From Syntrophaceae bacterium (lineage in GTDB: Bacteria; Desulfobacterota; Syntrophia; Syntrophales; Smithellaceae), in the NCBI GenBank assembly GCA_003141615.1, contig PLMV01000062.1, positions 1-35,079 of the forward strand: 35,079 bases of DNA, read 5' to 3'. Under the pieces are notes generated by a model. The model did not search any database and was not told the origin of the DNA. It saw only the letters and a list, made by a program, of their open reading frames with translations. The position numbers and the translations under genes were made by a program. Numbering within the stretch: position 1 is the stretch's first letter; each line of letters starts with the position of its first letter. Positions 1 through 35,079 of the stretch are shown here, in pieces.

Positions 1-2
1 AC

Positions 3-260
3 AATCTCTACCGCAACGAATGGCGGTACTTTCACAACTTCTTTCTGCCCTCTGTAAAACTCATGGAAAAAGAACGAATAGGATCTAAAACCATCAAAAA
101 ACACGACGCCCCTAAAACGCCTTATCAAAGAATCATGGAATCAAAGCATGTTGATAAAGCTGTCAAGCTCTCCCTGACGAAACAACTTGAACTTTTAAAC
201 CCTTTTGAGTTAAATAATACCATGCAAATGAAACTGAAAAAAATTACCCGGCTTCGGTAA
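3..260 (+). CDS. Transposase C-terminus (integrase-type DDE), cut by window edge
   Basis: The frame is open from base 3 with no start inside the window, so this is the last ~85 residues of a longer protein. The reading NLYRNEWRYFHNFFLPSVKL, followed by a KTPYQRIMES segment and a LNPFEL segment, resembles the C-terminal end of integrase-core (rve) transposases of the ISNCY-like group. The catalytic core lies outside the window. An internal ATG at 63 is not a believable start, because the similarity runs through it. The direct repeats just downstream (256-324) fit the terminal region of the same insertion sequence. Family assignment is from memory of the C-terminal pattern and is moderately sure; that it is a transposase tail is more secure. 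Confidence 0.7.
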   Translation, partial: NLYRNEWRYFHNFFLPSVKLMEKERIGSKTIKKHDAPKTPYQRIMESKHVDKAVKLSLTKQLELLNPFELNNTMQMKLKKITRLR

Positions 261-324
261 CATCTTTTATGAGGCATCGTTTACCAAATATCATCATCCC
301 CCGGTAACATTTATTTATGAGGCA
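256..324 (+). repeat. Right-end direct repeats of the insertion sequence
   Basis: Two near-identical copies of a GGTAACATyTwTTATGAGGCA-type unit lie at 256-276 and 303-324, starting at the transposase stop codon. Repeated subterminal motifs of this kind are typical of transposase binding sites at the end of an insertion sequence. The same motif recurs as an inverted pair at 18980-19036. The exact element end and any target duplication cannot be placed, because the left half is outside the window. Confidence 0.55.
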
Positions 325-631
325 ACAGGCCGGCTGTTAATGCCGGAATGTCTAAAAAGGACTGCATTATCTATATCTAATCATTGCGGTGAGCCAAAAC
401 ACTGAAATATCGTGAATATGTCACCATAGCAAAGAATGTCATTACATATCCTCCGCTGGCGCGAAGTCGGGATAATTTCCAGGAGACACGCAAAGCACAT
501 AATGGCAGGAAAATTAATTGCGACACAGTCTCAATGGCGGAACAGGTAATGATTCAAAACTCTCTATTATTAAGGAAAAAGACCAAAACGCACGGGACTT
601 TTAAATATTTCTTGACATCAAAGCGATCTTA

Positions 632-649
632 AGGTAGGGAAATTGCAAA
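632..649 (+). promoter_or_regulatory. Possible sigma-54 (-24/-12) promoter of acs
   Basis: The stretch AAGGTAGGGAAATTGCAAAG has GG and GC ten bases apart with TTGCA at the -12 position, the spacing of sigma-54 promoters. The -24 half is only a partial match. A TTGACA hexamer at 612-617 could instead be a sigma-70 -35 box, but it has no good -10 at the right distance. This is a suggestion, not a firm call. Confidence 0.25.
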
Positions 650-651
650 GC

Positions 652-687
652 AGATGTGACTTGCGGTCAAGATGTGACTTCTGTTCA
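652..687 (+). repeat. Tandem 18-base repeat upstream of acs
   Basis: Two adjoining 18-base units, AGATGTGACTTGCGGTCA (652-669) and AGATGTGACTTCTGTTCA (670-687), match at 14 of 18 positions. Such direct repeats are often paired binding sites for a transcription factor. They lie about 115-150 bases before the acs start. No regulator family is recognised. Confidence 0.5.
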
Positions 688-799
688 AAAAACACCAATA
701 ATATCATTAGTTATGGTAATTGTGTTGTCAGTATCAAGACGTTAGAAAAGCGTTTAAAATCATAAAAAAATTTTAAAATTAGGGAGGTAGAAGTTAATC

Positions 800-2773
800 A
801 TGGCTGATGCAACAAAAGTTCAGTTAAAGGATATCTATCCGGTGCCGGAGAAGATAAAAAAGACAGCCTATATAAGTGGCAGGAAAGCTTATGATGAGCT
901 GTGGAAAAAATCGGTGGAGAAGCCGGAAGAGTTCTGGGCGGAAATTGCCGGACAACATGTGGAATGGTTCAAGAAATGGGATAAAGTTCAAGACTATAAC
1001 TTCGACATAAAAAAAGGTCCCATCTTTGTAAAGTTTTTTGAAGGCGGCAAACTCAATGTTTCTTACAACTGCCTCGACAAAAACCTGAAAACTCGTGGCA
1101 ATAAAATTGCTATTCAGTGGGAAGGCAATGAGCCCGGTGAACAAAAAGCATTTACCTATAAGATGCTGCACGAAGAAGTTTGCAAGTTCGCCAACGTCCT
1201 CAAGGCAAACGGCATTAAGAAGGGCGACCGTGTAGTTCTTTACATGCCTATGGTTCCGGAGCTGGCCATAGCGATGCTGGCCTGTACCCGCATTGGCGCC
1301 ATTCATGGTATCGTTTTCGGCGGTTTCAGCGCCGACGCTCTTCGAGACAGAATTGTCAATTCCGGCGCGAAATTACTGGTTGTCTGCGATGGAACTTTCC
1401 GTGGTGCCAAAGCAGTTCCCCAAAAAGCGAGCGCTGATGAAGCATTAAAATCATCTCCGTCTGTAAAGACTGTAATTGTTGTTAACAGAGTCGGTGATAA
1501 AATTAAGTGCGAGATGACGGCCGGCCGTGACAAATGGTGGCATGAAGAAATGAAGAAAGTTGACGCCAAGTGCGAACCCGAATGGATGGATGCGGAAGAT
1601 CCTCTCTTCATCCTCTATACTTCCGGCTCTACCGGGCAACCCAAGGGCGTTATGCACACCACGGGCGGTTATCTGGTTTATGTTTCTTATACGCATAAGA
1701 TTATTTTCGATTATCATGAAGAAGATATTTTCTGGTGCACCGCCGATATCGGTTGGGTCACCGGTCACAGCTATATTGTTTACGGACCTCTCTGCAACGG
1801 CGCGACATCCGTTATGTTTGAAGGCGTTCCCAATTATCCGACCTACAGCCGTTTCTGGCAGGTTGTGGAAAAATACAAAGTTACCATTTTCTACACCGCT
1901 CCGACAGCTATCCGCGCAATTGCCAAAGAAGGCGACGACTTTGTGAAGAAAGCCAATATTTCTTCTTTGCGCATTCTGGGAACAGTAGGCGAGCCGATCA
2001 ACCCCGAAGCTTGGAACTGGTACTATAATGTTATCGGTCGCGGCGAATGCCCCATCGTGGATACCTGGTGGCAGACTGAAACAGGCGGAATTTTGATTAC
2101 GCCTCTGCCCGGCGCTATCGACATCAAACCCGGTATGGCTACTATGCCGTTTTTCGGTGTTCAGCCTGTGCTGGTGGATGATGAAGGAAAAGAATTTACC
2201 GATACAGTGGCCAGCGGCGCACTGTGCATCAAGGTACCATGGCCCGGCATCATGAGAGGCGTCTATGGCGATCCCAAGAGATTCCAGGAAACCTACTTTG
2301 AACAGTTTCCCGGCTACTATGTGACCGGTGACGGCTGCCGCCGTGACAAGGACGGTTACTATCAGATTACCGGCCGTATTGATGACGTTATCAATGTTTC
2401 CGGTCACCGCATGGGAACCGCCGAAGTCGAAAGCGCTCTGGTTGCTCATAAGAGCGTTGCCGAAGCAGCAGTTGTTGGTATGCCGCATGATATTAAGGGT
2501 CAGGGCATTTACGCTTACGTAACCTTGAAGACCGGCGTGGAAAAAACTGATGCATTGAAGAAGGAATTAATAGCCCATGTTCGCACAGTCATTGGGCCCA
2601 TTGCTGCCCCCGACAAGATTCAGTGGGCGGATATGCTGCCCAAAACACGCAGCGGCAAGATCATGAGAAGAATTTTGAAAAAGGTCGCCGCCAATTTGCT
2701 GAAAGAGTTGGGTGATACCAGCACGCTGGCGGATCCGTCAGTCGTTGACGATATCGTAAAAAACAGGGTGTAA
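800..2773 (+). CDS. acs: Acetyl-CoA synthetase, AMP-forming
   Basis: Cytoplasmic enzyme converting acetate, ATP and CoA to acetyl-CoA, AMP and PPi through acetyl-adenylate. The 657 residues are close to the usual ~650. An N-terminal ACAS segment precedes the adenylation core. The P-loop [11 protein letters not shown] is at about 273-283, the WWQTETGG motif at about 420-428, and the [15 protein letters not shown] hinge with the [13 protein letters not shown] segment follows. The C-terminal [11 protein letters not shown] (614-624) carries the catalytic lysine at about 620, the residue acetylated in known Acs. The start follows a GGGAGG site. It is a single gene ended by a strong terminator. In a syntroph it may run towards acetyl-CoA from acetate, or in reverse for ATP; the direction cannot be read from sequence. 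Confidence 0.96.
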
Positions 2774-2778
2774 GCTGA

Positions 2779-2817
2779 AAAGTCCGATTCTCCTTAAAAG
2801 GGAATCGGACTTTTTTT
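2779..2817 (+). terminator. Rho-independent terminator after acs
   Basis: AGTCCGATTC (2781-2790) pairs with GAATCGGACT (2802-2811), with a TCCTTAAAAGG centre, followed by a run of seven T (2811-2817). It begins six bases after the acs stop codon and separates acs from etfBA. Confidence 0.93.
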
Positions 2818-2900
2818 ATAAAACTTGTAAAAAGAAAAAATAAAAATGCATATTCGTTTTTCCCAAAAGAATGACATGCAGAAGAAGGAGGTTGGACAAA

Positions 2901-3671
2901 GTGAACATTATAGCATGCGTGAAACAAGTACCGGATACGGAAGCCCAGATCAAAGTGAAAACTGACGGATCAGGGATCGAAGACGGCCAAATCAAATGGG
3001 TCATGAATCCTTATGACGAGTACGGTGTGGAAGAAGCCCTGCGGCTAAAGGAAAAAAACGGCGGAGACGTAACAATTATCTCCGTGGGACCGGCGCGGGC
3101 AATGGAAACAATCAGAACGGCTCTGGCTATGGGCGCGGATAAAGGCATTCATGTCAGCGATCCGGCTCTGGATAACGCCGACGCTTTTGTTACGGCGTCA
3201 GCTCTGGCTGCGGCCATTAAAGGATTGTCCTATGATATTATCTTTTGCGGACAGCGCGCCATTGACGATGACTCCGGTCAGGTCGGAGCAATGTTGGCCG
3301 AACTTTTGGGAATCCCCCAACTGACTCTGGTCACGAAATTGGATTTCGCCGGATCTTCCGTGAAAGTAATTCGGCCGATTGAAGGAGCACAACTCTTAAT
3401 AGAAACCAGCTTACCCTGCGTGGTAACGGCGCAAAAAGGTCTCAATGAACCCCGCTACGCGTCGCTTCCCGGTATCATGAAAGCGAAGAAGAAACCAGTG
3501 GACGTGAAAAACGCGGCGGCTCTGGGAGTTGCCACAGACGTGAAAGCCAAAGTAGCCAAGACCGTCCCGCCTCCCGCCAGAGCGGCCGGAAAAATAATTT
3601 GCGGTGATGATCCGGCGCAAAAGGCGGCGGAAGTAGCCCGGTTGCTCAGGGAAGAAGCTAAAGTTATTTAA
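2901..3671 (+). CDS. etfB: Electron transfer flavoprotein, beta subunit
   Basis: Small subunit of the heterodimeric flavoprotein that takes electrons from acyl-CoA dehydrogenases. It begins VNIIACVKQVPDTEAQIKV and carries the family patterns WVMNPYDEYGVEEALRLKE, SVGPARAMETIRTALAMGAD and CGQRAIDDDSGQVGAMLAE (AMP-binding region). The C-terminal arm is rich in K, A and P. The start is set at the GTG because AAGGAGG (2885-2891) lies nine bases before it; the earlier in-frame ATG at 2871 would put that site inside the gene. Length is 256 residues, normal for EtfB. etfA follows after 23 bases, so the two are co-transcribed. Confidence 0.95.
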   Translation: MNIIACVKQVPDTEAQIKVKTDGSGIEDGQIKWVMNPYDEYGVEEALRLKEKNGGDVTIISVGPARAMETIRTALAMGADKGIHVSDPALDNADAFVTASALAAAIKGLSYDIIFCGQRAIDDDSGQVGAMLAELLGIPQLTLVTKLDFAGSSVKVIRPIEGAQLLIETSLPCVVTAQKGLNEPRYASLPGIMKAKKKPVDVKNAAALGVATDVKAKVAKTVPPPARAAGKIICGDDPAQKAAEVARLLREEAKVI

Positions 3672-3694
3672 TTTAAAAGCGGAGGATTGGAAAA

Positions 3695-4672
3695 ATGGCA
3701 AAAGGAGTATGGATAGTTGCAGAACAAAGAGACGGCGCTCTGCGGAAAATAAGCTTTGAGCTTGCTTCCACGGCCCGTAAGCTGGCTGACCAGACAGGTG
3801 ATGAAGTATGCGCCATTCTGCTTGGTTCAGGTATAGAAAGTTTAGCCGCCGAGTTGGGCAAATACGGTGTGGATAAAGTTTTTGTGGGCGACAATGCCGC
3901 TATGGAACCATATATCACCGAAGCGCATGCCGCCGTGGTCGCCAAAGTGGTTAAAGAAAATGATCCGGCAATTCTGCTTTTGGGCGCGTCGGTTCAGGGC
4001 AAGGATCTGTCCGCCCGCGTGGCCGCTAAATTAGCTACGGGTCTGGCCACAGATTGTACGGATGTGAAGGTTGACGGAGGCAAACTGGTTGCCATTCGCC
4101 CCATGTATGCAGGAAAGTGCTTCGGCGAAGTTATTACGAGTACGACACCCCAGATGGCTTCACTGCGTCCCAATGTGTTTCCGGCCGCTGAAAACGCCAA
4201 GGCCGGCACCGTTGTGAAAGTGGACGCGGCTGTAGATGCAGCGTCGATCAAGAGCAAAATTCTGGAAGTGCAGAAAGACACCAGCGGCAAGGTTGACTTG
4301 ACCGAAGCTACGGTTATTGTTTCCGGTGGTCGCGGTATGAAGGGACCGGAAGGTTATTCGATCTTGGAAGAATTGGCCGATGTGTTGAAGGGTTGTGTAG
4401 GCGCTTCCCGCGCCGCGGTTGATGCCGGATGGCGTCCGCAGAAAGATCAGGTTGGACAGACAGGAAAGGTTGTTTCTCCCAATTTGTACATCGCCTGCGG
4501 AATTTCCGGCGCAATTCAGCATCTGGCCGGTATGAGTTCATCTAAGTACATCGTGGCAATCAATAAAGATGCTGAAGCTCCCATCTTTACCAAAGCCGAT
4601 TACGGTGTTGTGGATGATCTTTTTAAAGTTGTTCCCGAATTGACCATTGCCTGCAAAAAGTTGATGGCATAA
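3695..4672 (+). CDS. etfA: Electron transfer flavoprotein, alpha subunit
   Basis: Large, FAD-carrying subunit of ETF, 325 residues. The N-terminal domain opens AKGVWIVAEQRDGALRKISFE. The C-terminal FAD domain holds GGRGMKGPEGYSILEELAD (from about 211), GASRAAVDAGWRPQKDQVGQTG, ACGISGAIQHLAGM and a closing VDDLFKVVPEL. These are the standard FAD-binding motifs. A GGAGG site precedes the ATG by about nine bases. It is paired with etfB and followed by a membrane Fe-S oxidoreductase gene, the arrangement known from fatty-acid-oxidising syntrophs, where the ETF passes electrons to the membrane. Nothing in the sequence indicates a bifurcating partner. Confidence 0.96.
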   Translation: MAKGVWIVAEQRDGALRKISFELASTARKLADQTGDEVCAILLGSGIESLAAELGKYGVDKVFVGDNAAMEPYITEAHAAVVAKVVKENDPAILLLGASVQGKDLSARVAAKLATGLATDCTDVKVDGGKLVAIRPMYAGKCFGEVITSTTPQMASLRPNVFPAAENAKAGTVVKVDAAVDAASIKSKILEVQKDTSGKVDLTEATVIVSGGRGMKGPEGYSILEELADVLKGCVGASRAAVDAGWRPQKDQVGQTGKVVSPNLYIACGISGAIQHLAGMSSSKYIVAINKDAEAPIFTKADYGVVDDLFKVVPELTIACKKLMA

Positions 4673-4683
4673 ATTTTAATCGC

Positions 4684-4722
4684 GAAGATATTTGCCTCTT
4701 TAATTTAGAGGTAAATATCTTC
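4684..4722 (+). terminator. Strong hairpin after etfA, possible terminator
   Basis: A 15-base stem, GAAGATATTTGCCTC (4684-4698) against GAGGTAAATATCTTC (4708-4722), has one G-T pair and a nine-base loop. It starts 11 bases after the etfA stop. There is no U-run after it, so it may stabilise the etfBA mRNA 3' end rather than terminate. Confidence 0.6.
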
Positions 4723-4761
4723 ATTGTAATTATAAATAGTGACATGTTTATTTCTTTTGAT

Positions 4762-4800
4762 GCTTCCGGTAGCGGCGGCAATTTGACCGTTACCGGAAGC
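4762..4800. repeat. Second strong palindrome in the etfA to oxidoreductase gap
   Basis: GCTTCCGGTAGCGG (4762-4775) pairs with CCGTTACCGGAAGC (4787-4800), 14 pairs with one G-T and an 11-base loop. It is GC-rich inside an AT-rich gap and has no U-run. It could be an mRNA processing or stability structure, or a REP-like insertion. Confidence 0.55.
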
Positions 4801-4950
4801 TAACTAAATGAGCGATAAGCAGATGAATTAGCAAACAAGAAATTACGTGGAACATTGAATAGTCACATTAGCAAGCAGGCTTGAGGGAAATTCTCAAAAA
4901 ATAATTTAACGGTATATTAAATAATCAGCCCTCAATATTTCGGAGGATAA

Positions 4951-7107
4951 ATGGAACATATAAGCCCAATAGGAATAGGAAATGAAGGTCGTGAAGTTTT
5001 CTGGAACGCTCAAGGTTTTGAGACGATACTCTTTCTTTTGACTGCCGTGTCAATGGCAATATTTGCTTACGGTGTTTACCGCCGCTGGACGCTATGGAAA
5101 GCGATGGGTAAGGAAGAAATTCGCTGGGACGAACTTCCGGCAAGGATAAAAGCCCTTATTGTAAACGGATTTTTGCAGATCAAAACATGGAAAGACGCTT
5201 ATCCGGGAATTATGCACGGCTTAATCTTTTTTGGTTTTTTTGTTTTAATTTTCGGAGCCGCTTTCGATGCCGGCGAATTCCATATCACGGAACCTTTATT
5301 TGGTTGGTCGTTTAATCGCGGCAATTTTTATCTGGGTTTCGCTTTCCTGATGCAAGCATTCGGTCTTTGTGTGTTGATCGGAGTGCTTATGGCAATGCTG
5401 CGCAGATACGTAATCAAACCGGAACGTCTGGCTTATAAGGGAAAATCGGACAATACTGCCGATGACGCGGTCGCCCTGCTCCTCATTCTGGGCATTGTTG
5501 TAACAGGGTTCCTCATCAGCGCCTTGAGAATCCATGTAACTTATCAGCAAGCTCCATGGGAATGGGTCCGGTTCGTTAGCTGGGGCATCGCCGCCTACGC
5601 GCTTGCCGGCGTTGAAACATCCACCGCTTTGACTCTTCACAAGATTATGTGGTGGACGCATACTTTTATAGTTTTGGGTTTTATTGCTTACATTCCCTAT
5701 TCGCGGCTATTGCACATAATTACGACACCAGCCAATCACTTCTTTGCATCCCTGAAACCAACCGGATATCTGGAACCGATTCGCGATTTTGAAAATGCCG
5801 AATCTTTCGGCGCCGGTAAATTGGAAGATTTTACCTGGAAACAGATTTTTGATTCTGAAGCCTGCACGCGTTGTGGCCGCTGTCAGGACGGGTGTCCGGC
5901 TTATCTTTCCGGCAAACCTCTATCACCGAAAAAAATGATTCAGGATATTAAAACATACTGGCTGGAAAAAGCTCCTACGGCGATTAAGGCTAAAGCTGTT
6001 GTTCCCGCCGCTGAAGGCGCGGAAGGTGCTGCTCAAGCAACGGAAGCGGAAGGCGCAGCGCCGGAAAAAGCATTAGTCGGTGAAGTTATCGACCTGCATG
6101 AGTTATGGGCCTGCACCAACTGCATGTATTGCATGGAACATTGTTCAGCTTCCATTGAACATGTGCCGAAGATTGTCAACATGCGTCAATATAAGGTGCT
6201 TACCGAAGCCGATTTCAGCCCCGAATTGCAATTGACTTACCGCAATATGGAAAACAATTCCAACCCGTGGGGCATAGGCGCTCATTTAAGAGCCGACTGG
6301 GCCAAGGAACTGGGTATCAAGACTATGGCGGAAGATGCCAATGTGGAATATCTTTTCTATGTCGGCTGTGCCGGTTCTTTTGATGACCGCGGCAAAAAAG
6401 TCACCGTCGCCTTTGCTAAAGTTCTGCAGGCGGCAGGTGTGAGCTTCGGCATTTTAGGCAATGAGGAAGGCTGCTGCGGCGATTCAGCTATGCGTGGCGG
6501 CAATGAATACCTTTTCCAGTCGCAGGCACAAGCCAACATCGAGGTAATGAACGGTTACGGCGTGAAAAAAATAATTACAACGTGTCCGCACGGTTATAAT
6601 GCCCTGAAAAAAGATTATCCCACCTTCGGCGGCAATTACGAAGTTTATCATCACACTGAAATTATTGCCGATTTGATCGCCAAAGGGAAAATTAAATTGT
6701 CCAAACCGGTAGAGGGATTGTTTACTTATCATGATTCCTGTTTCCTCGGCCGTTATAATGACGTTTACGCACAGCCGCGCCAGATTTTGAACGCTATTCC
6801 CGGCGTAAAACTTGCCGAAATGGAACGCAATATGTCCAAGAGCTTCTGTTGCGGCGCCGGCGGAGCCAGAATGTGGATGGAAGAAGATATCGGAGATCGC
6901 ATCAACAATATGCGGACGGATCAGGCCGCGGCAACAAATGCCGGGACTGTGGCTGTCGGCTGTCCTTTCTGTCTGACCATGCTTTCGGACGGAATTAAAG
7001 ATCGACAACTGACGGAAAAAATGGTCGCACTTGATATTTCCGAAATCGTTCTCAAGGCAATGGGATTAGAAGAATCCAAAGCCCCCGTTGATACTTGCGC
7101 AACCTAA
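4951..7107 (+). CDS. Membrane Fe-S oxidoreductase, EtfAB:quinone oxidoreductase (EMO) type
   Basis: A 718-residue fusion of a NarI-like membrane domain with a HdrD-like Fe-S and CCG domain. About five to six membrane segments lie within residues 24-255; histidines such as those in MHGLIFFGF and WWTHTFIVLGF suit haem b binding. Two [4Fe-4S] sites follow: CTRCGRCQDGCP (C305, 308, 311, 315) and CTNCMYCMEHCS (C388, 391, 394, 398). Two CCG domains carry CCG at 508-510 and CCGAGG from 633, with partner cysteines in TTCPHGY, YHDSCFLG and VGCPFCL. Proteins of this build next to etfBA are the EMO oxidoreductases that move acyl-CoA-derived electrons to menaquinone. The 72-residue span between the two ferredoxin sites includes an Ala/Glu-rich linker (about 345-375). 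GGAGG precedes the start. Confidence 0.9.
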   Translation: MEHISPIGIGNEGREVFWNAQGFETILFLLTAVSMAIFAYGVYRRWTLWKAMGKEEIRWDELPARIKALIVNGFLQIKTWKDAYPGIMHGLIFFGFFVLIFGAAFDAGEFHITEPLFGWSFNRGNFYLGFAFLMQAFGLCVLIGVLMAMLRRYVIKPERLAYKGKSDNTADDAVALLLILGIVVTGFLISALRIHVTYQQAPWEWVRFVSWGIAAYALAGVETSTALTLHKIMWWTHTFIVLGFIAYIPYSRLLHIITTPANHFFASLKPTGYLEPIRDFENAESFGAGKLEDFTWKQIFDSEACTRCGRCQDGCPAYLSGKPLSPKKMIQDIKTYWLEKAPTAIKAKAVVPAAEGAEGAAQATEAEGAAPEKALVGEVIDLHELWACTNCMYCMEHCSASIEHVPKIVNMRQYKVLTEADFSPELQLTYRNMENNSNPWGIGAHLRADWAKELGIKTMAEDANVEYLFYVGCAGSFDDRGKKVTVAFAKVLQAAGVSFGILGNEEGCCGDSAMRGGNEYLFQSQAQANIEVMNGYGVKKIITTCPHGYNALKKDYPTFGGNYEVYHHTEIIADLIAKGKIKLSKPVEGLFTYHDSCFLGRYNDVYAQPRQILNAIPGVKLAEMERNMSKSFCCGAGGARMWMEEDIGDRINNMRTDQAAATNAGTVAVGCPFCLTMLSDGIKDRQLTEKMVALDISEIVLKAMGLEESKAPVDTCAT

Positions 7108-7140
7108 GTAATTATTTCCAAAATAAATGATTTATAAAAA

Positions 7141-7174
7141 AAGCCCGATCTGAATAAAGATCGGGCTTTTTTTT
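7141..7174 (+). terminator. Rho-independent terminator after the oxidoreductase gene
   Basis: AAGCCCGATCT (7141-7151) pairs perfectly with AGATCGGGCTT (7158-7168) around a GAATAA loop and ends in eight T. It closes the oxidoreductase transcript. Confidence 0.94.
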
Positions 7175-7264
7175 ATTATGAACAGGTAAAAATTTGTTTT
7201 AATTTTTCTCGCAACGGAGTATAAGACCTGTTATCAAAAATTGTGAAAGGGAGGGTAGTAAATA

Positions 7265-8953
7265 ATGGCAGCAAATATCAGTTATGAAAGTAAGCCTTGG
7301 TTGAAATCCTACGAAAAAGGTGTTCCGGAAAGCATCAAGTATGAAGAACTCACCATGCCGGACTATCTTGAAAAATCGGCAAAAGATTTTCCCGATGATG
7401 CAGCGATGGTGTTTGTCGGCTATAAGCTGACATACCGCCAGTTCAAGGATCAGGTGGATCGTTTCGCTACCTGCCTGACGGAATTCGGTATCAAGAAAGG
7501 GGATGCGGTATCGATTCTCTTGCCCAATAGTATTCCCTGCGTTGTCGCCTACTATTCTATTTTGAAGATAGGCGCCATCGTTGTCATGAATAATCCTCTT
7601 TATTCGGATCCGGAGTTGGAACATCAGTTCAAGGATTCCGATTCCAAAGTCCTCATTACTCTTGATGCCCTCGGCAATCGCATGATCGATTTGCGGCCGA
7701 AGACAAAGATCAAGCAGATCGTTTACATGGGCATCGGTGACTTCCTGAATCCGATTAAAAGGTTTCTCGGAAAAAAGCTGAAGAAATTCCCCTTCGCTGA
7801 TGTGAAGGCCGCCCCGGACGTCTATCGTTGGATGGATTGCATTGCAAAGTACCAGCCCAACCCGCCGAAAATAAAACTCACTTTCGACGATATTGCCATG
7901 TACCAGTATACAGGTGGAACCACAGGCGTCTCCAAGGGGGTTATCCTGACCCATGGGAATCTCAGCAAGCAGGTCCAGCAAATTGCCGCCTGGTTCCCGA
8001 CCTTCTCAAGAGGAAAACAGACCATACTGGGTGCTCTGCCTTATTTCCATGTATTCGGGCTTTCCTGTTCCATGAACCTGACCGTTTACGATGGGTGGAA
8101 TCAGATCCTCATCCCCCGTCCCCAGCCGGAACCGCTGCTGGAGGCAATCCGAACCTACAGACCGACCTTTACGCCGTTGGTTCCGACCATGTATATCGGC
8201 ATGCTGAACCATCCCGATCTGAAGAAAACGGACATGAGTTGTATCAAGGGGGCTTTTTCCGGGAGTGCGCCACTACCAGTCGAAGTCATTCATGAATTCC
8301 AGAAACTCACCGGGACCTTTATCTCCGAAGGTTTCGGCATGACGGAAACATGTCCCGTGACACACACCAATCCATTCAACGGGAAGCAGAAGGTCGGCAG
8401 TGTTGGCCTCCCCATTTCCGATACCCTGTCCCGGATCGTCGATCTTGATGACGGTGTGACGGACATGCCCATCGGCAAACCAGGCGAACTGATAGTCAAG
8501 GGACCTCAAGTCATGAGGGGCTACAAAGGGATGGCCGAGGAAACAGCCAACGTCCTGAAGGATGGCTGGATGTATACGGGAGACATCGCCACAATGGATG
8601 AAGACGGTTATTTTTTTATCGTTGACCGCAAGAAAGATATGATCATCTCCGGCGGATACAACGTCTATCCCCGTGATATCGACGAGGTCTATTACGGCAA
8701 CCCCAAAGTGGAAGAGTGCTGCTCCATCGGCGTTCCCGATGCAAAACGCGGAGAGAATGTGAAACTCTTTGTCGTTCTCAAGGAAGGCCAGACGGCTACG
8801 GCGGGGGAAATGATTGAATATGGCAAGGCTCATCTGGCTGCCTACAAGCTGCCGACGGAAGTTGAATTCCGCAAAGAGCTGCCTAAAACCACCGTGGGTA
8901 AAATATTGCGCAAAGAATTGCGGGCGGAGGAATTGAAGAAGCGGAAAAAATAA
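7265..8953 (+). CDS. Long-chain acyl-CoA synthetase (AMP-forming, FadD-like)
   Basis: Fatty acid:CoA ligase of the ANL superfamily, 562 residues, cytoplasmic or membrane-associated. The ATP loop YTGGTTGVSKGVILTHGNL begins near residue 214, GFGMTETCPVTHTNP is the A5-type motif, YTGDIATMDEDGYFFIVDRKKD carries the conserved aspartate, GGYNVYPRDIDEVYY follows, and TTVGKILRKELR holds the catalytic lysine. Chain-length preference cannot be read, although the layout is that of FadD-type long-chain ligases. A GGGAGGG site precedes the ATG. The gene has its own leader behind a terminator. A 7-base inverted repeat (7181-7187 with 7226-7232) in the leader could be regulatory. It would activate fatty acids for the neighbouring beta-oxidation genes. 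Confidence 0.92.
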   Translation: MAANISYESKPWLKSYEKGVPESIKYEELTMPDYLEKSAKDFPDDAAMVFVGYKLTYRQFKDQVDRFATCLTEFGIKKGDAVSILLPNSIPCVVAYYSILKIGAIVVMNNPLYSDPELEHQFKDSDSKVLITLDALGNRMIDLRPKTKIKQIVYMGIGDFLNPIKRFLGKKLKKFPFADVKAAPDVYRWMDCIAKYQPNPPKIKLTFDDIAMYQYTGGTTGVSKGVILTHGNLSKQVQQIAAWFPTFSRGKQTILGALPYFHVFGLSCSMNLTVYDGWNQILIPRPQPEPLLEAIRTYRPTFTPLVPTMYIGMLNHPDLKKTDMSCIKGAFSGSAPLPVEVIHEFQKLTGTFISEGFGMTETCPVTHTNPFNGKQKVGSVGLPISDTLSRIVDLDDGVTDMPIGKPGELIVKGPQVMRGYKGMAEETANVLKDGWMYTGDIATMDEDGYFFIVDRKKDMIISGGYNVYPRDIDEVYYGNPKVEECCSIGVPDAKRGENVKLFVVLKEGQTATAGEMIEYGKAHLAAYKLPTEVEFRKELPKTTVGKILRKELRAEELKKRKK

Positions 8954-8956
8954 ATA

Positions 8957-9024
8957 ATACCCCTTTCGCTTTCAAAGGATAACGGCGCAGCCAACAAAGT
9001 TAGCCAAAGAAAGCGAGATGGTAT
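8957..9024. repeat. Short mosaic repeat element with inverted ends (family 2, short copy)
   Basis: The 68-base unit begins ATACCCCTTTCGCTTTC and ends GAAAGCGAGATGGTAT, an imperfect terminal inverted repeat. Its core (8990-9010) matches 13141-13161 exactly over 21 bases in the opposite orientation, and AAAGGATAACG at 8974-8984 also recurs there. It follows the acyl-CoA ligase stop by three bases. It looks like a small non-autonomous element; see 12914-13267 for the long copy. Confidence 0.6.
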
Positions 9025-9032
9025 AAGGAACA

Positions 9033-9129
9033 GACGCAGGCTTCCCCAAGCACGGGGGGCTGCGTCGGCTCTTGATACATAATTATTATTCCCTGGCAGC
9101 CGCACTCCGGCTGACGATGGAATAATAAT
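9033..9129. repeat. Two nested hairpins before the crotonase gene
   Basis: GACGCAG (9033-9039) pairs with CTGCGTC (9060-9066) around a further CCCC/GGGG inner stem. ATTATTATTCC (9082-9092) pairs with GGAATAATAAT (9119-9129), enclosing CAGCCG/CGGCTG (9097-9102 with 9108-9113). Neither has a clean U-run. They fill the gap between the ligase and the crotonase and may end or protect the ligase mRNA. Confidence 0.6.
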
Positions 9130-9223
9130 ATATTTTCCGCATAGTCAACCGCAAAGGTTCACCGTCAAAGGAAGCCATTACAAAGCTAATTAAGTCAGCA
9201 AACACATGTTGAGGAGAGAGGTA

Positions 9224-10006
9224 ATGGAATACAAAAATATTCTTTTTAATGTTGATGATGGTATCGCTATTATTACTTTTAACCGGCCCAAAGCTTTAAA
9301 TGCCATGAACTCGGAAACAATGGCCGAGCTTATGGAAGTGGCGACAATCTGCAAAAAAGATGAAAACATTAAGGTATTGATATTAACCGGTGCTGGCGAA
9401 AAGGCTTTCGTGGCGGGAGCGGATATTGCGCAGATGCAAAATCTTGCTGCTCCGGAAGCCTTCAAATTTATGGAGTTTGGCCATGACACATTGCGTCTGA
9501 TCGAAACTATGCCGAAGCCTTCTATTGCTGCTGTTAATGGTTTTGCTTTAGGTGGTGGAACGGAAATATCATTGGCTTGTGATATGCGCTTTGCCGCCGA
9601 AAATGCAGTTTTTGGCCAGCCGGAAATATTAATCGGCCTTATTCCGGGATGGGGAGGGACTCAGCGCCTGCCGCGCCTGGTGGGTGCGGGCATTGCCAAA
9701 GAACTAATTTTAGGCGGCGGACAGATAAACGCGCAAAGAGCATATGAAATCGGACTGGTCAACAGAGTGCTTCCCGCAGCATCACTTATGGAGGAAACAA
9801 AAAAATTCGCCAGGAAACTGGCGTCCATGCCTGCTTTTGCTGTAAAGATGGCCAAATACAGTATTAATTACGGTTATGATCTGGCGCTGGATAACGCCAA
9901 TAAGCTGGAAATCGAATGCTGTGCGCAGTGCTTCAGTACACAGGATCAAAAAGAAGGCATGAAGGCGTTTCTGGAAAAAAGAAAACCGAATTTTATCGGA
10001 AAATAG
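9224..10006 (+). CDS. Enoyl-CoA hydratase (crotonase family)
   Basis: Adds water across the 2,3 double bond of enoyl-CoA in beta-oxidation. With the ATG at 9224 it has 260 residues, the classic crotonase length. This start is preferred over the ATG at 9206 because GAGGAGAGAGG lies just before it. The oxyanion-hole segments are AFVAGADIAQM (61-71) and ALGGGTEISLACD (108-120). The two catalytic glutamates of true hydratases are present at about E114 (GGGTEISL) and E134 (FGQPEILIGL). IPGWGGTQRLPRLVG follows. Substrate range is not readable. It fits as the hydration step between the acyl-CoA ligase and the thiolase of this region. Confidence 0.93.
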   Translation: MEYKNILFNVDDGIAIITFNRPKALNAMNSETMAELMEVATICKKDENIKVLILTGAGEKAFVAGADIAQMQNLAAPEAFKFMEFGHDTLRLIETMPKPSIAAVNGFALGGGTEISLACDMRFAAENAVFGQPEILIGLIPGWGGTQRLPRLVGAGIAKELILGGGQINAQRAYEIGLVNRVLPAASLMEETKKFARKLASMPAFAVKMAKYSINYGYDLALDNANKLEIECCAQCFSTQDQKEGMKAFLEKRKPNFIGK

Positions 10007-10012
10007 TTGAGT

Positions 10013-10365
10013 AGTTGGCGTCGCCCAAAATTATTTTCGCTGCCGAAAAGCGTTTTGGATAAATCTAAGGCTCGCTTCAGGTGATTACAAAACTCGCCTG
10101 CGGCTCAAACAGTTGTAATCGTTGTTCTTCTGCTTCGCCAAGCTTTATATGTGAAACTCCAATGGCGTAAGCGCAGCGTATAACCTAAAGGTCACAAGTC
10201 GGAATTGGTAAGTTAATGAGACCCAAGTTGCAGAAACAGAGTGCGCTGAAATTTGTAGGTCGAATTATCCCGCAAAGCGGAGGGCATTTATGCCCGTGGT
10301 TGGCCAAAACACTTTTAACCTGAAGGTCACAAGCAATGGCCGCTCAAATTAATTTTTTGGGCAAC
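10013..10365. repeat. Repeat-rich intergenic element bounded by inverted ends
   Basis: There is no gene in these ~350 bases. The ends are inverted: AGTTGgcgtcGCCCAAAA at the left (10013-10030) against TTTTTTGGGCAACT at the right (10352-10365). Inside are GATTACAA/TTGTAATC (10083-10090 with 10113-10120), CCGC-AAA-GCGG (10270-10280), GGGCAT-TT-ATGCCC (10282-10295) and two copies of TAACCTrAAGGTCAC (10181-10195, 10316-10330). TGTGAAACTCCAAT at 10150-10163 equals the end of the elements at 16508 and 26611. A composite of small mobile or REP-like modules is the best description. Confidence 0.5.
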
Positions 10366-10419
10366 TGATTTGTGTTATAAATTTCAGAGTGATGTTAGAT
10401 TGAAGTTATAGGGGTTTTT

Positions 10420-11628
10420 ATGGACACGGAATTTATCGAACAGCTAGTTATTAAGAACGACAAAAAAATAATTTTTTTGATTATGGACGGGTTGGGCGGC
10501 CTGCCGCAGGAAGGCGGTACAAAAACGGAACTGGAGACTGCGGCCACACCTAATCTGGATCGCCTTGCCGCAGGCGGCGTCTGCGGACTTTTTGATCCAG
10601 TCGGTTACGGCATAACACCGGGCAGCGGACCGGCTCATTTCGCTCTTTTTGGCTATGATCCAATAAAATACAATGTCGGCCGGGGCCTGCTTTCCGCGGC
10701 GGGTCTGGGATTTCCTATGAAGCCTGGCGATCTTTTTATGCGCGCCAATTTTGCCACACTGGACAAAAGCGGCCTGATTTCCGACCGGCGCGCCGGACGC
10801 CTGGCCACGGAAAAGAATGAAGCATTGTGTAAAAAACTTCAGGATTCGATAAAACTGGAGACAGCCAAGGAAGTTTTCTTCTGCACGGAAAAGGAGCATC
10901 GCGCTCTGGTGGTTTTACGCGGCGGGAATTTTTCGGAGCAAATTTCCGAGACGGATCCTCAGAAAACCGGAAAACCGATCATAGCGTCTCAGGGTTTGGT
11001 TCCCGAAGCCGATACAACCGCCGCCGCCGTTCGGGAACTTTCCGAAAAGGTGATAAAAGCGCTTTCCGCCGAGGAGCAGGCCAATTGTTTGTTGCTGCGC
11101 GGCTTCGCCCAGTACAAGGTTTTCCCCAGCATGACTGACCGCTTCGGTCTTAGGCCGCTGGCCATCGCCACCTATCCGATGTACAAAGGTATCGCCCAAC
11201 TGGTGGGCATGACGGTCGTGGAAGGACTGTCAACTGTTGAAGACGAAATAGTGGCGCTCAAAGCCAATTATGATAAATACGATTACTTTTATATTCATAT
11301 AAAGGCTACGGATTCCCGCGGCGAAGACGGCAATTTCGCCGAAAAAGTTAAGGTCATCGAGAAGGTTGATTCTCTGATTCCGGAAATCCGCGCATTAAAT
11401 CCTGATGTTTTGGTGGTTACAGGCGATCATTCCACGCCAGCATTGATGTCCGGGCACAGCTGGCACTCTTTGCCTGCATTGCTTTCGGCGAAGACCTGCC
11501 GTCCCGACGGAGCTTTAAATTTTGGCGAAAGCTCCTGCCTTAACGGAGGACTGGGCCGAATGCCGATGAAATACCTGATGGGCGTCGCTCTGGCGCACGC
11601 GGGAAAACTGGAAAAATATGGCGCGTAA
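10420..11628 (+). CDS. apgM: Cofactor-independent phosphoglycerate mutase, archaeal-type (ApgM)
   Basis: Interconverts 3- and 2-phosphoglycerate in glycolysis and gluconeogenesis; a two-metal enzyme of the alkaline phosphatase superfamily. It has 402 residues, usual for the aPGAM family. IIFLIMDGLGGLP gives the first metal aspartate (D23). TPGSGPAHFALFGYDP gives the phospho-serine (about S69). ANFATLDKSGLISDRRAGR is the family signature, and VVTGDHSTPALMSGHSWH supplies the C-terminal metal ligands. The ribosome binding site is weak (AGGGG, about 10410). It faces the thiolase/methyltransferase genes across a terminator. Its last 14 codons are duplicated at 12736-12780. It probably supports gluconeogenesis. 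Confidence 0.93.
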   Translation: MDTEFIEQLVIKNDKKIIFLIMDGLGGLPQEGGTKTELETAATPNLDRLAAGGVCGLFDPVGYGITPGSGPAHFALFGYDPIKYNVGRGLLSAAGLGFPMKPGDLFMRANFATLDKSGLISDRRAGRLATEKNEALCKKLQDSIKLETAKEVFFCTEKEHRALVVLRGGNFSEQISETDPQKTGKPIIASQGLVPEADTTAAAVRELSEKVIKALSAEEQANCLLLRGFAQYKVFPSMTDRFGLRPLAIATYPMYKGIAQLVGMTVVEGLSTVEDEIVALKANYDKYDYFYIHIKATDSRGEDGNFAEKVKVIEKVDSLIPEIRALNPDVLVVTGDHSTPALMSGHSWHSLPALLSAKTCRPDGALNFGESSCLNGGLGRMPMKYLMGVALAHAGKLEKYGA

Positions 11629-11753
11629 TTATTCTGAAAATAATTTTTGGCCTGATAAATCAAACTTCTGAGAAGTTTTGTGGATGCAACGAATTAATCA
11701 TCAGCGCCCGAAAAATCAGATAAAAAAGGAGTGGAAGAATCCACCCCTTTTTT
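11584..11753 (+). repeat. 170-bp duplication, copy 1 (apgM 3' end plus terminator)
   Basis: This segment runs from 15 codons before the apgM stop through the downstream hairpin and recurs at 12736-12904 in the same orientation, with about a dozen differences by eye. The left breakpoint is sharp: the bases before 11584 and before 12736 are unrelated. The two copies flank the DUF268 methyltransferase gene. Confidence 0.85.
11722..11753. terminator. Terminator after apgM (copy with a mismatch)
   Basis: AAAAAGGAGTGG pairs with CCACCCCTTTTT around AAGAAT, with one A-C mismatch in the stem. It has A-runs on the left and T-runs on the right, so it could serve both the rightward apgM and leftward transcripts. 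The copy at 12874-12904 is perfect. Confidence 0.75.
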
Positions 11754-11768
11754 CTGGATAAGATTATA

Positions 11769-11822
11769 TTAAACGTTTTCCAATATCATGGACATGCCCT
11801 GCCCGCCGCGTTCTACTTTAAT
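11769..11822 (-). pseudogene. C-terminal scrap of a second thiolase
   Basis: Read on the minus strand this gives KVERGGQGMSMILENV and a stop. It aligns with the last residues of the intact thiolase nearby ([15 protein letters not shown]), with 8 of 15 identical. It lies just beyond the apgM terminator, the same relative place as the intact thiolase has to copy 2 of the terminator. The rest of that thiolase is gone, replaced by the DUF268 methyltransferase gene. Too short for a certain call, but the position is telling. Confidence 0.6.
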
Positions 11823-11825
11823 CAT

Positions 11826-12587
11826 CTACAGCTTTGTCAACTCAAAAATGCCGCATCCATAATGGCAGGAAAAATTATTTTTTATTGTTTCTTCAGTTAT
11901 CCGGGCATTTTTGATCAGATCTCCGGCATCATTGACATAAGAAAAGGAATTGATTTGATAGAGTCCTTCTATCATTTTTAAAAGATACGTCAGGGAAAAT
12001 ACGCGGTGGGCGTTGAATTCAATACGTTGTTTGCCGATGGGCACTGAAAAATAAAGTTTCCCCCCTTTTTTTAATATTTTGTAAATGTTATTCCATCCCA
12101 AAAGATGTCCTTGATAATCAATTCTGTCACCATAACGGCCAAGGCCAAAGTGTTCCAACGCGTGAAGGCAGGAAATAGAATCGCAATAATCTTTCAGATT
12201 TAAACTATCGTCCATCATGTTGCCTTGAATAAAGCGAATATTATCGATTTGTGTGTTTAGTTTTCTGATATCAACAAATTCAATTTGTCTGAATGAGGCG
12301 ACATGAGCAACAAAACCATCCATTCGTGAGCCAATATCAACATGCTTGATGGGATTGTTTTTAAAAATTTTTCCTGCAACAAGCAAGTCTTGATGAAAAT
12401 AATGACCGGAGGCTGTTCCGCTTGCCTGAAGGCGATCTTCAAAGCAAGGATGAAGCTTCCCCAAAGGAAAATCTATATGACCATGCTTTGCCTGTTTTTT
12501 GAACTGATGATATTCCCGTAAGAAGATCGGCATAAACTTCAAATACTTCAACAGAGGTGTTCCCTTTATAGTGATCCTGAATTGCAT
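11826..12587 (-). CDS. DUF268 family protein, probable SAM-dependent methyltransferase
   Basis: A 253-residue protein with the DUF268 pattern: SGHYFHQDLLVAGKIFKNNP, then HVDIGSRMDGFVAHVASF (about 82-99), a motif-I-like SAM-binding loop, FVDIRKL, and CLHALEHFGLGRYGD (about 140-154). Members are usually found in polysaccharide gene clusters and are predicted methyltransferases; the substrate is unknown. The gene stands alone on the minus strand between apgM and the thiolase, flanked by the 170-bp direct duplication, and is more AT-rich than apgM. Both points suggest it was inserted here. Its function is more at home in the surface-polysaccharide region that begins around 14800. Confidence 0.8.
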   Translation of the reverse strand: MQFRITIKGTPLLKYLKFMPIFLREYHQFKKQAKHGHIDFPLGKLHPCFEDRLQASGTASGHYFHQDLLVAGKIFKNNPIKHVDIGSRMDGFVAHVASFRQIEFVDIRKLNTQIDNIRFIQGNMMDDSLNLKDYCDSISCLHALEHFGLGRYGDRIDYQGHLLGWNNIYKILKKGGKLYFSVPIGKQRIEFNAHRVFSLTYLLKMIEGLYQINSFSYVNDAGDLIKNARITEETIKNNFSCHYGCGIFELTKL

Positions 12588-12735
12588 GACACATTCCTTC
12601 TATTTCACACCATTAATAAATTGTGGTTAAATTTATAGCATATTTTGAATTAAAGTTCCGCCATATAATTAATGATCATGTAAAGATGAACATTGCCTGA
12701 ATGAAAGAAATTGCCGGAAATAAATCACATATAAT

Positions 12736-12904
12736 GTCGCTCTGGCGCACGCGGGAAAACTGGGAAAATACGGCGCGTAATTATTCTGAAAATAATTTTT
12801 GGCCTGATAAATACAACTTCTGAGAAATTTTGTGGATGCAACGGATTAATTATCAGCGCCCGAAAAATAAGATAAAAAAAGGGTGGAAACATCCACCCTT
12901 TTTT
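12736..12904 (+). repeat. 170-bp duplication, copy 2 (truncated apgM tail plus terminator)
   Basis: Direct copy of 11584-11753. The first 45 bases encode VALAHAGKLGKYGA and a stop, the end of ApgM, with no start or upstream part, so it is a gene remnant. The hairpin at 12874-12904 (AAAAAAGGGTGG / CCACCCTTTTTT) is perfect and bidirectional, and would also end the leftward thiolase transcript. Confidence 0.85.
12874..12904 (-). terminator. Bidirectional terminator beyond the thiolase
   Basis: A perfect 12-base stem around AAACAT, A-rich on one side and T-rich on the other. It lies about 370 bases beyond the thiolase stop, with the mosaic element 12914-13267 in between, so on the minus strand it ends the thiolase message. 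Confidence 0.75.
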
Positions 12905-12913
12905 ACTTAGATG

Positions 12914-13267
12914 ATACCATTTCGCTTGTAAGTTACCACCTTGCAGGCGGTAACTACCGGTATGGTAAAAAACCTTGTTTATTCCCCTGCGGCAGAGACC
13001 GCAGGGCGAAATAAGGAATAGTTTTTTATAATCTTGGAAACCTAAGGTTTCCAAACCTTCCTAAAGGGAAGGCTGTGGCAGAGACCACAGCGTGAAATTT
13101 TTATATTTACTTTGCGCTCCCCTGCGGGATGCGCTTCCGGTCTTTGGCTAACTTTGTTGGCTACGTCGTCGGCTTCCTCAGCGTATGTACAACGCGTGAC
13201 CTTTAGGTTATGCGCTTCCGGCACCTCCTCCTTGCCGCCGCGTTATCCTTTGAAATCGAAATGGTAT
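12914..13267. repeat. Long mosaic repeat element with inverted ends and five hairpins (family 2, long copy)
   Basis: The ends are ATACCATTTCGCTT (12914-12927) and AATCGAAATGGTAT (13254-13267), inverted with one mismatch in 14. Inside, from left to right, are palindromes at 12932-12954 (GTTACC/GGTAAC), 12985-13006 (CCCTGCGG/CCGCAGGG), 13034-13054 (TTGGAAACC/GGTTTCCAA), 13056-13072 (CCTTCC/GGAAGG) and 13072-13091 (GCTGTGG/CCACAGC). The right half shares 21 exact bases with the short element 8957-9024 and a GTGACCTTTAGGTTAT module (13196-13211) with 10180-10195. There is no gene. It lies directly beyond the thiolase stop. Confidence 0.65.
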
Positions 13268-13273
13268 AAAATT

Positions 13274-14563
13274 TTACGCCCGTTCTAATACCATAGACAA
13301 TCCCTGACCGCCGCCGATACAAAGAGAAGCAAGTCCGCGTTTTAAATTTTTCTTTTTCATCTGCATGGCCAGCGTATAGGTAATGCGTGCGCCCGAACAG
13401 CCGATGGGATGACCAATAGAGACTGCGCCGCCGTTGAGATTGCATTTTTCCACATCAACTTCCAGTTCTTTCATACAGGCCAGCGCTTGCGAGGCAAAGG
13501 CTTCATTGAGTTCAAAAAGGTCAATATCCTTTACGGTTAGATTCAGTTGTTTGAAAAGTTTGCGTGTTGCCGGAATGGGTCCTAAGCCCATGTAAGCCGG
13601 ATCAACTCCACCGCTGGCGAAGCCCTTGATCTTGGCCAGCGGTTCGAGTTTAAGCTCTTTGGCTTTTTCGGCGCTCATAACAATTACCGCTGCGGCGCCG
13701 TCATTGATGCCGGAAGCGTTTCCCGCTGTCACGGTGCCGTCTTTTTTAAATACAGTGGCCAGTTTGCCCATCTTTTCCAGCGACGTATCCATAGGACGTT
13801 CATCTACATTGAAGATTTTGGGATCGCCTTTTTTTTGCGGAATGACAACAGAGACTATTTCATCGGCCACAGCGCCGGAGGCGTTCGCTGCTCGCGCTCT
13901 CTGGTGGCTTCTCAAAGAAAATTCGTCTTGTTCCTGACGGGAAATTTTGTAAAGAGCAGCAATGTTTTCCGCGGTTACGCCCATGTGATAACCATTAAAT
14001 ATCTCATAAAGGCCGTCATAAACCATTAAATCGGTGATCTGACTGTGCGGCATACTCATGCGATAGCCCCAGCGGGCGTTAGGCAATATAAATGGGGCAT
14101 TACTCATATTTTCCATCCCACCGGCGACAATAATTTCGGCATTGCCGGCTTGGATGGCCTGTGCCGCCAGCGCGATAGCTTTCATTCCTGAGGCGCATAT
14201 TTTGTTGACGGTAAAAGCGTTGGTTTCTTCCGGAAGACCGGCGTAAATGGAAGCTTGCCGGGCGACATTTTGACCTTGTCCTCCCTGTAAAACGTTGCCC
14301 ATGATTACTTCATCTATATAAACAGGCTTAAGGGATTCATCATAATCGTAATATTTTTTGTTTATCGCCGTCATTTCAAAATTACCTAAAGCGGTGGGCC
14401 GGCAGCTTTTTGAAAAATCATCAATTGATGGCCTCAACCCCGCGCGTTTCAGCGCTTCCTTAATAACCAGGGATCCAAGATCAACTGCGTTTACACCTTT
14501 TAGCGATCCGCCGAATTCACCTACTGCAGTTCTGGAACCGTTTACAATTACTACTTCTTTCAT
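13274..14563 (-). CDS. Acetyl-CoA acetyltransferase (thiolase)
   Basis: Carries out thiolytic cleavage of 3-ketoacyl-CoA, or the reverse condensation. The first catalytic cysteine is C123 in [39 protein letters not shown] (H385, C389) and [15 protein letters not shown] complete the active site. At 429 residues it is about 35 longer than typical; the extra part is at about 45-78, between the first helix region and [17 protein letters not shown] lies eight bases before the ATG. A 15-base near-palindrome AATATTGACAATATT (14579-14593) just upstream may be an operator. It completes, with the ligase and crotonase, the beta-oxidation set of this region; 3-hydroxyacyl-CoA and acyl-CoA dehydrogenases are absent. 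Confidence 0.95.
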
Positions 14564-14578
14564 CTCTAACTCCTTTCC

Positions 14579-14593
14579 AATATTGACAATATT
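14579..14593 (-). promoter_or_regulatory. Possible operator before the thiolase gene
   Basis: AATATT-GAC-AATATT, a symmetrical 15-base site about 16 bases upstream of the thiolase ATG. Position and symmetry suit a repressor site, but AT-rich palindromes of this size also occur by chance. Confidence 0.25.
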
Positions 14594-14812
14594 TTTAAAA
14601 ACCCCGCCCTCTTCTTAATTATTTGTATGAGGCGGAGCATTTCTTACAAGAAAATTGAATTATCTATCATTTACGCATTGATTTTTAAAAAATTAAAATC
14701 GGTTGATCGGCGTAATAGCGGGCAGATTCTTTCAGCAGGAGTGCTAATTTAATGGTCTTAAAAACCTCCACGATATTTTAAAATAGTTTAACACAATTTC
14801 TTCTAAAATGCA

Positions 14813-15673
14813 TCAATCTGGTTTACAAGCTACAAGCCACATGTTGTCACTGGTAGGGAAATGATCCCAGATGTTGAACCGGACAATCTCGAATCCTGTA
14901 TCCCTTATGATTTTGATAAGAGTTTCCGGCGTCCAGTAATTGACATGGTCAGGGTACCGGAACCCGCACCATTTTTGTCCCATGACGATGCGATTAAGAC
15001 AACCATAATTAGGCACTTTAATAATGAGATGAGCGCCGGATCGCAAGATTCGCAGAATTTTCTGAAGAACCTCACGGGGCGCGGATTCATGTTCTAAATA
15101 GGCGGACATGATTGCCGCGCTAAAGAAATCTTTTTCAAATGTATCTAATCCCAAAAGGGCGTTGCCGCAAAAAACCCGGCCTCCTCGAGATTTAACTATT
15201 TGTTGAGCCTTGCCGGAAAGATGTTTTGATACTTCAACGCCAAAGGGAGTATATTTTTGATCGAGGCGGGACATCACCTCTCCCCCTCCGCATCCTATAT
15301 CGATTACCGGTCCGGCGGGGAAGTATAGTTTGACCAGATCAATGAGCTTATCCCGGCGAATCAACCTGTCCTTGTAACGCTCGATGACTCGCACGCCTTG
15401 CCGCAAGGCGGATTCCTTTTTCTTTTTTTCCTCTGTCACCTGATGAGATGTTTTTTCCCAGGCGTAAGTTTCCTCAAGATCTTCATAGGCCGGAGGATTT
15501 TCCAGATAAACCAAGCGGCATCGGGCGCACATTTTTATGATCCACTGATCCCTTGAATATATTGAAGGTTTTATATCTGCATTTTCATTGTCACATAGAG
15601 GACATGACCGATAAATGCCATTACTGGCTATGGATTCTGCTTGTTGGGCCATCTTTTCCTCGTCACCATTCAT
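14813..15673 (-). CDS. SAM-dependent methyltransferase with N-terminal zinc ribbon
   Basis: A 286-residue protein. The N-terminus has two cysteine pairs, CPLCDN (about 24-27) and CARCRLVY (about 49-52), forming a probable zinc ribbon. A class I methyltransferase fold follows: VIDIGCGGGEVMSRL (about 123-137), FGVEVSKHL, a YLEHESAPREVLQ segment at motif IV, HLIIKVPNYGCLNR, and YWTPETLIKI near the end. This is the Methyltransf_23 pattern seen in polysaccharide clusters. The start may be the eighth codon (ATG at 15652), because GAGGA lies before that one and nothing lies before the first ATG. Target unknown; a sugar hydroxyl is an inference from context. Confidence 0.82.
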   Translation of the reverse strand: MNGDEEKMAQQAESIASNGIYRSCPLCDNENADIKPSIYSRDQWIIKMCARCRLVYLENPPAYEDLEETYAWEKTSHQVTEEKKKKESALRQGVRVIERYKDRLIRRDKLIDLVKLYFPAGPVIDIGCGGGEVMSRLDQKYTPFGVEVSKHLSGKAQQIVKSRGGRVFCGNALLGLDTFEKDFFSAAIMSAYLEHESAPREVLQKILRILRSGAHLIIKVPNYGCLNRIVMGQKWCGFRYPDHVNYWTPETLIKIIRDTGFEIVRFNIWDHFPTSDNMWLVACKPD

Positions 15674-15769
15674 ATGCGAATAAGTTTAGAAAAACTCTTA
15701 CACAACTAGTCATGGGTTTCAACCTTTTTTCTTATACTAATTAGTGCTTTGGGGGAGAGTTTTTTTTGC

Positions 15770-15798
15770 TTGCCTACGCTGTTTTTTTACTCTATACT
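15770..15798 (+). promoter_or_regulatory. Sigma-70-type promoter of the thioredoxin-fold gene
   Basis: TTGCCT (15770-15775) and TATACT (15793-15798) are 17 bases apart, good -35 and -10 boxes, about 100 bases before the ATG at 15896. Confidence 0.6.
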
Positions 15799-15820
15799 CC
15801 CCCCCACTGTTGTAAATATA

Positions 15821-15844
15821 GATAACTAGCATACGTCAGTTATC
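15821..15844 (+). promoter_or_regulatory. Inverted repeat in the 5' leader, possible operator
   Basis: GATAACT and AGTTATC, 10 bases apart, lie 15-20 bases downstream of the expected transcription start. This could be a repressor site or an mRNA hairpin. The separation centre to centre is 17 bases, less than two helix turns. Confidence 0.35.
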
Positions 15845-15895
15845 ACAAAGTCAGCATTAATGAGATGATTTACGAAAATTTAAAAGGAGGAAAAA

Positions 15896-16441
15896 ATGAA
15901 AAAAGTAATTGCTGTAGTTTTTCTTGTTTTATTGTTGGGTGCCGTTACATCTTATGCGGCTGGGTTAAAAGTGGGGGACAAAATAGGTGACTTCAAACTG
16001 AAAGCTGCGCTTGATGATAAGGAATATACCCTCAGTTCACCGGAATACGCAGGCAGAGTCGTTTATATCGTATATGCCAGCTCGAGCTCAGCAGATGATA
16101 ATGATCATGTAACTGAGGCAATAAAAGCCAACAAGGATATCGATCGTCTGAAAAGTGAAAATAAGTACGTTGGATTGGGTATAGGAAACGAGAAGGACAG
16201 TCCGGTGCCTAATTTCATGATTAAGATAATCGCCAAGCGCAAGCAGAAGAGTTCCGGCGCCATCATCCTGCTCGATCCGGATTTTACAATCGGCAATCTC
16301 GTGGGGGCTCCGCACAAAATCGCCACATCAATCCTCGTTGACAAGCAGAGAGTTGTTCGTTACATTTATTCAGGTAAAACTCCTATGGAGAATATTCCCA
16401 AACTTATCGACTTAATAAAGAAATATGCAGAAGAAAAGTAA
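15896..16441 (+). CDS. Exported thioredoxin-fold protein lacking the CxxC motif (YtfJ/TlpA-like)
   Basis: A 181-residue protein with a clear signal peptide (KKVIAVVFLVLLLGAVTSYAA, cleavage near 21). The mature part looks like the AhpC/TSA-TlpA fold: LKVGDKIGDFKL, then a strand-helix GRVVYIVYASSSSADDNDHVTEAIKA where the redox CxxC would sit, AIILLDPDFTIGNLVGAP, SILVDKQRVVRYIYSG and PKLIDLIKKYAEE. There is no cysteine at all in the protein, so it cannot act as a thiol-disulphide enzyme. The strong AAAGGAGG site, good promoter and terminator mark it as a well-expressed single gene. The YtfJ comparison is tentative. Confidence 0.75.
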   Translation: MKKVIAVVFLVLLLGAVTSYAAGLKVGDKIGDFKLKAALDDKEYTLSSPEYAGRVVYIVYASSSSADDNDHVTEAIKANKDIDRLKSENKYVGLGIGNEKDSPVPNFMIKIIAKRKQKSSGAIILLDPDFTIGNLVGAPHKIATSILVDKQRVVRYIYSGKTPMENIPKLIDLIKKYAEEK

Positions 16442-16458
16442 ATTGCCTGTCATTTAGC

Positions 16459-16507
16459 AATATTCCCCCTCGATTTCTCAAATAGGATTCGAGGGGGAAT
16501 ATTTTAT
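16459..16507 (+). terminator. Terminator after the thioredoxin-fold gene
   Basis: A perfect 15-base stem, AATATTCCCCCTCGA (16459-16473) with TCGAGGGGGAATATT (16489-16503), has a 15-base loop and a short TT-A-TT tail. The U-run is weak but the stem is very strong. Confidence 0.8.
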
Positions 16508-16804
16508 TGTGATACTCCAATTTAATGAGACTAGCTGAAAACGAACGCAGTGAAATTTGAAACGTTAGTCGAATTATCCCGCCAAAGGCGGAGGGTAATG
16601 AGACTCTCTGATAATGAGACCCAAGCTTCAGAAACAAAGTGAACTGAAGTTTGCTGGACGAATTATACCGGGCGCATAGCGCCGTGGTAAAACGAACGTA
16701 GTGAAATTTGAAGCGTTAATTAAATTGTTCTTTCCGCTATGGCGGAATGGGATATAAAATAGCCTTTGGATATTGGATATCCCAAAGCTTGCTTTGAGGT
16801 TCAT
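16508..16804. repeat. Mosaic repeat element (family 1, long copy)
   Basis: No gene. It begins TGTGATACTCCAATTTAATG and ends CCCAAAGCTTGCTTTG plus AGGTTCAT; the element at 26477-26611 has both ends in reverse orientation. Between them lie repeated connectors (AATGAGAC three times; GTGAAATTTGAArCGTTA twice; CGAATTATmCCG twice) and palindromes: CCGCC-AAA-GGCGG (16579-16591), GGCGC-ATA-GCGCC (16671-16683), TTCCGC-TATG-GCGGAA (16732-16747). The part 16612-16670 matches 10214-10270. A TATAAAAT at 16753-16760 could act as a -10 box for folD. Confidence 0.65.
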
Positions 16805-16830
16805 GCCAATGATTTGAGGTGAAGCCGCTC

Positions 16831-17676
16831 ATGGTCAGTATTATTGACGGGAATAAAATAGCACAGGATATTCGTAATGAAGTGCGCCAAAGCGCCCTTG
16901 CGCTCAAAGAGCAAAAGGGAATTATCCCGGGTCTGGCTGTTGTGCTCGTCGGCGAAGACCCTGCTTCGCAGATATATGTGGGAAAAAAAGCCAAAGCGTG
17001 CGCGGATGTTGGTTTTCTCTCCCGCGAATATAAGCTGCCAGCCGAAACAGACGAAGAAAAGCTGCTCAAGATTATCAGAAAATTAAATAAAGATAAACTT
17101 ATTCATGGAATTTTAGTACAGCTTCCCCTGCCCAAACACATTTCCACTGAAAAAATAATTGCCGCCATCGATCCGCACAAAGACGTGGACGGTTTTCATC
17201 CCTACAATGTGGGCGGTCTCGTAACCGGCTCGCCGCTCTTTGTTCCCTGCACGCCTCGAGGCATCATGGAATTAATTGCCCGCACCGGTATCGATCTGAA
17301 AGGTAAAGAAGCCGTTGTGGTCGGACGCAGCAATATTGTAGGTAAGCCAATAGCCCTGTTACTTTTGGCCCAGCATGCCACTGTTACTATTTGTCACTCA
17401 CGGACAAAAGATTTACCCTCTGTTACACGCCGGGCTGATATTTTAATTGCAGCCGTCGGTAAAGCGCATATGATTAAAGCGGACATGGTTAAAGATGGTG
17501 CAATAGTCATTGATGTTGGTGTAAATCGTTTGGAAAACGGCAAGCTGGCGGGAGATGTTGACTTTGACGAAGTTGCTCCCAAGGCATCCTACATTACTCC
17601 TGTGCCGGGAGGTGTTGGCCCGATGACGATTGCCATGCTCATGAAAAACACACTGGATGCTGCTTTGGCTTTATAA
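16831..17676 (+). CDS. folD: Bifunctional methylene-THF dehydrogenase / cyclohydrolase
   Basis: Interconverts 5,10-methylene-THF, methenyl-THF and 10-formyl-THF with NADP or NAD; cytoplasmic. Motifs in order: [20 protein letters not shown] (holding the catalytic lysine), [52 protein letters not shown] (dinucleotide binding), [16 protein letters not shown] and [16 protein letters not shown]. With the ATG at 16831 it has 281 residues (usual ~285). GAGGTG (16815-16820) is then correctly placed, whereas the in-frame GTG at 16819 would overlap it. It stands alone behind a mosaic repeat that abuts its ribosome binding site. In a syntroph it may serve C1 metabolism to formate as well as biosynthesis. 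Confidence 0.95.
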
Positions 17677-17786
17677 ACATTTACCTAAAATCGAATTAAG
17701 GTATAGAGATCAAAAGAGTCTTTAATATAAGGCTATGCCGCCAAAGATAAGATTGAAATTTGAAGAAATAAAGATTGATGATATCA

Positions 17787-18902
17787 TCATCCAGTTTTGA
17801 TAAGAACTTTATAAAAGTAATTTTCAATTTTCTTCGGATCTTTCAAATCAATAAGCCGTAAATGCGCTTTTAAGACTTTCGGAGAGCTTCTTCGTCCGCC
17901 GTCTTTGCCATGAATTGTATCATCCCAATCAATAAGAGACAATTTGTTTCCTTGAAGGATCATATTGTTTGCCGTCCAGTCGTTATGAGCTTTATCAACA
18001 ATATTTTTAATTAACTGTTTTATTTGTATTCTTGAAGGGTGCATTCCATTGTACATTAAAAAAGTCATTAAATTAATGCCGGGTATCCATTTACTAATTT
18101 GCATATCATCAATATCCTGCAATTTTTTTAATATTGATTTATCTTTATAGTTGCTGGCAATTGTCAAGTGGGCAAGATCCTCTTTGGGCATAAGCCATTG
18201 CTTTCTGGCCAGATTTTTTTTCTCGGTTTCGAAAAGATAAATTCTGGACATTGCATTGGATGTATGGCGGGGGACTTCATCCAGAATTTTCGCGCCTCTG
18301 AAAATAAAATATTCTTCTATTGAATTTCTCAAAGCGTTTTGCTCTTCATTGACAATATCCTCCTGCGGCGGAGTTTCAATGATAATGTTGTCACCCATCG
18401 CTAAGATAACGTCGGCTACTTCTTTCCAGCGATCACCGAACCAGTGGATTATATTCAAAACCAGAACAACATCAAAACATTCACATTCGGCAAGCCTTTT
18501 GAGATCTTCTGGAATTATCTGTCTGTTTAGTAAAATGATATTATCGAGAGATGTATTGGCCCGGCAAAGGTCGAGCAATTGTCTGCCTATTTTCGGATAA
18601 GCAGGATTATCCCCTTCGATCATCACGCAAATACAATCGTAATTATGCGCGGCTCTGAACGTATAGTATCCCTGGCTCGCGCCGATATCCAGCATCGTGA
18701 AAGACCGCTGGTAACGGTCTAAGACTTTTTGGATTATTTTATAGCGCAATTCCGATTCCGAATGATTGCCGCTTGCTCTTTTGACAATTTTATTATTGAT
18801 AATTATATCTTGATACTGTTCATGGCCGTATTTGGTAATGTCGATAAACCGGGTGGCATTATTTTTAAATAAATTGAAATGTGATTTTAATTTAGAAAAC
18901 AT
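17787..18902 (-). CDS. Methyltransferase fused to a kinase-like C-terminal domain (WbdD-like architecture)
   Basis: A 371-residue protein. The N-terminal class I methyltransferase shows MLDIGASQGYYTFRAA (70-85), VMIEGDNPAY, CFDVVLVLNIIHWFGDRW (motif IV region, 142-158) and NIIIETPP. After residue ~240 the sequence resembles the C-lobe of an aminoglycoside/choline or protein kinase fold: WIPGINLMTFL (272-282), a catalytic-loop-like HNDWTANNMIL (306-316; HxDxxxxN) and a metal-site-like LIDWDDT (323-329). The kinase N-lobe is very short and its ATP lysine is not obvious. Methyltransferase-kinase fusions such as WbdD cap the end of O-antigen chains; this is a compact relative by analogy only. AAAGG precedes the start. 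Transcribed divergently from a glycosyltransferase. Confidence 0.72.
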   Translation of the reverse strand: MFSKLKSHFNLFKNNATRFIDITKYGHEQYQDIIINNKIVKRASGNHSESELRYKIIQKVLDRYQRSFTMLDIGASQGYYTFRAAHNYDCICVMIEGDNPAYPKIGRQLLDLCRANTSLDNIILLNRQIIPEDLKRLAECECFDVVLVLNIIHWFGDRWKEVADVILAMGDNIIIETPPQEDIVNEEQNALRNSIEEYFIFRGAKILDEVPRHTSNAMSRIYLFETEKKNLARKQWLMPKEDLAHLTIASNYKDKSILKKLQDIDDMQISKWIPGINLMTFLMYNGMHPSRIQIKQLIKNIVDKAHNDWTANNMILQGNKLSLIDWDDTIHGKDGGRRSSPKVLKAHLRLIDLKDPKKIENYFYKVLIKTG

Positions 18903-18979
18903 TTAAAACCTTTATAAAATTATTGGTTACAAGATAAAATAAAAATAATTAAGAATCAAGCATAAAATTATTTTGCGAA

Positions 18980-19036
18980 TTGTCTCATAAAAAATGTACA
19001 TTGACTAATAAATCGAAACATTTATTTGTGAGGCAA
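18980..19036. repeat. Miniature inverted pair of insertion-sequence ends
   Basis: TTGTCTCATAAAAAATGT (18980-18997) and ACATTTATTTGTGAGGCAA (19018-19036) are imperfect inverted copies. The right one is 18/19 identical to the repeat at the right end of the insertion sequence at 308-326. The 57-base unit sits in the divergent gap between two polysaccharide genes. It is likely a remnant or non-autonomous derivative of that element. Confidence 0.5.
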
Positions 19037-19163
19037 TAGAGGGCTGCGAAATAAAATTTACAAATATTTTTTCAAGATGCTAATTCTCCTTGAAATCGAA
19101 GATAATGTTTAGTAGTAATTTACAATAGAATAAATCAATTTTCATAATTTTTTATAAAATCCA

Positions 19164-20033
19164 ATGAATGTAGATATCATTGTAACGACATATAAGCGAT
19201 ACGACATTTTGCAAGAGACTTTGAAGAGTGTGGCAAATCAGAGTTATCCGCATTGGAAATGCTGGATTGCCGAAGACGGCGAATCGAAAGAGACTTATGA
19301 AGCCGTAAAACCTTTTCTGCAGGATAAACGTTTTGCCTATCTGCCGGGAACCCATATGGGCTTTCCCGCTGTTTCACGAAATCGCGGCATTCGTCAGGGG
19401 ACTGCTCCATATGTTGCGTCGCTGGATGATGATGATCTTTGGCTGCCCGGGAAGCTGGAATGTCAGGTGGCTTTTTTAGAAAGCCATCCCGATTGTGTAT
19501 TGCTGGGGTGCAACTCCTTTTTATGGGAAGGAACAGGGGACTGGAATAAATCACCATTATATTTTAAAGAAAATATGCTGGGGAAGATAGATTATAACAA
19601 GTTACTGCGCCAAAACTGTATCGTCCATTCCTCAGTGATGTTTCGAAGAACCGCTGTGGAAAAAGCAGGATTATACAGTGAAAGGCTTAACCCGCCTATA
19701 GGCGAGGACTATGAATTGTGGCTGCGTATCGGCGCTCTCGGTGAAATCTGGAATTTGGCTGAACCGCTCATAATTTTCCGGAAAACACCCCTGGTATATT
19801 ATTCAAATCTGGACCGTCGTGATAAGTATAAAGCATCCGCAAACATTTTTAAGTCTGTATTAAATGGTGTTGGAAATATACCAAGTCCCCTTTCTTATCC
19901 GGGGAATGCTCATCTTGCTGCTGCATGCATGCGGGAAAGAGACTTCTATCTCGCGGGACCCCGGTTTCTGGGACGACTTAGACATGAAATGCAATCAGAG
20001 ATAAAACAGTTTTTTAACTTTAAAAAGACATAG
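19164..20033 (+). CDS. Glycosyltransferase, family 2
   Basis: A 289-residue cytoplasmic GT-A enzyme. VDIIVTTYKRYDILQETLKSVANQSYPHW is the nucleotide-sugar-binding start, ASLDDDDLWLPGKL (about 86-99) carries the DxD metal site, VMFRRTAVEKAGLYSE and GEDYELWLRIGALG (ED catalytic-base region) complete the GT2 pattern. No ribosome binding site is visible; the leader is very AT-rich. It begins a two-gene unit with the next reading frame four bases downstream. The sugar added cannot be predicted. It probably extends LPS core or O-chain. Confidence 0.88.
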   Translation: MNVDIIVTTYKRYDILQETLKSVANQSYPHWKCWIAEDGESKETYEAVKPFLQDKRFAYLPGTHMGFPAVSRNRGIRQGTAPYVASLDDDDLWLPGKLECQVAFLESHPDCVLLGCNSFLWEGTGDWNKSPLYFKENMLGKIDYNKLLRQNCIVHSSVMFRRTAVEKAGLYSERLNPPIGEDYELWLRIGALGEIWNLAEPLIIFRKTPLVYYSNLDRRDKYKASANIFKSVLNGVGNIPSPLSYPGNAHLAAACMRERDFYLAGPRFLGRLRHEMQSEIKQFFNFKKT

Positions 20034-20037
20034 AATC

Positions 20038-21000
20038 ATGAATAAGTTCATCCATTCAAGCATTAACTTTTTACTGAAACGATTTGGCCTCATCCTGCAA
20101 AAAAGCGAACAGGAATGGGAGAGGGACGCGTTCGCGAAACTTTATGAATCACGCATAACACATGTGGCGGGGTCCAGCGTTCATCCTGTGGAAGGTATAG
20201 TTTTTTCAAAGGACAGGGCTTTGCAGCTTCACGCGCTTTTGTCTTCTTACCTGGAAAAAGTAGTTTCACCAGTACCGCTTCATATCCTGTATCACACCTC
20301 AACGCCGGCGCATCAGAGGGCATACGAGGAAGTCATGGAAATATTTTCAGATAAATTTTCGTTTATTAAACAATCTTCGAATAATTCATTCCGGGATGAT
20401 CTTATAAAATTATTAGATTCCGTGCCGGCCCCAAAAGTTTTTTTTCTTGTGGATGATGTGCTTTTTATCGATAGTTTTGATGTTAGTGATTTTGCAGGAT
20501 TCGATACAGATAAAATAGTTCCCTCGTTGCGAATGGGGTTAAACCTGAAAAAATGCTATACCGTTCAGAGAGAACAACCATTACCGGAATTAATTTCCTG
20601 TCCCGGCAGCGATGAGGACAAAATATTTTGGAAATGGAATCAGGGCGTATATGACTGGTCTTATCCGTTGTCGGTTGATGGGCATTTTTTTTCCACACAA
20701 GAAATTATTGCCATGACTAAGTTAATCCATTTCTCCGCTCCCAACACTTACGAAGACCAGTTGCAGAAGTTTCGCCGGTTTTTTCTGTTTCGTAAGGGGG
20801 TAGGTTATAAGAAATCAAAAATTGTTAATATCCCTTGTAATAAGGTTCAAAAAGAAAACAAAAATATCTGCGGGAACACTCATCAGGATTTTTTGTTAGA
20901 GCAATGGATGAAGGGATATCAGATGGATTACCGAAGCTTATATGGTTTTTCCAACACCAGTGCGCATCAGGAAATTCCCTTTGAATTTATTAAACGCTAA
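20038..21000 (+). CDS. Uncharacterised protein, GT-A-like glycosyltransferase candidate
   Basis: 320 residues, family not recognised with confidence. GIVFSKDRALQLHALLSSYLE (from about 53) resembles the first strand and helix of GT-A folds; VFFLVDDVLFID (134-145) has two aspartates where a DxD would be; the DEDKIFWKWNQGVYDWSYPLSVDGHFF segment (about 200-225) and NTHQDFLLEQWMKG near the end could be acceptor or catalytic parts. There is no membrane segment or signal peptide. It starts four bases after the upstream GT2 stop, so the two are translationally linked, which supports a polysaccharide role. The 3' end faces the GT4 gene without a visible terminator. Confidence 0.6.
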   Translation: MNKFIHSSINFLLKRFGLILQKSEQEWERDAFAKLYESRITHVAGSSVHPVEGIVFSKDRALQLHALLSSYLEKVVSPVPLHILYHTSTPAHQRAYEEVMEIFSDKFSFIKQSSNNSFRDDLIKLLDSVPAPKVFFLVDDVLFIDSFDVSDFAGFDTDKIVPSLRMGLNLKKCYTVQREQPLPELISCPGSDEDKIFWKWNQGVYDWSYPLSVDGHFFSTQEIIAMTKLIHFSAPNTYEDQLQKFRRFFLFRKGVGYKKSKIVNIPCNKVQKENKNICGNTHQDFLLEQWMKGYQMDYRSLYGFSNTSAHQEIPFEFIKR

Positions 21001-21080
21001 CAAATAGCGCTTAAATCAAACAGAGAGTACCTCCGGATAAAAATCAACGGTTGGCACGGCACGAATGAATTGAGTCAGAG

Positions 21081-22244
21081 TCACCGTGTTGCCACCTCGT
21101 CAAGCACTCTCATCATCTCCCTGTGATTTCTTTCGGCAGAATATTCCTGGCCGGTACGGGAAGCTTCTTCAGACATTCTTTGACGCTTTTCATTATCCAT
21201 CAGTAAATTCATCTTATCCGCGAGATCGGAAGGATCAGGCGGATGGGAAAGTATATATCCATTCTTCCCGTCAGCTATGATGCCGGAAGCTCCGTTGGAT
21301 ATGGTTGTGATGGAGGGGATACCGCTTGCCATGGCCTCAATGACCACAAGGGAACAGGCATCGTAGTATGTGGGAAGCACGAAGACATCACTGTTTGCAT
21401 AAAACTCGTCAATAGATTTAACCCGTCCCGCGAAGATGAAAGTATCTTGGAGACCAAGACGATCTATAAGTTTTACAAGTGAACGATATGGCGATCCGCC
21501 GGCAACAATAACCTTGAAGTTTTTATTTCCGATTCCCTTTAATTTTGCGGAAGCCTCAACGAGGGGTTCAATACCCTTTTTTTTCAAGTCATAGGACACG
21601 AACAGAAAAACGATATCATTTTTGCTAATACCCCATTGATCCCTTAAATGTCCTCTCATCCGTTGCCGCAATGAAATGTTGTACCGTTTAGTATCGACAC
21701 CATTATATATGATCTTTATTTCATCCGGGTTTGTGTGAAAAAACGATCCCATGTCTTTTTTAATCATATGTGCAATCGCGACAATCCTGGGCCTCGGATT
21801 GAGCCGAAAGGGAGCCGCTTCTATCCACGCTCTTGCCCATTGCTTAATTGATAACAAAATGATGATACGCTTCGCAATGCGTCGCAAGACATTATTTTCC
21901 GCATAAACCTTTCTGGCGGTCGAAAGCTGGTGAACCCCGCCATGACTTTGATAGACGTTCATGTAGATCGTATTGCCAAAACCCATCACAACGTCATAAT
22001 GCTGTTTTTCCGTCATTTTTTTGTGCTTCCAGGCAAATAATAGCATTTTGATCCAGGACGGAAGAAACCTCGGTATATGTATCTCATGGAAATGAGCTTC
22101 TTTCGGCTCGCCGTCCCACGATTCGCCAAAAAAATGTACTTCCCATCCATTCTCTATAAGTGTGGTGGCCAGAGAGACAGCGTATGACTCCGCTCCTCCG
22201 GCGTAACGGCTGAATTTCTCCAAAGCAAACGCGATCTTTTTCAT
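21081..22244 (-). CDS. Glycosyltransferase, family 4 (WaaG-like)
   Basis: A GT-B enzyme of 387 residues when started at the ATG at 22244, where AAGGA lies eight bases upstream; the frame extends further to 22310 but without such a site. It begins MKKIAFALEKFSRYAGGAESY, the GGxE donor/acceptor loop of GT4. IYNGVDTKRYN, VSYDLKKKGIEPLVEA, FAGRVKSIDEFYANSDVFVLPTYYDACSLVVIEAMASGIPSITT follow, the last including the donor-binding ExxxSGxP region. The opening resembles WaaG-type LPS core hexosyltransferases. Encoded against its neighbours on both sides. Confidence 0.88.
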   Translation of the reverse strand: MKKIAFALEKFSRYAGGAESYAVSLATTLIENGWEVHFFGESWDGEPKEAHFHEIHIPRFLPSWIKMLLFAWKHKKMTEKQHYDVVMGFGNTIYMNVYQSHGGVHQLSTARKVYAENNVLRRIAKRIIILLSIKQWARAWIEAAPFRLNPRPRIVAIAHMIKKDMGSFFHTNPDEIKIIYNGVDTKRYNISLRQRMRGHLRDQWGISKNDIVFLFVSYDLKKKGIEPLVEASAKLKGIGNKNFKVIVAGGSPYRSLVKLIDRLGLQDTFIFAGRVKSIDEFYANSDVFVLPTYYDACSLVVIEAMASGIPSITTISNGASGIIADGKNGYILSHPPDPSDLADKMNLLMDNEKRQRMSEEASRTGQEYSAERNHREMMRVLDEVATR

Positions 22245-22394
22245 GACGGAATTCCTTAATCTACTGTTTTCAGGGAAAATATCTCTAACATATAAAGTCG
22301 AAAAAATCATGTTTTAATCAATGACACTTGCTGAGACGTCTCTTGTAAAATCAAAAAGTATATTATAGAATAAATCAGGAAATGGATGTGAATT

Positions 22395-23156
22395 ATGAAC
22401 AGATATTACAATTTATTCAAGACTTTCAAAAACTGGCGGACATATCTTGCTTATAAATACGGGCTTGCAGGGACGGAGCCGCTGGTATTTGAGACGCGCA
22501 GTGGCGTGATTGTGGAAGTTCCTCTCAGGCTTCTCCATACTTTTAAAGAAATTTTTATGGATGAATGTTACCTTGCCGGTCTGGAACGTCCCATTCTCTC
22601 CGGCGCGACTGTGATTGATATTGGAGCCAATGCAGGTTATTTTACCTTGTTTGCCGTTTCATGTTTTGCCGATGCCCGGGTATTTTCTTTTGAACCGGTG
22701 CCGGTCAATTATGCTCAATTGGAACGCCACCGCAATCTGAACAGTTCCAAGCCGATAAAATGTTTTCCGAAAGCCGTCGCCGGACAAGCAGGAGAGATCA
22801 GCCTGTCATTTGATTCCAGCGATTCTTTTACCACCAGCGCTACAATTTTTAAACAAACTGATCAGCAGACAGAGTCCATCAAAGTTCCCTGTCTCACACT
22901 TTCGCAGGTATTTGATGAAAACAGTATTAAAAAATGCGACCTTTTGAAAATGGATTGTGAAGGAGCAGAATATGATATTCTATATAATTGCCCCCCGGAT
23001 TATTTGCAGCGCATAGATCAGATTGCCATGGAAGTCCATAACGGCGAAAAAGAAAACCAGAATATTGAAGCTCTGGAAGCTTTTCTCCGGAAGCAGGGAT
23101 TTATCACCCGCCGGAAACCCGTTGGTATGCTGTGGGCCTGGCGCAGATCAAAATAA
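22395..23156 (+). CDS. FkbM family methyltransferase
   Basis: 253 residues. VIDIGANAGYFTLFAVSCF (about 74-92) is the SAM loop, VFSFEPVPVNYAQLERH follows with the FkbM EP motif, and the diagnostic LLKMDCEGAEYDIL lies at about 193-206, followed by IAMEVHNGEKENQNIEALE. FkbM enzymes are typically O-methyltransferases, often acting on sugars in polysaccharide clusters. The ribosome binding site is weak (AGGAAATGG). It is a single gene between two minus-strand genes; the O-antigen-ligase-like gene ends 20 bases away in the opposite sense. Confidence 0.88.
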   Translation: MNRYYNLFKTFKNWRTYLAYKYGLAGTEPLVFETRSGVIVEVPLRLLHTFKEIFMDECYLAGLERPILSGATVIDIGANAGYFTLFAVSCFADARVFSFEPVPVNYAQLERHRNLNSSKPIKCFPKAVAGQAGEISLSFDSSDSFTTSATIFKQTDQQTESIKVPCLTLSQVFDENSIKKCDLLKMDCEGAEYDILYNCPPDYLQRIDQIAMEVHNGEKENQNIEALEAFLRKQGFITRRKPVGMLWAWRRSK

Positions 23157-23176
23157 ACAATTATTTCAGAAAGCAT

Positions 23177-24454
23177 TTATGGAGAGGAGATTGTTCCTTT
23201 AGTTTTTTCTTGCCAGGCAAGATTCCACAAAATAGTTATCATTGCCAGCATTGTGTAAAAAATTATTGCTCTTGGTCCAAACATGGCGTCGGCAAATAAT
23301 GCTGGAAGCAAGAAAGATGTAATGCTTGCAAAAAGATAGATTGCCAATAGCTTATAATGTTCATTTTTTGTAAGCTGGAGTGTTCTCCATAGCATCCATA
23401 GAGAAGTGATTAATATATATAAAAATAAGGCAAGACCGACAACTCCGGTGCGAACGGCAATATCAAGTATTATATTATGAGGAGCAGCGACAATTTCGCC
23501 ATTTTGTTGATATTCCGGCGGTAATTGTTTGTTCAGCCTTTCTAAATCAAGGACATTTTTATTGCCATAAATTTCCATGCCGAATCCTATACCGGTAACT
23601 GGATGATCCTTTATTATTTCCAGCGTAAGACGGTTTATTTTAATTCTAACATCTTTAATAAAGCCTTCATTTTTTATTCTGTCGCTCATGCCTGGCATAA
23701 GAAAAATCAGCAGTGCCGCTAGAATAACAAAAATTAAATTCCTTTTATTGGCAAAACATAAAATAATAAATGAAGCACCCAGACCAATTAATGATCCTCT
23801 GGACTGGGTAAGTAAAGTTGCTGCCGTTGTTATTAGAAAACAGGTAATAAATAATATTTTATAAATTCCGGTTTTATTTTTGTGAAACAGATGTAGCGCT
23901 AAAATGGAGGCAAATGTTGTTGTAAAACCAATTAAGTCAGTTTGCATTGCTCCTGTGAAGGTGGGATCTCCTAGTCTTGCGGAAACGGGAAATCCTTCGA
24001 TAAAGTAGTATTGATTAATAGCGCCTACAGAAAAAATTGTTGCGCCGGCAATAACAATCACAGAGAGTATTTCAAGCATCTTTTGTGAATTGAAATAATT
24101 GACTAATAAATAGAAAATAATCAGATATTCTAATAAATGGCCGCGTAAATCGTGGAGAGTGTTTTTAAAATCAAGCGTAAAGAACAAGCCGAAAACTGCC
24201 CAAATAAAAAATAATACAAAAGGTAAAGTCAGCGGTGAATGTAAGGTAAAGGCCGTTTTTTTAAAAACAAGAAGCAAGAGTAAAGCAGAGACAGAAAGAT
24301 AAAAACAAAACTCATTCACGGCGGAGACAGGCAAGGGTTTTGCAAGCAGGTAAATACCCATAAAAACCGGAATCGAAAAATTCAATATCCTGAATATTTT
24401 TTCTGTTTGAGAACTACTTGTTTTTGAAACAATATCAACAGTAGGTTTGAACAT
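23177..24454 (-). CDS. O-antigen ligase-type membrane protein (Wzy_C family, WaaL candidate)
   Basis: 425 residues with about eleven to twelve hydrophobic segments. The Wzy_C features are TQSRGSLIGLGASFIILCF (arginine in the periplasmic-loop region) and, after a large loop, APHNIILDIAVRTGVVGLALF with the conserved HN pair. WaaL ligases and Wzy polymerases share this fold. This one lies among core-type glycosyltransferases, while a second Wzy_C-type protein (30018-31340) is next to wzx, so this is more likely the ligase joining O-chain to lipid A-core. That division is inference. Inner membrane. Confidence 0.82.
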   Translation of the reverse strand: MFKPTVDIVSKTSSSQTEKIFRILNFSIPVFMGIYLLAKPLPVSAVNEFCFYLSVSALLLLLVFKKTAFTLHSPLTLPFVLFFIWAVFGLFFTLDFKNTLHDLRGHLLEYLIIFYLLVNYFNSQKMLEILSVIVIAGATIFSVGAINQYYFIEGFPVSARLGDPTFTGAMQTDLIGFTTTFASILALHLFHKNKTGIYKILFITCFLITTAATLLTQSRGSLIGLGASFIILCFANKRNLIFVILAALLIFLMPGMSDRIKNEGFIKDVRIKINRLTLEIIKDHPVTGIGFGMEIYGNKNVLDLERLNKQLPPEYQQNGEIVAAPHNIILDIAVRTGVVGLALFLYILITSLWMLWRTLQLTKNEHYKLLAIYLFASITSFLLPALFADAMFGPRAIIFYTMLAMITILWNLAWQEKTKGTISSP

Positions 24455-24642
24455 GCCTATTTTTCCTAAACGATCTTGATGCTCTTGGTATTTTCTTGTT
24501 TTATGTTTAAGATGGATTCAAGTTTTTTTTATTTGTACATTTACAAGTGTGTGCTTATGATATAAGCGTTAAATAGTCAAATAAATTATAGATTACTACC
24601 TGAAGAAATGATAAAATAAACATATTTTAAAAGGAGAAGCTT

Positions 24643-25521
24643 TTGGAAAAAGTTCCTCTCGCGGTAGCCATAATAACAAAGAATGAAGAAGAAAATATTC
24701 GATCTTGCCTGCAGAGCCTTTCTTTTGCCGGTCAAATAGTCATTGTCGATTCGGGCAGCACCGATAAGACACTGGAAATTGCCGCTGAATTTGATTGCGA
24801 GATTTACTCCGAAGAGTGGCGTGGTTTCGGTCCGCAGAAACAATTGGCGATTGAAAAGTGCCGCCAGCCCTGGATATTAGTGCTTGATGCCGACGAACGT
24901 ATTCCTCCCGACACGGCGGATATTATAAAAAAAATTGTAACTGATTCTAATGTTAAGGAAGCGGGATTCAGCTTTCCCCGCAAGAATTATTTTCAAGGGC
25001 GATGGATCAAGCATGCCGGCTGGTGGCCGGATCGAATTATCCGCTTATTCCGCAAAGAAGCAGGCCGGATGACTACGGCAATCGTCCACGAATCTGTGGA
25101 AGTTCAGGGGATGGTCGGGGCTTTGGATGCTGTTATTGATCATTATACGGAGAGCCGGTTGGGCAAAATCATTCAAAAAATTGATAAATATTCAACGCTG
25201 GGCGCCGAAGCCGCCTTCCGGGAAGGAAAGAAATCTTCAACAGGCGGTGCCTTTATGCGCGCTTTTTTCACTTTTGTTCAGGATTATTTTTTCCGTCTGG
25301 GGATTCTTGACGGTATGCCGGGCTTGACACTGGCTGTTACGGATTCGGTCAATAAATTTTTCAAATACGCGAAGTTAAGTGAACTTGTAAAAATAAACCG
25401 TAGCGGTGGAGCAACTCCGGCAGGAGCCGGAGGCTCCTCTCCAAAATACGACATCCCGCGGATTGCAGAACGCATTCAATCCCCGGCGGGAGAAGAGGAT
25501 GTTCTGCGGCGGGGTAAATGA
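24643..25521 (+). CDS. Glycosyltransferase, family 2 (WaaE/KdtX-like LPS core type)
   Basis: 292 residues, starting at TTG with AAGGAG (24631-24636) six bases before it; no ATG fits. VAIITKNEEENIRSCLQSL, VIVDSGSTDKTLEIA, WILVLDADERIPPD (DAD metal site) and RKNYFQGRWIKHAGWWPDRIIRLF are the pattern of WaaE/KdtX beta-glucosyltransferases of the LPS inner core. A TAIVHESVEVQG segment follows. The last ~40 residues (from about NRSGGATPAGAGGSSP) are low-complexity and lie over DNA with three tight palindromes (25397-25438); they look added to the family length. Four-base spacing to the next gene implies an operon. Confidence 0.88.
   Translation: MEKVPLAVAIITKNEEENIRSCLQSLSFAGQIVIVDSGSTDKTLEIAAEFDCEIYSEEWRGFGPQKQLAIEKCRQPWILVLDADERIPPDTADIIKKIVTDSNVKEAGFSFPRKNYFQGRWIKHAGWWPDRIIRLFRKEAGRMTTAIVHESVEVQGMVGALDAVIDHYTESRLGKIIQKIDKYSTLGAEAAFREGKKSSTGGAFMRAFFTFVQDYFFRLGILDGMPGLTLAVTDSVNKFFKYAKLSELVKINRSGGATPAGAGGSSPKYDIPRIAERIQSPAGEEDVLRRGK
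25397..25438. repeat. Cluster of three palindromes inside the 3' end of a glycosyltransferase gene
   Basis: ACCG-TAG-CGGT (25397-25407), GGAG-CAA-CTCC (25408-25418) and AGGAGCC-GGA-GGCTCCT (25422-25438) follow one another. The density equals that of the intergenic mosaic repeats, but this set is translated in frame. Confidence 0.5.
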
Positions 25522-25524
25522 TCA

Positions 25525-26481
25525 ATGAATGAGCGCTATGGTGAACATCCGGCTGATAGAATTGATATATCGGTAATTATTGTCACCTGGAACACAAAAG
25601 AACTTCTGAGAAACTGCCTGAACTCATTATCGAAGACTGTTCATAATCTTCTCTTTGAGGTTATTGTTGTTGATAACGCCTCATCCGATGGCTCTATCGC
25701 TATGCTGGAAAAAGACTTTCCCTCTGTAATCAGAATTGTCAATAAAGAAAATAAAGGATTCGGCGCCGCTAATAACCAGGCACTGGCAATAATGAAAGGC
25801 AAATACGCCCTTTTGTTGAATACTGATACCGTATTAACGCCCGAAGCGGTAAACAAATTATGGAATTTTTGTGAGGCAAATGACAAAGCCGCCATTGTGT
25901 GCGGGCAACTATTAAATGCCGATGGCAGTAAGCAGAACTCTATTGCCTCATTTCCCGGTTTGCTTACGCTTGCCGCCAACACTTCGCTTCTGGAATATTT
26001 ATTTCCCGGCCGGTATCCCAGTAAAAGATACAAACACACATCCCCGATTGAAGTCGATTCGGCGATCGGCGCCTGCATGATGATCAGGAAAAAAGCTTTG
26101 GATGAAGCGGGCGCTTTTGATGAACGCTACTTTTTCTTTTTTGAAGAAACTGATTTGGCTTACACAATGCGCCTGCAAGGATGGAAAATTTATCAGGTGC
26201 CGGATGCTTTTATCTATCATTTACAGGGACAAAGTGTTGGAAATAATATTAGTTCACGAATAGAGTTTTATCGTTCCCGATATCAATTCTTTAGAAAATG
26301 GCACGGCCCTCTTTATTGCTATTTAGCCAAAGGCATAATTTTTTTGCGGTTATTGGTTAACGGTGTTTCCAGCTTTATATTTGTTATCTTGACCTTAGGT
26401 CTGAACAAAAAGTTACGGCATAAATTGGCCATGTATTCTAAATTAATCTATTGGCATTTGTTAAAAAAATCACGGGTATGA
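25525..26481 (+). CDS. Glycosyltransferase, family 2 (rhamnosyltransferase-like)
   Basis: 318 residues. ISVIIVTWNTKELLRNCLNSL, FEVIVVDNASSDGSIAMLE, NKGFGAANNQALAIMKGKYALLLNTDTVLTPE (DTD metal site) and ACMMIRKKALDEAGAFDERYFFFFEETDLAYTMRLQGWKI are typical of the WbbL-type rhamnosyltransferase branch of GT2. A C-terminal hydrophobic stretch (about 272-298) suggests membrane attachment. The start overlaps the end of the previous gene region by spacing only four bases, with no independent ribosome site. The stop codon TGA lies within the left end of the repeat element 26477-26611. Sugar specificity is inferred. Confidence 0.88.
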   Translation: MNERYGEHPADRIDISVIIVTWNTKELLRNCLNSLSKTVHNLLFEVIVVDNASSDGSIAMLEKDFPSVIRIVNKENKGFGAANNQALAIMKGKYALLLNTDTVLTPEAVNKLWNFCEANDKAAIVCGQLLNADGSKQNSIASFPGLLTLAANTSLLEYLFPGRYPSKRYKHTSPIEVDSAIGACMMIRKKALDEAGAFDERYFFFFEETDLAYTMRLQGWKIYQVPDAFIYHLQGQSVGNNISSRIEFYRSRYQFFRKWHGPLYCYLAKGIIFLRLLVNGVSSFIFVILTLGLNKKLRHKLAMYSKLIYWHLLKKSRV

Positions 26482-26611
26482 AACCCAAAGCAAGCTTTGG
26501 GAACAATTTCCGCAGCAAGCTGCGGGGTATAATTTCACTTACGCTTCAAACTTCATCCCGACTCGTCGGGATTCGTTTTTAGCGAGTGTCATTAAATTGG
26601 AGTTTCACAAT
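26477..26611. repeat. Mosaic repeat element (family 1, short copy)
   Basis: Reverse-oriented relative of 16508-16804. The left end reads TATGAAACCCAAAGC and the right end ATTAAATTGGAGTTTCACA. Three perfect palindromes lie inside: CCCAAAGC/GCTTTGGG (26484-26501), CCGCAGC/GCTGCGG (26510-26525) and ATCCCGAC/GTCGGGAT (26555-26572). The connectors AATTTCACTTACGCTTCAAACTT match the long copy but the palindromes differ. It includes the upstream gene's stop codon. Confidence 0.65.
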
Positions 26612-26814
26612 GATTTCCGGCAAAATAAAAAGTAAGCGCACTAATCCATTGACAGCATGGCATGGTTTTAGTAATAATCAGCAGTTCCTTCCATAGGTTA
26701 TATTACTTTAGCTAATGTAACTGAGAGGGCGGAGCTGTAAGTGACGTATATCCGGTCATAGAAAAATATTCTGTTTAAATTAAAATACATAGAACTAGGG
26801 AGGCTAATAAATTG
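26612..26814. other. Leader of the ElyC-wzz-wzx operon
   Basis: About 200 bases without a gene or a clear repeat after the mosaic element. The last 50 bases are AT-rich and may hold the promoter, but no -35/-10 pair stands out. AGGGAGG (26797-26803) is the ribosome binding site of the next gene. Confidence 0.4.
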
Positions 26815-27567
26815 ATGGAAGAAGTTTATACTATTTTCAAGGGATTTCTTGACCCCGTTTTTATTGTGCTTGTTTTGCTCGTTATCTCTCTTTTTCTTTT
26901 CTTTCTTAGCTGCAAGAAAAAAAATGGCGCATTGATTTTGCTGCTGGCTATTGTTTTAATTTATGGCGCAAGCATCGCTCCCGTGGCCAATTACCTTTGC
27001 TACTATTTAGAAAAGGACTATATTAACAACCCGACTGCCGGAAATAAAAAAATTGATGCTATAGTCGTATTAGGTGGTGGCACGAAAGACATCAATGCCT
27101 TAAAAGATACTTTTAATACAGGGATGGAATCTCTCCGGCTGCTTCATGCTGTTGTGGTCTATAATAAAACCGGCGCAAAGTATTTTGTTTGTTCCGGCAA
27201 AGGATATGGTAAAGTATCAGAAGCGGAAGTAATGGCAAGATTGGCGGAAAAATTAGGAGTGCCCAAAGAAAGAATCAGAATCGAGCCCAATTCAAAAAAC
27301 ACCGGAGAAAATGCCGGCGAGGTGAATAAAATGTTCGTCAATAAGAATGTTAATATCGGTCTTGTCACTTCGGCTTTTCATATGAAGCGCAGCGAACGGG
27401 AATTTAAAAAATATTTTAATAATGTGCTGCCGCTGCCCGCTCATTATTTATATTCATCGCCAACGGGAAATCCTGTTATCAGGTATATGCCGCATTCAGA
27501 AGAACTTTATAAAACGTCTATTGCTTTCAAAGAAATTATTGCTCAATTATGGTACAGATTAAAATAA
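26815..27567 (+). CDS. ElyC/SanA/YdcF family protein (DUF218)
   Basis: 250 residues from the ATG at 26815 (a TTG one codon earlier is closer to the ideal distance from GGGAGG and may be used). Two N-terminal membrane segments (about 15-35 and 40-62) precede a periplasmic or cytoplasmic DUF218 domain: IDAIVVLGGGTKD (about 82-94), FVCSGKGYGKVSEAEVMARLAEKLGVP, IRIEPNSKNTGENAGEV and IGLVTSAFHMKRSEREFKK. Relatives (ElyC, SanA) affect envelope and lipid-carrier metabolism. Its place at the head of a wzz-wzx-wzy set suggests a role in undecaprenyl-linked assembly. The reaction is unknown. Confidence 0.85.
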   Translation: MEEVYTIFKGFLDPVFIVLVLLVISLFLFFLSCKKKNGALILLLAIVLIYGASIAPVANYLCYYLEKDYINNPTAGNKKIDAIVVLGGGTKDINALKDTFNTGMESLRLLHAVVVYNKTGAKYFVCSGKGYGKVSEAEVMARLAEKLGVPKERIRIEPNSKNTGENAGEVNKMFVNKNVNIGLVTSAFHMKRSEREFKKYFNNVLPLPAHYLYSSPTGNPVIRYMPHSEELYKTSIAFKEIIAQLWYRLK

Positions 27568-27632
27568 TTATAAAAATAAGTGAACTGTAAATAAAATATT
27601 TAATCAATATATTATTGAGGGGAGAATGATTC

Positions 27633-28427
27633 ATGGAACAGCAAAACAGGGAAAACAACGATGAGATTAATCTTTACGATTTATGGAAAGTAATTGCCAA
27701 AAGGAAAAAACTCATCATCGGGCTATTTATCGTTATTGTAGGATTAACAGCCATTGTCAGCTTTCTTATGCCTGATATTTACAGAGGGGAGGCCGGTCTC
27801 CTCGTTATCCTCAAATCTGAAGTAATAACCGCTAAAGAAATAACAGATTTAATCGGGAGAATTGATGATGAAAAACAATTAAGGATGGTGCCTAAATCAT
27901 ATTCTAATGTAACGCATATCAAGCTCAACGACATTAAGGATTCAAAAAATATAATTGCAGTGACAATTGATGCAAAGAAGATTGACGATATTCCCAAGGC
28001 TTTATCGGAGGTCGTAGGATATTTAAATAATATGGATGTTATAAAATCTACAGTTAGCCGGGACAAAGAAATGCTTCTTAAACAATCAGCAGAACTCTCA
28101 GATCTTATAAAATCCTCACCGGATTTATTAGCAACGTATCATAAATTGTTTAGTGCCGGAAAACTTTCTACGATGGGTTTTAACCCAATAGATGTTAATA
28201 AAAGTATAAGTAACATAAAAGTAGAATTGCTAGGAGTCGAGCAGCAGATTTCAAGATTAAACAATGGAGGTATAGAAATAGCAGCACAACCCTATATTTC
28301 CAGCCGCCCCGTTAGCCCCAAGATACTACGGAATGTTGTAGCCTCCGGTATTCTTAGCCTTTTATTAGGGGTCTTCCTTGCCATTTTCATCGAGTACATC
28401 GGAAATATCAAGAATAAGAAAAGCTAA
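27633..28427 (+). CDS. wzz: Polysaccharide chain-length regulator (Wzz)
   Basis: 264 residues, inner membrane. The N-terminus has INLYDLWKVIAKRKKLIIGLFIVIVGLTAIVSFLMPDIYRGEAGLLV, with a membrane segment at about 32-51 and the typical Wzz start. A periplasmic coiled region follows. The C-terminal PYISSRPVSPKILRNVVASGILSLLLGVFLAIFIEYI holds the proline-rich motif and second membrane segment (about 234-255). It has no tyrosine-kinase domain, so it is the LPS-type Wzz (PCP-1) rather than Wzc. GAGGGGAG precedes the ATG. It sets O-chain length with the polymerase encoded downstream. Confidence 0.9.
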   Translation: MEQQNRENNDEINLYDLWKVIAKRKKLIIGLFIVIVGLTAIVSFLMPDIYRGEAGLLVILKSEVITAKEITDLIGRIDDEKQLRMVPKSYSNVTHIKLNDIKDSKNIIAVTIDAKKIDDIPKALSEVVGYLNNMDVIKSTVSRDKEMLLKQSAELSDLIKSSPDLLATYHKLFSAGKLSTMGFNPIDVNKSISNIKVELLGVEQQISRLNNGGIEIAAQPYISSRPVSPKILRNVVASGILSLLLGVFLAIFIEYIGNIKNKKS

Positions 28428-28540
28428 CCAAACGACAATGCTTGACTGATTAAATGGTCACGCATTACGTCATCTTGAATCCATAATGGAATAGGAAAAG
28501 AAATAATATTGATTTCTTGACCAAATTGTTAAGAAAATAA

Positions 28541-29824
28541 ATGTTTAAATTAATTCAATTAACTGTCTTTTTTCAATCCTTTGGTTATCTGTTCCAATTT
28601 GTCGCATTTTTATTATTTGCAAAAATGCTTGGCGCAGAGAATCAGGGGATATTTACCGTTTTTGTAACTACCGGTCAAATAATCGCTCTTTTAATATCCT
28701 TTGGTTTACCAGGTGGAATAACTTATTTCGTTGGTAAAGATAGAAGTCTTTTTTTGCCTGTTGTTGCAAATTGTTGCAAGTTGGTTTTAGCTCTTCTACC
28801 CCTTTTGATTTTGGTTTTATATGTATTACCAATAGATAAATTATTTAGCGTATACTTAATCAGGGATTACGTGCCATATCTATTAATTTCAATTTTTTTC
28901 CTGACTTTTTCGAGTATTTTCCAAGTATCTATTCTCAGCCTGAAAAAGTATTTATATTACAACTTGTTTTCCTTTGGGGCCGGGCTTATCATATGTATCC
29001 TCGCTGTTCTTATTTGGTTCGCGCCTGTTGTTTATAATAAGTTGAATCTATCAATTATCGCGTACATTGTTTCATACGGGATAGTGTTCATTTATGGGGC
29101 CACCCTTGTCATCAATGAAACTATGGTTATAGGAAACAAGGGAGGTGTGCAATCTTTTTGGGAGCAGTTTAAAGTCGGATTTAGAGGTTTTATTTCAAGC
29201 ATAGCAGCATTATTACTCTTCCGGCTGGATATTTTTCTCGTTGCATATTTTCTGTCTCTAAAGGAAGTTGGTATCTACTCTATTGCCGTGTTGAGTGCGG
29301 AAGTGGTTACGAAAATACCTACGTGGTCCGCTGGTATTCTTATACCTATGGTTGCAAGCAATGAAATTGACCATGTAAAAAGGACTGTTTATCTTTTTTA
29401 CTCAGCAATTATTGTTGCTTTATTATCGGGTTTGCTTTTTTTATTAGTATTTCTTAATTTTTCCAACTTGATCTCAAATGTAATAGGGAAAGACTTTACG
29501 GGTGTTGAAACTTGCTTACTGCTTCTGTTGCCCCGGGTTATTATGCAAAGTGGTGTTGGAATCTTGGCGGCCAATTTGGCGGGTAAAGGATATCCGTGGT
29601 ATCATCCTGTAGGATGTACGTTCCCACTTATTATTATTATTTTATTAGATATTATATTGATTCCCAAGTGGGGTATTAATGGGGCTGCTCTAGGGAGTTC
29701 GTTAGCATATGTTAGTGCTTTAATAATTTTCTGGATTGGATTCGGTAAATACAATGAACTCACCGAAGATGTGAGTCTTAAAACATACATGGTTATGTTA
29801 CTCAACCATTTACCTGGACGCTAG
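28541..29824 (+). CDS. wzx: Polysaccharide flippase (Wzx-like, MATE/MVF fold)
   Basis: 427 residues with about twelve membrane helices spread over the whole length and no soluble domain. The opening FGYLFQFVAFLLFAKMLGAENQGIFTVFVTTGQIIALLISFGLPGGITYFVG is typical of polysaccharide-biosynthesis flippases, as is the second half with GKDFTGVETCLLLLLP and IPKWGINGAALGSSLAYV. It would flip undecaprenyl-linked repeat units across the inner membrane. No ribosome site is visible and the composition falls markedly in GC from here to about 32640, a sign of separate acquisition. Followed by a small broken gene and wzy. Confidence 0.88.
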   Translation: MFKLIQLTVFFQSFGYLFQFVAFLLFAKMLGAENQGIFTVFVTTGQIIALLISFGLPGGITYFVGKDRSLFLPVVANCCKLVLALLPLLILVLYVLPIDKLFSVYLIRDYVPYLLISIFFLTFSSIFQVSILSLKKYLYYNLFSFGAGLIICILAVLIWFAPVVYNKLNLSIIAYIVSYGIVFIYGATLVINETMVIGNKGGVQSFWEQFKVGFRGFISSIAALLLFRLDIFLVAYFLSLKEVGIYSIAVLSAEVVTKIPTWSAGILIPMVASNEIDHVKRTVYLFYSAIIVALLSGLLFLLVFLNFSNLISNVIGKDFTGVETCLLLLLPRVIMQSGVGILAANLAGKGYPWYHPVGCTFPLIIIILLDIILIPKWGINGAALGSSLAYVSALIIFWIGFGKYNELTEDVSLKTYMVMLLNHLPGR

Positions 29825-29866
29825 CTTAAATTCTAAATTTGGAGCTTGGTTGAGAAGGATTATGAT

Positions 29867-30049
29867 ATGAGCACGGTTGCAGCAACGAGAGAGATTATTT
29901 CGGAAGGGTTGCGACAAATAGGCCTTGAATATGGTGATGCCGTGTTGGTCCGTTTACAATGTTTGCGAATTAGCATGGTAGTACAATTGGCAACTTATGG
30001 AATAATCCGATTTAAACATGAGGAGAAAAGTCAAACTGGCTGCGAATAA
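29867..30049 (+). pseudogene. N-terminal remnant of an AAC(3)-type acyltransferase
   Basis: From the ATG at 29867, with AGAAGGA seven bases upstream, the frame reads MSTVAATREIISEGLRQIGL then EYGDAVLV. This resembles the start of the aminoglycoside 3-N-acetyltransferase superfamily (LxxLGxxxGDxVLVHSS). After VLV the similarity stops and the frame ends 27 residues later, overlapping the next gene. It looks like a decayed gene, whose relatives can acylate amino sugars in O-antigen clusters. The resemblance covers only ~25 residues, so the call is weak; it may also be a chance short frame. Confidence 0.35.
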
Positions 30050-31340
30050 TGCAAAGGTATCAATGTATTCTAATTCTTTAAATACAATCATCACATTCAT
30101 GTCAGTGATTGCTGTATTTTTCTTCTCATACATTCCCTTTTTATATATTTTTTCTATTATTGGCATAGAAAAGAATATAATTTTTATATTGTTAATATCC
30201 GCAATCTTAATTCTTGCTTTATTTAGTTTTACGGGGCAAATGCTTCGTGGGAAAATTCAATTCTATAAGCGCAATATTACGGCGCTATCTTTGTACCTGC
30301 TGTTCGCAATATATGCTTTAGTCAGTTTCTTTCTCATAGGAGAAAAATTAAACGATCTTTTTACAATAAGAACACTTGTTCTAATAAATCCGATATTTGT
30401 GCTATTAGCTCTGTTATGTCTGCAAAATAAAAATAATGTTATTAATTTATTGTATTTACTTTCATTTAGTTACTTCATTATATTGATCTGGTCCTTGATT
30501 CAAGGAAACATATCTTTAAGTTCAAATAATGAACAAAACATATTTATGAATATTGATAATGGTTTTTACCAAAATATAAATATGTACCTTGGTTTATTCG
30601 CGATCTGTAATTTAGGGCTTCTGTCATCCAATAATAAATTCATTTCTGTGATTTCCAAGATTCTAATACTATTATCAGTAATAGGTATGTTCATAATAGG
30701 TGGGCGCGGTTCTGTGGTTGCTTTGGTTGCTATTTTCTTAATATATTATATTAATATATTAAAGTCATTTACTTTCACTTTATCATTCATTCTCAAATCA
30801 ATTATTCTAATTATTATCGTAGTAGCATTGATGGCATTTTATTTTGCCGAGATTACTCAAATATTAAATGCCTCAATTACATGGCAACGATTCATGATGC
30901 TAACTAAAGAAGGTGATGAGTCATTAAGAATTTACCTTTTCTCGCATGCGCTTGAGCTATTTTTTAGCAATATCAAAACAATGATATTTGGTGCTGGAAT
31001 CAATAGTTTCTCTGTTTATATTGGTGTTAACGATTTACGAATGTTTCCTCATAATATATTACTAGAGCTTTTAGCAGAATATGGCACTGTCGGCACAATA
31101 TTATTTGCAATACCCGCTGGATATATCATAAGTATTCGAAATAAAATATTAGGCTCAACTTTTGGTGATTGTATCAATGAGCAAATTATATTTCTTATAT
31201 TTATCTATATATTAATCAATGATCTATTTAATGGCGCTTTAAGAACGTCATGGATGTTTATATTTTTTATGTTCTTATTGATTCCCAGTCGGAAAGACAT
31301 TGAATTATTTAACAAAACTAAATTCAGGGCATATTTATGA
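30018..31340 (+). CDS. O-antigen polymerase (Wzy-like, Wzy_C family)
   Basis: Up to 440 residues, inner membrane, with about eleven to twelve hydrophobic segments. IIGGRGSVVALVAIFLIYYI and, after a long loop, FPHNILLELLAEYGTVGTILFA are the arginine and HN features of Wzy_C proteins. Placement between wzx and a GT4, in a cluster with wzz, supports polymerase. The start is uncertain: ATG 30018 lacks a ribosome site, while ATG 30063 has AAAGG five bases upstream and begins just before the first membrane helix; the latter is attractive. Very AT-rich. The end overlaps the next start in ATGA. Confidence 0.83.
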   Translation: MRRKVKLAANNAKVSMYSNSLNTIITFMSVIAVFFFSYIPFLYIFSIIGIEKNIIFILLISAILILALFSFTGQMLRGKIQFYKRNITALSLYLLFAIYALVSFFLIGEKLNDLFTIRTLVLINPIFVLLALLCLQNKNNVINLLYLLSFSYFIILIWSLIQGNISLSSNNEQNIFMNIDNGFYQNINMYLGLFAICNLGLLSSNNKFISVISKILILLSVIGMFIIGGRGSVVALVAIFLIYYINILKSFTFTLSFILKSIILIIIVVALMAFYFAEITQILNASITWQRFMMLTKEGDESLRIYLFSHALELFFSNIKTMIFGAGINSFSVYIGVNDLRMFPHNILLELLAEYGTVGTILFAIPAGYIISIRNKILGSTFGDCINEQIIFLIFIYILINDLFNGALRTSWMFIFFMFLLIPSRKDIELFNKTKFRAYL

Positions 31341-32452
31341 ATATTATAGTTATTTCAACACATGGATTACATATCGATCCTAGAGTCTACAATGAGTCGA
31401 TTACATTGATAGGAGCTGGTCATCATATTGAAGTTATAAGTTGGGACCGTGAAAATAATTGCAATGGTATTGAATATGATGAAATTGATGGAATTAAAAT
31501 TAAAAGAATATTTATTGACTCCAAATATGGAACAGGATTTAGTCAACTATTTGCTTTTATAAGATTTACCTATGAAGCAAAGAAATATCTAAAGGGGAAA
31601 AAATATGATGTCATACATGGGCAGGATCTTGATGGGGCCTTCATAGGTACGTTTTTAAAAAAAGATAAAATTCTTGTCTGGGATATGCGTGAAATTTTTG
31701 ATGGGTTATATCATGGTCGAGTAAAAACATTATGCTACAAAATATTTGCGTGGTGGTGTTTTTTAAATATTGATGGATTGATCACAGTTCTTGACTATCA
31801 GTTAGAAAGGTATAAAAAAAAGATTAAAAAAAGTACCATTTGTGAAACAATATTAAATACTACTGAAAGGAGAATCTTTCAGGGATTTAAAAGAACTAAA
31901 AGTAAGTATCTTAGAATATCTTACATTGGATCTGTAAGGCAGTTCAAAGAATTGAAACTGCTAATGGATAGCGCCATAAATATTGGTGATTTAAAAATTC
32001 AAATACATGGGTCAGGACCTGTACTTGAAAATATACTTAGTATTGGAGATAATTACAATAATGTTATAATAACCGGTCAGTTTTATTATAAAGACACAAA
32101 ATATCTTTATGAAGAAACTGATCTTCTATATGTAATATATGATAATAGTGTAGATAATATGAAATATGGGATCCCGATTAAAGGCTATGAAGCAATATAT
32201 ACACTTACGCCAATAATTGCCCAATATGACACATATTTTGGCGATTTTGTGAAAAAATATGATATTGGATTCGTAATTAGAGGTGATGATATTAATGAAT
32301 TAAGAGATATAATATTAAAAGTTAATTCAAATAGGAAGCTATTAGAAAAGAAAGCGGATAACATTAAACAAATCCAGAACTCATATCTTTGGGAGAATCA
32401 AGCTGAAAAATTGAAATTGTTTTATTACAATTTGGGGAATAAAACTATGTAG
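31337..32452 (+). CDS. Glycosyltransferase, family 4
   Basis: 371 residues. MNIIVISTHGLHIDPRVYNESITLIGAGHHIEVISWDR is the N-terminal Rossmann start, VIHGQDLDGAFIG and VWDMREIFDGLYHG follow. The C-terminal half has ISYIGSVRQFKELKLLMDSA, IHGSGPVLENI and YGIPIKGYEAIYTLTPIIAQ, the donor-binding E-region of GT4. It overlaps the wzy stop by four bases (ATGA), so the two are translationally coupled. Strongly AT-rich like wzx and wzy. Sugar unknown. Confidence 0.85.
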   Translation: MNIIVISTHGLHIDPRVYNESITLIGAGHHIEVISWDRENNCNGIEYDEIDGIKIKRIFIDSKYGTGFSQLFAFIRFTYEAKKYLKGKKYDVIHGQDLDGAFIGTFLKKDKILVWDMREIFDGLYHGRVKTLCYKIFAWWCFLNIDGLITVLDYQLERYKKKIKKSTICETILNTTERRIFQGFKRTKSKYLRISYIGSVRQFKELKLLMDSAINIGDLKIQIHGSGPVLENILSIGDNYNNVIITGQFYYKDTKYLYEETDLLYVIYDNSVDNMKYGIPIKGYEAIYTLTPIIAQYDTYFGDFVKKYDIGFVIRGDDINELRDIILKVNSNRKLLEKKADNIKQIQNSYLWENQAEKLKLFYYNLGNKTM

Positions 32453-32526
32453 CTTCATTGCATTGATATATCAATTTAGGCAATCGAATATACATCGTTA
32501 CATATTAATTCATTGAGAAAATAATT

Positions 32527-32955
32527 ATGAATCAACTAACAGAAACTAAAATAATTACATTACCAAAATTTGAAGATACAAGAGGCAACCTTTCATTCAT
32601 TGAGGAAGAAAGACATATTCCATTTAAGATTGAACGCACTTACTGGATATATGATGTTCCCGGCGGCCAGATGCGTGGCGGCCATGCTTTTAAGGAGCAA
32701 AGGGAATTTATCATTGCCCTCTCCGGCAGTTTTGATGTCGTGGTTGACGACGGTACTCACAAACAATTGTTCTCTTTGAACCGCTCATATTACGGCCTTT
32801 ATATTCCCTGCGGTTTATGGAGACAGATGGAAAACTTTTCTACCAATTCCCTGGCCTTCGTGTTGAGTTCAACAAAGTTTGTAGAATCCGATTACATTCG
32901 CGATTATGAAAAGTTCTTAAAGTATAGAGAAGAATATGAAAAACAGCGTATATGA
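32527..32955 (+). CDS. FdtA/WxcM-like sugar 3,4-ketoisomerase family protein (HxH altered)
   Basis: 142-residue cupin of the FdtA family, which isomerises dTDP-6-deoxy-4-keto-hexoses to 3-keto forms. FEDTRGNLSFIEEERHIPFKIERTYWIYDVPGG leads to RGGHAFKEQREFIIALSGSFDVVVDDG. The usual HAHK(E/x)xxxQ site is HAFKEQREF here: the second histidine is Phe and the Gln is shifted, so catalysis may be lost or altered. The first ~40 codons are AT-rich, the rest normal, a composition break near 32650. Its end overlaps the next paralogue by 20 bases. It may act as partner of that protein. Confidence 0.82.
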   Translation: MNQLTETKIITLPKFEDTRGNLSFIEEERHIPFKIERTYWIYDVPGGQMRGGHAFKEQREFIIALSGSFDVVVDDGTHKQLFSLNRSYYGLYIPCGLWRQMENFSTNSLAFVLSSTKFVESDYIRDYEKFLKYREEYEKQRI

Positions 32956-33361
32956 CTGTGTCATTCTGCCATTAAGTAAAATACATAATAGAGCGGGTAA
33001 TATTACCATTGTTGAGGGGCAAAAGAATATTCCCTTTGATGTGCGACGCGTTTATTATCTTTATGACATTCCCGGCGGTGAGAACAGGGGCGGGCACGCC
33101 CATAAAGAGCTTCATCAGTTTATTGTTGCCGCCAGCGGCTCATTCAATGTATTGCTTGATGACGGACAGAATAAAAAGACCTTTACCCTCAACCGGCCCG
33201 ACTATGGCTTGATGGTTGTGCCTGGCATTTGGAGAGAATTGTTTGAGTTCTCGTCTGGTGCTATCTGTTTAGTGCTGGCTTCACATAAGTATGATAAAGA
33301 TGATTATATGCGTGACTATGATCAATTTATTATTTTTCGCGACAATATCAACAGTACATAA
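32936..33361 (+). CDS. fdtA: FdtA-like dTDP-sugar 3,4-ketoisomerase
   Basis: 141-residue cupin with the intact family site RGGHAHKELHQFIVAASGSFNVLLDDG, preceded by VYYLYDIPGGEN. It would convert dTDP-4-keto-6-deoxy-glucose to a 3-keto isomer, en route to sugars such as Fuc3NAc or Qui3NAc. The aminotransferase and acetyltransferase that normally follow are not in this window. It overlaps the upstream paralogue by 20 bases, so it is made from the same message. The two are similar along their whole length, evidently a duplication. Confidence 0.88.
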   Translation: MKNSVYDCVILPLSKIHNRAGNITIVEGQKNIPFDVRRVYYLYDIPGGENRGGHAHKELHQFIVAASGSFNVLLDDGQNKKTFTLNRPDYGLMVVPGIWRELFEFSSGAICLVLASHKYDKDDYMRDYDQFIIFRDNINST

Positions 33362-33442
33362 ACACACCAAAGTTAATGACAATCCCTGATGCTATTAGAC
33401 AAAAGACCACTAAATCATAAGTAAAATTAGAGAAGGGTTATT

Positions 33443-33457
33443 ATGGCTGGGCCGTGA
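33443..33457 (+). other. Four-codon leader frame overlapping the deacetylase start
   Basis: GAAGGG (33432-33437) precedes ATG-GCT-GGG-CCG-TGA, whose stop overlaps the GTG at 33454, one of two possible starts of the deacetylase. The spacing would allow reinitiation at GTG 33454 or ATG 33460. It may be chance. Confidence 0.25.
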
Positions 33458-33459
33458 GT

Positions 33460-34575
33460 ATGAACAGAGGACTAATTTCAATTCAGGTTTTGCTGTATTT
33501 TCTGATTATGATTCTGATGGCCATCGTTTGTAGCAGCAGCGGGGCAGCGCCTGTTACCATTTCTGGAACGGTAAGCGGGGAGGTGAATTCAGGTGTAACA
33601 ATCACACTGACAGGCAGCACAACCAATCAAACAACAAAGACCGATGAAAGCGGAGAATTCAGCTTTACGAGCCAGGCGAACGGAACCTACACGGTGACGC
33701 CCTCACTTACGAGCTATAAGTTCAGTCCGAACAGCTCAACGGTAACCGTAAGTGGAGCAAGTGTCACCAACACCGACTTTACGGCAACGGCCATTAAAGC
33801 TTCGACTATAAGTAAATTGACCAAGCCCCTAACATTCACCGGTTCAGCCCGTATTTGTACTTGGAGACAAGACAAAACAGCCGCTTATACATTTACATTT
33901 GATGATTCTGGTAGAAGCTCCCATTATCTGGTCGCAGCACCTGAACTTGAAGCCCGTGGTATGCGCGGCACATTTTATCTAAACACTAAGAGAATCTGGA
34001 ATTGGTCACACTGGCAAAAGCTATTTGATAGCGGCCATGAACTTGGTTCACATAGCTGGTCTCATGCCCATATGGGGGATCTCAACGAGAAAGCGCTGCA
34101 TAAAGAATTCGGTAAGGCAAAAAATGATTTACTCAACAACATTAAGGGAATGAAATCAGTCCCCAGTTTTGCCTATCCGTACGGTAGCTCCTCTGCATTG
34201 GTCCGGTCGATTGCTATGTTGTATCACTCCAATGCCCGCGGCGCAAGCAGTGGAAATGGCCTCAATGCTTCTGATCTTTCATTGGAGGAGATGTTCTCTA
34301 TCAACTGCGTAGAGGCGTCTGGTCCTCCCTATGATATGAATCGGCTTCCGATAGCTCTTAAGACTGCCATCAAGAATCGGGGCTGGATAGTGACTTTATT
34401 CCATAGCGTTGGGGCCAATGAAGAGAGTAAAAGTGGAACCATTCCCCTTTCCCTGTTCCGTGAACATCTTGATTATGTGGCGGGACAAAGCGGCACGCTC
34501 TGGATTGCCACTCTAGGAGAGGTTGCTGCTTATATCCGAGACCTTTGCAAAACTGTATATTCCGGCAGTGATTAA
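33460..34575 (+). CDS. Exported polysaccharide deacetylase with carboxypeptidase-regulatory-like domain
   Basis: About 371 residues from ATG 33460. A signal peptide (hydrophobic 10-28, SSSGAA near the cleavage point) precedes a beta-sandwich of the CarboxypepD-regulatory type (about 34-112: TISGTVSGEVNSGVTITLTG, TDESGEFSF, NGTYTVTPS). A CE4 NodB domain follows: YTFTFDDSG (D150, D151), RGTFYLNT, GHELGSHSWSHAHMG with the H-xxx-H zinc pair (H200, H204), SFAYPYG and TLFHSVG near the end (numbered from 33454). CE4 enzymes remove N-acetyl groups from glycans, so it may modify the exported polymer. It is the last gene before the transposase fragment; 98 bases separate it from the FdtA pair. Confidence 0.88.
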   Translation: MNRGLISIQVLLYFLIMILMAIVCSSSGAAPVTISGTVSGEVNSGVTITLTGSTTNQTTKTDESGEFSFTSQANGTYTVTPSLTSYKFSPNSSTVTVSGASVTNTDFTATAIKASTISKLTKPLTFTGSARICTWRQDKTAAYTFTFDDSGRSSHYLVAAPELEARGMRGTFYLNTKRIWNWSHWQKLFDSGHELGSHSWSHAHMGDLNEKALHKEFGKAKNDLLNNIKGMKSVPSFAYPYGSSSALVRSIAMLYHSNARGASSGNGLNASDLSLEEMFSINCVEASGPPYDMNRLPIALKTAIKNRGWIVTLFHSVGANEESKSGTIPLSLFREHLDYVAGQSGTLWIATLGEVAAYIRDLCKTVYSGSD

Positions 34576-34736
34576 AAAAAATGAGGACTTTTAGGAAAAT
34601 TCTTCGACTGTGAAGACCACAAATTCAACTTTGAACGATTATGTTAAGCTATGACGAGTCCATTCTACCTCCATGTTTACCCGGGTTTTGGCCGAATGAA
34701 TGATTTTTCTATGTGGAAGACACACACCGCCAACTG
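34576..34736. other. Gap between the deacetylase and the transposase fragment
   Basis: No gene seen. The segment probably contains the end of the IS5-type element, since the transposase stop is at its right edge, but the terminal inverted repeat cannot be recognised without the other end, which is outside the window. Confidence 0.35.
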
Positions 34737-35078
34737 TTACGCCGTCTTCAGTATTCTTGAAGCCCTAAAGAGATTAAAAGCCATCTGCCGGAAGAGCGCA
34801 TCAAGAGCATTTTTAATCAACTTTGGAAACCTCGCCCGATATGCCTTGTTGTATAAATGGCTTAATCCGAAATACTGTTCAACGATATACCGGACTTTAG
34901 AAATAGCTTTGTTACGTTCTGTTTCATATTCCGTAAGCTCAGTGCCTGTCGTTGCTTTTCTCATGATGCCGTCTGCGATTTTATTCAGGGCGAGAAAATC
35001 TCGATTAGGCTTTCCAAAATACCCTTTATCCGCATAAACTTTTTTAATAGGTTCTTTCGTATGACAACTACCAGCGAC
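34737..35078 (-). CDS. IS5-type transposase, C-terminal part, cut by window edge
   Basis: The minus-strand frame is open from the window edge to the stop at 34737 (113 residues). It reads GSCHTKEPIKKVYADKGYFG, then NRDFLALNKIADGIMRKAT, KAISKVRYIVEQYFGLSHLY and FRQMAFNLFRAS. VYADKGY holds a DDE aspartate and the RYIVEQYFG segment the final glutamate, the pattern of IS5-group transposases. The ATG at 34964 is internal. The N-terminal domain lies outside. It marks the right-hand boundary of the polysaccharide region. Confidence 0.85.
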   Translation of the reverse strand, partial: VAGSCHTKEPIKKVYADKGYFGKPNRDFLALNKIADGIMRKATTGTELTEYETERNKAISKVRYIVEQYFGLSHLYNKAYRARFPKLIKNALDALFRQMAFNLFRASRILKTA

Positions 35079-35079
35079 A

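What the first reader, a model, noticed from the sequence alone, without database searches (positions are those of the whole stretch)
17787..18902. Compact methyltransferase-kinase fusion in an LPS region
A methyltransferase domain (SAM loop at 71-81) is joined to a segment with HNDWTANN (306-313) and IDWDD (324-328), the catalytic-loop and metal-site pattern of APH-type kinases. WbdD, the known O-antigen chain terminator, has the same order of domains (plus a coiled coil) in about 700 residues; this is half the size with an almost absent N-lobe. It may be a minimal chain-capping enzyme or a pseudokinase that only binds ligand. The latter is possible because no clear ATP lysine is seen.
Basis: partly seen in the sequence, partly recalled or inferred. 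Interest (0 to 1): 0.6.

Follow-up and report, generated by a model that had tools for sequence, protein, structure and literature searches.

The report
Compact WbdD-like kinase-methyltransferase shared with phages
This bacterial gene encodes a small two-part enzyme that probably adds a phosphate to a surface sugar and then a methyl group to that phosphate; its only wider relatives found are in uncultured phages, often beside sugar-transfer genes, and its kinase half lacks parts that kinases normally have.

Summary
The gene (minus strand, 371 aa) is a SAM methyltransferase (~28-228) joined to an APH/WbdD-type kinase C-lobe (~246-371). Iterative searching of IMG/VR found over 20 distinct full-length relatives (27-38% identity) in virus contigs. 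With this 27-row family, a PDB profile search puts WbdD first (E 5e-20), AlphaFold gives pLDDT 85, and WbdD is the top structural match. Kinase D308, N313 and D325 are invariant in 27/27, so a dead kinase is unlikely. The N-lobe is three strands, with no alphaC helix and no conserved Glu; K255 is basic in 27/27. Most phage members keep WbdD's methyl-phosphate site and several lie beside glycosyltransferases. The same methyltransferase also occurs fused to an unrelated riboflavin-kinase fold, or beside a separate kinase gene, so a phosphate is its likely acceptor. The window's clade (four Syntrophales genomes) has altered that site. A WbdD-style chain-terminator role is not supported: no coiled coil, no Wzt_C in the genome, a Wzx/Wzy-type cluster. 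Best reading: a compact glycan kinase/phosphate-methyltransferase that decorates or caps a surface glycan. Neither activity has been tested.

The parts
17787..18902 (-). whole gene, 371 aa, methyltransferase-kinase fusion
18909..18913 (-). AAAGG, possible ribosome-binding site 6 nt before the ATG
   Evidence: by eye
18219..18821 (-). methyltransferase domain, residues 28-228, WbdD type
18666..18692 (-). SAM-binding loop, residues 71-79
   Evidence: G74 27/27
18744..18746 (-). R53, equivalent of WbdD R36 (sulphate/phosphate pocket)
   Evidence: 27/27
18444..18446 (-). H153, equivalent of WbdD H132
   Evidence: 27/27
18264..18269 (-). R212-H213; H213 = WbdD H197; R212 is present exactly in the 7 rows that lack the R203 equivalent
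17790..18167 (-). compact kinase domain, residues 246-371
18138..18140 (-). K255, basic in 27/27, candidate nucleotide-binding residue
18063..18089 (-). hinge signature W272-x-x-G-I-N-L-x-T280
17964..17987 (-). catalytic loop HNDWTANN, residues 306-313
17919..17933 (-). metal site IDWDD, residues 324-328
   Evidence: D325 27/27, D328 26/27
19164..31340 (.). neighbouring surface-glycan genes: GT2, GT4, FkbM methyltransferase, two Wzy_C proteins, Wzz, Wzx

Best explanation
A compact bifunctional glycan-modifying enzyme that works like the catalytic core of WbdD without its ruler. The reduced C-terminal kinase moves a phosphate from a nucleotide to a hydroxyl of a sugar (D308 as base, N313 and D325 as metal ligands; K255 and the GINL hinge probably hold the nucleotide). 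The N-terminal domain then methylates that phosphate with SAM (Y30, R53, H153 and H213 line the pocket, R212 perhaps standing in for WbdD R203). The product would be a methyl-phosphate on a surface glycan, as a decoration or end cap rather than a length-setting terminator. The family is found mainly in tailed-phage contigs, where it likely modifies virion or host glycans; the Syntrophales clade, including this gene, probably descends from a phage gene and is now chromosomal and under purifying selection. Shown here: homology, fold, residue conservation, gene neighbourhoods. Inferred: both activities, their order, the sugar acceptor and the direction of transfer.
For: WbdD first in PDB profile search, E 5e-20, with a second stretch over HDDVRPWN..LIDF; hhalign E 5.7e-22; model pLDDT 85.2, pTM 0.88; WbdD Z 18.1 against at most 13.8 for other methyltransferases; Foldseek's first four hits are WbdD entries with alignments of 365-392 columns. 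WbdD Y16, R36, H132, D351, N356, D369 conserved in 27/27 and H197 in 26/27 (roles from PMC3482155). The same methyltransferase is paired with other phosphotransferases: a separate kinase gene in mycobacteriophages of two genera and a CTP-dependent riboflavin-kinase fold in four viral proteins. Glycosyltransferases and sugar epimerases lie near phage members and one member is fused to an O-heptosyltransferase. dN/dS of the kinase half 0.19-0.30 between close copies.
Against: No biochemistry. The window's clade has lost WbdD H133 (Trp), R203, R31, C33 and W355. No alphaC helix and no conserved Glu: WbdD E274, a Mg ligand, has no counterpart. Three bacterial relatives are not beside glycan genes. 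The acceptor is unknown.
Confidence: 0.55

Rival explanations
1. Active methyltransferase with a pseudokinase-like C-terminal domain: the C-lobe only binds a glycan or nucleotide and positions the substrate, and the methyl group goes to a sugar hydroxyl.
For: No alphaC helix, no conserved Glu, no classical ATP lysine; the window's clade has changed WbdD's H133 and R203.
Against: D308, N313, D325 invariant in 27/27 and D328 in 26/27; replacement of this domain by a riboflavin-kinase fold in related proteins fits a need for phosphoryl transfer; purifying selection on the kinase half.
Confidence: 0.2
2. A small-molecule enzyme: an APH-like kinase plus methyltransferase that modifies a metabolite, nucleotide sugar or antibiotic rather than a glycan.
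For: Weak APH and choline-kinase matches; isolated gene positions in L007, L008 and L009; a WbdD-like fold does not fix the acceptor.
Against: Glycosyltransferase neighbours in several phages, fusion to an O-heptosyltransferase, methyltransferase-glycosyltransferase fusion in phage LittleE (phrog_22332).
Confidence: 0.13
3. A true WbdD-type chain terminator that sets O-antigen length for an ABC exporter.
For: WbdD is the closest solved relative; the window gene borders an O-antigen-type cluster.
Against: No coiled coil (the ORF ends at residue 371); no Wzt_C in the genome; Wzx/Wzy/Wzz genes in the cluster; relatives outside LPS loci.
Confidence: 0.05

Closest known systems
WbdD of E. coli O9a (PDB 4AZS/4AZW; PMC3482155)
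   Same: Methyltransferase then kinase; Y16, R36, H132, H197 and kinase D351, N356, D369 conserved; best hit by profile and fold.
   Different: 371 instead of 708 residues; no coiled coil; N-lobe about half as long, no alphaC; H133, R203, R31, C33 and W355 changed in the window's clade; no ABC exporter of the Wzt_C kind in the genome.
ORF6-N of Klebsiella pneumoniae O7 (PMC11231755)
   Same: Methyltransferase plus an APH-like kinase not recognisable by sequence that installs methyl-phosphate on rhamnose.
   Different: 223-residue kinase domain, coiled coil and fused polymerase modules; its sequence was not compared here.
Kinase-methyltransferase-glycosyltransferase gene runs of mycobacteriophages (Thibault gp12-14, Tweety gp102-104, LittleE gp16-17)
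   Same: Homologous methyltransferase with a kinase gene next to it.
   Different: Two separate genes, kinase first; the kinase keeps a Lys and an alphaC-like Glu (read); no biochemistry known to me.
APH phosphotransferases (PF01636)
   Same: HxDxxxxN and ID motifs; all five Syntrophales copies hit APH weakly.
   Different: Below the curated cut-off; domain of 118-146 residues without alphaC.
WNG kinases of Toxoplasma (PMC6442604)
   Same: Precedent for an active kinase with a rebuilt N-lobe.
   Different: Lack the Gly-loop but keep alphaC Glu and VAIK Lys; no relation claimed.

Membership tests
WbdD chain terminators | WbdD-type methyltransferase domain | tested here: met
   PDB profile search E 5e-20, hhalign E 5.7e-22, VIA-align Z 18.1
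WbdD chain terminators | full methyl-phosphate site (Y16, H132, H133, R203 and R31/R36/H197 pocket) | tested here: not met
   window keeps Y16, R36, H132, H197 equivalents but has Trp for H133, Ser for R203, His for R31; R212 may compensate
WbdD chain terminators | kinase catalytic Asp, Asn and DFG-type Asp | tested here: met
   D308, N313, D325 in 27/27
WbdD chain terminators | full kinase N-lobe with alphaC Glu (E274) | tested here: not met
   three strands, no helix, no conserved acidic residue
WbdD chain terminators | C-terminal coiled-coil ruler | tested here: not met
   ORF ends at 371 after two short helices
WbdD chain terminators | ABC exporter with Wzt_C recognition module | tested here: not met
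   no PF14524 in the window's genome, about 90% complete
WbdD chain terminators | phosphorylation then methylation of the glycan end | not testable with these tools
   needs enzyme assay and NMR
APH phosphotransferase family (PF01636) | score above the Pfam gathering cut-off | tested here: not met
   12.1 bits against a 23.2 cut-off
APH phosphotransferase family (PF01636) | HxDxxxxN and following metal Asp | tested here: met
   H306, D308, N313, D325
Virus-borne compact MT-kinase family described here | YQ and Arg at the MT start, W-x-x-G-I-N-L-x-T hinge, HxDxxxxN, ID..D, about 300-380 aa in total | tested here: met

The most novel reading that the evidence does not exclude
A virus-borne family of glycan kinase/phosphate-methyltransferases whose active kinase domain is unusually small (118-146 residues, three-strand N-lobe, no alphaC helix, no Lys-Glu pair), so that phages cap their own or host glycans with methyl-phosphate, and Syntrophales bacteria have taken one such gene into their chromosomes.
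Probability: 0.4. Interest if true: 0.75.

Novelty: new variant of a known kind. Interest (0 to 1): 0.6.

Why it matters
Methyl-phosphate capping is known from O antigens exported by ABC transporters and made by large ruler-bearing enzymes. A small stand-alone version, spread in phages among glycosyltransferases, would extend that chemistry to phage glycans and to a Wzx/Wzy-type bacterium. A kinase without alphaC and its Glu would test how little of the N-lobe phosphoryl transfer needs. The same methyltransferase paired with two different kinase folds offers a natural test of what it methylates. No paper in the held library mentions WbdD together with phages and viruses, and no named phage record in the collection carries the fused form.

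Tried and rejected
Single-sequence searches: phage tblastn hit only the methyltransferase half, plasmids gave nothing, Pfam and NCBIfam only sub-threshold matches. The first AlphaFold run with five close copies failed (pLDDT 47) and its fold search was uninformative; it was replaced by the 27-row run. L010 from the genome scan is a chance match inside an RND transporter frame. K234 or K259 as ATP lysine: K234 aligned with the phage kinase lysine and K259 is invariant in Syntrophales, but neither is conserved in the wider family. The profile search of 395 genomes of the phylum gave only partial matches in the methyltransferase region outside Syntrophales; a search centred on another phylum failed because the handle was of the wrong kind, so other phyla were not searched with the wide profile.

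Full report
OBSERVATION. The ORF lies at 17787-18902 on the minus strand, with an ATG start and AAAGG 6 nt upstream, 371 aa. With one sequence the evidence is thin: Pfam gives Methyltransf_12 (E 0.019), choline kinase (0.035) and APH (0.16), all below cut-off.

FINDING RELATIVES. Close copies were found only in the window's own order: in the 155 genomes of the order, three further intact copies (61-63% identical), one degraded copy with several in-frame stops (69%) and one 39-residue fragment. Adding mycobacteriophage methyltransferases found by tblastn to the alignment let a degenerate-pattern scan of IMG/VR find 17 relatives that cover both domains, and a second round 31 loci that cover most of the protein, many on the same contigs. 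After removal of duplicates, alignment A8 holds 27 rows: 4 from Syntrophales and 23 viral. Several of the contigs carry terminase, portal, head-protease or tape-measure genes close by, so these at least are tailed phages.

THE METHYLTRANSFERASE. Profile A8 against all PDB sequences ranks WbdD first at E 5e-20; the next other protein has E 5e-4. hhalign to WbdD gives E 5.7e-22. The AlphaFold model made with A8 has pLDDT 85.2 and pTM 0.88. VIA-align gives WbdD Z 18.1 (rmsd 2.7, 197 residues), other methyltransferases at most 13.8. Foldseek ranks four WbdD entries first with alignments of 365-392 columns, which run into the kinase half; the high rmsd suggests a different orientation of the domains.

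ACTIVE SITES. Mapped on WbdD (residue roles from PMC3482155; mapping): Y16 27/27, R36 27/27, H132 27/27, H197 26/27, R31 22/27, C33 22/27, H133 21/27, R203 20/27; kinase D351, N356 and D369 27/27, W355 15/27. The window's clade deviates: R31 is His, C33 is Ser or Thr, H133 is Trp, W355 is Asn and R203 is missing. The seven rows without R203 (four Syntrophales, three viral) are exactly the seven with Arg at residue 212, next to the pocket histidine; the other twenty have Ser there. As the seven form one group in the tree (88/91) this may be a single event, but it suggests that the arginine moved rather than vanished (inference).

THE KINASE HALF. It is 118-146 residues long, with 42-51 residues before the hinge glycine, and is modelled with three strands and no alphaC before the hinge, then the usual order of C-lobe elements. 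No acidic position is conserved in the N-lobe; K255 is its only fully basic one. The hinge signature W-x-x-G-I-N-L-x-T is nearly invariant. Similarity to WbdD's kinase and to phage kinases exceeds 60 column shuffles each (44.5 against 23.0; 38.3 against 19.7). That all three catalytic residues are kept at 27-38% identity argues for activity. dN/dS of the kinase half between the close copies is 0.19-0.30 by NG86.

WHAT IT DOES. Three lines point to phosphate and then methyl on a glycan. First, most members keep the phosphate site of WbdD's methyltransferase. Second, the same methyltransferase is paired with other phosphotransferases: a separate kinase gene beside it in mycobacteriophages of two genera, followed by a glycosyltransferase, and in four viral proteins a CTP-dependent riboflavin-kinase fold in place of the compact kinase. 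Third, neighbours of phage members include glycosyltransferases of families 2, 8, 11 and 25 and sugar epimerases, and one member is fused to an O-heptosyltransferase. The acceptor sugar is unknown.

CONTEXT IN THE WINDOW. The gene is between folD and a GT2 gene at the edge of a cluster with GT4, an FkbM methyltransferase, two Wzy_C proteins, Wzz, Wzx and two FdtA-type proteins. That is a Wzx/Wzy layout; no Wzt_C was found in the genome. The relatives in L007, L008 and L009 are not in glycan clusters. Gene GC is lower than its surroundings (window 36.9 against 40-44%; L008 39.8 against 54.2%), which fits a transferred gene. The Syntrophales clade is one side of a branch (100/100) and groups with three viral sequences. 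The direction of transfer is inferred: the tree is unrooted and other phyla were not searched with the wide profile.

COMPARISON WITH THE KNOWN. It is not a WbdD in the strict sense: ruler, ABC exporter, alphaC and part of the methylation site fail. K. pneumoniae O7 shows that a methyltransferase-kinase with an unrecognisable APH-like kinase can install methyl-phosphate (PMC11231755), and WNG1 shows that a kinase can work with a rebuilt N-lobe (PMC6442604). No named phage or plasmid record in the collections holds the fused form.

VERDICT. Observation confirmed; interpretation partly supported. This is a new variant of the WbdD kind, mostly phage-borne, with an unusually small kinase domain. 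Both activities remain to be shown.

Noticed in passing
L044 (same contig as L021), L045, L052, L057: The same WbdD-type methyltransferase is fused to a CTP-dependent riboflavin-kinase fold (PF01982, E 1.7e-11 to 5.6e-16) instead of the compact APH-like kinase.
   Followed up: partly
L095:2-2383: A viral protein with the end of an MT-kinase, a second methyltransferase and an autotransporter-type O-heptosyltransferase (TIGR04414, E 1.6e-85) in one frame.
   Followed up: partly
L006:8001-9101 (same gene as in L002): Degraded copy with several in-frame stops in a Syntrophaceae genome, beside the same upstream genes as in the window; an intact second copy (L007) exists in that genome.
   Followed up: partly
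L022:2998-4224 (phage LittleE gp17): The methyltransferase is fused to a glycosyltransferase in one phage lineage, next to a separate kinase gene.
   Followed up: no
window 20038-21000: 320-aa protein between glycosyltransferase genes with no Pfam or NCBIfam match.
   Followed up: no
window 32527-33361: Two overlapping FdtA-type (PF05523) genes in tandem, suggesting a dTDP-3-amino-3,6-dideoxyhexose in the glycan (the sugar is inferred).
   Followed up: no
window 34737-35078: Minus-strand frame, open at the window edge, that looks by eye like the end of an IS5-type transposase.
   Followed up: no
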